Assembly: GCA_018334675.1 (NCBI GenBank)
Contig: JAGXLL010000005.1
Location: 1 to 64,000 of the forward strand
DNA from: Bacteroidales bacterium
Lineage (GTDB): Bacteria > Bacteroidota > Bacteroidia > Bacteroidales > UBA12077
Length of the DNA stretch: 64,000 nucleotides
Reading direction: 5' to 3'
Of this stretch, positions 1 to 64,000 are shown piece by piece (the stretch's first letter is position 1; each line of letters begins with the position of its first letter). Under the pieces are notes generated by a model that was not told the DNA's origin, made no database searches, and saw only the letters and a program-made list of their open reading frames with translations. Made by a program: the position numbers and the translations under genes.

Positions 1-1
1 T

Positions 2-157
2 GGTTATTTCGATTATTTCGGAATCCGGGATTCCCGAACGGTTCATGTATTTTTGCTGGACCAACAGGGCCGGATCATCTGGCGGGAGAGCGGCCCGGCC
101 AATAAGCAAAAATACGAAGAGTTGAAAAACCAAATTCAGCGCTTAGCGCAGCGCTAA
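2..157 (+). CDS. C-terminal fragment of a protein of unknown function (truncated by the window start); possibly thioredoxin-like
   Basis: Frame 2 reads GYFDYFGIRDSRTVHVFLLDQQGRIIWRESGPANKQKYEELKNQIQRLAQR*; open from the window edge; stop codon lies inside a REP-like palindrome. Confidence 0.45.
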   Translation, partial: GYFDYFGIRDSRTVHVFLLDQQGRIIWRESGPANKQKYEELKNQIQRLAQR

Positions 158-192
158 GCGCTGTCCTTAGCACTACGCTAAGCGGTATATTT
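137..192. repeat. REP-like palindromic repeat (perfect 12-bp arms, CAG loop, plus a second smaller hairpin)
   Basis: CAGCGCTTAGCG-CAG-CGCTAAGCGCTG at 137-163, then CTTAGC-ACTAC-GCTAAG at 166-182 followed by GGTATATT. Confidence 0.8.
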
Positions 193-203
193 TCGGTATA
201 TTA

Positions 204-788
204 TTACCAGATCTGATTCAGCTGATCTTCATCCAGCTCTTTTCTGCACTCGTTAAGGAAAGTTTTTTCTTTTATACCAATAATAGCAAAAGTCAGGGCT
301 TTATTGACCAGTTGGCCATTTCTTCTTCCCGCAAAATCGTTATAGGAGGAGTATTTCCACTCTTCCATCCTGTCTACCAATCCGGAGCGAACAGGATTCT
401 GATGAATATACTGAAAGCAAACATAGGGGTAGTTATCGGAATGACCATTGAGCATTTTGGCGGTTGTTCGATAGAACCATAAGGGACCCCTGGTCTCATT
501 TTTTTTATTAAGGGTTAAAGTAAAGGAACTCAAAAGCGTGCCCCAATTTTTAGACAATTGTTGGGTTGTTGGACGATGGGGTTCTTCAATATCCTGAATG
601 CTGATTTGTGTGGCCATAATCAAAAAATGAAAATGATTGGGCATCAGGCACCAGGCTAATATCTCACAGCAGGGAGAAATATATTTTTTGACCTTCTTCA
701 AAAAAAGCAGGTAATAATCATCCAACACAAACACATTGCGGTGGCTTTTATTGTATACATGGTATATGCCATCCTTTTCGTAGTGCAT
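204..788 (-). mobile_element. REP-associated tyrosine transposase (RAYT, Y1/IS200-like HUH family)
   Basis: 194-aa ORF with LAWCLMPNHFHFLI (HUH motif) and FQYIHQNPVRSGLV (Tyr helix), typical of Y1_Tnp/TnpA_REP; flanked by REP-like palindromes. Confidence 0.88.
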
Positions 789-968
789 CGGACCAATTTT
801 CAGGTTGCTTCATCTCAAATACTTGTCATTGAGATAACAAAATATCGGTTTAGGTACTTACTTGATTGCTAATTACAAGTTAACACAAAATCCTGAGAAT
901 TGGAATACTGAAATCAAAAAAGATGGAATGAAGGCAAACTGAGAGATAGAGATTTAAACAGAATTTAA

Positions 969-989
969 CTTAGCGCATAGCGCTGCAGT
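969..989. repeat. Degenerate REP-like palindrome
   Basis: CTTAGCGCATAGCGCTGCAG, related to the palindromes at 137 and 1061. Confidence 0.5.
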
Positions 990-1060
990 GTTGTGATAAA
1001 AAAATGGGTTGCGGCGGAAGTCGGGCAGCCCATTTTCAGTGTTCGATTTCGAACATTTTC

Positions 1061-1085
1061 AGCGCTTAGCGCTGCGCTAAGCGCT
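1061..1085. repeat. REP-like palindrome
   Basis: AGCGCTTAGCG-CTG-CGCTAAGCGCT, 11-bp perfect arms, followed by ATATTTTTT as in the copy at 137-192. Confidence 0.8.
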
Positions 1086-1113
1086 ATATTTTTTCTAAAT
1101 TTTTTCTTAGTTT

Positions 1114-1944
1114 TTACCAGCCGCCGCCGGCGCCACCGCCTCCAAAGCCGCCACCGCCGAAGCCACCGAAGCCACCTCCGCCTCCCATTCCGCCGGAGAA
1201 GCCTCCGGAACCGGAGCTAAAATTGCTAAAGCTTCCATGCTGGCGGTGTGAGGCGGCACCAAGCATCGTCAGGGCAGCCCAGAAGGGAACACCATGGCCC
1301 ATCGAATAGTGACGGGCTCTTCTGATGCGGCCGACCACGGCAAAGATGATCACCAACAGGAAAAGCAGACCGATGGGATAGGGTGCCTGAGACTCCTTGC
1401 TGCCCCCTACCTTCTTGTTGTATTGTTCGGCGGTATATTCGCCCCGTGTCAGGTCAAAAAGCACAGTGGTGGCCTGCTCCAGGCCTTTATAATAATTGCC
1501 CTGGCGGAACAGGGGCAATATTTCATTGTCGACTATCTGCTGAGCCGTAGCATCGGGCACCGCGCCTTCCAGGCCATATCCGGTTGCGATAAAGACCCGC
1601 TGGTTTTCGGGACTCACCAGAATAAGGATACCATTGTCTTTTCCCTCCTGGCCAACGCCCCATTCATGAGCCAATCTCACCGCATAATCGGAGATTGCGT
1701 ACCCCCGCAGATCATTCAGGGTAACCACTGCAATCTGGGTGCTTGTTTCCCGGTTGAAACGCACCAGCTTTTGCTCGAGCTGGCTTTGTTCGGATGGGCT
1801 CAGTACTTCCGCAAAATCATTGACGATCTGCGGCGGCTGTGGGCGCTCAGGAAAATCCTCCACCTGAGCCATAGCAGGTCCTATCAACAGCAGCATCCAG
1901 ACTAACAGGAAAAATCTATATAACTTGGTTTTCATGGTTGTCAT
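1114..1944 (-). CDS. TPM domain (YgcG family) protein with signal peptide, TM helix and Gly-rich C-terminus
   Basis: FPERPQPPQIVNDFAEVLSPSEQSQLEQKLVRFNRETSTQIAVVTLNDLRGYAISDYAVRLAHEWGVGQEGKDNGILILVSPENQRVFIATGYGLEG is characteristic of the TPM family; C-term GGFSGGMGGGGGFGGFGGGGFGGGGAGGGW. Confidence 0.88.
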   Translation of the reverse strand: MTTMKTKLYRFFLLVWMLLLIGPAMAQVEDFPERPQPPQIVNDFAEVLSPSEQSQLEQKLVRFNRETSTQIAVVTLNDLRGYAISDYAVRLAHEWGVGQEGKDNGILILVSPENQRVFIATGYGLEGAVPDATAQQIVDNEILPLFRQGNYYKGLEQATTVLFDLTRGEYTAEQYNKKVGGSKESQAPYPIGLLFLLVIIFAVVGRIRRARHYSMGHGVPFWAALTMLGAASHRQHGSFSNFSSGSGGFSGGMGGGGGFGGFGGGGFGGGGAGGGW

Positions 1945-2387
1945 TTTTCCTCCTTTCCAAAGGAAATTTCATTCGATAATTCATTCACATCGTCTGACTG
2001 ATAGGGGAAGTGATCCTTCAGGGCCTCTCCGGCCATGCGGATGCCTTTGGCCAGCCCGTCAGCAAAGCGGTTTTCCTTAAAATGCTCCTGCACCACATCC
2101 CGTATCTCATCCCAGAAATCCTCGGATGTGACGGCGTTGATGCCTGCATCGCCCAGAATGGCGAATTTCCGATCCTCGACAGCCAGATAAAAGAGTACCC
2201 CATTGCGCTTTTCGGTTTTGTGCATCTTCAGTTTGCTGAAAATATAAGCGGCCCGGTCCAGGACATTGATCTTGCACTTCTTCTCCACATGCAGGCGGAT
2301 CTCACCTGAGGTATTCAGCTCCGCATCTTTGATGGCGTCAGTGATCTGCTTCTTCTGCTGTTCGGTAAAAAACTTGGATGGTTTCAT
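1941..2387 (-). CDS. TPM domain protein
   Basis: QKKQITDAIKDAELNTSGEIRLHVEKKCK...RNGVLFYLAVEDRKFAILGDAGINAVTSEDFWDEIRD; overlaps the next TPM gene by 4 nt. Confidence 0.85.
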   Translation of the reverse strand: MKPSKFFTEQQKKQITDAIKDAELNTSGEIRLHVEKKCKINVLDRAAYIFSKLKMHKTEKRNGVLFYLAVEDRKFAILGDAGINAVTSEDFWDEIRDVVQEHFKENRFADGLAKGIRMAGEALKDHFPYQSDDVNELSNEISFGKEEK

Positions 2388-2389
2388 AG

Positions 2390-2998
2390 TTAAAACTCCA
2401 CGTTTGGTGCTTCCTCGGCGCCTTCATCCGCTTCAAAATAGGCCTTCTCATCAAAGTCGAACAGGTTGGCATAGAGCTTCTGGGGAAACTGGTTCACATA
2501 AGTATTGTAAGAACGGGCCGCTTCATTGAATCGCCGGCGTTCCACGCTGATCCGGTTCTCGGTTCCCTCCAGCTGGGCCTGCAGTTGCTTAAAATTCTCA
2601 TTGGCCTTTAACTGGGGATAGCGTTCCACCACCACCATCAAACGTGAAAGAGCGGAACTCAGGGCACTTTGATTTTGCTGGAATTGCTGAAGCTTTTCAG
2701 GCGAAAGGTTCTCAGCATTGATGTTGGTTGAAGTGGCTTTGGAACGGGCCTCGATAACTCTTTGAAGGGTTTCCTGCTCAAAGTCGGCATAGCCCTTAAC
2801 CGTGTTCACCAGGTTGGGGATCAGGTCGGCCCTGCGTTGATAAACATTCTCCACGTTGGACCATTGAGCTTCTACGTTTTGTTCCATTTGCACCATCTTG
2901 TTATAGGTATTTTTAACCGAACCATACAAGATGAGTGCAATGATAACGATCACGCCTATGACGATCCAGGATTTTTTTATTTTCATGTTATTTAACAT
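2390..2998 (-). CDS. lemA: LemA family protein
   Basis: NTYNKMVQMEQNVEAQWSNVENVYQRRADLIPNLVNTVKGYADFEQETLQRVIEARSKA, LemA signature. Confidence 0.92.
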   Translation of the reverse strand: MLNNMKIKKSWIVIGVIVIIALILYGSVKNTYNKMVQMEQNVEAQWSNVENVYQRRADLIPNLVNTVKGYADFEQETLQRVIEARSKATSTNINAENLSPEKLQQFQQNQSALSSALSRLMVVVERYPQLKANENFKQLQAQLEGTENRISVERRRFNEAARSYNTYVNQFPQKLYANLFDFDEKAYFEADEGAEEAPNVEF

Positions 2999-3155
2999 TT
3001 GGGTTAGTGGCTCAAAGGTAACATGTTTTTTGATTTGTTAAGTCACCGGGATGTTAAAATTTTCTAAAAGGCTCCCTCCTTAGGGGAAGATTATAAATGG
3101 GAGCCAACCCTAATAAAAGTCGGATGAATGTTTTAACTTTACCTGACAAAATCCA

Positions 3156-5186
3156 ATGAGAAAACCCACGGTTATGACACGAGAAGAATTCCAAAAGGCG
3201 GTTCTGGAAGGTATCCCCTATGAATTGCCGGAACACAAGCCGTACGACAGAAATATCAATCATGCCCCCAGGCGCAAAGATCTACTCACTAAGGAACAAA
3301 AGCGTCTGGCGCTGAAGAATGCCCTTCGCTATTTTGACAAGAAGCATCATGCGGTGCTGGCTCCGGAATTTGCCGAAGAGCTTCGCGAATACGGCAGGAT
3401 CTATATGCATCGTTTCAGGCCCGATTATGAGATCAAGGCCCGCACGATCGATGATTTTCCGCATCGATCCAGGCATGCAGCAGCCATCATGCTGATGCTG
3501 AGCAACAACCTGGACAAGGCAGTGGCTCAGCATCCCCACGAACTGATCACATATGGTGGGAACGGAGCGGTTTTCCAGAACTGGGCACAATACCGGCTGA
3601 CCATGAAATACCTGGCGGAGATGACCGATGAGCAGACGCTGGTATTGTATTCGGGCCATCCGATGGGTCTTTTCCCCTCCCACAAAGAAGCCCCGCGGGT
3701 GGTTGTCACCAATGGCATGGTGATTCCCAACTATTCAAGCAAGCAAGAATATGAAAAATTCAATGCGCTGGGTGTTTCCCAATACGGGCAGATGACAGCC
3801 GGATCTTTTATGTATATTGGGCCACAGGGCATTGTTCATGGTACCACCATCACGGTGCTGAATGCAGGAAGAAGAACCCTCAAGCCCGGGGAGACCGATC
3901 TCTCAGGCAAAGTATATGTCACCTCAGGCCTGGGCGGTATGTCGGGTGCCCAGCCCAAGGCAACGGTTATTGCAGGAGGCATCTGCGTGGTGGCAGAAGT
4001 CAACCCAAAGGCCAGTCACAAAAGGTATCAGCAGGGCTGGGTAGATGAGATCTATGAAGACCTTGGCCAGTTGGTTTACCGATTAAGGGAAGCCATCGAA
4101 AACAAGGAAGCCGTTTCGATCGCCTATCAGGGCAATGTGGTAGATCTTTGGGAGAGGCTTGTTGATGAAGAAATTCATATTGATATGGGTTCGGATCAAA
4201 CGTCCCTGCACAATCCTTATTCAGGGGGGTATTATCCGGCCGGACTAAGCCTGGAGGAGGCAGACCGTATGATGACCGAAGAACCGGAGAAATTCAGGGA
4301 TAAGGTACACCAGTCGCTCAAGCGTCAGGTCCATGCCATCAACAAAATGGTCAACCGCGGCATGTTTTTCTGGGATTACGGCAATGCCTTCCTGCTGGAA
4401 TCCAGCCGGGCGGGGGCCGACATCCTCAAGGAGGATGGCTCATTCAAGTACCCATCCTACGTGGAATCGATCATGGGGCCTCTTTTCTTTGACTACGGGT
4501 TTGGCCCGTTCCGGTGGGTATGCACCTCCAACGATCCGAAAGACCTGGAAGTAAGTGATAAGATCGCGGCCGATGTGATGGAACACTTGGCAGAAGAGGC
4601 TCCACATGAGATACGGGGTCAGATGGAAGACAACATCCACTGGATCAAGGAAGCGGGTAATAATAACCTGGTTGTGGGCTCCCAGGCCCGCATCCTCTAT
4701 ACCGATTCGGAAGGCAGGATTGAAATAGCCCGGGCCTTCAACCAGGCCATCCGGGAGGGTAAGATCTCTGCCCCTATTGTACTGGGCAGGGACCATCATG
4801 ATGTATCGGGCACGGACAGTCCTTACCGGGAGACGGCCAACATATATGACGGATCCAAATATACCGCTGACATGGCGGTACAAAACGTTATCGGCGATTC
4901 CTTCCGGGGTGCCACCTGGGTATCCCTTCACAACGGGGGAGGCGTTGGATGGGGAGAGGTCATCAACGGCGGGTTCGGTATGGTACTGGATGGCACCGAA
5001 GAAGCCGACAAGCGGCTGGAGATGATGCTTTACTGGGATGTGAACAACGGCATAGCAAGAAGAAGCTGGGCACGCAATGAAGGGGCCATCTCTGCCCTCA
5101 AGCGGGAGATGGAAAAAACGCCCAACCTGAAGGTAACCCTGCCCAACATCGCAGATGATGAGGTGGTTGAGGATAATATAGGCTGA
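3156..5186 (+). CDS. hutU: Urocanate hydratase (long form)
   Basis: 676 aa; PHELITYGGNGAVFQNWAQYRLTMKYLAEMTDEQTLVLYSGHPMGLFPSHKEAPRVVVTNGMVIPNY and LGRDHHDVSGTDSPYRETANIYDGSKYTADMAVQN typical of urocanase. Confidence 0.93.
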   Translation: MRKPTVMTREEFQKAVLEGIPYELPEHKPYDRNINHAPRRKDLLTKEQKRLALKNALRYFDKKHHAVLAPEFAEELREYGRIYMHRFRPDYEIKARTIDDFPHRSRHAAAIMLMLSNNLDKAVAQHPHELITYGGNGAVFQNWAQYRLTMKYLAEMTDEQTLVLYSGHPMGLFPSHKEAPRVVVTNGMVIPNYSSKQEYEKFNALGVSQYGQMTAGSFMYIGPQGIVHGTTITVLNAGRRTLKPGETDLSGKVYVTSGLGGMSGAQPKATVIAGGICVVAEVNPKASHKRYQQGWVDEIYEDLGQLVYRLREAIENKEAVSIAYQGNVVDLWERLVDEEIHIDMGSDQTSLHNPYSGGYYPAGLSLEEADRMMTEEPEKFRDKVHQSLKRQVHAINKMVNRGMFFWDYGNAFLLESSRAGADILKEDGSFKYPSYVESIMGPLFFDYGFGPFRWVCTSNDPKDLEVSDKIAADVMEHLAEEAPHEIRGQMEDNIHWIKEAGNNNLVVGSQARILYTDSEGRIEIARAFNQAIREGKISAPIVLGRDHHDVSGTDSPYRETANIYDGSKYTADMAVQNVIGDSFRGATWVSLHNGGGVGWGEVINGGFGMVLDGTEEADKRLEMMLYWDVNNGIARRSWARNEGAISALKREMEKTPNLKVTLPNIADDEVVEDNIG

Positions 5187-5280
5187 GGATTGATTAAGGC
5201 TGAGGCAAAGGCGAAGGCAGAGGAAGAAAGAAGTGTTACATAGTCAAATTGTTCCATTGTCAAATCATTGTTGAATTGTT
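5187..5280 (+). repeat. Low-complexity bipartite repeat, copy downstream of hutU
   Basis: GATTAAGGCTGAGGCAAAGGCGAAGGCAGAGG then CAAATTGTTCCATTGTCAAATCATTGTTGAATTGTTGG. Confidence 0.6.
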
Positions 5281-5347
5281 GGCCGCCTTTTATAGTTGGG
5301 CAGGTGGAATTGGGAAGCGGACAGAAGGTCAGCAAAATCAGGAAACC

Positions 5348-6379
5348 ATGAGTGAAATCGCCGTTGTGATCTTAAACTGGAACACCCGTCATCAGCTCGA
5401 GGTTTTTCTTCCCAACATCATCCGGCATACACAGGATACCGGGATAGAAATTGTGGTGGCGGATAATGGATCCCACGATGATTCGGTGGTTTTCATGAAG
5501 AAGCATTATCCGGGTGTGCGGTTGATTGAATTTGACAAAAACCATGGGTTCACCGGCGGTTACAACAAAGCACTCTCGCAAATCGATGCCAGATATTATA
5601 TGCTGCTGAATTCGGATGTGGAGGTCACGAAAGACTGGCTGGCTCCTTTGAAGAAATGTCTTGACAACCATCCTGAGGCAGCTGCCTGCATGCCCAAGAT
5701 GAAATCCTACCACCAAAAGGACTGCTTCGAATATGCCGGGGCCGCAGGAGGTTTCATCGACCGCTTAGGTTATCCCTTCTGCCGGGGAAGAATTCTGGAT
5801 ACCCTAGAAAAAGACGAGGGGCAATATGAGCTCCCTACAGATATTTTCTGGGCCACGGGAGCCTGCATGCTCTTGCGTGCCGACCTTTTCCATTCCCAGG
5901 GTGGATTTGACGATGATTTCTTTGCTCACATGGAAGAGATCGATCTGTGCTGGAGACTCAAAAATGACGGCCACACCATCCGTTGCGTGCCCCAATCAAC
6001 CGTTTATCATGTTGGCGGTGGTACCCTGCCCAATGACAATCCCTTCAAACTTTATCTGAATTACAGAAACAATCTTTTCCTGCTGTATAAAAACCTCCCC
6101 GACAATAAACTCTTCCGGGTACTGGCATTGCGCGCACTCTTGGATGTGGCCTCTTCCCTGATCTTTTTGCTTAAAGGCAAACCGGCAGGTTTCGGGGCCG
6201 TTTTCAGGGCCTATCACCACTTCCTAAAATCTCTTCCTGTCCTCAAGAAGAAACGAAAAGGGCTGCCCCGGAATATCAGAGATTATCCCTCGGGAGTATA
6301 CCAAAAAAGCATTCTGATGAGTTATTTCTTAGAGAAAAAGAACCGTTTTTACCAACTTAGATTTCAGGCCAAAAAATGA
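5348..6379 (+). CDS. Glycosyltransferase family 2
   Basis: MSEIAVVILNWNTRHQLEVFLPNII...VVADNGSHDDSVVFM...LNSDVEVTKDW; start reassigned from 5249 to 5348 because homology begins at MSEIAVVILNWN. Confidence 0.88.
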   Translation: MSEIAVVILNWNTRHQLEVFLPNIIRHTQDTGIEIVVADNGSHDDSVVFMKKHYPGVRLIEFDKNHGFTGGYNKALSQIDARYYMLLNSDVEVTKDWLAPLKKCLDNHPEAAACMPKMKSYHQKDCFEYAGAAGGFIDRLGYPFCRGRILDTLEKDEGQYELPTDIFWATGACMLLRADLFHSQGGFDDDFFAHMEEIDLCWRLKNDGHTIRCVPQSTVYHVGGGTLPNDNPFKLYLNYRNNLFLLYKNLPDNKLFRVLALRALLDVASSLIFLLKGKPAGFGAVFRAYHHFLKSLPVLKKKRKGLPRNIRDYPSGVYQKSILMSYFLEKKNRFYQLRFQAKK

Positions 6380-6392
6380 GTTTAGGCGGTAT

Positions 6393-6595
6393 ATGATGCC
6401 CGAGCTGAACGGATATGAGTTTCTGGATCGCAAGAATAATATGCTTGGCCAGGAGATACCGGTGATCATTGTATCGGCCAAAACGGATACCGACAGCATC
6501 CAGCGGGCCATTGACAAGGGAGCTTAGATTTCCTCAGCAAACCCTTCAACGCGCGCAACATCATCAATAAGATCCGGTCGGCCCTGGGATCTTAA
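6393..6595 (+). pseudogene. Truncated, frameshifted response-regulator receiver domain remnant
   Basis: Reads MMPELNGYEFLDRKNNMLGQEIPVIIVSAKTDTDSIQRAIDKGA then, after a 1-nt frame change, DFLSKPFNARNIINKIRSALGS*; receiver beta4/beta5 motifs, but the N-terminal half with the first acidic residues and phospho-Asp is absent. Confidence 0.82.
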
Positions 6596-6610
6596 TTTCC
6601 GGGTGGTGAA

Positions 6611-7375
6611 TCATTGGGTTTCGGAACTACGCAAGCAATTGGATATCACCATCTTACATGCATTGGTGTTCCCCAGTTCACAAGCTTTATGAAACGCATC
6701 ACAGGCGTTTCTCTTCTTGCTTTGTTTGAAAAAGCACATTCCCACATTGTACTGAGCTACATGGTTGTTGGGATCAAGTGCCAGCACACGCTGGAAATCA
6801 TTCAGCGCCTGGTTGTAATTCTGTCGTTTGTAGTACAGATTACCCCTGTAAATGAAAACATTGGGATTATTCCTGTTGATCGACAAAGCCTGGGTATAAT
6901 TTTCCATGGCTTTCCCTGTCTGCCCCAGTTTCTGGTAAACAGCCCCCATATTGACATATACCTTATTGAGAAGCATGCTGTCTGAATCATCGGCAATAGC
7001 GAGGGTACGGCTGAAGTAAGACAGGGCATCCTCAAAACGTTCCCTTTCTATCAGCACCCTTCCCATAAACATATAAAAAGTAGGATCCTGAGAATATTGA
7101 TTGATCGCCTCTTCGGCAATTTTTTCTGCTTTGGATAATTTGTCCATCATCAGCAGCACCTTAATCTTACCCTCCAGGGCAGGTTTATAGTTTTGTTGGA
7201 TGTCGAGGGCCCGGTCAAAAGTCTTATCCGCCTCCCTGTAATCCTCCAGTTTCGCCAGGTCATTGCCCAGTTCCACGATAGAATCGATATCACTTTGGGC
7301 CACAAGCATCGTAGTGGGGACCATGAATAAAACAAAGGCCAAAAACAACTGTCTGATTCTTTTCTGTTGCTTCAT
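6611..7375 (-). CDS. Tetratricopeptide repeat protein with signal peptide
   Basis: Repeated TPR pattern (NVFIYRGNLYYKRQNYNQALNDFQRVLALDPNNHVAQYNVGMCFF). Confidence 0.85.
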   Translation of the reverse strand: MKQQKRIRQLFLAFVLFMVPTTMLVAQSDIDSIVELGNDLAKLEDYREADKTFDRALDIQQNYKPALEGKIKVLLMMDKLSKAEKIAEEAINQYSQDPTFYMFMGRVLIERERFEDALSYFSRTLAIADDSDSMLLNKVYVNMGAVYQKLGQTGKAMENYTQALSINRNNPNVFIYRGNLYYKRQNYNQALNDFQRVLALDPNNHVAQYNVGMCFFKQSKKRNACDAFHKACELGNTNACKMVISNCLRSSETQ

Positions 7376-7384
7376 ATAGGTCAG

Positions 7385-8014
7385 TTATTGGGACGATAAA
7401 GTATTTTCGAAAAGGGTCCGGTTCATGATCGATTTACCCAGGGTGAGTTCATCGGCATATTCCAGGTCATCACCGATGGAAACACCCCGCGCCAGGGTTG
7501 TGATGCGTATGTCGTACCCCCTAAATTTCCTATACAGGTAAAAATTGGTGGTGTCGCCTTCCATCGTTGTGCTCAGTGCCAGAATGATCTCACGCACCTC
7601 TCCGGCTGCTAATTTTTCTTGCAGGCTCTGAAGGTTCAGGTCGCTGGGGCCAATCCCATCCATGGGAGAGATAATACCTCCCAACACATGATAAATGCCC
7701 TGATACTGATGTGTACTTTCGATGGCCATCACATCGCGGCTGTTTTCCACCACACAGATCAGGGTATGATCTCTTGAGGCATCGGCGCATATGGGGCATA
7801 TGTCGCTATCGGATATTACCTGGCAGGACTGGCATCGTTGAATCTCGTTACGAAGTTTGATGATGGTATTCCCGAACTGGCTGACCTCTTCCTTATCGCG
7901 GTTGAGTAAATGTAACACAAGCCTGAGGGCTGTCTTCTTTCCAATACCGGGTAGCTTGGCAAACTCATCAACCGCCTCCTGCAGCAACCTGGAAGAAAAA
8001 TTTTCAAGATCCAT
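7385..8014 (-). CDS. recR: Recombination mediator protein RecR
   Basis: LPGIGKKTALRLVLHLL, zinc finger CQSCQVISDSDICPIC, Toprim ICVVENSRDVMAIE. Confidence 0.95.
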   Translation of the reverse strand: MDLENFSSRLLQEAVDEFAKLPGIGKKTALRLVLHLLNRDKEEVSQFGNTIIKLRNEIQRCQSCQVISDSDICPICADASRDHTLICVVENSRDVMAIESTHQYQGIYHVLGGIISPMDGIGPSDLNLQSLQEKLAAGEVREIILALSTTMEGDTTNFYLYRKFRGYDIRITTLARGVSIGDDLEYADELTLGKSIMNRTLFENTLSSQ

Positions 8015-8129
8015 CAGATAATCCGTTTAAGCCCAAAATTAATAATATCCGGTTAATAGATTGATAAGTTTTCAATGTTTTTATTAATCTTGCACCCTAT
8101 TTCAGCTATAAATTTACAAAAACAGTGCC

Positions 8130-9575
8130 ATGCAACCAACCACGGTCCTTATAATCATCATCGGCTATTTTGCGCTGCTGTTGACCATCTCATATATCAC
8201 AGGCCGTCATGCCACCAACATCACCTTTTTCCTGGGCAACCGGCAATCGCCTTGGTACATAGTAGCTTTTGGCATGATCAGTGCCACACTATCCGGGGTT
8301 ACGTTCATATCGGTGCCGGGTTACGTGATCGACAGCCAATTCTCCTACATGCAGATCGTGATTGGATATTTGCTGGGCTATGCAGTGATCGCCAATATTT
8401 TGATGCCGATGTATTACAGGTTGAACCTGACCTCGATCTATACTTATCTGGAAAAGCGCTTTGGTAAGAGCTCCTACAAGGCCGGAGCTTCGTTTTTCCT
8501 GCTTTCCCGGACCATTGGAGCGGCCTTCCGCCTCTTCCTGGTTGCCAATGTGCTGCAAATCACCCTTTTCAACCAGTGGAACATCCCATTTGAAGCCACT
8601 GTGGTGATCACCATCCTTTTGATCTGGCTCTATACATTCCGGGGGGGTATCCGCACCATCATTTGGACAGACAGCCTTCAAACCCTCTTCATGCTTACAG
8701 CGGTAGGTGTAACGGTATACCTGATCAGCCAGCAGCTGGACCTGAGCTTCAGCGGAGTAGTCCATACCGTTGCCGAAAGCAAATATTCAAAGATCTTCTT
8801 CTGGGAGAACTGGAACGGAGAATACCATTTTATCAAGCAGTTCTTTGCCGGGGCCTTCATCGCCATTGTCATGACGGGACTGGATCAGGATATGATGCAG
8901 AAGAACCTGAGCTGCCGGAACATTAAGGAAGCCAAAAAAAACATGTACTGGTTCAGCCTTGCCCTGGTACCGGTGAACCTGCTTTTCATGTCGCTGGGGG
9001 CACTGCTGATCATCTATGCCCAAAAGGAGGGTATCCCCATGCCGGAACAGTCGGACGACCTGTTTCCGATCATTGCCACCCAGGGATACCTGGCACCGGT
9101 GGTGGGCATCTTTTTCCTGATCGGACTCGTTTCGGCTGCTTACTCAAGCGCAGACTCCGCACTAACGGCACTGACCACCTCCTTTACTATGGATATCCTT
9201 GATTCAAAGGGCATGGAGGAAAAACCTCTCAAAAGGCGGAGAAAAAGAGTACACGTGGGGGTATCCGTGGTGCTTGTAGCTATCATATTGATATTCAATG
9301 CAGTCAACAACCAGGCTGTGATCAGTGCCCTCTTCACCATAGCCGGATATACATACGGCCCGCTGCTGGGGATGTATACATTCGGTTTATTCACCAAATA
9401 CCAGGTGCGCGACAAGTGGGTACCGTTGGTAGCCGTTCTCTCTCCCATCATCAGTGGTCTGATCAGCTTCAACTCAGAAACCCTGTTCAATGGTTATCAA
9501 TTCGGATTTGAACTACTGATTGTCAATGGATTGATCACACTTATCGGATTGTTTTTACTCAGGAGAAAAAGTTGA
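8130..9575 (+). CDS. Sodium:solute symporter (SSS family)
   Basis: 481 aa, many TM segments; TFFLGNRQSPWYIVAFGMISATLSGVTFISVPG; GLVSAAYSSADSALTALTTSFTMDIL. Confidence 0.9.
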   Translation: MQPTTVLIIIIGYFALLLTISYITGRHATNITFFLGNRQSPWYIVAFGMISATLSGVTFISVPGYVIDSQFSYMQIVIGYLLGYAVIANILMPMYYRLNLTSIYTYLEKRFGKSSYKAGASFFLLSRTIGAAFRLFLVANVLQITLFNQWNIPFEATVVITILLIWLYTFRGGIRTIIWTDSLQTLFMLTAVGVTVYLISQQLDLSFSGVVHTVAESKYSKIFFWENWNGEYHFIKQFFAGAFIAIVMTGLDQDMMQKNLSCRNIKEAKKNMYWFSLALVPVNLLFMSLGALLIIYAQKEGIPMPEQSDDLFPIIATQGYLAPVVGIFFLIGLVSAAYSSADSALTALTTSFTMDILDSKGMEEKPLKRRRKRVHVGVSVVLVAIILIFNAVNNQAVISALFTIAGYTYGPLLGMYTFGLFTKYQVRDKWVPLVAVLSPIISGLISFNSETLFNGYQFGFELLIVNGLITLIGLFLLRRKS

Positions 9576-9700
9576 AAGTTTACAAAAAAGGCTAAGGCTG
9601 AGGCGAAGGCTAATAAGGCTAAGGCGAAGGCGAAGGCTAAGGAAAGGAAAGGAAAGAGAAGAATGGTTCATGGTTCATGGTTCAATGGTTCAATGGCTAT
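9576..9700 (+). repeat. Low-complexity bipartite repeat (AAGGCTGAGGCGAAGGC module plus GGTTCATGGTTCAATGGTTCAATGG module)
   Basis: Imperfect tandem AAGGCT/GAAGGC units immediately after a stop codon; related tracts at about 5187-5280 and, inverted, about 11918-11990. Confidence 0.7.
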
Positions 9701-9755
9701 AAAAAATTAAGGTTAGAATAAACAGAGAAGCATCAGAAAAACGCAATAGCTAAAA

Positions 9756-10154
9756 TCAGACTGTGCCAGGCAGGGTAAGCAGGGCTACGATCAGGGTGAT
9801 GATTACCAGCAGGATAGCGGCCGCCAGGGTAACCCTGAGCTTAAGCGGTGTATTTTTAAGCCCGGGTATTCGGTAGGTAAACAGATCAATACCATTGATC
9901 AGGGCACTTTTGCGGAAGCCTCGTGTCTCTTCATTCAAATAGCCGCTTTGCTTCAAAAGCCCCGCGGCCTTCTCCGCATCCTTCTCATCCACCTGCAGTT
10001 TGATGGGTCCGGCCGGCTCGGAATGAAAGGGTGACAATTGGGCCATATGTTCGTTCTTGAGAAAAACCTCTATTCCTTCCGATTCCAACTTGGTTTTAAT
10101 CACATGTGACTCTGCCGGATGATTAAAGGTGAGGAGGGTGATCCACTTAGCCAT
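9756..10154 (-). CDS. DUF2007-type putative signal-transducing protein with C-terminal TM helix
   Basis: MAKWITLLTFNHPAESHVIKTKLESEGIEVFLKNEHMAQLSPFHSEPAGPIKLQVDEKDAEKAAGLLKQSGY; start placed at the internal ATG (10154). Confidence 0.75.
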   Translation of the reverse strand: MAKWITLLTFNHPAESHVIKTKLESEGIEVFLKNEHMAQLSPFHSEPAGPIKLQVDEKDAEKAAGLLKQSGYLNEETRGFRKSALINGIDLFTYRIPGLKNTPLKLRVTLAAAILLVIITLIVALLTLPGTV

Positions 10155-10319
10155 AGAAGATTTCGTTTTTAGCAATATAATAATTTCTGACTATTTGGCC
10201 AACGAGGTGAAGAATTTTCCAGGGGATAGAAACATGGAAATCTACTTTTTTGAAGAATGATGCCTATATGGTGCTCAAGGAAATAGGGATAATGAGAAAC
10301 ATGCAATATATTTCGCCCA

Positions 10320-10661
10320 TCAATGAAATTTAATCAATTTAGCTTTCACGATCACCCGGTCCTCTCTTTCATGCTGGAGGCGATCCACGGTAAGATCGGA
10401 AAATACCAGGGCATCGGCTCCCACCTTTTTGGCTTTGCGGATCATCTGTTTTTTGATTTGCTCGGGCTCATATTGTTTTTTCTGATCATTGGCCAGCCGC
10501 CCGATCACCGTATAGGGCTCGTTGATATGTTGCTCATCGTAGAAAACCTGAACCATGCGGGTCCTGCCGTATTCCTCCCCCAGGTAATATATGGTGGGGC
10601 TGCAGGAACTTAAAAGAAAGGCCGCTATCAAAGCAAACAATATTTTCCTGAAACCAATCAT
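10320..10661 (-). CDS. Small lipoprotein of unknown function
   Basis: FALIAAFLLSSCSPTIYYLGEEYGRTRMVQVFYDE; lipobox LSSC. Confidence 0.7.
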   Translation of the reverse strand: MIGFRKILFALIAAFLLSSCSPTIYYLGEEYGRTRMVQVFYDEQHINEPYTVIGRLANDQKKQYEPEQIKKQMIRKAKKVGADALVFSDLTVDRLQHEREDRVIVKAKLIKFH

Positions 10662-10784
10662 AAGGTTGACAGTTAGGTGAAACCAGGGTATACATTTCTA
10701 TACGTGCAAAAAATAAACCAAACCCAACTGTAACAACCTACAAAATGAAGTGCGTGTCATTCACATCTGGTGCTCCCGGAACAA

Positions 10785-11678
10785 TCAGAATTTATAGGAC
10801 AAACCCGCTCCGAAGACTTCCTTAAACTGAATACGAGGCCCCATTTCCTCTCCCTGGCTGTTAACATAATTGATGTTGTCGTCGTAGATCAGCTGGGTGT
10901 TCAAATTGGCGGAGAGGTATTCGTTCACCTTCATGGAGATCATCACTTCCCAGTTGACGTCGACATTCTGGGGTTCATCCAGGTAGTTGGAAAAAAGATC
11001 CAGCTTAGTATTCAGCGTTACATTTTCCCAGATATCCTGGTTATAGGTAATCTTGACGAATCCGCCGAATTCATTGCGGATCTTATTACCCTTTTTCACA
11101 CCAAAAGCGCCGCGGCTGGAGAGGCTGTCATCCAGCGCAAAAGTGGTTTTGCCTGTCACGGGAGATATCATCAGGGAGAAGACATCGCTGGGTTTATAAT
11201 CCATACCCAGGGACAGCAGGGTATAGGCAGGGGCCATAAATGTGGAAATTTCCCTTTTTGTCCCCTCATCTTCATTGTATTTATATCCCTGGTCAAACTG
11301 CGTTCGGAAATTGAACGCTCCGCTGTAATACCAATTGGAATTGGTACGATAGCCATATTTTGAGTTCACTTCCAACTTGTCGTCGCTTTTCCGCACCCCG
11401 CGACTGGCTTGTTTAACAATGCCATAACCCAGGTCGAGAGAATTTTCCCAGGTGGTTTTGCCTTCCTTGTAATTGGCATGAAGGCTGAATATACCGTTTA
11501 GGGTATAGGAATTTTCGCCGCCGGCCGTCCAGTTTTCGAAAGAGACCTGGGAGAAGGTCAAAGATCCTACTCCACCAATCTTCCAATTCTTTAGCGTGTC
11601 CTGTTCATTTTCCTGCGCTGTAAGGAGCGAACTCCAAAGCAGGAGGAGTAGCAAATAAAATGTAGATTTAAATTTCAT
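10785..11678 (-). CDS. DUF3078 outer-membrane beta-barrel-like protein
   Basis: KNWKIGGVGSLTFSQVSFENWTAGGENSYTLNGIFSLHANYKEGKTTWENSLDLGYG is typical of DUF3078; start moved to MKFKSTFYLL. Confidence 0.82.
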   Translation of the reverse strand: MKFKSTFYLLLLLLWSSLLTAQENEQDTLKNWKIGGVGSLTFSQVSFENWTAGGENSYTLNGIFSLHANYKEGKTTWENSLDLGYGIVKQASRGVRKSDDKLEVNSKYGYRTNSNWYYSGAFNFRTQFDQGYKYNEDEGTKREISTFMAPAYTLLSLGMDYKPSDVFSLMISPVTGKTTFALDDSLSSRGAFGVKKGNKIRNEFGGFVKITYNQDIWENVTLNTKLDLFSNYLDEPQNVDVNWEVMISMKVNEYLSANLNTQLIYDDNINYVNSQGEEMGPRIQFKEVFGAGLSYKF

Positions 11679-11917
11679 ACTTGATTCATTTATTATATGT
11701 AACATTAGGAGTGATCATCTGTAACCCCGAAGGTTTCTTTTACAAAGATGAGGCCACTTTGTTCAGGCTCAGGCGAGATGTAAACCATAAAACTATAGCC
11801 GCCTGAGGTTCCAGTGATAATTCAAAGCCTAAGAAGCATGGTATTTTCAAGGTACGTAAAATTCCGCACACTACTTAGCCTTATCCTACAATCAACAATA
11901 GAACTTTGTGTTCTTTC

Positions 11918-11990
11918 TTCGCCCTAGCCTCAGTCTGCTCCTCTTTTAATAATTTGACAATTCAATCATTGAACAATTCTTTCTCAGCCT
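11918..11990 (-). repeat. Low-complexity bipartite repeat, copy downstream of the MFS gene
   Basis: Minus strand: AGGCTGAGAAAGAATTGTTCAATGATTGAATTGTCAAATTATTAAAAGAGGAGCAGACTGAGGCTAGGGCGAAG. Confidence 0.55.
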
Positions 11991-12048
11991 GTAGCAACCT
12001 TAAACATGCCAAGATTAAACTTACAACCATTTACATGCAAGACCATCA

Positions 12049-13245
12049 TTAGATTTTATGGTACACATACCGCATCACAAGGGTCAGGCCAATGGGTACC
12101 AACGAAAGGATGCTGCCGGTAATGAATACATATTCCAGGCTGGAATAGCTCAGCACCATACCGAACAAAGGGGGTGAGAGGGTTTGGCCGATATAGGTCA
12201 TAGTAGCAAAGCCTGAAACCACACCCGCACGAAGTTGGGAGGAAACCAGCTGGGTTACGATGGTATTCAGGGCAGGAAAGACCGTGCCGAAACCCATACC
12301 CCAAATGATGATCGAAGGGATCAGAAAAATATAGCTTTGGGTAAAGGAGATGAGAAGCAAAGCTAAACCGCAGAGGGCAAAGCCCATGATCACCAGTTGA
12401 TGGTTGAGGAACCGGTAATAGAGCCGGCCGGCCTGAGTAGAGGTAATAGCAGCTACCGCCGATCCAACAGAGAGGGTCAGGCCGGTGTACATGGTCGACA
12501 AATTCAACTTATTAACAATACAGATCGGCACATACACAATCAAACCAAACAAAAGTATGAATATAAACAAATTGGAAATATACACCCACAGTGTCTTCTT
12601 ATCTTTCATCACCGTGAAGATGGAACGAAAATAATCGCGCAGACCCGACTGGCTCGTCTTCTCCTCCACGTTCAGGTACCGATAAGTGACCAGGGCCAGT
12701 GGCAAGGACAGGATATAAATATAGAATGGGTAAAACCAGGCAATGGTGGCCACTGTGCCGGAAATAAAAGGGATACCGGCATTAACGAACGACTGGCTGC
12801 TGCTGCGGTATCCCATGGCTTGAGCCCGGGCCCTTCCAGAGAAGATATCTCCTATCAGTGTCACCCCGAGGCTCATCATCCCGGCACCACCAATACCCTG
12901 AAAAGTCCTGAGCACCAAAACCCCGGCAAACCCGTTGACCTGTGAAATACTGAACCCTGCCACTCCATAAAGCAGCATCAAGGGCAGCAACACCCGTTTC
13001 CGTCCATGGCGGTCGGCCAAAACACCCACCAAAGGAGTGGAGATCAGCGCCGCAAAGGTATAAACGCTCATCACCAACCCGATCATGGACTCTGAAGTAC
13101 CCAGGGGCTCAATCATAGAAGGCAGAATGGGGGCGACCAGGCTGCCTCCTATCACCGCCATCACTACAATGCCCAGAACCACCCGAAAATTGGTATTGCC
13201 CATGATGGGCCCGCTATCTTCCTGGTCAAACGGATTCATAGGCAT
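12049..13245 (-). CDS. MFS transporter
   Basis: 12-TM pattern with LVGVLADRHGRKRVLLPLMLLYG (MFS motif A). Confidence 0.9.
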   Translation of the reverse strand: MPMNPFDQEDSGPIMGNTNFRVVLGIVVMAVIGGSLVAPILPSMIEPLGTSESMIGLVMSVYTFAALISTPLVGVLADRHGRKRVLLPLMLLYGVAGFSISQVNGFAGVLVLRTFQGIGGAGMMSLGVTLIGDIFSGRARAQAMGYRSSSQSFVNAGIPFISGTVATIAWFYPFYIYILSLPLALVTYRYLNVEEKTSQSGLRDYFRSIFTVMKDKKTLWVYISNLFIFILLFGLIVYVPICIVNKLNLSTMYTGLTLSVGSAVAAITSTQAGRLYYRFLNHQLVIMGFALCGLALLLISFTQSYIFLIPSIIIWGMGFGTVFPALNTIVTQLVSSQLRAGVVSGFATMTYIGQTLSPPLFGMVLSYSSLEYVFITGSILSLVPIGLTLVMRYVYHKI

Positions 13246-13312
13246 AGATAATCAATGTTGGCGGTGACAGGATAAATTTTAAATGACACGAAATTAAAAA
13301 AAAGAAGCCGGG

Positions 13313-13355
13313 AAAAAAATCAGAAGGGGCCACCCAAAATGGATGCCCCTTTCTG
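13313..13355 (-). terminator. Intrinsic terminator downstream of the S9 peptidase
   Basis: Minus strand CAGAAAGGGGCATCCATTTTGGGTGGCCCCTTCTGATTTTTTT. Confidence 0.75.
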
Positions 13356-13377
13356 GTTAAAGATCCCATAAGCCGAT

Positions 13378-16224
13378 TTATTTGATTAGTTCATAGCCTT
13401 TTGTTTCGCCTTTTTTGATGGCCGGTATGCCTTCTTCCATCCATACGGGAGCGGGTTGATCCTTCAGGTAATGATCGAAGAACTGTTTCATCCGGATGCT
13501 TAGATCGCGGCAATTGGGGCTCTTGGCTCTTTCATTATGAGGAGCATCGTTATAATTGAGCATCCATACAGGTTTGTCCAGTCTCCGAAGGGCCACGAAA
13601 TACTCGATCCCCTGGTACCAGGGCACAGCTCCGTCACCGTCGTTGTGGCGCATCAGAAGAGGTGTATTGACCCGGGGAGCATAGAAAAGCGGGGAGTTTT
13701 GGATGTAGTGAAGGGGTTTCTCCCAGAGGGTTCCGCCAATTCGGCTTTGCGACTCTTCATACTGAAACATGCGGCTCATGCCCGAACCCCATCTTATACC
13801 ACCATAGGCACTGGTCATGTTCGAGACAGGTGCACCTGCAGAGGCAGCAGCATACATATCGGTCATGGTGATGATATGGGCCACCTGGTATCCGCCCCAG
13901 CTCTGTCCCTGTAGGCCTATCCGCTGCTTATCGATGTAATCCCGGGTGTTGATCAGCGAAAGGGTTCCGCTGGTCACATACTCATGGGCACTTTCACCGG
14001 GATAACCGATGTCGTAGCGGATGTTGGGAACAAACACCAGGTAACCGTTACTCACGTAAAAAGTGCGGTTAATCACAGAACGGCTGGGCTTGGGAACATG
14101 ATGTCGGTGCAGCCCGTCGGAACTGAGCCTGTAGAAATAAACCATCATGGGATATTTTTTATCGGGATCGAAATTCTCCGGTTTATACAACAGTCCTTCC
14201 GCTTCCCGGCCGTTGGGGGCGGTCCAGTGAACCAGCTCTGCATCGCCCCATATATATTTATCCTGCTGAGGATTGGCATGGGAGATCTGGCGGGCATCAT
14301 CAAAATCCGCTTTGCTGTACCAAACATCAGAATATTCCTCGAAGGTGGATTTTCTCCAGATAAAACGATCCGCATCCTCTGCCTTCTCCGGTTCATAGAA
14401 ATAGCAATCGTCCATCAGCAGCTGCCGGGGTTTTCTTTTGCCCTGGATATCCAAAGTATAGAATCCCATAGCCTTGCTATCCTCATCAAAAGCTCTCAGA
14501 AGCAGGTCTTCATCGGTGGAGATATATTGGGCCTCTTCATCCAGTTTCACGTATCGCATCCGGTAGTGGTTGTCGCGCCCCAGCCTGCCGGTGAGGTTCT
14601 GCGGTTCTTGTTCACCGGTGGGATCGATCTTCCAGATGTCATACCGGTCGTATACCAGAAAATACTCATCATCACCAGTCCAGCCGGCATAATAGTATGG
14701 ATTGGGCTCCTGGGGATAATCGTGATCCTCATCATAGAAGTTCACATCCAGCGTGCCGGTAAGGTTGCGGGTGGTGTTGCCGGCGATGTCATGGGCATAC
14801 CAGTTGCTGTCGGCATAAGCATACCAGAAGAAATATTTTCCGTTGGAAGAAATATCCATATGCGACTGTATCTCCTTCTTGAACAATTCCCTTTCGCCGG
14901 TCTTCACATCCACCAGGTAAACATCCCTGTATGGAGGCATCTCCCAGGACATACGTTTCATATAAGGCTGCCGGTTGGTACCTATGGCCACATCCCCATT
15001 CCCTTCCAGGACGGGTTCCACTTCCCGTACCGTTGTGTCGGCCAACTGTACCACTTTGTCCTGATCGATATGATAGACTGCCAGATATGTGCGCTTTTTC
15101 TCTTCCTCCAGGTTCTCGAGCTGCTGAGGCTGAAGGAGCTTATCTTTCCAGTTCCAGACGTCTACCTCGACCTTTTCCTCTTCCAGCAGGGTATCTTCAG
15201 GCTCCGGTTCGGGCCTGAGATCCGTACCGAAAAACAGGCGCTCATCATTGTCGGAGAAGTAGACTTTTCCATGCGCTCCCACGGTCCACTTTTCGGGTAT
15301 GGACTCGGTAAGGGTATCCACAACCCTTTGGGGGGTATTGGATTGACCGTCCCAGTGGTAAAGCCCATAGACTTTTGTTTTGATGGTATCGGGCGAATGG
15401 ATGAAAGCCAACTGACGGCCCTGATGATCAGGCGTCAGCTTCTTGCTCAGCCCTTCTGCTTCAAGTATGGTGCGGGTTTTCATCTCCTCTGTATCAAATA
15501 CCCGGACGGCCGACTTCAGAAGGGTATCGTTCTGAAGCTGAACAAAAGTGACCATCTCGCCATTGTCCGAGATGGCGTATTCAGAAACATCCTCAAATCG
15601 AATGACTTCCTGTTTCACCGGGTTGGTAATCACCAGCTCAGTAGCCTCCGGAGCGGACTTGTCCAATTTCCCGCCGGAAGCCTTCGCTTCTTCTTCCGGT
15701 TCTCCCCCTTCTTCCTGCTTTTCCTCCTCTTCTTCAGAATCCTGGTCCTCTTCAAGGGGCTTTTCCAGCTGAAATACCATCCAGTTGGTACCTTTTTCGG
15801 GCACTGCAAAGGATTTAACCCGGCTGTACCGGATGACTAAATCATCCTCGAACACATAGACGCCTAAAGAATCTTTAGGAAGCTTCTTATCAGGAACCTC
15901 ATCCAGCTTCATCTGACGGACTGTATCCTGAAAAGGCTTGATAGCAAAAGCCATGTATTCGGATGTGGGTGCCAGTTTTGCCCGGGTGCCTCTGGGAAAA
16001 ACGTGTTTCTCCCTGCCGTTGGCCGACCACAGGGTCAGCCGGCCATCTCCCTTGTAGGGATTAACCTCATAAAACACCCAATCGCCGTTGTTGGATATTC
16101 CCTTATCTTCCAAATAATTCCATCCGTCATAGACAGAAAAATCCAGGGGTTTCTTTTCCTGCCCCTGGGAACAAAATATTGATGTACCGAAAATTAAAAC
16201 AATCAGCAAGGATTTTCTCAGCAT
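13378..16224 (-). CDS. Prolyl oligopeptidase family (S9) serine peptidase, secreted
   Basis: C-terminal catalytic domain QGQSWGGYQVAHIITMTDMYAAASAGAPVSN, NDGDGAVPW, NDAPHNE; signal peptide MLRKSLLIVLIFGTSIFCSQGQ supports start at 16224 rather than 16416. Confidence 0.9.
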   Translation of the reverse strand: MLRKSLLIVLIFGTSIFCSQGQEKKPLDFSVYDGWNYLEDKGISNNGDWVFYEVNPYKGDGRLTLWSANGREKHVFPRGTRAKLAPTSEYMAFAIKPFQDTVRQMKLDEVPDKKLPKDSLGVYVFEDDLVIRYSRVKSFAVPEKGTNWMVFQLEKPLEEDQDSEEEEEKQEEGGEPEEEAKASGGKLDKSAPEATELVITNPVKQEVIRFEDVSEYAISDNGEMVTFVQLQNDTLLKSAVRVFDTEEMKTRTILEAEGLSKKLTPDHQGRQLAFIHSPDTIKTKVYGLYHWDGQSNTPQRVVDTLTESIPEKWTVGAHGKVYFSDNDERLFFGTDLRPEPEPEDTLLEEEKVEVDVWNWKDKLLQPQQLENLEEEKKRTYLAVYHIDQDKVVQLADTTVREVEPVLEGNGDVAIGTNRQPYMKRMSWEMPPYRDVYLVDVKTGERELFKKEIQSHMDISSNGKYFFWYAYADSNWYAHDIAGNTTRNLTGTLDVNFYDEDHDYPQEPNPYYYAGWTGDDEYFLVYDRYDIWKIDPTGEQEPQNLTGRLGRDNHYRMRYVKLDEEAQYISTDEDLLLRAFDEDSKAMGFYTLDIQGKRKPRQLLMDDCYFYEPEKAEDADRFIWRKSTFEEYSDVWYSKADFDDARQISHANPQQDKYIWGDAELVHWTAPNGREAEGLLYKPENFDPDKKYPMMVYFYRLSSDGLHRHHVPKPSRSVINRTFYVSNGYLVFVPNIRYDIGYPGESAHEYVTSGTLSLINTRDYIDKQRIGLQGQSWGGYQVAHIITMTDMYAAASAGAPVSNMTSAYGGIRWGSGMSRMFQYEESQSRIGGTLWEKPLHYIQNSPLFYAPRVNTPLLMRHNDGDGAVPWYQGIEYFVALRRLDKPVWMLNYNDAPHNERAKSPNCRDLSIRMKQFFDHYLKDQPAPVWMEEGIPAIKKGETKGYELIK

Positions 16225-16414
16225 GTTGGCAAATTTTAGGGTTAGTAGAAAATAACATTGAAAATAATAACAAAATACGGAACAAACAATTTTTTTATGA
16301 TGAAAGGGCAAATTTAAAGCCCTTTCAATGAAATTGTGCTTATCCGGCAGTAGGTTAAGGAGAGCTGCGGATTTTTTTATATTTTTAAACCGTATAATAT
16401 AAAACACCAAGCTC

Positions 16415-17461
16415 ATGGCCGATACAATACAAACAGGACTCAGCTCCTTCGGACTATCAGGACGCGTTTTTCATGCTCCCTTTCTGGAAGCGCATCCGGG
16501 TTTTCATCTGACAAAGGTATGGGAGCGGACCAAGAACCTCTCCACCCGGCATTATCCAGAGGCTGAGATCGTGCGCAGCTATGAAGAGATGCTGAAGGAC
16601 GATGATTTGGAGCTTATTATAGTGAATACTCCTGACGGCACCCATTATGATTTCTGCAAAAAAGCTTTACAGGCCGGCAAGCATGTTCTGGTGGAAAAGC
16701 CTTTCACGCTGACCACCAGGGAAGGCATTGAGCTGACAGGACTGGCGCGAAAAAAAAGGAGGCTGCTGGCGGTATTTCAGAACCGCCGGTGGGATGGAGA
16801 TTTCATGACAGTGCGCCGGTTGATTGATCAGGGGGTATTGGGCAGGCTGGTAGAGTTTGAAGCCCATTTCGACCGTTTCAAGAACCGGGTGGACCCCGGC
16901 AAGTGGCGTGAGCAGCCTGGCCCGGGCACAGGCAATATCTATGATCTGGGGGCCCATATGATTGATCAGGCCCTGGTGCTTTTCGGATGGCCCGACTCGG
17001 TAACGGCAGATCTGCGTATACAGCGAAGCGAAGGCAAAGTGAATGACTACTTCAACATTCGGCTTAACCACAATGAAGTGGTAGTTACCGTGAAAGGGGG
17101 ATTTCTGGTACGCGAGGCCGGTCCGAGATATATCCTTCATGGTACCGAGGGATCATTCATCAAATACGGCATCGATCCTCAGGAAGAAGCCCTGCAGAAG
17201 GGACATCGCCCCGATGAAGCCGGCTGGGGCCAGGAGGAAGAAGGGGACTGGGGCACCTTGAACACACAAATCCATGACCTGCATTACCGGGGCAAGATAG
17301 AGACCCTGCCCGGCAATTACATGGGCTTCTTTGAAAACCTGCATGATGCCATTCGTCATGGCAAGAAGCTGGCTGTTCCCGCCGAGGAGGGCCTGAATGT
17401 GATCCGCATCATCGAGGCCGCCAAGGAGAGCAGCGAGGGCAACCGGGTGGTTCAAATGTAA
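16415..17461 (+). CDS. Gfo/Idh/MocA family oxidoreductase
   Basis: QTGLSSFGLSGRVFHAPFLEAHPGFHLTKVWER; IIVNTPDGTHYDFCKKALQAGKHVLVEKPF. Confidence 0.93.
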   Translation: MADTIQTGLSSFGLSGRVFHAPFLEAHPGFHLTKVWERTKNLSTRHYPEAEIVRSYEEMLKDDDLELIIVNTPDGTHYDFCKKALQAGKHVLVEKPFTLTTREGIELTGLARKKRRLLAVFQNRRWDGDFMTVRRLIDQGVLGRLVEFEAHFDRFKNRVDPGKWREQPGPGTGNIYDLGAHMIDQALVLFGWPDSVTADLRIQRSEGKVNDYFNIRLNHNEVVVTVKGGFLVREAGPRYILHGTEGSFIKYGIDPQEEALQKGHRPDEAGWGQEEEGDWGTLNTQIHDLHYRGKIETLPGNYMGFFENLHDAIRHGKKLAVPAEEGLNVIRIIEAAKESSEGNRVVQM

Positions 17462-17479
17462 ATGGATGAGATATCGGAC

Positions 17480-17596
17480 TCATTCATCCCTTAAAGTATC
17501 TACCGGGTTTCTCACCGATGCCAAATAGGAGGGAATGCTTACGGTGGCTAGAGCGACCATCAAAGCAAAAGCCAATGCTATGTTCCATGCCAGCGC
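17480..17596 (-). pseudogene. C-terminal remnant of an ABC transporter permease (MacB/FtsX type)
   Basis: Minus strand reads ALAWNIALAFALMVALATVSIPSYLASVRNPVDTLRDE*, matching the usual last TM helix and NPV..LR.E tail of FtsX permeases; no upstream permease coding remains. Confidence 0.78.
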
Positions 17597-18816
17597 CTAA
17601 GTCTCTGCTGGGCGTGCCGGAGTTCCTTTTCCCCTTTATCGGTCAGGCTCAGCATTTGTCCATCCTGTGGATCTTCCCTCAGATATCCATCTCCAAAGAG
17701 TTGCTCTACGGTTTGGGCGGCTGTCTTTTTAGCTGCTGAGCTATCAGCCAGGCCAAAAGCTTGCAGCTGGGGGATCTGCTCGAAGTCGACTGAAACAACG
17801 GCTTCCTGATACAGTTGGTCGCGGGTGCGGATGCGACCGCGGTCGATCTCGGAGAGGAACCAGCGGATCATATGCCGCTGGCGGTGTTTCTCGAAAAACT
17901 GAAAGCCATAGCCCGAGAGGTCTACCTTGCCTTCCTTTTGTTGTTTGATCATATCCACCAGCAGGTCCCAGGCCCCTTTAAGGATCATCAGGGCGATGAT
18001 CAGACCAACGATCAGATCAAGCACGGGCAGACCCAGCCAGGAAGCCAGGAAGCTGACACCCACCCCACCTGCCACCAGCAGGTGGTTTCTGGAATCCACG
18101 GATTGGGCCACGACCGGCATGGACCCGGCTGCTACTCCGGTATATCGCTGATAAACCCACAAAATAGCTGACAAAGCTGCTGATACAGCTACCGCAACAA
18201 ATGCCAGCCCGTCGGGCTGCATCACCGATCCTTCTATAAAACGGGTTACCGACTCCCAAAGGGCATATCCACCGGTTGCCACCATAAAAGCCAGCAACAT
18301 GAAACCGGCAATGTGTTCTTTGCCGGAGCGGATCCCCAGGTACACGATCACACTAGAGAGGGCATCCATGGCTGTATCCAGGGCATCATTGAGCAGGGCT
18401 ACCGACCCCGAAAGCATGGCTGCCGGAAACTTGATCAGGCTGAGGATCAGATGGGCAAGAAAAGTGATCTGGGATACGGCCTGGGGCTGCATCATCGATC
18501 TAAACTTGCTACCGGCCTTTTTCAACTCGGCCAGCATCTTCTCTGCTTCCCGACGGCCCTTCTCGGTTAGTTCCCAGGTATGATCGGCCTCATGATAAAC
18601 GACCCAGCCGGCTTTCTGCATGGCATGGAGGTTGGGTTTGAGGAAGGCGCCCATTCTGGCTTCCTTCAGGGCCACAGGGGTATAAAACATTCCGAACCGC
18701 CGGGCCAGAATACGAAAATGGTCGCCTATCTGCTCCAGGGTCCTGGCCCCGTCAATCAAAGCCGAAGCAATAGCCCAGCGCTGGCCGTGGTCGTGCTTTT
18801 GTTTTTTTGAAGTCAT
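17578..18816 (-). CDS. Cation diffusion facilitator (CDF)-type transporter with N- and C-terminal winged-helix-like extensions
   Basis: Central SGSVALLNDALDTAMDALSSVIVYLGIRSG (CDF TM2) and AQSVDSRNHLLVAGGVGVS (TM5); N-term HAMQKAGWVVYHEADHTWELTEKGRREAEKML and C-term LFGDGYLREDPQDGQMLSLTDKGEKEL resemble winged-helix wings. Confidence 0.78.
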   Translation of the reverse strand: MTSKKQKHDHGQRWAIASALIDGARTLEQIGDHFRILARRFGMFYTPVALKEARMGAFLKPNLHAMQKAGWVVYHEADHTWELTEKGRREAEKMLAELKKAGSKFRSMMQPQAVSQITFLAHLILSLIKFPAAMLSGSVALLNDALDTAMDALSSVIVYLGIRSGKEHIAGFMLLAFMVATGGYALWESVTRFIEGSVMQPDGLAFVAVAVSAALSAILWVYQRYTGVAAGSMPVVAQSVDSRNHLLVAGGVGVSFLASWLGLPVLDLIVGLIIALMILKGAWDLLVDMIKQQKEGKVDLSGYGFQFFEKHRQRHMIRWFLSEIDRGRIRTRDQLYQEAVVSVDFEQIPQLQAFGLADSSAAKKTAAQTVEQLFGDGYLREDPQDGQMLSLTDKGEKELRHAQQRLRRWHGT

Positions 18817-19169
18817 GATTTGAATATGCAGTTATATGAGCCTCCTGATCGACAATAATCAACAAGCGCTCATTCAAATGTACAAAATTAATTGGATCCC
18901 TGTTGGATCCTATCAACCCTTAGTCTTATGAAAATCCCATATCCAACCATGCTATATCCTATTTAGAATGATTTAAACCAGTAGATTATATCAAGCACTC
19001 TTCTTATAACTCTGATTATTTGATAAATGGAAAATAAACAATCAGGTTTGTAGGGTGCGATTTGAATGAAGTTTAGGTAAATAAGATCAGGATAAAAAGG
19101 AATTACACCCACGAATAGGACGGATGACAGATGCAACACACTGATTCACAGAGAACAAGGCGGACGCTG

Positions 19170-20039
19170 TTATTCCCTGAGAAAATGGTTGTTCTTCAAA
19201 ATTTTCTCAAGTTTAGAAAGGCTGTCGCGCTTAATCTGACGGATCCGTTCTGAGGACATTTCAAGTTTCAGGGCGATACGTTGCAGGGAACAGATGGGGG
19301 TACCATTCAGTCCGAAAGACATGGTCAACACCTCTGCCTCACGGGTAGAAAGTTTTTCCAGGGCTCTTTGTACATTGATCGCTAAAGACTCCCGGATCAG
19401 GTGATCATCGGGTGAAGCTGTATCTCCGGCTTGAATCAAATCATAAAGGCCTGCTCCGTGATGCTCGGCATTATCCTGGACGAGGGGTTTATCGAAGGAA
19501 ATATGCGGACCCTTAATGTAATTGGCCTTTTTTATCTTATCATCAGACAGTTGCAGATGTTGAGCTATCTCGTCCTCGGTAGGTTCGCGCTCATATTCCT
19601 GCTCGAGATAAGGGATGGCTTTGCTGATTTTGTGGATCGAAGCCACCTGATTCATTGGCAGGCGGATCATCCGGGTTTGCTCGGAGATGGCCTGAAGGAT
19701 GGCCTGCCGGATCCACCAGACGGCATAGGAAATAAACTTGAAGCCTTTGGTCTGATCAAACTTCCTGGCGGCTTTCACCAGGCCCAGGTTACCTTCATTA
19801 ATAAGATCTGCCAGGGACAATCCCTTAAACTGATACTGTTTGGCCACCGAGATGACAAAACGCAGGTTAGCGGCTACCAAAGTGCTAAGAGCTTCTTCAT
19901 CACCTTTTTTGATGCGAATAGACAATTCCACTTCCTCTTCAGCAGTGACCAGCGCGTATTTGCTAATTTCCCTGAAATAGTGTCCGAGAGACTCATCTGT
20001 TCGCGGGGTCAGCTGTTTGGTAATGGTTAATTGTCGCAT
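19170..20039 (-). CDS. RNA polymerase sigma-70 factor (RpoD/SigA-like), probably a paralogue
   Basis: NLRFVISVAKQYQFKGLSLADLINEGNLGLVKAARKFDQTKGFKFISYAVWWIRQAILQAISEQTRMIRLP; 289 aa like Bacteroidetes SigA but region 4 divergent. Confidence 0.92.
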   Translation of the reverse strand: MRQLTITKQLTPRTDESLGHYFREISKYALVTAEEEVELSIRIKKGDEEALSTLVAANLRFVISVAKQYQFKGLSLADLINEGNLGLVKAARKFDQTKGFKFISYAVWWIRQAILQAISEQTRMIRLPMNQVASIHKISKAIPYLEQEYEREPTEDEIAQHLQLSDDKIKKANYIKGPHISFDKPLVQDNAEHHGAGLYDLIQAGDTASPDDHLIRESLAINVQRALEKLSTREAEVLTMSFGLNGTPICSLQRIALKLEMSSERIRQIKRDSLSKLEKILKNNHFLRE

Positions 20040-20086
20040 GTAAACCTGTCTTCAAGTAAAAGAAAAGCCTTGTAATCAGAAGCGTT

Positions 20087-21172
20087 CTATACGGCCTTGA
20101 TATTTTTCTGGGCCTGCTTGTACTCGCTTTTCAACTGATTGAAAACTTTTCGCACGGTGGAAATGCTTTTGACCTTACCGGCGTTCACGCCTGTAAAGGC
20201 AAATCCGTTGTCCATGTTGCCCTGATAGGCAGAGAGCAGCGCTTCCGCTATGCAGTAGGTAGTGGTCTTCGGGTCGCATGATTTGATGCAATGATGTCGG
20301 CACACAGAGGGCCGGCGTTTGCCTTCCTCTGCTTCCTGCAAGAAATGGTTGGAGAGGGACCGGCCAGGCATACCCACCGGGCTTTTAATAATCCGAATAT
20401 CCTGCTCACCAGCCTGAACGAAGGCATCCTTAAAAGCTCCGGAGGCATCACACTCTTCGGTGGCAACAAAACGCGTGCCCAGCTGTACGGCTGCTGCTCC
20501 CCGACTAAGAAACTGATGCATATCGGCTCCGGTATAGATGCCACCAGCGGCGATCACAGGTATCTTCTGATTATATTGCTCTTCTATTTGATGGGTAACC
20601 TCCAGGACATCGTCCACCAAGTTCTCCAGCCTGTTGGCTTCATCCTGAAGTGCCTCGGCTTTGAAACCCAGATGCCCGCCTGCCTTAGGACCCTCTACGA
20701 CGATGGCATCCGGCAAATAATTGTAGTTCTGCTTCCACTTCTTAGTGATGATGGAAGCTGCCCGTGCCGAGGATACGATGGGTACCAGCCTGGTATTACT
20801 CTCTTCACCCAGATAGCCAGGCAAATCAAGGGGCAAACCGGCTCCGGCAAAGATGATATCGATGCCTTCTTCAATGGAGGTGCGCACCATGTCCCTGAAA
20901 TTGGTGATCACCGACATGATGTTCACACCCAAAACGCCCCGGGTCTTTTCCCGGGCCTTTCTGATCTCCCTGCGGATGGCATCAATGTTGCGTTGGCGGT
21001 ATTGACGGTGTGTCTCATGGCCGATCAGTCCAATGCCGACCGACGAGATAACCCCGATGCCACCCATATTGGCAACTGCCGATGCAAGACCTGACAGGGA
21101 AACACCGATACCCATTCCCCCTTGTACGATGGGAATGGGTATGGTAAGATCTCCTATATTGATTGATCTCAA
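20087..21172 (-). CDS. Nitronate monooxygenase (2-nitropropane dioxygenase family)
   Basis: PIPIVQGGMGIGVSLSGLASAVANMGGIGVIS; EGPKAGGHLGF; PVIAAGGIYTGADMHQFLSRGAAAVQLGTRFVATEEC. Confidence 0.92.
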   Translation of the reverse strand: MRSINIGDLTIPIPIVQGGMGIGVSLSGLASAVANMGGIGVISSVGIGLIGHETHRQYRQRNIDAIRREIRKAREKTRGVLGVNIMSVITNFRDMVRTSIEEGIDIIFAGAGLPLDLPGYLGEESNTRLVPIVSSARAASIITKKWKQNYNYLPDAIVVEGPKAGGHLGFKAEALQDEANRLENLVDDVLEVTHQIEEQYNQKIPVIAAGGIYTGADMHQFLSRGAAAVQLGTRFVATEECDASGAFKDAFVQAGEQDIRIIKSPVGMPGRSLSNHFLQEAEEGKRRPSVCRHHCIKSCDPKTTTYCIAEALLSAYQGNMDNGFAFTGVNAGKVKSISTVRKVFNQLKSEYKQAQKNIKAV

Positions 21173-21201
21173 ATCTAATGTCGTTTTAGCGTTCTACATA
21201 A

Positions 21202-21396
21202 CTATTCTACATGAACAGCCTTCAAGCCTTTGTCACCCTCCTGAACTTCAAATTCAACCTGTTGATCGGGAGTAAGACCCTTGTCAGCGTGAACCAGTCC
21301 GGTGCGGTGCACAAAGATATCTTTACCGTTATCCTGTTCAATGAAGCCATATCCTTTGGTTTCGTTGTACCATTTTACTTTTCCTTGTGTCATCAT
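21202..21396 (-). CDS. Cold-shock domain protein
   Basis: MMTQGKVKWYNETKGYGFIEQDNGKDIFVHRTGLVHADKGLTPDQQVEFEVQEGDKGLKAVHV; RNP-like motifs. Confidence 0.92.
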   Translation of the reverse strand: MMTQGKVKWYNETKGYGFIEQDNGKDIFVHRTGLVHADKGLTPDQQVEFEVQEGDKGLKAVHVE

Positions 21397-21397
21397 C

Positions 21398-21658
21398 TTA
21401 TCTGTTAAAATTGTCTTTCTTGGGTTTGGCTTCATTCACCTTCATTACCCTGTCCTCATAGCTGGCTCCGTTGAGCTCCTCTATGGCATTCTTAGCTTGT
21501 TCGTCATCTTCCATGATGACAAAACCAAAACCTTTGCTTCTGCCACTGAATTTGTCGGTAATCACTTTGGAAGATTCAACTGTTCCAAATTCCTGAAATA
21601 CTTCCTTCAGGTCATTTTCATCAACCTTGTAATCAAGGTTTCCTACATAAATGTTCAT
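21398..21658 (-). CDS. RNA recognition motif (RRM) RNA-binding protein
   Basis: MNIYVGNLDYKVDENDLKEVFQEFGTVESSKVITDKFSGRSKGFGFVIMEDDEQAKNAIEELNG; RNP2 and RNP1 present. Confidence 0.95.
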   Translation of the reverse strand: MNIYVGNLDYKVDENDLKEVFQEFGTVESSKVITDKFSGRSKGFGFVIMEDDEQAKNAIEELNGASYEDRVMKVNEAKPKKDNFNR

Positions 21659-22081
21659 TGTAAATATTTGTTAATGGTTTGCCCCTAACGATCAAACGAT
21701 AGGCTGCAATGGGAAAGAAATGGCAAGGGGGGCTTCCGAACCCGGGGTTCATAAAAACTGCCCAGCTGAGCTTCACCGATGCAAAGCCAAAGTTTAGCCG
21801 AGAAAAGGCTTAAAATGTAGATTTAAAAAAGAGGAGCGGTTAAGGAAAAAGGGTTGGGGAAATTCATTAATCAATAAAGGCACCAAATCTTAAATCGGTA
21901 CAAAGATACTTTAATTTTTCCAGATGGGAATATATATCACAAATTATTTTAAAATAAATTCAGGATCAGGCATGAGTCCGGGGTATTGCTCCCCATATAA
22001 GTCCATCCCTACGAAAGGGGTCATTCCATATACATGTACCCCGGGAAATCTCCTTTTACAGCAATCATTCAGACACGGCCT

Positions 22082-23059
22082 TTACCTGTCGGGATTATAT
22101 GCACAGCGGAACCCCAGGTTAAACAGGGAGGTCTCAATGGTGTTCTTAGAACGGTAGGTGACCGAATAACTCTCGGCCCCGGCCTGATCATAAAAGAAAG
22201 ATCCTCCCCGAATCACCCTTACTTTGGTATTTTCACGGATAGATGCCTGGCTGCCCGGATAAGCATGATAGACATCGCGGCACCATTCCCAGACATTGCC
22301 GGCCATGTCGCTCAGCCCGCTGGGATGCTCTCCGTAATGCCCCACGGGTGAGGTAAGTTTAAAGCCATCAGCGACCTTTGGATTTTGAATCGTGCCCTGC
22401 CACACATTGGCCCGATATCGACCATTGGTCTGAACCTTGTTGTTACCCCACGGATAGCGGGCCTCCAACTTACCCCCATTTGTTGCGGCATATTCCCACT
22501 GTTGCTCGCTGGGAAGCTGCTTGCCGGCCCACTGGCAATAAGCACGTGCATCCCGCCAGCTCACCTGGGTGACAGGATGGTTTTCCTTTGCTTTCGGACC
22601 GGATGGTCCCAGAGGGTACTCCCAATTGGCACCATCTACCAGGTTCCAACGTCCCTGGTCAAAAAGAAAAACCCCCGCGTTGCCATAGGAGTCGGCATCG
22701 GTACTGTATCCTGTTTCTTCTACAAAACGACGGAATTCAGCTACCGTAACGGGGTGCTTATCCAGATAGAAAGGTTTCACCTGTTGTTCATGGACCGGCT
22801 GTTGATCGGGTGCTCCCCCTTCGTTGCCCATCATAAAACGGCCAGCTTCAAAATAAACCATCCCTGTCGTGTCGGGGGCCGAAGCCTTCAAATGCTCGGA
22901 AGAGGAATCAGCAGCTTGTTCTGTAGCCTTATCCCGGGTCTTTTCCTGATCGTCCTGCGAAGGTTTGGACTGATTCTTACAGGATATACCGGCAAAGACA
23001 AGAAATAGAAACATCAGGGCAAGCATTCCAAAATTCCGGGAATTAAATCCTTTTTTCAT
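22082..23059 (-). CDS. Formylglycine-generating-enzyme (SUMF1)-family lipoprotein
   Basis: GRFMMGNEGGAPDQQPVHEQQVKPFYLDKHPVTVAEFRRFVEETGY...HPVTQVSWRDARAYCQWAGKQLPSEQQWEYAA...RGGSFF; lipobox AGISC. Confidence 0.9.
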   Translation of the reverse strand: MKKGFNSRNFGMLALMFLFLVFAGISCKNQSKPSQDDQEKTRDKATEQAADSSSEHLKASAPDTTGMVYFEAGRFMMGNEGGAPDQQPVHEQQVKPFYLDKHPVTVAEFRRFVEETGYSTDADSYGNAGVFLFDQGRWNLVDGANWEYPLGPSGPKAKENHPVTQVSWRDARAYCQWAGKQLPSEQQWEYAATNGGKLEARYPWGNNKVQTNGRYRANVWQGTIQNPKVADGFKLTSPVGHYGEHPSGLSDMAGNVWEWCRDVYHAYPGSQASIRENTKVRVIRGGSFFYDQAGAESYSVTYRSKNTIETSLFNLGFRCAYNPDR

Positions 23060-23347
23060 AACAGGCAGCTTATGGGTTCAATACTCTGGCAAATGTAAAC
23101 ATTGTTAGGCTAAAAACATAATCACTCCTGACTCTTACAACGATATCCAGACCTATATATAAGAAATAATTCTAACCTCTCATTCTTCCTAAACGAACAG
23201 AGTGAAGTTTGTCAATGCGTTAAGGGTTGCCGGTTGGATGAAGGTAGCCCCGCATCAATAAAAAACCCGGCCGGAATTTTTGTAATAAAAAACTAGATAT
23301 GGACACCCATCTATTTGAAGGTATCAGAAAACCCAAAACCGAATGTT

Positions 23348-24211
23348 ATGAAAAAAATCACGAGCTTACTCCTGACAATAGTTATTTTTGTCTTCACCAC
23401 ATATGGTCAGGACAATGGCAGCAGCCGCCTGTGGAAGATCTCCGGGAAAAACCTGGAGCAACCTTCTTACCTTTACGGAACCTTCCATCTGCTATGTCCC
23501 GATGACCTGCAGATTCAGGACAAGGTGACCCAAGCCATGGATGCCAGTGATCAATTGGTATTGGAACTGGATTTTGACGATCCCTCGGTGATGCCCACCA
23601 TTCAGCAACATATGACTTTTACGGACGGCACCAGCGCAAAGGATTATCTGAATGAATCACAATATAAGATGGTATCCGACTTTTTCCGCGACAGCCTCAA
23701 CCTGCCCTTTGAGCGATTGGCGACCCTCAAGCCTTTTTTCCTCTCATCGATGACCCTGATGCATTTCCTGGGTTGCCAGCCGGTAAGCTTTGAGCAGCAA
23801 CTCACCAGGATGGCCGGTGAGCGGAATATGGAAGTCAAAGGGTTGGAAACCGTCCAGGAACAGATCGATTTCATAGACAACCTGTCGATGGCCTATCAGA
23901 AGAAAATGCTTTTGGAGAACCTGAAAAACTATGACACCTCAAAGGCGATGTTTGACAGGATGGTAGATTACTATCTCAGCGGCAACCTGGAAGGGCTGAT
24001 CTCCATCAGCGAGAGTTATATGAGCAAAGATTATGCTGAATTCAAGGAAGAACTGTTAACCAAAAGAAATATGAGATGGGTTCCTGCCATCGAGGAGCTG
24101 GTTGGGGACAAGACTTCTTTCATTGCGGTGGGTGCTGCACACCTGCCCGGCAAAGATGGTGTGATCCGCCTGCTTGGTGAGGCTGGATATCAGGTAGAGC
24201 CTGTATATTAG
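23348..24211 (+). CDS. TraB/GumN family protein
   Basis: LWKISGKNLEQPSYLYGTFHLLCPDDLQIQDKVTQAMDASDQLVLELDFDDP; SFIAVGAAHLPGKDGVIRLLGEAGYQVEPV. Confidence 0.9.
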   Translation: MKKITSLLLTIVIFVFTTYGQDNGSSRLWKISGKNLEQPSYLYGTFHLLCPDDLQIQDKVTQAMDASDQLVLELDFDDPSVMPTIQQHMTFTDGTSAKDYLNESQYKMVSDFFRDSLNLPFERLATLKPFFLSSMTLMHFLGCQPVSFEQQLTRMAGERNMEVKGLETVQEQIDFIDNLSMAYQKKMLLENLKNYDTSKAMFDRMVDYYLSGNLEGLISISESYMSKDYAEFKEELLTKRNMRWVPAIEELVGDKTSFIAVGAAHLPGKDGVIRLLGEAGYQVEPVY

Positions 24212-24306
24212 ATACCCGCCGGGCTCAATTCAAGCCCTTCCCATATTCCCGGGCCCGAACGACCCAACCCCCGCCGTTCCCTTGATCAAAGGTTGTTCAG
24301 CAAAGA

Positions 24307-25338
24307 TCACACGTTTTTATAATATTCCACGTCCTTTTTGTTGTTCAAATCGTCCACCTTTTCAATCAGGGCGGTTCGCTGCTCATCCGTAAGCTGTTCA
24401 AAACGTTTGGCCATGGCGACCTTTTCCCGGATCAACTGCGGATTTTCTGCACCGGTGATCAGCACACTCACAGGTAATGACCAGGCAAAGGAAAGGGCTT
24501 CCTCTATGTTGATATGGCCGGGTACAACCGGATTATTGGTATCCCAGATGGCATCGCCCCGCTGTACCTTTTTATTGAAGAAACGGCCGTCGGCCAGAGT
24601 CTTCATGGCCAAAACCCCCATGTTGCGATCCATCAGTCTTTGCATCAGGGTACGGATAAAGCTGTGTTCTGCACCGGCATCCACCACATTGACAGGGAGT
24701 TGACAGGTGTCGAAAAAAGAAGACCCGGTTTTGTCCAAGATGCGGGCATGGGCATAAGGATTATTATGGCCGGTAAATCCCACATAGCGTACCTTCCCTG
24801 ATTTCTTGGCTTCTGCGATCACCTCGAGTACTTCATTCTCTATACGTTTATCCACATCTTCCGGGGTTTGCAAGGAATGAACCTGCCACAGATCAATGAC
24901 ATCGGTATTGAAACGTTTCAGGGAACCTTCCAGGTGTTGGCGGGTGGTTCGAGCATCGGTAGAATAAGTCTTGGTCATAAGAAAAATATCATCCCGGTAT
25001 TTGGGTATCAGGTACTTACCATAACGCTCCTCGCTGAGGCCATCGCTGTATGATTCGGCATTGTCGAAAAAACGAATCCCGCCTTCCAGGGCAGCCTCGA
25101 TGGTGGCCTGGGCCTCCTTCTCAGTGGTCCAGCCAATATGATAACCACCAAGGCCCAGCATGGTAACCTTTTCTCCTGTATTTCCAAGCTTTCTTAGGGG
25201 CAACCTTTGACCTATCGGGTCTGTGGCCAGACTACCGGAGCCACCTGTTGAAAAGCCCCTGTAAGGGATCATCATACCTGCCGTTAGGCCAGCCAGGGTT
25301 TTAAGAAAATTTCTGCGGTCAGATGGTTTTTTTCTCAT
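24307..25338 (-). CDS. Aldo/keto reductase with Tat-like signal
   Basis: MRKKPSDRRNFLKTLAGLTAG; LRKLGNTGEKVTMLGLGGYHIG; DVIDLWQVHSL. Confidence 0.9.
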   Translation of the reverse strand: MRKKPSDRRNFLKTLAGLTAGMMIPYRGFSTGGSGSLATDPIGQRLPLRKLGNTGEKVTMLGLGGYHIGWTTEKEAQATIEAALEGGIRFFDNAESYSDGLSEERYGKYLIPKYRDDIFLMTKTYSTDARTTRQHLEGSLKRFNTDVIDLWQVHSLQTPEDVDKRIENEVLEVIAEAKKSGKVRYVGFTGHNNPYAHARILDKTGSSFFDTCQLPVNVVDAGAEHSFIRTLMQRLMDRNMGVLAMKTLADGRFFNKKVQRGDAIWDTNNPVVPGHINIEEALSFAWSLPVSVLITGAENPQLIREKVAMAKRFEQLTDEQRTALIEKVDDLNNKKDVEYYKNV

Positions 25339-25596
25339 AATATAGATTTTGAAGGTTTTACAGAATAAAGCAATTGAATGCGGGTGGAACGGATGTATAG
25401 TAGTCTTACAAGTTACTAAAAATGCAGAAAAAATGAAAATACCCTCCCCGCCCGACTGAAAAAACTGTTATTTAAAAGACTCGCTACACACAAGCCTGTT
25501 TTTACAGCATCGTAGAAATACCTTAAGGCTGAATATTGATAGCATACTAAGGTACAACAATGTACGTTTTATTTTGTTATAAATATAAACAAGGTA

Positions 25597-25626
25597 TTTG
25601 AAAAGTTATAGATTATTTTACCTTTG
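25597..25626 (+). promoter_or_regulatory. Bacteroidetes-type sigma-A promoter for the AMP-ligase gene
   Basis: TTTG (25597-25600), 18-nt spacer, TACCTTTG (25619-25626); fits the TTTG / TAnnTTTG consensus, about 20 nt upstream of ATG 25647. Confidence 0.65.
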
Positions 25627-25646
25627 AATCTTTTTGGAGATATGTT

Positions 25647-27293
25647 ATGGCGGAAGATATTAAACTGACCCTCCCTGATTTGTTCAGTGAGACGGTGAGA
25701 AAGCATGGGAAGAGAGACGCGCTTGCCTTTGCAGGGGAAAAACCCAGGACATACGAAGAATTAAACCGGGAAATCCGGTCTTTGATGGCGTACCTGGAAT
25801 CTATGGGTGTGAAGTCCGGTGACAAGGTGGCCATACTCAGTGCCAATATGCCCAACTGGGGCATCACCTATCTGGCTGCCACCTTTATGGGAGCCGTTGC
25901 TGTGCCATTGCTGCCCGATTTTCATCCCAATGAGATCAGTCACATCCTCAACCATTCCGAATCCGGGGTATTATTTGTCTCTAAAGGCCTTCTAAACAAG
26001 GTATCAACGGAGAACAAACCCCATCTGGAACATATGATCCGCATCGATGATTTCACTCCGCTGACAGCCGACAAGGGCACCCCTTATTTTAATCCTGTGG
26101 CTGAACCTGAACATTCCTATCAGGTAGATGAGCAGCAGCCCGCCTCAATTATTTATACCTCAGGCACCACCGGCAAGTCAAAGGGGGTTGTGTTGTCCCA
26201 TAAAAATATTGCTTTCACGGCCACCAAAGTATTGAAAATTCAAGAAGTTTTACCGGGTGACCGGTTCTTGTCCATCCTTCCCCTTTCCCACACCTATGAA
26301 AATACGCTGGGATTCATTATTCCCATGTTCAACGGTGCGTGTGTTTATTATCTCAGCAAGCCGCCAACCCCGGCGATCTTGCTCCCGGCACTCAAGAAAG
26401 TAAAACCCACGCTGATGCTCTCTGTGCCGATGGTCATAGAAAAAATCTATCGCACAAAGGTCCTTCCCGGGCTCACCGGCAAGTGGTACATGAGGATGCT
26501 TTATCAGCTCCCGCCGGTTCGAAAAAAACTTCATCAGGTTGCGGGTCAAAAACTGATGCAAACCTTCGGCGGACAACTCAGATTTTTTGGTATCGGTGGG
26601 GCCAAACTGAACCATCAGGTAGAGAAATTCCTGCGCGAGGCCCGTTTCCCCTACGCCATTGGATATGGGTTAACTGAAACGGCTCCTCTGCTGGCAGGTA
26701 CCAACGCCGAAAACACCCAATTGCAATCCACCGGTCCTGCTATGGAAGGTGTAGAACTGAAGATTAACAACCCCGATCCGCTCACGGGTGAAGGCGAGAT
26801 ATGGGCCCGGGGCGACAATGTCATGATGGGGTATTACAAAGAACCCCAACTGACCCGGGATGTTATCACCGAGGATGGCTGGTTCAAAACCGGTGACCTG
26901 GGCGTATTGGACAGCAACAACTTCCTCTATATCAAGGGTCGACTCAAAAACATGATCGTTGGAGAAAATGGTGAAAACATTTATCCTGAAGAGATCGAAT
27001 CGGTGATCAATAACTTCAAACACGTAGTGGAATCATTGGTAGTGCGTAAGAAAGGCAAGCTGGTAGCCATGGTCCATTTCAATAAGGAAGAGATCATTCA
27101 GAAATACCAGGAATTGCGTGAAGAGATGCACCAGTATGCCGAAACCAAGGTAGAGGAGCTGCGCCAGGAACTGCGTGATTACATCAACGCCCGGGTAAAT
27201 CGTTTTTCAAGGGTTCAGACCATCTTCATCCAGAATGAACCTTTCCAAAAAACAGCCACCCACAAAATCAAGCGGTACCTTTATAACCGCTGA
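25647..27293 (+). CDS. AMP-dependent synthetase, long-chain fatty-acid-CoA ligase-like
   Basis: ASIIYTSGTTGKSKGVVLSHKNI; YGLTETAPLLAG; GWFKTGDLG. Confidence 0.92.
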   Translation: MAEDIKLTLPDLFSETVRKHGKRDALAFAGEKPRTYEELNREIRSLMAYLESMGVKSGDKVAILSANMPNWGITYLAATFMGAVAVPLLPDFHPNEISHILNHSESGVLFVSKGLLNKVSTENKPHLEHMIRIDDFTPLTADKGTPYFNPVAEPEHSYQVDEQQPASIIYTSGTTGKSKGVVLSHKNIAFTATKVLKIQEVLPGDRFLSILPLSHTYENTLGFIIPMFNGACVYYLSKPPTPAILLPALKKVKPTLMLSVPMVIEKIYRTKVLPGLTGKWYMRMLYQLPPVRKKLHQVAGQKLMQTFGGQLRFFGIGGAKLNHQVEKFLREARFPYAIGYGLTETAPLLAGTNAENTQLQSTGPAMEGVELKINNPDPLTGEGEIWARGDNVMMGYYKEPQLTRDVITEDGWFKTGDLGVLDSNNFLYIKGRLKNMIVGENGENIYPEEIESVINNFKHVVESLVVRKKGKLVAMVHFNKEEIIQKYQELREEMHQYAETKVEELRQELRDYINARVNRFSRVQTIFIQNEPFQKTATHKIKRYLYNR

Positions 27294-27444
27294 CATCAGC
27301 CAGCCGGTAACATTCATAGACCCCCTTGCAGGCTTTATTGTAAAAGGCCGGAGAGATTTCTTATGACCCGGATCGCAAAAACCCGGTTGCAGAACAACCT
27401 GAAACAAACACCAAACCATCGGCTGGTGCCGGTGGTTTTTTATC

Positions 27445-28305
27445 TCAGTGTAATTGTGCCTCCCAGGCCTGAATGCGGATCTCTGCCATCACCGGAAAGT
27501 GATCGGAGGGATAATGCAAATTCTCCGGATCACTCAAAACACCATAGCGTGTTACGGCAGCCCCGCGCACAAATATATAGTCGATCCTTCGTTTAACAGG
27601 CTTCTCAAAGTCGAATCCATTATAAGTGCCTTCGGGCCCGAAAGGTGGCTTCTCGGTTACATCATAGGCATCTTTCATCCTGTCGTTCAGGGTATCGATG
27701 GGGGGATCGCCCGGCTCGGCATTCAGATCACCCATCAGAACAACAGGATAGCCACTCCTATTGAGCTCGTCAATCTTCTTCAGAATCAGTTGGGCCGACT
27801 GATAACGGGCCTGCTCTCCCACATGATCGAAATGCGTGTTGAAAACCCATAAAGGCTGCTGGTGCTCCCGGTCTTCCAAAAGCACATAGGTGCATATGCG
27901 TTCCATAGCTGCATCCCATCCTACAGAGGGTTCCTCAGGTGTATCAGATAGCCAGAAAGTATTGGACCGGAGCAGGGAAAAACGACGGTTATCATAAAAG
28001 ATCGCCGAATACTCTCCCCCTGTTTTGCCGTCATCTCTACCCACTCCCTCATACTGATAGGGAGGCAGGGCCGAATCCAGGTAGTCGACCTGATGATGCA
28101 GTCCTTCCTGTATGCCGAAAACGGCAGGCTGATAAAATAACAACTGTTCAGCTACTTTTTCTTTACGGGCATCCCAAGCATTCGACCCGTCCTGCGGGTT
28201 GTCGAAGCGGATGTTGTAAGTCATCACCTTGACATGCTGTGCCTGTACCATGGTAACTGCCATCAGGGACAACATCATAACGAATAAAACCCTCCTGCTG
28301 TTCAT
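27445..28305 (-). CDS. Endonuclease/exonuclease/phosphatase family protein
   Basis: VKVMTYNIRFDNPQDGSNAWDARK; GIQEGLHHQVDYL; LMGDLNAEPGD; YPSDHFPVMAEI. Confidence 0.92.
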   Translation of the reverse strand: MNSRRVLFVMMLSLMAVTMVQAQHVKVMTYNIRFDNPQDGSNAWDARKEKVAEQLLFYQPAVFGIQEGLHHQVDYLDSALPPYQYEGVGRDDGKTGGEYSAIFYDNRRFSLLRSNTFWLSDTPEEPSVGWDAAMERICTYVLLEDREHQQPLWVFNTHFDHVGEQARYQSAQLILKKIDELNRSGYPVVLMGDLNAEPGDPPIDTLNDRMKDAYDVTEKPPFGPEGTYNGFDFEKPVKRRIDYIFVRGAAVTRYGVLSDPENLHYPSDHFPVMAEIRIQAWEAQLH

Positions 28306-28379
28306 AGACCACTTTTGTTTTTCAGGGAGCCTGCCTGCTCCATGGTTTAATACAAATATGTACTTTCAAGGATCCTTTC

Positions 28380-28871
28380 TCATTTATGGGCTAAAAAAGG
28401 TATATCCTGTTCCTCCATATATCGCTTAATCCTTAGGGCATGGTCCTTATCTCCCTGGTTGAGCTCTTTGAACATACGTTCCATATCGTTTTCAACCGGC
28501 TTGTCCATGAAAGTCTGAAAATGAAATTCACCTGCACTTTCTTCAAAGGAATAAGCCTTATTAAATGCCTCTTTCCTAGAGCTTTGGTGATTTTTTAGTT
28601 GCTTAATAAATTCCGAAATCATTTGATTGCTCTGTTTAAGTTGGCTCAGGGAAGAGGGGATCAAATCCAGGGGGAACACCTGATGGGGCATGAAACTCTG
28701 CCTGCCCGAGCGCAACAAAGCGGCATGGTTTTTCTCCTCCATGACCAATGTCCAGCAGAATTGTTTATCCTGAGGGAAGACTTCGGCCATTTTCTCATAC
28801 AATGCAGCCATATTGTGCTCCAGCCTGATAGAAGCATCTATGAGCCGGTAAAGCTGTTCGGAGTCTCTCAT
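28380..28871 (-). CDS. Rubrerythrin/ferritin-like diiron-fold protein
   Basis: RLEHNMAALYEKMAEVF, VMEEKNHAALLRSG, FEESAGEFHFQTF, DKDHALRIKRYM: spaced E/ExxH motifs of a four-helix ferritin-like fold. Confidence 0.7.
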   Translation of the reverse strand: MRDSEQLYRLIDASIRLEHNMAALYEKMAEVFPQDKQFCWTLVMEEKNHAALLRSGRQSFMPHQVFPLDLIPSSLSQLKQSNQMISEFIKQLKNHQSSRKEAFNKAYSFEESAGEFHFQTFMDKPVENDMERMFKELNQGDKDHALRIKRYMEEQDIPFLAHK

Positions 28872-28883
28872 AATTCCAGTAAA

Positions 28884-29642
28884 TTACTGCATCCTTTGAT
28901 GTATTGTCTTCCATGTATCGGTAATCAGGAAACTCTCTTCCATATAATCGATCAGTTGCTTCAACCGGCTGAAAGGTGTAGAAAAGGTCAGCTCATTCTC
29001 CTTGACACAAGGACGTGCCGAAGGATCGAACATACCCACCACGCTTCGCGGCTTTTCCTTGTCCTTTTCCAGATAGGGATAAAGAATGATTGAGCCGCAT
29101 CCACTGCTGAAGGGACTAATAACTCCGGCATTACCAACGAAATCATAATTGGCCAGCATAAACAGACCGGATAATACATCCGGTTGTGCAAAGAATACGG
29201 CGACTTCAGGTTCATCGGTTTCGGTAAGCTGGTCCCAGCGCTTAAAGATCAACCACTGATCATGCTTTCGAATGGTAGGGAAATCCTCCATCATTAACCG
29301 AACGGTTTCCGGATCATTTTTATAGCGTTCCCCTTCCATACCCATCTTACCGCAGGAAAGAAAATATTCGAAATCTTCACTGAGCTGGTCTGTAAAGCCT
29401 GCATATCGGCGTCCTCCTGCACAACCAATATTCTCGCTTCCGAAGGCCAGGGACTGACCATTTCGCACTTTATTCAAATCACAGATCAGACAGCTGTGGT
29501 TCCTGGGTTTGGGCCTGGGCTTGGGCCCAGTGTCAGCAGTACCGATTTCGTTATTATAAAAAAATACCAGGGGAAGTTCGGCATTCTTAAAATACCGTTT
29601 CCATAAATCTATAAACCGATCCCTTAATGAAGTATCCATAAA
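28884..29642 (-). CDS. DUF169 family protein
   Basis: LPLVFFYNNEI...HSCLICDLNKVRNGQSLAFGSENIGCAGGRRYAGF...QPDVLSGLFMLANYD; start placed at MDTSLRDRF. Confidence 0.78.
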   Translation of the reverse strand, partial: FMDTSLRDRFIDLWKRYFKNAELPLVFFYNNEIGTADTGPKPRPKPRNHSCLICDLNKVRNGQSLAFGSENIGCAGGRRYAGFTDQLSEDFEYFLSCGKMGMEGERYKNDPETVRLMMEDFPTIRKHDQWLIFKRWDQLTETDEPEVAVFFAQPDVLSGLFMLANYDFVGNAGVISPFSSGCGSIILYPYLEKDKEKPRSVVGMFDPSARPCVKENELTFSTPFSRLKQLIDYMEESFLITDTWKTIHQRMQ

Positions 29643-29693
29643 AAGTGTTTTGCACAAATTTAATAAATTATGCAAATAATAGGACCAGTTTAT

Positions 29694-30092
29694 TTACCTT
29701 GCTTTCAGCAAAGGTCTGTAATGATCAATATAAGCCCGCAGAAGGAGGATCTCTATACCGACCGTAAGGTATCCGGCAGCCCCTCCCAATGGGTCAAGAA
29801 ACAAATGATACAGCAGAATGTTCAGGGCGATTGGTGCAAAAGCCAGAATCATCAGAGGGGTAAAGCGATTAAAGAGAAGAAATATCCCGATTACCATTTC
29901 AATCCCATATAAAACAGGAAAAACGAAACCTGCCTCCGACATGGACTTCAAAAATTCAGCCGCTGGCGCAGGGGGTACAGGCATGGGCAAAAAACCTATA
30001 AATCCGTTTAAACTGAAAACCAAAAGGATCACTGCCAGCAAGATCCTGAGCACTTGAATTGTTTTATTGCTTGCTTTCATGGTAGATGTCAT
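29694..30092 (-). CDS. DoxX-like small membrane protein
   Basis: Four hydrophobic segments; ILLAVILLVFSLNGFIGFLPMP...FLKSMSEAGFVFPVLYGIEMVIGIFLLFNRFTPLMIL. Confidence 0.75.
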   Translation of the reverse strand: MTSTMKASNKTIQVLRILLAVILLVFSLNGFIGFLPMPVPPAPAAEFLKSMSEAGFVFPVLYGIEMVIGIFLLFNRFTPLMILAFAPIALNILLYHLFLDPLGGAAGYLTVGIEILLLRAYIDHYRPLLKAR

Positions 30093-30306
30093 TGTTTTGA
30101 TGAGTTAGTAAATATCTTCTAATGTTTAATTAATAACAAAACAGATCAAACAATCGGGGTAAACAAATGTTTGAATTCCACACAAATATTCTCATTACCA
30201 ACAAATTAGATTAATTAAAGCCTTTCCCATGTAAAGCCTTACTTATTCCCACCGGCATAAGGATAAGGGTAAACAAAATACGGTATAAAAAAAGCTGGTT
30301 CTGCAC

Positions 30307-30354
30307 AAAAAAATCCTTTGCCTCCAGCCCGGGCCTTCACGCAAAGGATTTTTT
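30307..30354 (-). terminator. Intrinsic terminator downstream of the 1077-aa oxidoreductase
   Basis: Perfect inverted repeat AAAAAATCCTTTGC / GCAAAGGATTTTTT (30308-30321 / 30341-30354) with flanking A/T tracts. Confidence 0.85.
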
Positions 30355-30378
30355 CATGCAGGGTATATATGCCCGAAT

Positions 30379-33300
30379 TTACTTGAATGCTTTTTCCAGC
30401 AGGCCGTCGCCTTCGAGTTTGAGCCGGTCGAAATAATCGGGTGTATCGCGGCCCATCAGCTTATCGACATAAAGTTTGGCCAGATACTGTCCAAGCATGT
30501 ATCCCTGTCCTCTTAGTCCCAGGAAGAGGCCCAGGTCCGGATCGATTACCATCCTGGGTTCCACATAATAACCTGACCATACTGCCTGGAAGCCGACGGA
30601 AGAGAGTTTTGGGATCCAATTGGTAAAGATCTCAGTGGCAATGTTCATAAAGTCCTGAGAATTGACTTTCAGATTTTTTTCCGTTTCATTGGGTTCGACT
30701 GCCGGTGAGGCACAACCGATTACCTGACCGGTTTCAGCCAGTTGCTGCCCGTAGACAGCTACAAAACCTTTATATTTTCTTCGGTCGATCATCATAGGCA
30801 ATGGGTCACCACTGACACCCAGGTAAGGAAGCCTACGCGTGATAAACGCCTGGTGCTTAACCGAAAACAAACCTGTCTCAATGCCCATATTCCTGGCAAA
30901 ATGGTGGCCTTCGGGACCCAGGGCATTTACAAACACGTCGCTCTGGTATTCGATATATTCCTTATTGTGGTTGCGCACCAGCACCTTATAGGTAGGCCCA
31001 TCCTTGCGGATATCGATGACCTTGCAGTCTTCCTCGACCTGACCCCCTGCTTTCTCACCCAGGTGGCGTACCAGATCCAGCACCCGTCCGGGTGTTGACT
31101 GCCAGCACTTGCGGGTAACCAAAGCTGCCTTATAGGTATCCAGGTTGGGGTTGAAATGGGGGGACAACTCTTTCTGGAAATCCTTGGGTTCAATCATGTA
31201 GGCGTCGGACCATTCAATGGACTTCTCAAGGGTTTGATAAATGGCATCATCATGAGCGAAGGTCACATAACGGATGGGCCGGTAGTCAACATTGGCTGTC
31301 TCCTGAAGCTCCTGGAAGATGCGGTTGTTGTTGTTGGCAATCTCCGAGAGTTCAGGCAGACTAAAGTTGGGCCGTCCTCCGGCAATATTACGCCAGGAGG
31401 AGCCTCGGCCATAGTTGAGCAGTACCGGTTCCTCTCCGGCTTCAGCCAGATACCGAAAAAGGGCACTACCGCCTATACCGCCTCCGGCTACCAGGGAAGA
31501 TACCTTGACTTTCCTCACAGATCTGCCGTTATACAATGGTTCCACCCGCTCATGAATTGTTCGGGGATACAACTCACCCATAGCGATCTGGTTGGACATC
31601 GGCCCCCGGGGGGTGGCCTCGCCTACCAGCGACTTGTTATATTTGGGTAAAACCTGTTTGAGGCGCTTAATACAACGTTTTCCGCGGCAGGCGCCCATAC
31701 CCAGGCGGGTAGTATGCTTGATCTCGTCTACCGAGATGAACTTGCGCCCGCCTATTACTTCCAGGATATCTCCCAACTTGACATCATCGCAGTGACAAAT
31801 GTATTGTTCTGTCTCGAGACCATTTTTATGCGGCTCAAAACCAATACGATCCGGGTATTTTTCTTTGACAATGAAGCCCCGTACTTTAGGCAACTCTTCC
31901 CCGTGCACATCATGCGATTTGACACGGGCTATATGTGTTTTATTGGGTTTGCGCATGATCTTTTCTATCCTGCCCGCTCCCAGTTTCTCTCCATTGTTGT
32001 CTACCAGGTAAACCCCCGTATCCTCCTTAGCTTCCACCTCGATGGGCAGGAACAGCCAGTCCTTCTTTAGGTTATAACCAAAAATGGCCAATCCGGGACA
32101 TTGATAAACACACTGCATACATCCTGTACACTTATCATAGTCAATGACCGGAGCCGTGCTGGTAGAGGATTTGGTGATGGCACCGAAGGGACATACAAAA
32201 GCACAGGGGTTGCAGGCAAAACCGTGCAAGCAGTCAAGAACCACAAAAGGACGTTCCTGCATCCTCTCTTTGGAGGGCATTTGAGGTTCTTCCAGCACTT
32301 TCACCGGTTCCTGTTGTGAATCGATATATTCTTTTGAGATCTTCAGGTAATGGTTGTAATCATAGCGGTGGTTCATCTCTTCCATGATCTCATAGGCTAC
32401 CTGCTTACCTCTAAGCACAGCGCTGGTTCCTTCTCCGATGCGGATGGCATCACCTGCCCCATGACAGGCACGTCCAAAGACTTCCTTGCCCTTTGTCAGC
32501 AATACATCATCGGACACCAGTCCGGTACATATGTTGATCGCATCAATGTTATCAATGACTTTCTCAGTGCCGGGAATGGGTTCAAAGTTTTTGCTTTCAG
32601 CCACTACAGCTCCCTGAATGCCATCATAATTTTCATTGGGGATGGCTTTAAGCAGCTGGTGGGAAGTAATGATGGGAATGCCGAGCCTGCGAACCCGGTT
32701 GGCCTGAACCGGGAAGCCCCCTTCATGTGGCAGTGCCTCGACAATGGCTTGAACATTTGCGCCGGCCTGGGTGAGCTGGTAGGATGTGAGATAGCCGATA
32801 TTCCCGGCACCAACCGTCAGCACATTCCTGCCCAACAGGGTGCGCTCGATGTTCATCATCTTTTGAACCACGGCAGCGGTATAAACCCCGGGAACATCAT
32901 CATTCTCAAAAGCAGGCATAAAAGGAACGGCACCGGTAGCAATGATCAAATGGCCGGCGTCGACAAAATAGATCTCTTCGGTTTGTATATTTTTGACGGC
33001 TAACCGTTTACCTTCCAGAATATCCCACACAGTGGAGTTCAGAAAAATGCCTTCATGGGTGTCGCCTGCCAGCTCTTTGGCAATTTCGAAACCCCGCATG
33101 CCACCATATTTCTTTTCTTTCTCAAAGAAAAAGAACTGGTGGGTCTGCATAAGAAATTGTCCACCAATGCTTTCGTTGTTATCGATCACAAGGTTGTCGA
33201 TGTGGTGGTTATTCAGCTCTTCACGGGCTGCCAACCCGGCGGGGCCGGCGCCTATGATGGCTACATCGGTCTTGTATACGCGCTGTGCCTGGTCGGTGAC

Positions 33301-33612
33301 TACCTTCCGGGCCTTAGGTTCGTAATCGGATGGGATCTCCTCTACCTTACTGACACCATCTACCTTGGTGATACATATGCGCCTGACTTCGCCGTCAACC
33401 AACATCTCACAGGCACCGCATTTACCGATGCCACATTCCAGGCTTCTGTTCCGTCCTTCCAGGCTGTGGGAATGCACCGGGAAACCGGCCTGATGCAGGG
33501 CTGCTGCTAGGGTCAGTCCTTTCTCGCAGAGAACTTGATGCCCCTGGTAATCCAGGGTAACCTGTTCCCTTTGATCTATATCCAAAATAGGATGTTCATT
33601 GATCTTACGCAT
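30379..33612 (-). CDS. Multidomain oxidoreductase: 2Fe-2S (HcnA-like) + FAD/NAD pyridine-nucleotide oxidoreductase (HcnB-like) + 4Fe-4S ferredoxin + BFD-like 2Fe-2S + DAO-type FAD oxidoreductase (HcnC-like)
   Basis: SLECGIGKCGACEMLVDGEVRRIC; VAIIGAGPAGLAAREELN; CNPCAFVCPFGAI and CTGCMQCVYQCPG; YICHCDDVKLGDI...MGACRGKRC; SSLVAGGGIGGSALFRYLAEAG. Confidence 0.88.
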   Translation of the reverse strand: MRKINEHPILDIDQREQVTLDYQGHQVLCEKGLTLAAALHQAGFPVHSHSLEGRNRSLECGIGKCGACEMLVDGEVRRICITKVDGVSKVEEIPSDYEPKARKVVTDQAQRVYKTDVAIIGAGPAGLAAREELNNHHIDNLVIDNNESIGGQFLMQTHQFFFFEKEKKYGGMRGFEIAKELAGDTHEGIFLNSTVWDILEGKRLAVKNIQTEEIYFVDAGHLIIATGAVPFMPAFENDDVPGVYTAAVVQKMMNIERTLLGRNVLTVGAGNIGYLTSYQLTQAGANVQAIVEALPHEGGFPVQANRVRRLGIPIITSHQLLKAIPNENYDGIQGAVVAESKNFEPIPGTEKVIDNIDAINICTGLVSDDVLLTKGKEVFGRACHGAGDAIRIGEGTSAVLRGKQVAYEIMEEMNHRYDYNHYLKISKEYIDSQQEPVKVLEEPQMPSKERMQERPFVVLDCLHGFACNPCAFVCPFGAITKSSTSTAPVIDYDKCTGCMQCVYQCPGLAIFGYNLKKDWLFLPIEVEAKEDTGVYLVDNNGEKLGAGRIEKIMRKPNKTHIARVKSHDVHGEELPKVRGFIVKEKYPDRIGFEPHKNGLETEQYICHCDDVKLGDILEVIGGRKFISVDEIKHTTRLGMGACRGKRCIKRLKQVLPKYNKSLVGEATPRGPMSNQIAMGELYPRTIHERVEPLYNGRSVRKVKVSSLVAGGGIGGSALFRYLAEAGEEPVLLNYGRGSSWRNIAGGRPNFSLPELSEIANNNNRIFQELQETANVDYRPIRYVTFAHDDAIYQTLEKSIEWSDAYMIEPKDFQKELSPHFNPNLDTYKAALVTRKCWQSTPGRVLDLVRHLGEKAGGQVEEDCKVIDIRKDGPTYKVLVRNHNKEYIEYQSDVFVNALGPEGHHFARNMGIETGLFSVKHQAFITRRLPYLGVSGDPLPMMIDRRKYKGFVAVYGQQLAETGQVIGCASPAVEPNETEKNLKVNSQDFMNIATEIFTNWIPKLSSVGFQAVWSGYYVEPRMVIDPDLGLFLGLRGQGYMLGQYLAKLYVDKLMGRDTPDYFDRLKLEGDGLLEKAFK

Positions 33613-33879
33613 AGTGAGTGGCTTTTACATAGTACACAATGCTTAAAGATCATGAAACCAACCCTAATTTTCAATGATTTTTATCAGGGGCGGTAACACC
33701 CTGCGAAGAATACCCCCCATAGGGGAAAAGAAAAAACAGGCGGGTTTTATTTAGACTCAAAATGAATAATGATGGCGAGCAGAAATTCTCTTTTCAACGA
33801 CCCCTGAAAAATCGTGATCCGAATACAAGGCTCATCCATTCACATAAACAACTGCTTGATAGATCCGTGCGGCGTATCA

Positions 33880-34695
33880 TCAGGATTCATTCCAGATGTT
33901 CTTCCTGGCCAGGTTCAGTCGTTCCTCGAAGAACATGCGGGCAATGGCCTCAAAATACTCCGTATAATCGCTCACATAAAAAACGTGTTCGGGCTTGCGG
34001 CCGGTATTCAACAATTGGTTCTCTTCGAGGATGTTCTTCAGATAGGAAGCCACCACATTGGCTGAATCCACCACATCCACGCTAAAATTGAAAAATTTGC
34101 GGATCTGGTTCTTGATAATCGGATAATGGGTACAACCCAGTATAAGGGATTTGATGTCCCGGAGGCTCTCCTCCGAAAGGTAGGCCCGAATGATGGCATT
34201 GCTGATGTCGTCGTAGACAAAACCTTCCTCTATCATAGGAACAAAAAGCGGGGTAGCCAGTGAGCTAACCTCTATACCCCGATCCTTTTCCAGGATCTTT
34301 CGTTCGTAAGTGCCGCTTTTGATGGTTCCTTTGGTGCCGATCACTCCCACCTTTTCATGGGGATACTGGCTGGTGATGAAATCCACGGCAGGATCAATGA
34401 CATTTACTATATGGACCCGATTGCCCAGATAACGGACCAGCTCGTTATGGGCAACGGCAGAAGCGGTATTGCAGGCAATCAAAAGCACCTTGATCCCTTT
34501 CTCCATCAAAAAATCAGCAATATGACGGGAATAACGGATAATGGTATCGGTGGATTTATCACCATAAGGCAGGTGCGCCGTATCACCAAAATAGATCATC
34601 TTTTCCCCGGGCAACAATTGCTTGATGGCTGATGCCACGGTCAGACCACCGACCCCGGAATCGAATATACCAATGGGTTGTTCAGGTTTCAACAT
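33880..34695 (-). CDS. murI: Glutamate racemase
   Basis: PIGIFDSGVGGLTVASAIKQLLPGEKMIYFGDTAHLPYG; LLIACNTASA; LILGCTHYP. Confidence 0.95.
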   Translation of the reverse strand: MLKPEQPIGIFDSGVGGLTVASAIKQLLPGEKMIYFGDTAHLPYGDKSTDTIIRYSRHIADFLMEKGIKVLLIACNTASAVAHNELVRYLGNRVHIVNVIDPAVDFITSQYPHEKVGVIGTKGTIKSGTYERKILEKDRGIEVSSLATPLFVPMIEEGFVYDDISNAIIRAYLSEESLRDIKSLILGCTHYPIIKNQIRKFFNFSVDVVDSANVVASYLKNILEENQLLNTGRKPEHVFYVSDYTEYFEAIARMFFEERLNLARKNIWNES

Positions 34696-34710
34696 ATCGC
34701 AGGGATCATG

Positions 34711-34740
34711 AAAAAAAGACCATCTTAAGCAAGATGGCCT
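34711..34740 (-). terminator. Intrinsic terminator downstream of the OmpH pair
   Basis: Minus strand AGGCCATCTTGCTTAAGATGGTCTTTTTTT. Confidence 0.85.
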
Positions 34741-34764
34741 GTTGGGATTGTATACAGTATATGG

Positions 34765-35283
34765 TTATTCCAAACCCAGTTCTTCCCTTACCAGCGGCAT
34801 CACGTTCTGGCTCTGCTGGGATTTGTATACCACGGCTCCGGCGCTGGTATCGAAGATGTAGATAAATCCGTTTTCCTGTCCAACGGCTTTAATGGCACTA
34901 TCGATGCGGCCCATCAAGGGCTGCATGAGTTCCTGCTGCTTCTGCTGGAAATCCTGTTGCGCAGTGGACTGGAACTCCTGGATCCTTTGTTGCATATCCT
35001 GCAGTTCGCGTTCCTTGGAGCGACGTACCAGATCAGAGAAATCAGCCTGATTCTCCTGATAGTTTTGCAGTTTCTGGGAATATTCCTGCTGAAGGGTTTG
35101 AATTTCATTCTGCAGCATCTTCTGATAATTCTGCAGTTGCTGGCGTATGGTGTCTCTTTCGGGCATCATACCCATCAGTTCGGATACGTTTATGTGTCCA
35201 AATTTCAGATTATTCGTCTGTGCATTACTAACAGCGGGGAAGATAAAGGCTATTAATAGCAACGATAAAACTATTCTCTTCAT
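34765..35283 (-). CDS. OmpH/Skp family periplasmic chaperone
   Basis: LKFGHINVSELMGMMPERDTIRQQLQNYQKMLQNEIQTLQQEYSQKLQNYQ; coiled-coil, signal peptide. Confidence 0.9.
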   Translation of the reverse strand: MKRIVLSLLLIAFIFPAVSNAQTNNLKFGHINVSELMGMMPERDTIRQQLQNYQKMLQNEIQTLQQEYSQKLQNYQENQADFSDLVRRSKERELQDMQQRIQEFQSTAQQDFQQKQQELMQPLMGRIDSAIKAVGQENGFIYIFDTSAGAVVYKSQQSQNVMPLVREELGLE

Positions 35284-35321
35284 AATCAGTTAATTTTAAT
35301 ATTTAATACAAATTTACAAAT

Positions 35322-35834
35322 TTAATTCTTATAACCTAATTCTTGCAATACTTCATCACTCTTGTCATAGCTGGGATCGGTGTAGAGCATGTTTGATTCT
35401 CCGGCGGCATCAAAGATCACCGCGTAGTTTCCTCTGCTGGCAATCGTTTCGATGGCACCGTACACCTCTTCCTGTATGGGTCGGACCAGTTCCTGCCGTT
35501 TTTGATAGAGCTGGCCTTCGGGACCGAAATATTTACGTTTGAGCTCCTGGAGCTCCTGTCTCCTTTTTTCCAGTTGATTTTGCCTTTTCTTTTTCATCTC
35601 TTCGGTCAGCAACACTTTTTCACTTTGAAACTCCTGGGTGAGCTGTTCGATCTCCTCGCGTTTGCTCTCGAGCTCCTGCTGCCATTCGAAGGAGAGCTGA
35701 TCCAGCTTATCCTGGGCCGCCTTATAGGCCGGTATATTATTCAGGATATACTGCGTGTCCACATAAGCATAGCGCTGAGCATATGTTGTTATGGCTATAA
35801 TAAACAAAAACGATACCAAAATGACTTTCTTCAT
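35322..35834 (-). CDS. OmpH/Skp family periplasmic chaperone
   Basis: QRYAYVDTQYILNNIPAYKAAQDKLDQLSFEWQQELESKREEIEQL. Confidence 0.9.
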   Translation of the reverse strand: MKKVILVSFLFIIAITTYAQRYAYVDTQYILNNIPAYKAAQDKLDQLSFEWQQELESKREEIEQLTQEFQSEKVLLTEEMKKKRQNQLEKRRQELQELKRKYFGPEGQLYQKRQELVRPIQEEVYGAIETIASRGNYAVIFDAAGESNMLYTDPSYDKSDEVLQELGYKN

Positions 35835-35845
35835 GGTTGGGTATA

Positions 35846-38461
35846 TTAAAATTGTTGACCAATCACGAAGTGGAACTGTCCGCCGTTGGCTTCGGGGTTC
35901 CCGGGTATCTCGTCAAATCCGTAACCCCAGTCGATGCCCAGCAGTCCGAACATGGGCAGGAAGGCCCTGAGTCCAATACCGGCTGAACGTTTCAAGTAAA
36001 GGGGATCGAAGTTATCGAAGGTTCTCCAGGCATTACCCCCCTCGACGAAACCCAGCACGTATATAGTTGCCTGGGGCTTGAGGGATACCGGGTAGCGCAG
36101 TTCCATATAGACCCGTTCGTAGGCGTGTCCGACCTTTTTCAGGGTGTTATTCTGGCGAATAACGGGAGTCAGCGAACCGTTTTCATAACCTCTCAGGGCA
36201 ATGGTTTCCCTTCCGTAAAGGTTGTAGCCGGATATGCCATCCCCACCCAGGTCGAAACTGCCAAAGGGACTATAGCCCAATGCTTTGTTGTAATATCCCA
36301 GATAACCGAACTCGGTGTTGGCTGCCAGCACCAGGTCATCAAACAGGCGCAGGTACCACTCGCCTTTGAATTTCCATTTGTGGTATTCAATCCAGTTATA
36401 GCGGTCGGCCTGTACCTCTTCGCCGTATTCACTCCGGAGCTTGGAGAGCTGCTCCGATTCGCTCCACTCATCCCAGTTGGGCTGGTTAGAGATCACCCGT
36501 TGCTGGATGGAGCTCTTCTCCACATCGGAGAGCTCCCAGAAACGGTCCTCCTTAAACAAAGAGTAAGGGGGAGTAAGCTTCAGAGAAAGGTTGAACTTGG
36601 AACCGTGGCGTGGATAGATGGGCTGGTCGACCGAGTTTCTTCCGAAAGTGGTTTGAAAACTCAGGTTGTTGGCCACACCATCGTTGATGATGAAGTTGCC
36701 CCTTGTCCAGTTTTGCAGGTTATATCTTTCAAAGTTTAAGGAATGGCTCAGCAGGAAATAATCGTCGGGCCATTTCAGGCGGCGCTGAAGGGATACCGAA
36801 CCACCCGTGATTTTAAAGTGGGATGTATCGGTTTCATAGAAGATGCTGGCTGTATTCTGTACCGAATGATAGCCGGAAACACTGAACCGGTTGGGTTTCT
36901 CACCTCCCAGCCAGGGCTCGGTAAAGGATATGCTGTAGTTTTTATAGTACTGTCCGTTGGTTCTGGCGCGGATGGACAAAGTTTGGCCGTCGCCCGAGGG
37001 TACCGGTCTCCAGGCTTTTTTCTCAAAGATGCGGCTGGCCGCGAAGTTGTTAAAGGTAACACCGATGGTACCTACAAACATACCGGCTCCCCAGCCACCG
37101 GATATCTCAAGCTGATCGTTGGGTTTTTCCACCACTTGATATTCCAGGTCGACCTCACCCCGCTGCTGGTTGATATTGATGGGTTCAATACCTAATTGCT
37201 CGGGATCGAAGTGCCCCAGCTGCGACAATTCGCGCTGTGAACGCTGAATGGCTGATTTATTGAACAGATCGCCAGGTTGTGTACGCAATTCCCGGCGAAT
37301 AACATGTTCGTTTGTTTTGGTGTTGCCTTCAATGACCACCCGGTTCAGGCGGGCCTGTTTGCCTTCATGAAGGCGGATCTCCACATTGACCGTATCATCA
37401 TGTATCCTTTTAATAACCGGGTTGGCCGTAAAGAAAAGAAAGCCATGATCCAGATACAGGTTACCCACAGCGTCCTGATCCACATTGATCCGGTCGTTCA
37501 ACAGGCTCATATTGAAAGCATCGCCTTGCTCAATCTTCAGATTCTGATTGAGGACTGATTCGGGATACCGGGTGTTGCCTGTCCAGGTGATGTCGCCGAA
37601 ATAATATTTATCCCCCTCTTCCACGGTCATCCGGATCATCAGTCGGTCTTCACTCACCTTATATACCGTGTCGCTGGCGATACTGGCATCGCGGTACCCT
37701 TTCTTGCGATATTCCTCCACTATCAGCTCCTTATCCTCTTCATACTTCTCTGGCAGGAACTTGGATCCCTGGAAGATGTTCCAGTTTTTCTTATGGGTAT
37801 GCTCCATGGAGCGCCGGAGCTCACCATCGCTGAAAACGGTATTGCCCTCGAAAACAATATCCTTGATCTTCACCTTCTCGTTTTTATCAACCTGCACTTT
37901 CAGGCGCAAGCGGTTGTTAGCGGTGGTGTCATCCACCTTGCGGATATCGATCCGGGTAAAGTAGTACTTTTTGTCGTATAGGTAATCCTTGATGGTCTCG
38001 CGGATATTGTTCAGCACGTTTTTATTGACCTGGCTCCCTTGCTTGAGCTTGAGCTTTTCCTTGATGTCCTTTTCTTCACGGCTTTTGACACCTGTGATGT
38101 CAATACCGGAAAGACGGGGATGCTCCTGCAGATAAATGCCCAGCACAACAGTATCGGCAACTCTGTCCTTCATATAGATCTTCACATCGGAGAATAAGCC
38201 TTGCGACCAAAGGTTGTTAATAGCTTTGGTGATATTTTCGCCGGGTATCTCGATGCGATCGCCTACACGCAACCCGGAAAGATTGGCCAGTATGCTCTTG
38301 TCCAAATACTTGACGCCACTCACTTCTATGTCCTTGATGTAGTATTCCTCCGGGGTGGAGTAGTCGATTACCTGGTAATCCTTTTTCTGTTCCTGTGAAA
38401 AAATCTGAGATTGGGTTAATAACAGCACGAAACCTATAAGCAGGAATATCTTTCTAACCAT
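35846..38461 (-). CDS. bamA: Outer-membrane protein assembly factor BamA
   Basis: POTRA repeats (LSGIDITGVKSREEKDIKEKLKLKQG) and C-terminal barrel (GLRAFLPMFGLLGIDWGYGFDE...FHFVIGQQF); start reassigned to MVRKIFLLIGFVLLL at 38461. Confidence 0.93.
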   Translation of the reverse strand: MVRKIFLLIGFVLLLTQSQIFSQEQKKDYQVIDYSTPEEYYIKDIEVSGVKYLDKSILANLSGLRVGDRIEIPGENITKAINNLWSQGLFSDVKIYMKDRVADTVVLGIYLQEHPRLSGIDITGVKSREEKDIKEKLKLKQGSQVNKNVLNNIRETIKDYLYDKKYYFTRIDIRKVDDTTANNRLRLKVQVDKNEKVKIKDIVFEGNTVFSDGELRRSMEHTHKKNWNIFQGSKFLPEKYEEDKELIVEEYRKKGYRDASIASDTVYKVSEDRLMIRMTVEEGDKYYFGDITWTGNTRYPESVLNQNLKIEQGDAFNMSLLNDRINVDQDAVGNLYLDHGFLFFTANPVIKRIHDDTVNVEIRLHEGKQARLNRVVIEGNTKTNEHVIRRELRTQPGDLFNKSAIQRSQRELSQLGHFDPEQLGIEPININQQRGEVDLEYQVVEKPNDQLEISGGWGAGMFVGTIGVTFNNFAASRIFEKKAWRPVPSGDGQTLSIRARTNGQYYKNYSISFTEPWLGGEKPNRFSVSGYHSVQNTASIFYETDTSHFKITGGSVSLQRRLKWPDDYFLLSHSLNFERYNLQNWTRGNFIINDGVANNLSFQTTFGRNSVDQPIYPRHGSKFNLSLKLTPPYSLFKEDRFWELSDVEKSSIQQRVISNQPNWDEWSESEQLSKLRSEYGEEVQADRYNWIEYHKWKFKGEWYLRLFDDLVLAANTEFGYLGYYNKALGYSPFGSFDLGGDGISGYNLYGRETIALRGYENGSLTPVIRQNNTLKKVGHAYERVYMELRYPVSLKPQATIYVLGFVEGGNAWRTFDNFDPLYLKRSAGIGLRAFLPMFGLLGIDWGYGFDEIPGNPEANGGQFHFVIGQQF

Positions 38462-39227
38462 ATTGGGGTGCATTGTTTTTTGTTTTGTTTCTAACAACTT
38501 GATCGCTCGTTTTTCCAAATCGCCTTTCTCTGCTTTGATAGTTAATGATAGCCTCATAAAGGTTCTCCTTTCGGAAATCGGGCCACAATACCTCTGTAAA
38601 ATACAGCTCGGTGTAAGCCATTTGCCATAGCAGGAAGTTGCTCAGGCGTGCCTCGCCGCTGGTACGAATCAGCAGATCGGGATCGGGTATGTGGGGAGTT
38701 GTCAAATAGTACTTGAGGGTTTGTTCATCCATATCCTGGCTGATGCGGCCAGCCTTATAATCTTCCCCGAATTGCCGCATAGCTTCCTTAAGCTCCCACC
38801 GTCCACTGTAATTGAGTGCAAGGACCAGTTTGAGGCCGGTATTCGAAGAAGTCTTGTCGATGGCCTCTGCGATCTTATCCTGCACCTTGCCAGGCAATCC
38901 CTTCACATCACCGATGGTTAAGAGCTGGATGTTGTTATCCATCAAAGTCTTGGTTTCCCGATTGACGGTGGAAACCAGCAGATTCATCAAGGCATCGATT
39001 TCATGACTGGGCCGGCTCCAGTTCTCCCGCGAAAAAGCATAAAGGGTAAGATAAGAAACGCCCAGTTCGGCAGCAGCTTCAACCGTTTCTCGCACCGACT
39101 TGACCCCACTGCGGTGACCAAAGATGCGCTGGTTGCCTCTCTTCTTCGCCCATCTTCCATTGCCGTCCATGATCACGGCTATGTGCCGGGGCAGTCGCTC
39201 CTGTATGATCTCTTCTTTTGTTGCCAT
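38454..39227 (-). CDS. uppS: Isoprenyl transferase (undecaprenyl diphosphate synthase)
   Basis: LPRHIAVIMDGNGRWAKKRG; LTLYAFSRENWSRP; DLLIRTSGEARLSNFLLWQMAYTELYF. Confidence 0.96.
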   Translation of the reverse strand: MATKEEIIQERLPRHIAVIMDGNGRWAKKRGNQRIFGHRSGVKSVRETVEAAAELGVSYLTLYAFSRENWSRPSHEIDALMNLLVSTVNRETKTLMDNNIQLLTIGDVKGLPGKVQDKIAEAIDKTSSNTGLKLVLALNYSGRWELKEAMRQFGEDYKAGRISQDMDEQTLKYYLTTPHIPDPDLLIRTSGEARLSNFLLWQMAYTELYFTEVLWPDFRKENLYEAIINYQSRERRFGKTSDQVVRNKTKNNAPQYG

Positions 39228-39234
39228 AGGCTAT

Positions 39235-39909
39235 TTATTGCTCCCCGTAAGCCGGGCAATCGATTTGCTTCCGGAATGGATGAAAACTGATGAAAACAAC
39301 AGCGTGGTGATACCAATCCTTATTGTGGATCATCGATCCGGTTTTCGTTTCTGATATATTGGTCACACCATCCATTCCATCAAAAAACGTTTTTTTAGCC
39401 GTCCATTGTATACCTATTGAAAAGCGTTCAAAGATATTATATTTAAATCCCAATCCAAAAGGAATTGCAAGTTGAAATGGATTTTCTTCACCACTCAAAA
39501 AGTAGTTGGTTCCCAATCCGGCAAAGATGAAGGGTGTGAAATTATCCTTACGAATGTTGTAAGCTTCATAGGGAAGAAAATTGAATTCCATGGTTGCAGT
39601 AAGATCCAGCAAACGGGCATTGAATTGATCTTTTTCGATCGTGAATCCCGGATATCTGAAATCCTCGAAGTCGCCGGTGCTGCCTCTTAAGCCATGATGG
39701 GCAAACATCACAGACAAGGCGTATCTGTTGTGGCTGGTGGAAGTCACACCCACCCCATAACTCAAAGAAGGTTTATAATAGGGATGGATCTTATTGATAT
39801 CCCCCAGATATTGGGAGGTACCACCAAAAAAACCAACCGCTAAATGATCCTGGGAATATGATCCTGAGAAAAGAATAGTAAGCAGGAAAACAAAATATAA
39901 TCTCTTCAT
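39235..39909 (-). CDS. DUF6089/PorG-like outer membrane beta-barrel protein
   Basis: AVGFFGGTSQYLGDINKIHPYYKPSLSYGVGVTSTSHNRYALSVMFAHHGLRGSTGDF; neighbour of uppS/bamA as for porG in Bacteroidetes. Confidence 0.8.
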   Translation of the reverse strand: MKRLYFVFLLTILFSGSYSQDHLAVGFFGGTSQYLGDINKIHPYYKPSLSYGVGVTSTSHNRYALSVMFAHHGLRGSTGDFEDFRYPGFTIEKDQFNARLLDLTATMEFNFLPYEAYNIRKDNFTPFIFAGLGTNYFLSGEENPFQLAIPFGLGFKYNIFERFSIGIQWTAKKTFFDGMDGVTNISETKTGSMIHNKDWYHHAVVFISFHPFRKQIDCPAYGEQ

Positions 39910-39919
39910 TTACAGATGC

Positions 39920-40672
39920 TTAACGTCCAAACAGCGTTCCACGACGGGTGTTCATTTTAATTACAACGTTCAACATACTGAAATAGTATACATCATTGGC
40001 CTTGGAGTACTGAGAGGTATAACCGTCCAGAAAATCGGTTGTAGTCCACCGTCCCCCCAACTCCAGGCTTACATGAATACCTGGTGCTACCGGATATTTT
40101 ATTCCTGCGCCAATGGGAACAACCAGAGATGTGCTGTTGTCGGTCTTGAAATTACCACTTCCGTCCAGATCCTTCAGGGGTTTCACATCAAAGAAGTTCA
40201 ATCCCAATCCTCCGAAAACATAGGTATTGAGATTGGCATTGTTGGATCTCAAACCATCCATCAGGCTGTTCAGGGTATAATTGACGGGGTTATTTTCAGG
40301 GATGATACAGTATTCATAGACCACGGAAAACTCGTAAACCGCCGAGCTGAAGGCATAGTTCCGGGATTCATTCCTGGATTTGAGATCGGTACCCTCCAGG
40401 TAGGCAAACACCAGATTACCACGGATATTCATCTCTTCATTGATCCGGTAGCGGCCGCCAAAATTCACATTGGGGCGGGTGGAAAAAAGGTCTATATCTT
40501 TTAGCCCCAGCCAATTATTTTCATCCTCCGTTCCCCCAATATCTCCAAAATAATTGGAAGCCCCGAATCCTGCCGTGACTTCCAGACGTTCCATCTTCCA
40601 CCTTTGTGAGAAGGACAATACAGGTAGCAGAAGCAGGAAGATCCACAAAATGTACTTAACTTGTTTGGTCAT
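39920..40672 (-). CDS. DUF6089/PorG-like outer membrane beta-barrel protein (second copy)
   Basis: LEVTAGFGASNYFGDIGG...PNVNFGGRYRINEEMNIRGNLVFAYLEGTD; signal peptide; barrel-like. Confidence 0.78.
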   Translation of the reverse strand: MTKQVKYILWIFLLLLPVLSFSQRWKMERLEVTAGFGASNYFGDIGGTEDENNWLGLKDIDLFSTRPNVNFGGRYRINEEMNIRGNLVFAYLEGTDLKSRNESRNYAFSSAVYEFSVVYEYCIIPENNPVNYTLNSLMDGLRSNNANLNTYVFGGLGLNFFDVKPLKDLDGSGNFKTDNSTSLVVPIGAGIKYPVAPGIHVSLELGGRWTTTDFLDGYTSQYSKANDVYYFSMLNVVIKMNTRRGTLFGR

Positions 40673-40764
40673 GGGGTTTTTTTTAGGGTCTTATCATTCT
40701 GTCAGGCAATTAACCTGTCACAAACATATGATAAAATTATAAAGATTATTCATTTTTACAAAAA

Positions 40765-41643
40765 TTAATTGCGCTTATCCACCCCCCACATAAGCTTGGA
40801 TCTTAAGGTTGAATAGAAGCTGGTATCGTTGAGCCGCAGCACTTTCATGGCAAAGGAGGCCTTTCGCACATGTATGTTCGCACTGCGCTCGATCACCTGT
40901 GAGCGGTGATCCATAGAAACCAGGTATCTGGAACACCTGCCTTCAGGTTTAAGCAAGATATGGCTGTCGTCGGGAACGACGATCGGACGTACCGTAAGAT
41001 TATGGGGCGATATAGGAGAAATGATGAAGTTATGGCTGTTCGGCAACACAATAGGCCCGCCCACACTAAGAGAATAGGCGGTGGAGCCGGTAGGAGTAGC
41101 GATGATCAGCCCATCGGCCCAATAGGTATTCAGAAAGGAACCATTCAGGTATACCTGAATGGTGATCATCTCCGACTTCTTTTTCTGGATGGTGATATCA
41201 TTCAGGGCATATCCACAGCCATCGAAGAGCTTATCATCCGAGTCGACAGACAACAGGGATCGATCTTCCGCAGTATAGTTACCCCGGTATATTGAATCGA
41301 TGGCCTGGTGGATATCTTCCTTTGAGATGCTGGCCAGGAAACCGAGCTTACCGGAATTGATACCTATTACCGGTATACCGGTATCCCTGACCAGGGAAAC
41401 GGTATCCAGGAAAGTGCCGTCACCGCCTATGCTGACGACAAAATCCATGTCGCCCCTGATATCCCGATAACCATGAAATGTGTCGGTATAGGCGGGGCGA
41501 TAATTGAAGCGGTCCTCCAGGTAAGCTAAAAACTCATTGAAAACATACACTTCGAAGCCATATTCATTCAGCCAGTTGAAGAAATCCTTGATGTGGTGGA
41601 GGAAGGTTTGATCGAAGGTTCTGCTGTAGACAGCAACTTTCAT
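40765..41643 (-). CDS. nadK: NAD kinase
   Basis: FVVSIGGDGTFLDTVSLV; VIGINSGKLGFLASI; ADGLIIATPTGSTAYSLSVGGPIV. Confidence 0.95.
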   Translation of the reverse strand: MKVAVYSRTFDQTFLHHIKDFFNWLNEYGFEVYVFNEFLAYLEDRFNYRPAYTDTFHGYRDIRGDMDFVVSIGGDGTFLDTVSLVRDTGIPVIGINSGKLGFLASISKEDIHQAIDSIYRGNYTAEDRSLLSVDSDDKLFDGCGYALNDITIQKKKSEMITIQVYLNGSFLNTYWADGLIIATPTGSTAYSLSVGGPIVLPNSHNFIISPISPHNLTVRPIVVPDDSHILLKPEGRCSRYLVSMDHRSQVIERSANIHVRKASFAMKVLRLNDTSFYSTLRSKLMWGVDKRN

Positions 41644-41714
41644 GTAATGGTATTATTTTTATACTGATTATTTGTCGATATACAAGCGCTCATCATATAA
41701 AAGGCTAAACCGGA

Positions 41715-42380
41715 TCAGATGTTCAGGTATTTCATCAGAAGTTCATAACGGGAGTGGTAGAGATCCTCCTGCTGATCTTCTTCCATAAAAGAAGCCTTCA
41801 CATCATATTCATACCGTTTGAAGGTCTGTATCACCGAGGTCAGGTCGGCTACATTCAGTTTGAGGGTCACCTCCATTCTCACTGAGTCGGGATGGGTGTA
41901 GATATACATACTCAGTATCCGGGCATCGTTAGATTCCACGATTTGAGCAATTTCACTCAGGGCATAATCCTTCACATGTATGCCCAGAATGATGATCCCC
42001 CCGGTCTTCTGAATGGCTGAGACCTTGGCAAAATAATGCATCAGATCCGTCATACGGATCAACCCCTTGTAGCCCTTCTGCTCATCGATAACGGGCACTA
42101 CGGACAGACGGAGCCTGGAAGCAACTTCCAGCACTTCGTACAGGTGTTGATGGGTGTATACATAAGGACGGAAAAGAGACAGGTAATGGTTGCCAATGGG
42201 TTCTTCCGGGTTATTCAGGTCGTAAATGTCATCCTCGGAAACCAGCCCCAGGAACTCTTCGTTGTTGACCACCGGCAAATGAGAGACCTTAAAGAAGACC
42301 ATCCAGTTGAGGGCTTCCAGACCGGTTTCGGAAGTGCGTACCGGTGCAATCTCATGCGATATTAAATCCCTGGCGATCAT
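41715..42380 (-). CDS. CBS domain protein
   Basis: Two CBS motifs (VSHLPVVNNEEFLGLVSEDDIYDL; LSVVPVIDEQKGYKGLIRMTDLMHYF). Confidence 0.88.
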   Translation of the reverse strand: MIARDLISHEIAPVRTSETGLEALNWMVFFKVSHLPVVNNEEFLGLVSEDDIYDLNNPEEPIGNHYLSLFRPYVYTHQHLYEVLEVASRLRLSVVPVIDEQKGYKGLIRMTDLMHYFAKVSAIQKTGGIIILGIHVKDYALSEIAQIVESNDARILSMYIYTHPDSVRMEVTLKLNVADLTSVIQTFKRYEYDVKASFMEEDQQEDLYHSRYELLMKYLNI

Positions 42381-42457
42381 AAAAAGTTCCTATAAAATGG
42401 TTAATTTTGCCTGTTAAACGAAAAACGCGATTGTTCTATTTTTAATTTGCAAAAATA

Positions 42458-43171
42458 ATGACAAGATTAAGTGTAAATATAAATAAAATTGCCACACTAA
42501 GAAATGCCAGGGGAGGAAATATCCCCAACGTTGCGGAGGCTTCCAGAAACTGCGAACGGTTTGGGGCCCAGGGGGTAACCGTGCACCCCCGTCCGGATGA
42601 GCGGCACATACGTTATCAGGATGTACGCGAGATTAGGCCTACCATTACCACTGAGTTCAACATGGAGGGGTATCCTTCGGGGCCTTTCCTTGAGCTGGTA
42701 AAGGAAGTCAGGCCTCACCAGGTGACTTTTGTTCCGGACGCTCCCGGCACGCTGACTTCCAACCAGGGATGGGATGCGGCTTCCAACAAAGACTTCCTCA
42801 AAAAGGTCATCCGCCATATGCAGAGCTATGGGATCCGGACCTCTTTATTCGTGGAGACCGATACCGAGAACATCAAACATGCGGGCGAAACCGGCACGGA
42901 CCGGGTGGAGCTCTATACCGAGCCTTATGCCAGGGATTACCCGAACAACCGGGAACAGGCTATTGAGCCCTTTATAAAAGCGGCGGAAGCCGTTGGTCAA
43001 ACCGGCATGGGGTTGAATGCAGGACACGATCTGAACCTGGATAATCTCAGTTACTTCAGTCAGCACATGCCCGGTTTGCTGGAAGTCTCTATCGGACACG
43101 CCCTGATTGCCGACGCCCTGTACTATGGGCTGGAAAACACCATTCAACTGTATCTCAGACAGCTTAAATAA
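42458..43171 (+). CDS. pdxJ: Pyridoxine 5'-phosphate synthase
   Basis: [69 protein letters not shown]. Confidence 0.96.
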
Positions 43172-43177
43172 TATCTT

Positions 43178-43993
43178 ATGGAACTGAACTACCGGGAAAA
43201 GGGAACAGGTGAACCCCTGATCATCCTTCACGGGTTATACGGTTCGTCGGATAACTGGATGAACATCGGGAAAAAGTTGGCTGGCAGATTCCGGGTCTTT
43301 CTGCTGGATCAGCGCAATCATGGTCAGTCACCACACAGTGACACACACAGTTACGAAGCCATGCGCGAGGATCTGCGGGAGTTCATGGACCGCCACGAAA
43401 TCGGGCAGGCCAACATACTGGGCCATTCCATGGGCGGGAAGACCGCCGTCTATTTTGCCGCTGCCTATCCTCACCGAATCCGAAGGCTGATCGTGGTCGA
43501 CATTGGACCCGCTGCTTATCCACAGCTGACAGAATCAAACCCCACGGCATTGAATCATCTGAACATCACCAGTGCCCTGCATAACCTGGATACCGATAGC
43601 ATCAACACCCTGCAGGATGCCGACCGTGCTCTGGCTGAAACGATTCCATATCAACAGGTACGTCAGTTCCTGCTGAAAAACCTCAAAAGGGACAAACAAA
43701 CCGGCCGGTATAGATGGTTGCTGAATGTAGAAGTCATCCGCAATGAGCTGCCCGCCATCATGGATGGGCTGGATCCGGATCAATATAAGGGTTATGAAGG
43801 CATCGCTTCCATGCCGGTACTTTTCATCAGAGGAGAACGTTCACCCTATATCGGAGAGAAAGAGCAGGAAGATATACGCACCCTATTTCCGGAGGCAAGG
43901 ATCGAGACAATCGAGGATGCCGGCCACTGGGTGCATGCAGAAAAACGCAAACCATTTTTGAAGTTGGTGGAACACTTTTTGGGAGAGCACTAA
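43178..43993 (+). CDS. Alpha/beta hydrolase (YbfF-like)
   Basis: PLIILHGLYGSSDNWMNIGKKL; DQRNHGQSPHS; ILGHSMGGKTAVYFA. Confidence 0.93.
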   Translation: MELNYREKGTGEPLIILHGLYGSSDNWMNIGKKLAGRFRVFLLDQRNHGQSPHSDTHSYEAMREDLREFMDRHEIGQANILGHSMGGKTAVYFAAAYPHRIRRLIVVDIGPAAYPQLTESNPTALNHLNITSALHNLDTDSINTLQDADRALAETIPYQQVRQFLLKNLKRDKQTGRYRWLLNVEVIRNELPAIMDGLDPDQYKGYEGIASMPVLFIRGERSPYIGEKEQEDIRTLFPEARIETIEDAGHWVHAEKRKPFLKLVEHFLGEH

Positions 43994-43997
43994 CCCC

Positions 43998-44720
43998 TTA
44001 ATCCCTCACATATTCTATATCCTGCTGATCGATCAGATCCTGCCCCCGATATCTGAGGAAGAGCTGGGCCACAGCAAGGGTATCCTTTTCGCAGTAAAGC
44101 ACAATACGGGAGAGGTCTTTCTCCTCATGATATACCGTACCCACCATGCTGCCGTCGATATCATCCTTGGGAGTGGGAATATCAAACAGATGGGCCAGCA
44201 GGTTCAGGCTGGTAAAGTGCTTATAGGATCCGAATTTCCATAGTTCCATGGTGTCCAGAAATGGGACTTCCCAGGGCTTCTTTCCGGCCACATCGAGTAA
44301 TGCGGGCACCGGAAGCCGATTGATCAGCATCCGCCGGATGATGTAGGGAAAGTCAAACTCCTTGCCGTTGTGGGCACAAAGGTAGGCCTGCTCCTTGCCC
44401 TCGAACTTCTCCAGCATACGGGAAAATTCGGAAAGCAGGGCTTTCTCATCATCCCCGTAAAATGACTTGACACGAAAACCATACCGGTCAGATTGTTTAA
44501 CCATCAACCCGACAGATATACAGATGATCTTGCCAAATTCAGCATAGATACCGGCACGGTTGTAGGCCTCGGCCGCTGTCTCTTCCTCACCCCGGAAATG
44601 GGCTGATTTCTTTTCCCATAAAGCCTGCTCTACCTCGGGGAGGTCTTCAAAGGAGGGGTTGCGCGGAACGGTCTCAATATCGAGAAAAAGGATTCGGGTG
44701 GGATTGTATTTGTCAAGCAT
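43998..44720 (-). CDS. Predicted 3'-5' exonuclease (RNase H-like/DnaQ fold)
   Basis: RILFLDIETVPRNPSFEDLP; LCAHNGKEFDFPYIIRRML; YCEKDTLAVAQLFLRYRG. Confidence 0.88.
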   Translation of the reverse strand: MLDKYNPTRILFLDIETVPRNPSFEDLPEVEQALWEKKSAHFRGEEETAAEAYNRAGIYAEFGKIICISVGLMVKQSDRYGFRVKSFYGDDEKALLSEFSRMLEKFEGKEQAYLCAHNGKEFDFPYIIRRMLINRLPVPALLDVAGKKPWEVPFLDTMELWKFGSYKHFTSLNLLAHLFDIPTPKDDIDGSMVGTVYHEEKDLSRIVLYCEKDTLAVAQLFLRYRGQDLIDQQDIEYVRD

Positions 44721-44765
44721 AATAACACGTGTGTTTATTTTTTATTCAATGTATTGGCCTTATGT

Positions 44766-44816
44766 AACCCGCATGTTTAAACATGTCCTTGTTGTGTAAG
44801 TCCTTGCATGCGGGTT
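44766..44816 (-). terminator. Probable terminator / structured 3' end downstream of udk
   Basis: 10-bp inverted repeat AACCCGCATG / CATGCGGGTT enclosing an inner palindrome CATGTTTAAACATG. Confidence 0.55.
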
Positions 44817-45446
44817 TCAATAGTATAAATTGGGAGTATCGTAAAGGCTTTTTTCGATGATCGAAGTCAGAATGCTGATGGCAACCTTGTTCTGTCCACC
44901 CTGGGGCACAATGATGTCGGCATAGCGTTTGGTGGGCTCTATGAATTGCAAGTGCATAGGCTTAACGGTTTTCTGATATCTTTCCAGCACATTCTGTACC
45001 GAACGCCCTCTCTCCTCCATGTCACGAGAGATAACCCGCATCAGCCTGTCGTCGTTGTCGGCATCCACATAAACCTTAATATCCATCAGATCGCGCAAAT
45101 CAGGATTCTGCAAGATCAGGATGCCTTCGATGATGACCACATTCTTGGGTTCCACCGGGATCGAGTCGTCGGAGCGGGTGCAGGTGAGGTAGGAATAAAT
45201 GGGCTGATGAACGGGGATACCCTTTTTGAGCTGATCGATGTGGGCGATCAGCAACTCGAATTCGATGGAACTGGGATGGTCGAAGTTGATCTCCTGACGC
45301 TGCTCCAAAGGGATGTGGCTGTTATCACGGTAGTAGGAATCCTGCGGGATCACAGCTACCTCATTATCGGGCAGCCTCCTGACTACTTCCTTGACCACTG
45401 TAGTCTTGCCCGAACCGGTACCTCCTGCTATTCCAACAATTAACAT
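44817..45446 (-). CDS. udk: Uridine kinase
   Basis: IVGIAGGTGSGKTTVVKEV; PQDSYYRD; NFDHPSSIEFELL. Confidence 0.95.
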   Translation of the reverse strand: MLIVGIAGGTGSGKTTVVKEVVRRLPDNEVAVIPQDSYYRDNSHIPLEQRQEINFDHPSSIEFELLIAHIDQLKKGIPVHQPIYSYLTCTRSDDSIPVEPKNVVIIEGILILQNPDLRDLMDIKVYVDADNDDRLMRVISRDMEERGRSVQNVLERYQKTVKPMHLQFIEPTKRYADIIVPQGGQNKVAISILTSIIEKSLYDTPNLYY

Positions 45447-45481
45447 ACGGGGGGGTTTATGATAAATGAATGAAAAAATCT

Positions 45482-46351
45482 TTAAAACAACCCACCATCG
45501 GCCTTGCGCTTGAGCTTCCGGAAGTCACGCTTCAGAAAGCCATCCGGCCTTCTGTCCTTTTTAACAATATGGTAATCGAAGTAATAGAACCTGGCATTCT
45601 GGGCCCCCATCAGGATCTTGTAACATCTGGCCCGATGCCTGGATCCCTGTGGTCCAACCTTATGGAGAAAAACTACATCCTCCCGCGCATCCTGAATGGC
45701 CTGAGCCACTTCCTCGCGATCCACCAACTTGAATTCATAAGGATAATATTCCTTGATCTCCGAACGGGTATCCACTTCCGGCGCCAGTTCATCCTTGATC
45801 AGAAAAAGCGTTTTATCCTTGATGTCGGACATATTCTTGTTATAATATTCCAGGACGTTGTCATCAAGAATATCCGGATTCTCCTTCATGGTAAGGATAT
45901 GCTTCTGAAAGAATCGCAGGATCACCCCAAGCTTATAGGCCCAGTATTCCTGATCCACCTCACGGTAAGAAAGGGGGACAGAAACCAGCGTTGGCATCTC
46001 TTCCAGCCGCGACCGCTTCTCTCCCAGCATCAGACTCAGAAAACGATATCTGGCTTTGGTTTTATCCCTCTCAAAAACCACAATATCCTCCATCAGAAAA
46101 GAATAATCGGGATTTTTACGAAGACCCTCAAACTCGTCATAGGTAATAAACTCGTAATCAGTCATTTCCCAGTTGTTCTTCACCGCATCCTTCATCTGGA
46201 AGTTATAGGCAGATATGGGATTGGGATCCAGAACAATGTAGGTCTTGGTATTGTAAAACCGGTTCAGATCTTCCTGGGTTGGAATATATTCCTGGGAGAA
46301 AGCACTTACGGATAAAAGCATGATGATCCATAGCAAAAGCGGCTTCTTCAT
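45482..46351 (-). CDS. Conserved secreted protein of unknown function
   Basis: Signal peptide MKKPLLLWIIMLLSVSAFSQ followed by 270 aa, no recognised domain. Confidence 0.75.
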   Translation of the reverse strand: MKKPLLLWIIMLLSVSAFSQEYIPTQEDLNRFYNTKTYIVLDPNPISAYNFQMKDAVKNNWEMTDYEFITYDEFEGLRKNPDYSFLMEDIVVFERDKTKARYRFLSLMLGEKRSRLEEMPTLVSVPLSYREVDQEYWAYKLGVILRFFQKHILTMKENPDILDDNVLEYYNKNMSDIKDKTLFLIKDELAPEVDTRSEIKEYYPYEFKLVDREEVAQAIQDAREDVVFLHKVGPQGSRHRARCYKILMGAQNARFYYFDYHIVKKDRRPDGFLKRDFRKLKRKADGGLF

Positions 46352-46458
46352 ATCAAGGTATTTTTTATCTTTAACATCACAACAAAATTAACATAACCTT
46401 GAAATTTATAAAGAAAATCCATTAATTTTACATTGCAAAAAAAAGGTACGCCATCTAT

Positions 46459-48171
46459 ATGAAGTTTTTCGACAAGATAGGATATTTTCTAACCGCTGAC
46501 AGCCCCCTCGTTCAATCGGAAGATTTCAATCAATCCTTTTTTGTTCGCCTTTTCAGCATATTGGGCGTTCTGATCCTTTTTATCTATTTGGCAGGCTCCC
46601 TGCTGGATACGGATCAATCAAGCCTGAACATACTTCGCATGGCGGCCGCCGGACTTCTGCTGATCAATTTGTTGCTGCATCTTTTCATCTCACCCTATAC
46701 CGATGAGATGGCCGGCCGGGTACTTTTAACGATATTCGCCTCATTTTTCCTGGTTCTGGTGGTTATAGGGCATATCGAGCCATACAACCTGTTCTGGCTT
46801 TCCTCCTTTCCTTTCATCGCTTTGTTGTCAACAGGCAGGAAAGGCCATCTGCTGACCACACTTTTTTTGATCGTGATCGCGGTGGCACTCTTCGTTCCTT
46901 TCTCAGCAGCTTATGAGGATCAGCTGAGGTTGTCCCAAAAACTCGTTTTCCTGGCTTCCTATATTGGCATATCCTGGGTGATTATTTATTTTAAACAGAT
47001 GATGGCGACGATACTTGAGGATCGGCACACACAGGCTGAACAACTTCAGGATGAACTAAAAGACAAGGAAGAATTCATCTCCAAGGTATCCCACCAGATC
47101 CGCACCCCCCTGAACAACATCGTGGTTGTATCCAACATGCTGAATCCCAACGAACTGGGAGAGAAAGAAAAAGATTATTTCGACACCATACTGGCATCGA
47201 CAAACAACCTGGTGGATGTGGTCAACAGTTTCTCCGACATCACCAATGTAGACATTCAGGAACGGCGCAAATATGAGATCCGTTTCGACCTGAACAGTAC
47301 CCTGCAAAACACCAAGAACCTGTTCATGGATAAAGACCACGACGGACAGGATCAGCCCATTACCATTCATTCGGAGATTGATCAGCCCCTGATTGGTGAT
47401 CCGGTAAAGGTGAAGCAGATCTTTCTGAACCTGATCGAACAGATCCTGAAGCATTCCAGGACCAAGGAGCTGGAGATCAATATCACCCCCATTGAAGATA
47501 TATGGGATGGTACGGGCATGAAGATCCGTTTCGAACTCTCCTCCATGGGTTTGAAGCATCTGGAGAAGGAAATCCGGGAAAAGTCGCAGACAGCCAAGTC
47601 AAAGAAGATCATCGAGCAGCTGGAGATCCACATTGCCAAACGTACTATTGAATCGCTGGGTGGTGAATTGCATGCCATCTCGGGACCTGAGGGACAGGTT
47701 TTCCGTTTTGTGCTGGAGTTGAAAAAGGCAAAAGAGGAAGAAGAAGAATACAGCAAACCGGACCTCCCCCTATCCGGCAAGCAGGAAAAGGTTGACCTGG
47801 AGAATGCCAACGTACTGTTGGTGGAGGACAACCTGATCAACCAGAAGATTGTACTGCTCAGCCTTAAAAAGGCCGTAAATAACGTAGATGTAGCCAATAA
47901 CGGCAAGGAAGCCCTGGATAAATTCGGCTCAGTGAAGTACGACATCATCCTTATGGACATCCAGATGCCGGTAATGAACGGGATCGTCACCACCAAGAAG
48001 ATCCGTAACCTGGAGAAAAGCTCTCATACCCACACCCCTATCATTGCTATTACCGCAAATGCCCTGCTGGGTGATAAGGAGGAATGCCTGGCCGCCGGCA
48101 CCGACGACTACATCAGCAAACCTTTCCAGATCGAGACGCTACTGGAAAAGATGGGAAATTTGCTGCATTAA
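46459..48171 (+). CDS. Hybrid histidine kinase/response regulator with degenerate HATPase domain
   Basis: 6-TM-like N-terminus; H-box EFISKVSHQIRTPLNNIVVV; degenerate N/G boxes; C-terminal receiver NVLLVEDNLINQKI...YDIILMDIQMPVMNG...DDYISKPF. Confidence 0.88.
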   Translation: MKFFDKIGYFLTADSPLVQSEDFNQSFFVRLFSILGVLILFIYLAGSLLDTDQSSLNILRMAAAGLLLINLLLHLFISPYTDEMAGRVLLTIFASFFLVLVVIGHIEPYNLFWLSSFPFIALLSTGRKGHLLTTLFLIVIAVALFVPFSAAYEDQLRLSQKLVFLASYIGISWVIIYFKQMMATILEDRHTQAEQLQDELKDKEEFISKVSHQIRTPLNNIVVVSNMLNPNELGEKEKDYFDTILASTNNLVDVVNSFSDITNVDIQERRKYEIRFDLNSTLQNTKNLFMDKDHDGQDQPITIHSEIDQPLIGDPVKVKQIFLNLIEQILKHSRTKELEINITPIEDIWDGTGMKIRFELSSMGLKHLEKEIREKSQTAKSKKIIEQLEIHIAKRTIESLGGELHAISGPEGQVFRFVLELKKAKEEEEEYSKPDLPLSGKQEKVDLENANVLLVEDNLINQKIVLLSLKKAVNNVDVANNGKEALDKFGSVKYDIILMDIQMPVMNGIVTTKKIRNLEKSSHTHTPIIAITANALLGDKEECLAAGTDDYISKPFQIETLLEKMGNLLH

Positions 48172-48174
48172 TTC

Positions 48175-48185
48175 AGCGCAGCGCT
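48175..48185. repeat. Short REP-like palindrome between convergent genes
   Basis: AGCGCAGCGCT; shares the GCGCAGCGC core with the REP-like element at 137-163. Confidence 0.35.
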
Positions 48186-48189
48186 CGTA

Positions 48190-51100
48190 TCACATCCCTT
48201 TTGGGCTAAAGCCCACGATCAGAATATCATCGATTTGTTCCTGATCGCCTTTCCAGTCTTCAATGCTTTTATCGAGATACATACGCTGCTGTTCCAGGGG
48301 GAGGTTGTGGATATTGAGCAGCAGGTGTCTGAAGCGGCGGTATTTAAATTTCTTGCCTTCAGGCCCGCCAAACTGGTCGGCATATCCGTCGGTGAAAAGA
48401 TAGATCATGTCGTTGTCCTCTAGTTTTATCCGACGTTTGGAAATGGTATCCTTCCCCATGGACTCTTCCATCATTCCCACTGAAAAACGATCTCCCTTGA
48501 TCTCTTCGATCTTGTTTTCGCGTACCAGGTAGATCGGCCGGAAAGCACCGGCAAACTCCAGCTCTTTCTCCTGCTTGTCTATAATACAAAGGGCGATGTC
48601 CATGCCATCGCGGATGGCTTTGTTCCGGTTGTTGTCCTTTGATAATGTCAGAGATATGCCTTTGTTCAGGTCATAAAGGATGTTGTCGGCCTGGGCCACA
48701 CCCTGTTCATTGGTGATGTTGTCGAGCAATTCCACTCCTATGATGGACATAAAGGCTCCGGGCACACCATGGCCCGTGCAATCCACCACAGCCACAAATA
48801 GCTTGTCATCCACTTCATTGACCCAGTAAAAATCACCACTTACTATGTCTTTGGGTTTGTAAAGGATAAAAGAGTCATGGAGATGGCTCTTAAAGGCCTG
48901 GTCAGAAGGAAGCAGGGATTCCTGGATCCGCTTGGCATATATCAGGCTGTCGGTGATGCTTTTGTTTTTGATGCTCAGTTCTTCCTTCTGCTTGGCCACC
49001 TGCTGAGCAATAACCTCCCGTTCTTTCAAATGCTGATTGGCTTTTCTCAGGTTGTTGGTCCTCCACCGGATGATCATGAATATGAGCGACACCCCCAGTA
49101 TACCATAAATCAACAAAGCCAGGCGTGTTCTCCAGATGGGGGTTTCCACAATGATGGTCAGGCTTTCGGGATGCTTGCTCCATACATGGTCGTTGTTGGA
49201 GCCCCTGACATGAAAGATATATTTACCTGGGGACAAATTGGAAAAGGTGGCATAACGGCGGGTGCCGATATCTACCCATTCATTCTCAGCACCCTGCAGC
49301 TGGTAGGCATATTTTGTTTTATGGGGAGCCACCATATCAAGAGAGACAAATTCGATGGTCAGCAGGTTGTTGTGGAAAGGAAGCCTGACCGTGTCGGCTC
49401 CCAGCAAATTACGGGTATATTTGTTCTTATTGGTGATCACTTCGGCAGAAGTAATCTTTATGATGGGGATGAAAGAGCTTTCTTCAATGCTGTCCGGATA
49501 AAAAGCATTCAAGCCGGATATGCCGCCGAAGAACATTTCTCCGTCATCGGCTTTATAAGCGGCTAGATGATTGAATTCGTAGTTCTGCAGTCCGTCAGAG
49601 ATGCCATAATTGAACATCTCTTCTGAAGATATATCAAGCTGGGTGAGTCCTTTGTTGGAACTGATCCACAGATTGCCCGAATCATCCTCCAGAATCGAAT
49701 ATATCAGGTTATTCGGAAGCCCGCTCTGTTCGGTATAAGTGTACATGGTGTCGGCAGAAGGATGGTATTCGTTGAGCCCCCCAACCGTACCAATCCATAT
49801 GTTACCGCGGTAGTCCTCGTGAAGGCATAGGACCTCATTGCTAACCAGGCAGTTGGAACAGGTTAGGCCCTCACGCACGAACCAGCGAAAGCCTTTGTTG
49901 GGACTAAGATACAGGTTCAGCCCTTTGTTGGTGGCCGCCCAAACCCTTCCCTGGCTGTCTATCAGCACATCATAGACAAGATTGGAACTCAAAGAAGTGG
50001 AATCATACTGTCTGCCATAAAAACTCCTCAGGGATAGACCGTTGTACACATGCAATCCATTGCGGGTGGCAAACCATATGTTACCCGAAGGCCCTTCATC
50101 CATTGCATAAACCCGGTTATTTTTAAAAGTTTGTGGAGACACCCAATCAGAAAAAGGGTAAAAGGTCTGTTGGTTCAGGTCATAAAACACCACCCCTTGA
50201 TCCGTACCGATCCACAGACGGTTCCGGCTATCGGGGAATAGAGTGTGTATGTCGTTGCTGGGGATATAAGGATGATCGCTGGTATAGCGTTTAATCGCGC
50301 CTGTTCGCCGGTTAAAATGAAACAGCCCCTCATCCCAGGTACCTACCCATACGATACTGTCCTCTCCCTTGTAGACCGAAGCTACCAGGTTATCTACAAA
50401 CAAGGGATTATTCTGCTTATCCGTGCGATAAAGCTTAAAATCCTTCAGGTTCTTTTGTAGTTTGATCATCCCCTGCAGGGTGGCCAGCCAAAGAACCTTG
50501 GGGCGATACTGTTTAATCTCCGTGATATTGGCATTTCTCAGCTGATCATACTGATGGATCAAATGTTCCGGCTGGGTGAAGGTTCCTTTTTCGGGATGGA
50601 AAAGGAAAAGCCCGGAATTAGTGGCAACCCAGAACAACCCTTCTTCATCCACCATCATATCATTGATGGAATTTTGATCTATAGGCTGATCGCCATTGCT
50701 AACATAATAGCGTCTGAATGTCCTGGTCTCCCGGTCCAGCATATTCAAACCATTGTCGGTGCCGATCCATAGTCTCCCCTGCGAATCTTCATATATTACC
50801 TGGATCAGGTTGTTGCTCAGACTCGTCTTATCAGAAGGCTTATGATGATAGCGCTTAAAAACCTCCAACTCCCGGTTAAAGTAATTCAGCCCATCCTTTG
50901 TACCGATCCACATCTTACCGGTATGATCCTTGAGCATGTCGAAATTATTGGTACCATTGTAATAGTTGAAATAATCATTAAAATGTTGATAGCTGGTAAA
51001 CATCCCGGTCTCGGGTTTGTAACGGGTAAGGAAATGGAGTGATTTGATCCAGATCTGGCCCTGATCATCTTGATAGAGGTTCAGGATCTGATTCTCAGGC

Positions 51101-51504
51101 AGTGTGTTGCCTGTATCAGAGGAGAGAAACAACTGAAAACGGTCTTTCAGGGGGTCATAGCGGTTCAATCCGAAGTTGGTGGCAATCCAGATTTCTCCCG
51201 ATGGGGTATGAATGATATCGTTGATGAAATTATTGGAAAGGGAATTTGTATCGGAAGGGTTGTGCTTATAGGATCTGAACTGATAACCGTCAAATCTGTT
51301 CAGGCCATCCTGGGTACCGATCCACAAAAAACCATGTGCATCTTTGGTCATGCAGGTGATATTGGATTGAGAAAGGCCCTCATTAACGCCAAAGGAAGAG
51401 GAATGAACCACCTGAGCATAATCCTGCACGGGTTGCATAAAGAAAAAAAGGACCGCAATTATCGTTCTAAAGACCATCTTCATGATGGAGATCTGATATT
51501 TCAC
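48190..51504 (-). CDS. Two-component regulator propeller / Y_Y_Y / SpoIIE-PP2C phosphatase membrane sensor
   Basis: Repeated FLWIGTQDGLNRFDG units, YAYQLQGAENEWVDIGTRRYATFSNLSPGKYIFHVRGSN (Y_Y_Y), TM, IQESLLPS...DIVSGDFYWV...VVDCTGHGVPGAFMSIIG...FTDGYADQFGG (SpoIIE). Confidence 0.92.
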   Translation of the reverse strand: MKYQISIMKMVFRTIIAVLFFFMQPVQDYAQVVHSSSFGVNEGLSQSNITCMTKDAHGFLWIGTQDGLNRFDGYQFRSYKHNPSDTNSLSNNFINDIIHTPSGEIWIATNFGLNRYDPLKDRFQLFLSSDTGNTLPENQILNLYQDDQGQIWIKSLHFLTRYKPETGMFTSYQHFNDYFNYYNGTNNFDMLKDHTGKMWIGTKDGLNYFNRELEVFKRYHHKPSDKTSLSNNLIQVIYEDSQGRLWIGTDNGLNMLDRETRTFRRYYVSNGDQPIDQNSINDMMVDEEGLFWVATNSGLFLFHPEKGTFTQPEHLIHQYDQLRNANITEIKQYRPKVLWLATLQGMIKLQKNLKDFKLYRTDKQNNPLFVDNLVASVYKGEDSIVWVGTWDEGLFHFNRRTGAIKRYTSDHPYIPSNDIHTLFPDSRNRLWIGTDQGVVFYDLNQQTFYPFSDWVSPQTFKNNRVYAMDEGPSGNIWFATRNGLHVYNGLSLRSFYGRQYDSTSLSSNLVYDVLIDSQGRVWAATNKGLNLYLSPNKGFRWFVREGLTCSNCLVSNEVLCLHEDYRGNIWIGTVGGLNEYHPSADTMYTYTEQSGLPNNLIYSILEDDSGNLWISSNKGLTQLDISSEEMFNYGISDGLQNYEFNHLAAYKADDGEMFFGGISGLNAFYPDSIEESSFIPIIKITSAEVITNKNKYTRNLLGADTVRLPFHNNLLTIEFVSLDMVAPHKTKYAYQLQGAENEWVDIGTRRYATFSNLSPGKYIFHVRGSNNDHVWSKHPESLTIIVETPIWRTRLALLIYGILGVSLIFMIIRWRTNNLRKANQHLKEREVIAQQVAKQKEELSIKNKSITDSLIYAKRIQESLLPSDQAFKSHLHDSFILYKPKDIVSGDFYWVNEVDDKLFVAVVDCTGHGVPGAFMSIIGVELLDNITNEQGVAQADNILYDLNKGISLTLSKDNNRNKAIRDGMDIALCIIDKQEKELEFAGAFRPIYLVRENKIEEIKGDRFSVGMMEESMGKDTISKRRIKLEDNDMIYLFTDGYADQFGGPEGKKFKYRRFRHLLLNIHNLPLEQQRMYLDKSIEDWKGDQEQIDDILIVGFSPKGM

Positions 51505-51632
51505 AACAACCTGTTCCTCTTCAGCCCGATCTGTCGCTTACCGGCAAGCGGGTTTGTTCCCCACACATGAACGGCTGGGAATTGGGACATGAAATTTCCT
51601 GAGGTTTATCTCTAAAAGGAATGAACGAGGAT

Positions 51633-51710
51633 ATAAAGGACACTTCAAAGACTTTTCGGGATCATATTCCCTATAGGGATTAATTATCAGGCATTTGAAG
51701 TGTCCTTTAT
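51633..51710 (-). terminator. Long inverted repeat downstream of eno (terminator or structured element)
   Basis: 17-bp perfect arms ATAAAGGACACTTCAAA / TTTGAAGTGTCCTTTAT, 44-nt loop containing palindrome TCCCTATAGGGA. Confidence 0.65.
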
Positions 51711-51723
51711 TTAAGTCAATGAT

Positions 51724-53016
<1,293 letters not shown>

Positions 53017-53315
53017 TTAAGAATTTAATTTATAACCACTGATTATTAATTTGAAGACACCAAAGTTATTTAATTCAGATGATATTTCAATGACAAGTTT
53101 CAACGGGTTTCCATTTTTATTTTCTTCTGGACGGTAAGGTGTTAAAGAAGGGCAGATGCAACAGGCAGGGTGGGATAAAAAAGAAGGTAAGCAGCTCCGG
53201 CAAAAAGATGGGGCAGGTAAGGCCGGCAATCCGTTTCAAAAGGGCGGGATACCTGGAGAAGATCAGCTATGGAATGTGCTGGGGAAAAGGTTTTGAACGA
53301 GCAAAGTAAAGAGAA

Positions 53316-53349
53316 ACAAAAAAGGGATGGTTCTTACGGCCATCCCTTC
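53316..53349 (-). terminator. Intrinsic terminator of the ribosomal/rpoA operon (after rplQ)
   Basis: Minus strand AAGGGATGG-CCGTAAGAA-CCATCCCTTTTTTG. Confidence 0.85.
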
Positions 53350-53383
53350 TGTCTGATTCGTCACTGAATCATATAATCGATTC

Positions 53384-54052
53384 CTATTCCTTCTTCTTTT
53401 TATCGTCTGAAGATTCTTCGCTGCCTTCGTCCTTTTTTTCTTCCCCGGTGGCTTCTTCGCCGCCTTCAGCTTTTTTGCTTTCAGGCTGTTCTTCAGTCTT
53501 CTCTTCCCGGGCAGCGGCCTGAGCTTGTTCTTCAGTTTGCGTATCCTGCTCCGCACTCTCTTCAGGGGCTTCACCCTGCCGGTCAGTTTCCTGGGCAGTT
53601 TCAGCAGCAGGTTTTTGAGATTTCTTCCTGCCTCCCCTTCTTCGTCTCCGCTTAGAAGAACCGGCTTGCTTGCCTTCAGCACGGGTATAAGTTTCATTAT
53701 AATCGACCAGTTCAATAAAACACATCTCGGCGTTATCACCCAGGCGGGTGCCGGTCTTCAAAATACGGGTATATCCGCCGGGGCGTTCTCCAACCTTCTC
53801 CGCTACATCCCGGAAAAGTTCGCTGACGGCTTCCTTGTCTTTCAGGTAGCTGAATACCGTTCTTCTTGAATGGGTGTTATCGTTCTTGGCTTTTGTGATC
53901 AATGGTTCGATATAGGTCTTCAGGGCTTTGGCCTTGGCTGTGGTGGTTGTGATGCGCTTATGCAGTATCAACGATGCAGCCATGTTGGCCATCATAGCCT
54001 TCCTATGAGAACTGGTCCTGCTTAGATGGTTGATTTTCTTTCCGTGTCTCAT
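53384..54052 (-). CDS. rplQ: 50S ribosomal protein L17 with long charged C-terminal extension
   Basis: [56 protein letters not shown]; extension rich in E/K/A/Q. Confidence 0.95.
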
Positions 54053-54056
54053 TCGT

Positions 54057-55049
54057 TTAGTCTTTGTCTAATTTATATTTAGATACATCCATTCCGAAAC
54101 TCAGATTCATCTTATCCAGCAACTCTTCCAGTTCGGCCAGCGACTTTTTCCCGAAGTTCCTGAACTTCAGCAGGTCGTTGCGGTTATACTGGACGAGGTC
54201 GCCCAGTGTCTCGACTTCAGCTGCTTTCAAACAGTTCAGGGCCCTGACGGAGAGATCCAGGTCGGTCAGCTTGGTCTTGAGCAGCTGACGCATATGCAGG
54301 GCTTCCTCGTCGAACTCTTCCGACTCGTATTTGCCTTCGTTATCCAGGGTGATCTTCTCATCGGAGAACAACATCAGATGATAGATCAGGATCTTGGCCG
54401 CTTCTTTCAGGGCGTCCTTGGGATGGATGGACCCGTCGGTCTGTATATCGAAAATCAGCTTTTCGTAGTCGGTCTTTTGTTCTACCCGGTAATTATCGAT
54501 GGAATACTTCACATTCTTGATGGGGGTGAAGATCGAATCGATGGCGATGAGTCCGATCTCATCGTCTTCCGACTTGTTCTCCTCGCCCTGCACATATCCA
54601 CGCCCCTTGTTGATATGTACTTCCATCTGAAGCTTCACATCGGGTTCCATGGTACAGATCAGCAGGTCGGGATTGAGCACCTCAAAGTTGCTCAAAAACT
54701 GGTTCAGGTCACCCGCCTTGAATTCATTCTTACCGGAGATGGTCACGTTGACCTTTTCGCTGGTTGCATCTTCGATTACTTTCTTAAACCGGATCTGTTT
54801 CAGGTTCAGAATGATCTCATTTACATCCTCTATCACACCAGTAATGGTGGAAAACTCATGCTCTACCCCTTCGATCTTGATCTTGGTAATCGCGAATCCT
54901 TCCAGGGATGAAAGCAAGACCCTTCTCAGGGCGTTGCCAACAGTAATCCCATAACCTGGTTCCAGGGGACGAAACTCGAAAGAACCCTGAGTATCGTCGG
55001 ATTCTATCATGATTACCTTTTCGGGCTTTTGAAATTCCAGTAAAGCCAT
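54057..55049 (-). CDS. rpoA: DNA-directed RNA polymerase subunit alpha
   Basis: [47 protein letters not shown]-terminal domain [38 protein letters not shown]. Confidence 0.97.
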
Positions 55050-55066
55050 AAATATAGTCGTTAATA

Positions 55067-55675
55067 TTATTTGGAATACAATTCAACAATCAACTGCTCT
55101 TTGATCCGCTCGGGGATCTCTTCCCGGGTGGGGTTGTGGACGAACTTGCCGGCCATTTGGCCTGCGTCCCACTCCAGCCAGGAGTATTTGGAGGCATCGC
55201 TGGAGGCCAGTGAATCGGTTATGACTTCCAGAGACCTGGAACGTTCACGAACAGATATGATGTCACCGGGTTTCACGCTAAAGGAAGGTACGTTGACCAC
55301 TTTTCCGTTGACCATGATGTGCCGGTGCGTCACCAGCTGCCGGGCACCTCTTCTGGTGGGAGCAACGCCCAGGCGGAAGACCACATTATCCAGGCGCGAT
55401 TCCAGCAAAACAAGCAGGTTTTCGCCTGTAATGCCTTTCTTTTGGGATGCTTTCATAAAAGTATTATAGAATTGGCGCTCCAGCAGGCCATAAGTATACT
55501 TGGCCTTCTGTTTTTCCAACAGCTGCATGCCGTATTCTGAAAGCTTTCTGCGTTTCTTAGTGCCACCATGCTGTCCGGGCGGGTAATTCTTCTTGTCAAA
55601 AAACTTATCCGGCCCGAAAATTGGCGCACCCACTTTTCTGGCTACCTTTGACTTTGGTCCTCTATATCTTGCCAT
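55067..55675 (-). CDS. rpsD: 30S ribosomal protein S4
   Basis: [50 protein letters not shown]. Confidence 0.97.
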
Positions 55676-55705
55676 ATCTGATCTTGATTTTTTCCTTAAA
55701 TATGA

Positions 55706-56095
55706 TTAAACTCTTCTTCTTTTAGGTGGACGGCACCCGTTGTGGGGCAATGGCGTAACATCGATAATCTCGTTGACTTCAATGCCGTTGTTGTTGATGG
55801 TTCGGATGGCGGACTCTCTGCCGGCTCCGGGGCCCTTGACATATACTTTGGCCTTACGCATCCCAAGGTCATAGGCAATCTTGGCACAATCCTGCGCGGC
55901 CACCTGCGCTGCGTAGGGGGTATTTTTCTTCGATCCCTTGAATCCCATCTTACCCGATGAGGCCCAGGATATCACCTGCCCTGTACTGTTGGTCAGGGTG
56001 ATGATGATGTTATTGAACGAGGCATGTATGTGGGCCTGTCCGGTCGGTTCAACCGTTACCTTCTTCTTCCTGGTGGTTTTACTTCTTTTCGCCAT
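55706..56095 (-). CDS. rpsK: 30S ribosomal protein S11
   Basis: [46 protein letters not shown]. Confidence 0.97.
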
Positions 56096-56105
56096 AATCG
56101 ATTAA

Positions 56106-56483
56106 TTATTTAACAGCTTTCTTCTTGTTTGCAACAGTTTTCTTCCTGCCTTTACGTGTGCGGGCATTATTACGGGTGGACTGTCCCCGCACGGGCATAC
56201 CGGAACGGTGACGGATCCCTCGATAGCATCCGATGTCCATCAGTCGCTTGATGTTCATCTGTACTTCAGAACGCAGAGAACCTTCTACTTTATATTTCTC
56301 ATTAAGAATGGTTCTGAGGGTAGCAATCTGGTCATCATTCCAGTCCTGTACCTTTATATTCTTGTCGACGCCCGCCTCTTCCATAATCTTGGAAGCGGTG
56401 CTCTTACCTATCCCATAGATGTAGGTCAGGGCAATAACGCCCCGCTTATTCCTTGGTAAATCAACTCCAACTATTCTTGCCAT
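56106..56483 (-). CDS. rpsM: 30S ribosomal protein S13
   Basis: [54 protein letters not shown]. Confidence 0.97.
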
Positions 56484-56516
56484 AGGTTTAAAAATTAGGA
56501 TGCAAAATTAACAATA

Positions 56517-56633
56517 TTATCCTTGTCGCTGTTTGAACTTAGGATTTTTTTTGTTGATCACGTACAAACGTCCCTTACGACGGACGATTTTACAGTCGCT
56601 GCTTCGCTTCTTTAAAGATGCTTTTACTTTCAT
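56517..56633 (-). CDS. rpmJ: 50S ribosomal protein L36 (one-Cys, zinc-independent type)
   Basis: Hand-translated minus strand: [38 protein letters not shown]; absent from the supplied ORF track because it is only 38 aa. Confidence 0.95.
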
Positions 56634-56647
56634 TATTCCCGAATTTT

Positions 56648-56866
56648 TTATTTGTATCTGTATGTAATTCTGCCTCTGGATAGATCATAGGGTGACATCT
56701 CGACCTTCACCTTGTCGCCGGGCAGGATCTTAATATAATGCATCCTCATCTTACCGGAGATATGGGCCGTGATGATGTGGCCGTTTTCCAGTTCCACCCG
56801 GAACATGGCATTGGACAATGCTTCTACAATGGTACCGTCTTGTTCAATCGATGGTTGTTTAGCCAT
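56648..56866 (-). CDS. infA: Translation initiation factor IF-1
   Basis: [66 protein letters not shown]. Confidence 0.97.
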
Positions 56867-56884
56867 ATTACCTAATCCATTTAT

Positions 56885-57655
56885 TTACGTTGATGATTGC
56901 TCAATATAATCGAATGTTGAGAGGATGTCGGCTTCTCCGTTTCGAATGGCCAGGGCCAGTTCGAAGTGGGCGGATGGTTTGCCATCCATCGTGCGGATGG
57001 TCCATCCGTCGCGGTCCTGCTTGATGCTCCTGGAACCCATATTGATCATGGGTTCGATACAGATGACCAGCCCTTCCTTGAGCTGAGGCCCTTTCCCCCT
57101 TTTTCCGTAATTGGGTATTTCGGGCGATTCATGCATATTGGAACCCAGCCCGTGGCCTACCATTTCTCTAACCACGGAGAATCCTGCACGCTCAGCATGG
57201 TCTTGTACGGCCCAGCTGATGTCGCCCACCCGGTTACCGGCCATGGCCTGGTCAATCCCTTTAAAGAGCGATTCTCTGGTAGCTTCCAGCAGGCTGCTCA
57301 CCTGTTCATCGACCTCGCCTACGGTAAAAGTATAGGCCGAATCGCCGTAAAAACCATCCTTTATGGTACCGACATCGATGGAGATGATATCTCCCTCGCG
57401 CAGCTGATAATCGGATGGGATGCCGTGGACAACCGCATCGTTCACCGAGGTGCAGATGGAGTTGGGAAAACCTCCGTATCCAAGGAACCCGGGTTCGGCC
57501 CCATGGTCCCGGATGAATTCATCCGCCCGACGATCCAATTGCAGGGTGGTGACACCCGGTCTTATCATCCTTCCCAGCTCAGCCAGTGTTTTGGAAACAA
57601 TCTGGTTGTTCTCGCGGAGGTGCTCTATTTCTTCTGCACGCTTCAGCTTCAACAT
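56885..57655 (-). CDS. map: Type I methionyl aminopeptidase
   Basis: GYGGFPNSICTSVNDAVVHGIPSDYQLREGDIISIDVGTIKDGFYGDSAYTF; GHGLGSNMHESPEIPNYG. Confidence 0.96.
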   Translation of the reverse strand: MLKLKRAEEIEHLRENNQIVSKTLAELGRMIRPGVTTLQLDRRADEFIRDHGAEPGFLGYGGFPNSICTSVNDAVVHGIPSDYQLREGDIISIDVGTIKDGFYGDSAYTFTVGEVDEQVSSLLEATRESLFKGIDQAMAGNRVGDISWAVQDHAERAGFSVVREMVGHGLGSNMHESPEIPNYGKRGKGPQLKEGLVICIEPMINMGSRSIKQDRDGWTIRTMDGKPSAHFELALAIRNGEADILSTFDYIEQSST

Positions 57656-57674
57656 TCAAAGAACCTTTACTATT

Positions 57675-59018
57675 TTATATTACAGATGCGCCGCCTGTTC
57701 GGCCTTTGATACGTCCGGTTTTCATGAGCCCGTCATAATGGCGCATCAACAGATGACTTTCAATTTGCTGCAGGGTATCCAGAACCACACCTACCAGAAT
57801 TAACAACGAAGTACCCCCGTAAAATTGTGCCCATTGGTTGCTGATACCTGCGATCATAGCAAAAGAAGGCATAATGGCAATCAGCGCCAGGAATATGGAA
57901 CCGGGCAATGTGATCCTCGACATGATGCGGTCGAGGAATTCCACGGTTTTACGTCCGGGTTTGACACCGGGAATAAATCCCCCGTTCTTCTTCATATCTT
58001 CAGCCATCTGAGAGGGATTAATGGTGATGGCCGTATAGAAGTAGGTGAAAAGGATCACCATCGTGGCAAATGTAAAGTTGTACCAGAACCCGGTTAGGTT
58101 GGAAAATGCAGCTGCGAAGCCGGTAAGGGCATCCGATTCGGCAAAGCCGGCAATGGTGATGGGAACGAACATCAATGCCTGGGCAAAGATGATGGGCATC
58201 ACACCGGCTGAGTTGACCTTCAGGGGTATATACTGGCGTACTCCGCCGTATTGTTTATTGCCCACAATGCGTTTGGCATATTGCACCGGTATCTTTCGCG
58301 TACCCTGTACCAGGAGTATCACCCCCATAAATACGAAGAACAGGATGATCATCTCGACCAAAAAGGCCACAAGCCCTCCTCCGGTCTCTTCCAGGCGTGA
58401 TGCAAATTCCGCAAAGAGTGAATAGGGCAGACGGGCAATAATGCCCACCATGATGATCAATGAGATACCATTACCAATGCCCCTGTCGGTGATGCGCTCA
58501 CCCAGCCACATGATGAACATGGAACCGGCGGTGAGGATGATCACTGAGGAGACATAGAAAAAGGTGCTGCTTCCCAGCACGAAAGCTGTTTCGGGAAGCT
58601 GTACCTGCAGATTCTTCAGATATCCGGGTGCCTGAACGAGCAAAATGGCTACAGTCAGATAGCGGGTGATCTGGTTGATCTTTCTCCGCCCGCTTTCTCC
58701 TTCACGCTGAAGCCGCTGGAAATAGGGCACCGCAATACCCAGCAACTGCACCACGATGGATGCCGAGATGTAAGGCATGATCCCCAGGGCAAAGATGGAG
58801 GCGTTGGCAAATGCTCCTCCTGAGAACATATTCAGCAGGCCGAGCACCCCTCCGGATGTTTGCTGCTGCAGGGCCTCCAGCTGTCCGGGGTCCACACCGG
58901 GCAGCACGACAAAACTTCCCAGACGGTAAATAAGAAGTATCCCCAGCGTAAAGAGGATACGTTGCCTGAGGTCTTCAATTTTCCAAATATTCTTGATGGT
59001 ATCTATTAATCCCCTCAT
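57675..59018 (-). CDS. secY: Preprotein translocase subunit SecY
   Basis: IKNIWKIEDLRQRILFTLGILLIYRLGSFVVLPGVD; TDRGIGNGISLIIMVGII; GKMNPSQMAEDMKKNGGFIPGVKPG-like (INPSQMAEDMKKNGGFIPGVKPG). Confidence 0.97.
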   Translation of the reverse strand: MRGLIDTIKNIWKIEDLRQRILFTLGILLIYRLGSFVVLPGVDPGQLEALQQQTSGGVLGLLNMFSGGAFANASIFALGIMPYISASIVVQLLGIAVPYFQRLQREGESGRRKINQITRYLTVAILLVQAPGYLKNLQVQLPETAFVLGSSTFFYVSSVIILTAGSMFIMWLGERITDRGIGNGISLIIMVGIIARLPYSLFAEFASRLEETGGGLVAFLVEMIILFFVFMGVILLVQGTRKIPVQYAKRIVGNKQYGGVRQYIPLKVNSAGVMPIIFAQALMFVPITIAGFAESDALTGFAAAFSNLTGFWYNFTFATMVILFTYFYTAITINPSQMAEDMKKNGGFIPGVKPGRKTVEFLDRIMSRITLPGSIFLALIAIMPSFAMIAGISNQWAQFYGGTSLLILVGVVLDTLQQIESHLLMRHYDGLMKTGRIKGRTGGASVI

Positions 59019-59025
59019 TATAAGC

Positions 59026-59472
59026 TTATAATTTTACTGCGGTTCCTTGAACAGATTCGATTGCCTTTTGGGCGGACTGGGAGAAAGCGTGGGCCTGAAC
59101 TTCAAGCTTGGTGTTCAGTTCGCCCTTACCCAGGATCTTAACCAGGCTGCCCTTCTTAGCCAGGCCATGTTTATAGATGGTATCCAGGTCCACTTTTTCC
59201 AGGCCTTGCTGTTTGGCAAGTCTTTCAAGGGTATCCAGATTAACGATTTTATAATCTTTGCGGTTAATATTGGTGAATCCCACCTTGGGTACCCGGCGAT
59301 GCAGGGGCATCTGGCCACCTTCAAAGCCCAGTTGCTTGACGTATCCGCTGCGGGACTGAGCGCCTTTGTTACCACGGGTGGAGGTACCGCCTTTACCGGA
59401 ACCCTGACCACGACCCTTGCGGGTTTTGGTTCGTATCGAATGGGGTGCGGGTTTTAATCTACTTAAATCCAT
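59026..59472 (-). CDS. rplO: 50S ribosomal protein L15
   Basis: RKGRGQGSGKGGTSTRGNKGAQSRSGYVKQLGFEGGQMPLHRRVPKVGF. Confidence 0.96.
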   Translation of the reverse strand: MDLSRLKPAPHSIRTKTRKGRGQGSGKGGTSTRGNKGAQSRSGYVKQLGFEGGQMPLHRRVPKVGFTNINRKDYKIVNLDTLERLAKQQGLEKVDLDTIYKHGLAKKGSLVKILGKGELNTKLEVQAHAFSQSAQKAIESVQGTAVKL

Positions 59473-59487
59473 ATCTTACAGTACGTT

Positions 59488-59670
59488 TTATGAAATTTCC
59501 TCAACCTTTAACAAGTGATCCACTTTCTTGATCATCCCTTTGATCTGGGGGGTATCATCCACTTCCACAGGATTGTTCATGCGCTTGACACCCAGGGCCT
59601 CCAGGGTTCTCTTCTGTCGTTTGGTGCTGCCAATCTTGCTTCGTATCTGTGTAATTTTCAATTTGGCCAT
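59488..59670 (-). CDS. rpmD: 50S ribosomal protein L30
   Basis: MAKLKITQIRSKIGSTKRQKRTLEALGVKRMNNPVEVDDTPQIKGMIKKVDHLLKVEEIS; start corrected from 59826 to 59670. Confidence 0.95.
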   Translation of the reverse strand: MAKLKITQIRSKIGSTKRQKRTLEALGVKRMNNPVEVDDTPQIKGMIKKVDHLLKVEEIS

Positions 59671-59686
59671 GGTCGTGTTATTTATA

Positions 59687-60208
59687 CTATCCATTAAATA
59701 CTTTTTCCAGAGACACATTGCGTTGTTCGGCGATGGTATAGGCATCGCGGGTATCCAGGAGTGCGTTGATGGTGGCTTTGACCTGGTTGTGGGGGTTACT
59801 GGAACCCTTGGATTTTCCAAGCACATCTCTGATGCCTACACTCTCCAGGACAATACGCATGGCACCTCCGGCCTTCACTCCGGTACCACCGGCGGCGGGT
59901 TTCATAAAAATCTGCGCTCCGGAGTACTTATATTCGATCTCATGGGGAATGGTTCCATTGAGGATGGGCACCTTCACCAGGTTCTTCTTGGCGGCCTCCA
60001 CACCTTTGGCGATGGCCGTGGTCACCTCTTTGGCTTTGCCCAGGCCATAGCCTACGATACCATTCTCATTGCCCACAACAACCAGGGCGGTAAAACCAAA
60101 CTGACGTCCTCCTTTGGTGACTTTGGTGACCCGTTTGATGGCCACCAGCCGGTCCTTTAATTCCAGATCACTGGTTTTGACTTTCTTAATGCTTGTATCT
60201 TTCGGCAT
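59687..60208 (-). CDS. rpsE: 30S ribosomal protein S5
   Basis: [53 protein letters not shown]. Confidence 0.97.
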
Positions 60209-60214
60209 AGTTCT

Positions 60215-60577
60215 TTATAATTTAAGTCCTTCCTTTCTTGCTGCTTCGGCTAATTTTCTGACCCGACCGTGGTAACGGTAACCGTTGCGGTCGAAGACAA
60301 CGCTCTTGATGCCTTTTTCCAGGGAACGCTGGGCGGCATATTTGCCAACCATCCCGGCCTGGTCTGTCTTGTTGACCTGGGCAGCTTGTTCGGCCACCTC
60401 CTTATTGCGCGTGGAATAGGCCATCAGGGTCTTACCCTGCTCATCGTCGATCAGTTGTACGTAAATGTGTTTGTTGCTGCGAAAAACCGTCATCCTGGGC
60501 CGCTCGGCTGTACCGCTGATCGTTTTTCTGACTCGCTTTTTTATTCTGAACCTTCGATCTTTCTTTGTTAAGGCCAT
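60215..60577 (-). CDS. rplR: 50S ribosomal protein L18
   Basis: [53 protein letters not shown]. Confidence 0.96.
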
Positions 60578-60597
60578 GACTTCAATTTTTAAGTAGT

Positions 60598-61152
60598 TTA
60601 TACATTTCCAGCTTTACCGGCTTTACGACGGATCCACTCATCCACATAGCGGATGCCCTTGCCCTTATAGGGTTCCGGTGGCCTGAGGCCGCGGATCTTA
60701 GCGGCGACTTCACCGAGCAGTTCCTTATCATGGCTGGTTAAGGTCACTTTCGGATTGCTGCGTCGCTCGGTTTTGGACTCGAGTTGGATCTCCTGGGGCA
60801 CCTCGAAGTGGATGTCGTGGGAGAAACCCACACTCATCTCCAGGATCTGGCCTTTGGCTTCAGCCCGGTAGCCGACTCCGTTGAACTCCAGCTGTATGCT
60901 GAATCCATTGGAGACACCTTCCACCATGTTATTGATGATGGCCCTCGATAACCCGTGCAGCGCCTTGACCTTCTTGACGTTGCTTGAGCGGGTCAAAACC
61001 ACTTCCTGCTCCTTCACCTCAACCTGAATGGCCGGATCAATCACCCGGGAGATCTCTCCCTTGGGTCCTTTTACATGAACCTCATTGTTATCGTCAACCG
61101 AGATGTTGACACCTGAGGGTATTTCAATGGGTTGTGTACCTATGCGTGACAT
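60598..61152 (-). CDS. rplF: 50S ribosomal protein L6
   Basis: [58 protein letters not shown]. Confidence 0.97.
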
Positions 61153-61165
61153 GTATCTTCTTTTT

Positions 61166-61564
61166 TTAATGTATATAACACAAGACTTCGCCGCCTACAT
61201 TCTCCTTCCGGGCATCCTTATCAGTGAGCACACCCCTGGAGGTAGATATGATGGCTATTCCCAGGCCGTTCAATACACGGGGTATACCGCTGGTATCCAC
61301 ATATTTTCTCAGACCAGGACGGCTTACACGCCGCATCTCATGAATAGCAGGCTCTTTAGTCTTGGGATGATATTTTAATGCAATCTTAATGACATCCTGA
61401 ACCTGACCTTTCTCAAACTTATAGCTCAGTATGTATCCCTGATCATGCAGTATCTTAGTCATGTTCTTCTTCAGGTTGGACGCAGGTATCTCTACCACCT
61501 TGTGGCCGGCCATCTGAGCATTTCTTATTCTTGTCAGGTAATCTGAAATGGAATCTGTAACCAT
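61166..61564 (-). CDS. rpsH: 30S ribosomal protein S8
   Basis: SISDYLTRIRNAQMAGHKVVEIPASNLKKNMTKILHDQGYI; GLGIAIISTSRGVLTDKDARKENVGGEVLCYIH. Confidence 0.97.
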   Translation of the reverse strand: MVTDSISDYLTRIRNAQMAGHKVVEIPASNLKKNMTKILHDQGYILSYKFEKGQVQDVIKIALKYHPKTKEPAIHEMRRVSRPGLRKYVDTSGIPRVLNGLGIAIISTSRGVLTDKDARKENVGGEVLCYIH

Positions 61565-61587
61565 GATTCTGTATCTCCTTTAATTAT

Positions 61588-61857
61588 TTACCAACTTGCT
61601 TTTTTCACTCCGGGAATGAGTCCTTTGGAGGCCATCTCCCTGAATGTGATGCGGCTGACTCCGAATTGTCTCATATATCCTCTGGGCCTGCCGGTGATCT
61701 GGCAACGGTTGTGCAGACGTACCGGGCTGGAGTTGCGGGGCAGACGGCTCAGTCCGATATAATCGCCTTCAGCCTTGAGTCTAGCCCGTTTCTTGGCATA
61801 TTTCTCGACCATTTTTCTTCTTTTACGCTCTCTGGCCTTCATTGACTCTTTTGACAT
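61588..61857 (-). CDS. rpsN: 30S ribosomal protein S14
   Basis: [75 protein letters not shown]. Confidence 0.97.
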
Positions 61858-61860
61858 ATC

Positions 61861-62418
61861 TTACTGCTTTTTTAGATTTTTAAAAGGCATTCCGAATTCA
61901 CGCAACAGGGCATAACCTTCCTCATCGGTGGGGGCAGAGGTGACAAAGACAGCTTCCAGGCCAATGATCTTATGGACTTTGTCCATGTCGACTTCAGGGA
62001 AGATAATCTGTTCTTCCAAGCCCAGGGAATAATTGCCCCGACCGTCGAAATTGCTTTCCACGCCATTGAAGTCCTTCACACGGGGCAGGGCCACGCTGAT
62101 CAAACGCTCCAGAAACTCATACATGCGGTTGTGACGCAGGGTAACCTTCACACCGATGGGGGTGTCTTCACGCAACTTAAAATTGGATATGGCCTTCTTG
62201 GAGAAGGTCTTCACTGACTGTTGTCCGGCAATGGCGGTTAGTTCCTCCTGTGCGGTTTCGATCAGCTTCTTGTCCATCACGGCCTCACCTACCCCCCGGT
62301 TCAGGACGATCTTCTGCAACTTGGGCACCTGCATGATCGATTTATAGCTGAACTCCTTCATAAGGGCAGGCACGATCTCTTCGTGGTATCTCTTCTGTAG
62401 TAGTGGTTGATGGTCCAT
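61861..62418 (-). CDS. rplE: 50S ribosomal protein L5
   Basis: [65 protein letters not shown]. Confidence 0.97.
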
Positions 62419-62747
62419 TATTTAATCTCCTCCCCTGATTTTTTTGAGTAACGCACAAGTTTACCATTGTCATCCAACTTACGGCCAATGCGGGTGGGTT
62501 CACCGGTTCCGGGGTCCACCAACATCAGGTTGGAAATATCGACCGGCGCCTCCTTTTGGATGATCCCGCCCTGGGGATTGTCGGAATTGGGTTTGGTGTG
62601 CTTGGAAACCATATTGATTCCCTCCACCAGGGCCCGGTATTGTTTGGGATAAACCTCCAGCACACGGCCCTGTTGTCCGCGGTCTTCGCCGCTATTGACG
62701 TAAACCGTATCGCCTTTTTTAATATGTATTTTTCTCTTTTTCTGCAT
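62418..62747 (-). CDS. rplX: 50S ribosomal protein L24
   Basis: [49 protein letters not shown]. Confidence 0.96.
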
Positions 62748-62760
62748 GGATCCGTTGTTT

Positions 62761-63126
62761 TTAGAGTACTTCAGGTGCTAAAGAAATGATCTTCATGTAG
62801 TTGGCTCTCAACTCACGGGGTATGGGTCCAAAGATACGGGTTCCCCGTATCTCACCCAGGTTGTTGATCAACACACAGGCGTTGTTGTCGAAGCGGATAT
62901 AAGAGCCATCGGCCCGACGCACTTCCTTCCTGGTTCTCACAACCACCGCTCTGGAGACGGTACCTTTTTTCATTTCGGACGAAGGCAATGCATTTCGTAC
63001 ACTGACCACAACGGTATCACCGACAGAGGCATACCTTCGGCCGCTACCCCCGAGAACCCGAATGACTTTTACAACCTTAGCGCCGCTGTTATCAGCAACA
63101 TTCAGTTTACTCTCTTGTTGTACCAT
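62761..63126 (-). CDS. rplN: 50S ribosomal protein L14
   Basis: [48 protein letters not shown]. Confidence 0.97.
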
Positions 63127-63132
63127 TTTACT

Positions 63133-63390
63133 TTATTTAACTCTTTCAATAATTTCAACTAATCTCCAACGCTTCCGCTTGCTCAGGGGTCTTGTCTCCA
63201 TGATACGGACGGTATCCCCCTCGTTGCAATTATTGGTCTCATCGTGGGCGATGAACTTGGAACGTCGGTTAATAAATTTGGCATATTTAGGGTGCTTGAC
63301 TCTTCGGTTGACCACCACCGTAATGGCTTTGTCCATCTTGTTGCTTACCACGACACCAACTTTCTCTTTCCTTAAATTTCTAGTTTCCAT
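63133..63390 (-). CDS. rpsQ: 30S ribosomal protein S17
   Basis: [76 protein letters not shown]. Confidence 0.97.
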
Positions 63391-63402
63391 TGGATTGGGT
63401 TG

Positions 63403-63612
63403 TTATTGATTCGCTTTCTTAGCTTGTTTAAGCCGTGTATTCAACTCAGTCTTCATCCGGGCCACGTTCTTACGAGCCACTTTGATCTTGTTGGGATTAT
63501 CCAGGGGCGAAACGGCGTGGTTAAGCCTCAACTGTGTCAGGTGGCTCTGCTCGGTTTCGATCCGTTCCTCGAGCTCCTTATCTGTAAATTCTCTTATCTC
63601 TGATGATTTCAT
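63403..63612 (-). CDS. rpmC: 50S ribosomal protein L29
   Basis: MKSSEIREFTDKELEERIETEQSHLTQLRLNHAVSPLDNPNKIKVARKNVARMKTELNTR. Confidence 0.95.
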   Translation of the reverse strand: MKSSEIREFTDKELEERIETEQSHLTQLRLNHAVSPLDNPNKIKVARKNVARMKTELNTRLKQAKKANQ

Positions 63613-63627
63613 TGTGCTAGAAATTGT

Positions 63628-64000
63628 TTATTCCACATAATCTCTACGAACGACAAACTTGGTCTTGATGGGGAGCTTCTGCGCTGCGAGCCGCAGGGCT
63701 TCCTGAGCCACGCGTTTGGGGATACCCTCTGCTTCGATCAGGATGCGACCGGGTTTAACCGGAGCCACGAATCCTTCAGGGTCGCCTTTTCCCTTACCCA
63801 TACGAACCTCGGCAGGTTTCTTGGTGATTGGTTTATCGGGAAATATACGGATCCATATTTGTCCTTCCCGTTTCATGTAACGGGTCATGGCCTGCCGGGC
63901 GGCTTCAATCTGCTTCTGGGTAATCCATGTCTCCTGCATGGCCTTGATGCCAAAGGAACCAAACGCCAACTGGGCGCCCTTGGTGGCATTACCTTTCATT
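63628..64000 (-). CDS. rplP: 50S ribosomal protein L16 (5' end truncated by the window)
   Basis: [91 protein letters not shown]. Confidence 0.96.

Follow-up and report, generated by a model that had tools for sequence, protein, structure and literature searches.

Is P0001, an open reading frame of 412 codons in the window (the whole 64,000-nucleotide stretch of Bacteroidales DNA that was analysed), a metal transporter, a regulator, or both in one polypeptide? An earlier note had read its product as a CDF-like membrane core with a winged-helix-like domain at each end and a swapped metal motif in TM5, and had proposed a membrane-tethered sensor in which metal occupancy or transport is read out by the winged helices. 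The gene lies on the minus strand, a point on which the note was silent. Its features, with the evidence that defines each, are as follows.

17578..18816, minus strand: whole ORF P0001, 412 aa, winged helix - CDF membrane core - winged helix (ORF, Pfam, AlphaFold)
18517..18795, minus strand: N-terminal winged-helix domain, about residues 8-100 (AlphaFold H-H-H-b-b-H; family profile; HTH_45 in homologue L171)
17932..18486, minus strand: six-helix CDF membrane core, residues 111-295 (Pfam PF01545, E 2e-21; Foldseek to YiiP/ZnT)
18364..18378, minus strand: TM2 D147-x3-D151, the DxxxD half of putative site A (alignment; kept in 8/9 members)
18301..18339, minus strand: shortened TM2-TM3 segment, residues 160-172 (9/9 members versus 21 ordinary CDFs)
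18082..18096, minus strand: TM5 D241-x3-H245 (DSRNH), the swapped half of putative site A (DxxxH in 8/9 members)
18016..18018, minus strand: TM6 Asp267, conserved in CDFs (invariant in 9/9 members and 21/21 ordinary CDFs)
17590..17901, minus strand: C-terminal winged-helix domain, about residues 306-409 (AlphaFold; hhalign to the N-domain family; Foldseek list non-significant)

A CDF core with exchanged TM5 ligands

The presence of a CDF-like core within the single 412-residue frame was confirmed: Pfam Cation_efflux matches P0001 over residues 117-290 only (E 2e-21) and was above cut-off in every member tested of the family described below. The six long helices of the AlphaFold model match the fold of YiiP and ZnT structures in Foldseek, and the family profile of the core matches YiiP/FieF (E 2e-13); on the NCBIfam CDF model TIGR01297, P0001 scores 3 bits below the cut-off.

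In YiiP, site A is made up of D45, D49, H153 and D157, the TM2-TM3 loop holds site B, and site C belongs to the CTD (PMC6440370, PMC6465983). In our alignment D147 and D151 of TM2 (LLNDALDTAMDALSS) fall on D45 and D49, bearing out the DxxxD pair noticed earlier, and TM5 (VDSRNHL) places D241 and H245 where YiiP has H153 and D157, upholding the reading of DxxxH against HxxxD. The putative site-A set is thus three Asp and one His, as in YiiP, with the TM5 positions exchanged. DxxxD in TM2 together with DxxxH in TM5 is found in eight of the nine family proteins (the latter as DSRNH, DSRSH, DGRNH or DSHNH), so that DxxxH is kept in seven of the eight homologues of P0001. The exception, L169 (Chloroflexota genome G1302, 1474-2715, plus strand), combines GxxxD in TM2, where the first Asp is lost, with DxxxD in TM5 and so carries two changes in site A. 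TM5 of 21 ordinary CDFs in the same alignment reads NMRND in 20 and HxxxD in one (L022).

Mn-CDFs carry DxxxD in TM5 and Zn- and Fe/Zn-CDFs carry HxxxD, and characterised CDFs lose their activity when these positions are substituted (PMC1868760). As P0001 and seven homologues have neither HxxxD nor DxxxD, the latter occurring only in L169, the metal of P0001 is not readable from TM5. P0001 also fails the published CDF signature, which covers TM2 and the TM2-TM3 loop (PMC1868760); the full pattern is present in one of the nine members versus all seven ordinary CDFs tested. The TM2-TM3 segment is 13 residues long in all nine members versus 27 in the 21 ordinary CDFs, a shortening of 14 residues with which the region of YiiP site B is missing throughout the family.

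The ends of the protein differ from those of ordinary CDFs as well. The ZT_dimer domain is usual, not universal, in CDFs. P0001 and its homologues had no Pfam match to it (PF16916), and an ordinary CDF paralogue of the same genome (L021) has one (E 3e-17); the suspected lack of the usual cytoplasmic domain is therefore real. The N-terminal extension is 107-125 residues in the family versus 7-32 in ordinary CDFs, the 79 residues of L167 resting on an unrefined start.

Both ends resemble winged helices

An AlphaFold model made with three sequences (pLDDT 75, pTM 0.66) runs in the order winged helix, six long helices, winged helix, with H-H-H-b-b-H at both ends, and the C-domain modelled alone has the same succession (pLDDT 80). 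In Pfam all winged-helix families fell below cut-off for the single sequence P0001, HTH_45 being above it in homologue L171, and a PDB search with the single P0001 sequence returned nothing informative. The family profile of the N-domain found DtxR first (E 6e-4) and IdeR, then AspA, RosR and MotA. For the C-domain the best PDB profile match (E 0.21) was not significant, nor was any Foldseek match (best E 0.04), MarR, DtxR, MntR, IdeR and AspA making up most of that list; by sequence and by Foldseek, the evidence for a winged helix is weaker here than for the N-domain. The profiles of the two domains match one another, however (hhalign probability 95, E 2.5e-8), which supports a shared fold and suggests that they arose by duplication. 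Taken together, these results bear out the proposal of winged-helix-like termini.

A rare and patchy family in four phyla

We searched the DNA of 84,980 species genomes with a pattern requiring D-A-x-D-x-x-x-D in TM2 and D-x-x-N-H in TM5 at the correct spacing. At least 119 loci fit, and among the matches listed were two full-length relatives, L156 of a Spirochaetales MAG (39.6% identity, query 6-407, E 3e-82) and L098 of a KSB1 MAG (32.7% identity, query 2-406, E 9e-77). Both MAGs have 'Zod' isolate names and may share one source study, and because the pattern demanded DxxNH, the DxxxH of these two is non-independent evidence. With a profile of these two and P0001, a single member came up among 230 Chloroflexota genomes. 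In a set of 84 genomes from the same Chloroflexota order the profile gave six, of which one was already known, and it gave no further member in 393 genomes of the phylum of L156 or 82 of that of L098. The six homologues found by profile were recovered with no demand for DxxNH, and their TM5 motifs are independent evidence.

Eight full-length homologues from Spirochaetota, KSB1 and Chloroflexota MAGs thus share the layout of P0001; the nine proteins (405-418 aa) align end to end across four phyla, and the search for the three-part architecture in homologues that had been suggested found it in all eight, in three other phyla. Closer to home, whole-genome searches of the genus, order and phylum recovered only ordinary CDFs, matching over the membrane part, and none of the other sampled Bacteroidota genomes yielded a gene of the P0001 type. 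N- and C-domain queries in these genomes gave nothing real; weak N-domain matches in other genomes of the phylum were unrelated, and of those inspected two lay in other genes and one in a stop-ridden frame. Scans of genome contigs and viral contigs with P0001 alone found no relative, translated searches of plasmids found ordinary CDFs only, and pattern searches of viral contigs found nothing, a result of no evidential value since those patterns were chosen via an artificial alignment of P0001 with three scrambled copies. The family of winged-helix CDFs is rare and patchy.

In a maximum-likelihood tree of the membrane part the nine members group together with bootstrap 97, to the exclusion of 21 ordinary CDFs; outgroup sampling was narrow, and the tree therefore separates them from these 21 and not from all CDFs. 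The membrane core is the best conserved part of the protein, and dN is much lower than dS in each of the three parts, a comparison confined to close members and with dS saturated.

A proposed exporter clade with replaced cytoplasmic parts

We favour, at about even chances, the view that P0001 belongs to a small, divergent, horizontally scattered clade of CDF exporters in which winged helices replace the dimerisation and regulatory domain. P0001 would then probably be a homodimer whose export of a divalent transition metal is proton-coupled, with D147, D151, D241 and H245 as putative site A, YiiP's three Asp and one His but with the two TM5 residues exchanged. Loss of the TM2-TM3 loop would have removed site B, and loss of ZT_dimer site C, leaving none of the cytoplasmic metal sites of ordinary CDFs. 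Their place would be taken by the two cytoplasmic winged helices, one of which may have arisen from the other; these most likely serve as a platform for regulation and, we infer, for dimerisation. This view is supported by the identification of the core as a CDF by Pfam, family profile and fold, by the retention of the four putative site-A ligands and the TM6 Asp, by the single architecture of nine proteins from four phyla, by the constraint seen in all three parts, and by the acidic recognition helix of most C-domains. In addition, the TM2-TM3 loop and the CTD, which are coupled in YiiP (PMC10617992), are absent together in all nine members. It is weakened by the TM5 DxxxH, which lies outside the published HxxxD and DxxxD groups at positions where substitutions inactivate CDFs (PMC1868760), by the loss of the first TM2 Asp in L169, and by the nearest solved relatives of the N-domain, which are DNA-binding repressors.

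Do the winged helices bind DNA?

Winged helices also have roles in dimerisation and protein contacts, and a transporter and regulator in one polypeptide is therefore one of two live readings. A neutral recognition helix is able to bind DNA; a consistently acidic one would be unusual. In P0001 the recognition helix carries a charge of +3 in the N-domain and 0 in the C-domain, and the N-domain as a whole is net +8. Across the family the charge of the N-domain helix ranges from -4 to +3, being neutral or acidic in most homologues, and that of the C-domain helix from -5 to +1, being net acidic in seven of nine (P0001, 0; L098, +1). Inverted repeats and promoter-like sites upstream of the P0001 gene gave no convincing operator signal, and a terminator-like excess at the locus lay mostly within the ORF.

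Comparison of the loci of the homologues uncovered no operon partner or gene context common to the family. CoA-transferase and radical-SAM genes are neighbours at four Chloroflexota loci. At L156, and at none of the other loci, a gene for an XRE-family regulator with a cupin domain (3264-3836, plus strand) runs up to or slightly into the start of the winged-helix CDF gene, so the two probably form one operon.

These data bear on the possibility that P0001 is a membrane-tethered one-component regulator, its CDF core sensing or moving metal and its winged helices, above all the N-terminal one, binding DNA, perhaps at its own promoter. The best matches of the N-domain to the metal repressors DtxR and IdeR, the positive charge of the P0001 N-domain and its recognition helix, and the expected cytoplasmic location of both ends all speak for it, and there is precedent in CadC, a membrane-bound winged-helix regulator that binds DNA while in the membrane (PMC5936718). 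Against it stand the acidic C-domain helices, the neutral or acidic N-domain helices of most homologues, and the lack of a convincing upstream operator and of shared gene context; moreover, the metal-binding residues of DtxR lie mostly outside the region matched by the N-domain. On balance we consider this somewhat unlikely. Of the original sensor/regulator interpretation, the CDF core, the TM5 swap, the winged-helix ends, the domain loss and the architecture have stood, and DNA binding or metal readout by the winged helices is so far unsupported; that the metal or transport state of a polytopic CDF transporter sets DNA binding by its own winged helices is, in our judgement, doubtful.

The protein could instead be a CDF descendant that has lost transport and uses its winged helices to act as a metal receptor or scaffold. 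The unusual TM5 ligands, the GxxxD and DxxxD of L169 and the missing sites B and C would fit such a role, but the four candidate ligands and the TM6 Asp are kept in eight of nine members and the membrane core, under purifying selection, is the best conserved part, making this improbable.

Apparent replacement of the greater part of a permease

All that is left of an FtsX/MacB-type permease in the window is its last 38 codons (17483-17596, minus strand), which overlap the final codons of the transporter gene in a different frame. In a same-genus genome (G003, L043 4226-6607) a complete permease of this type, 793 aa long, ends next to the same oxidoreductase gene, and in another (G002) the space between the oxidoreductase gene and the nitronate-monooxygenase-like gene that flank the locus is occupied by other genes. 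Because the gene end abuts a permease remnant and the permease is intact in a same-genus genome, acquisition looks horizontal; judging from these sequences, the transporter gene seems to have taken the place of most of a permease, and the last few residues of P0001 may come from permease DNA. Its GC content (0.55) is slightly above that of the listed neighbours (0.39-0.54).

Just upstream lies a gene for a sigma-70 factor with regions 1.2 to 4 (19170-20039, minus strand), which is absent at this place in G002. Between it and the transporter gene is a GGATCC-N5-GGATCC inverted repeat (18888-18916) that has a T-rich tail when read on the minus strand and could be a terminator, an attenuator or nothing. 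Elsewhere in the window, a 618-aa open frame (13984-15840, plus strand) antisense to an S9-type peptidase gene (13378-16416) is most likely a by-product of codon use.

The absence of the gene from other sampled Bacteroidota genomes and its abutment on a remnant could point to a fusion, assembly or annotation artefact confined to this locus, but the layout recurs in eight full-length homologues, assembled from members of three other phyla, which makes that next to impossible; the conserved three-part architecture removes the worry about the fusion, and with the artefact refuted for the protein only the gene's place in the contig could still be an assembly matter.

Relation to known systems and implications

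P0001 resembles YiiP/FieF and other CDF (SLC30-like, PF01545) metal exporters in its six-helix core, TM2 DxxxD, TM6 Asp and the number and kind of its putative site-A ligands; it differs from these in its TM5 DxxxH, its TM2-TM3 loop shorter by 14 residues, its lack of ZT_dimer and its winged helix at each end. CDF proteins without a CTD have been noted before (PMC6465983) and share a core devoid of the cytoplasmic dimerisation domain, whereas P0001 has a winged helix in place of the CTD and another before the core. With DtxR/IdeR, MarR and the PadR-like AspA it shares the predicted H-H-H-b-b-H fold and a weak N-domain profile match, but its ends are fused to a polytopic core and their recognition helices are not basic across the family. 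ToxR/CadC-type regulators would be alike in having a membrane-tethered winged helix, if that of P0001 binds DNA; they combine a single TM helix with a periplasmic sensor, whereas P0001 has a transporter core and two cytoplasmic domains. Searches of the open-access literature turned up no description of winged helices in a CDF.

Metal sensing and stabilisation of the dimer are the roles generally ascribed to the cytoplasmic domain and TM2-TM3 loop of CDFs. A natural clade that lacks both, has its TM5 ligands swapped and carries winged helices at its ends is a ready test of these roles and of what determines the choice of metal. With folds at both ends that are otherwise typical of gene regulators, the family may be controlled, or may control genes, in a way not described for the CDF class. 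Should the winged helices bind DNA, the protein would be a transporter in direct communication with a promoter.
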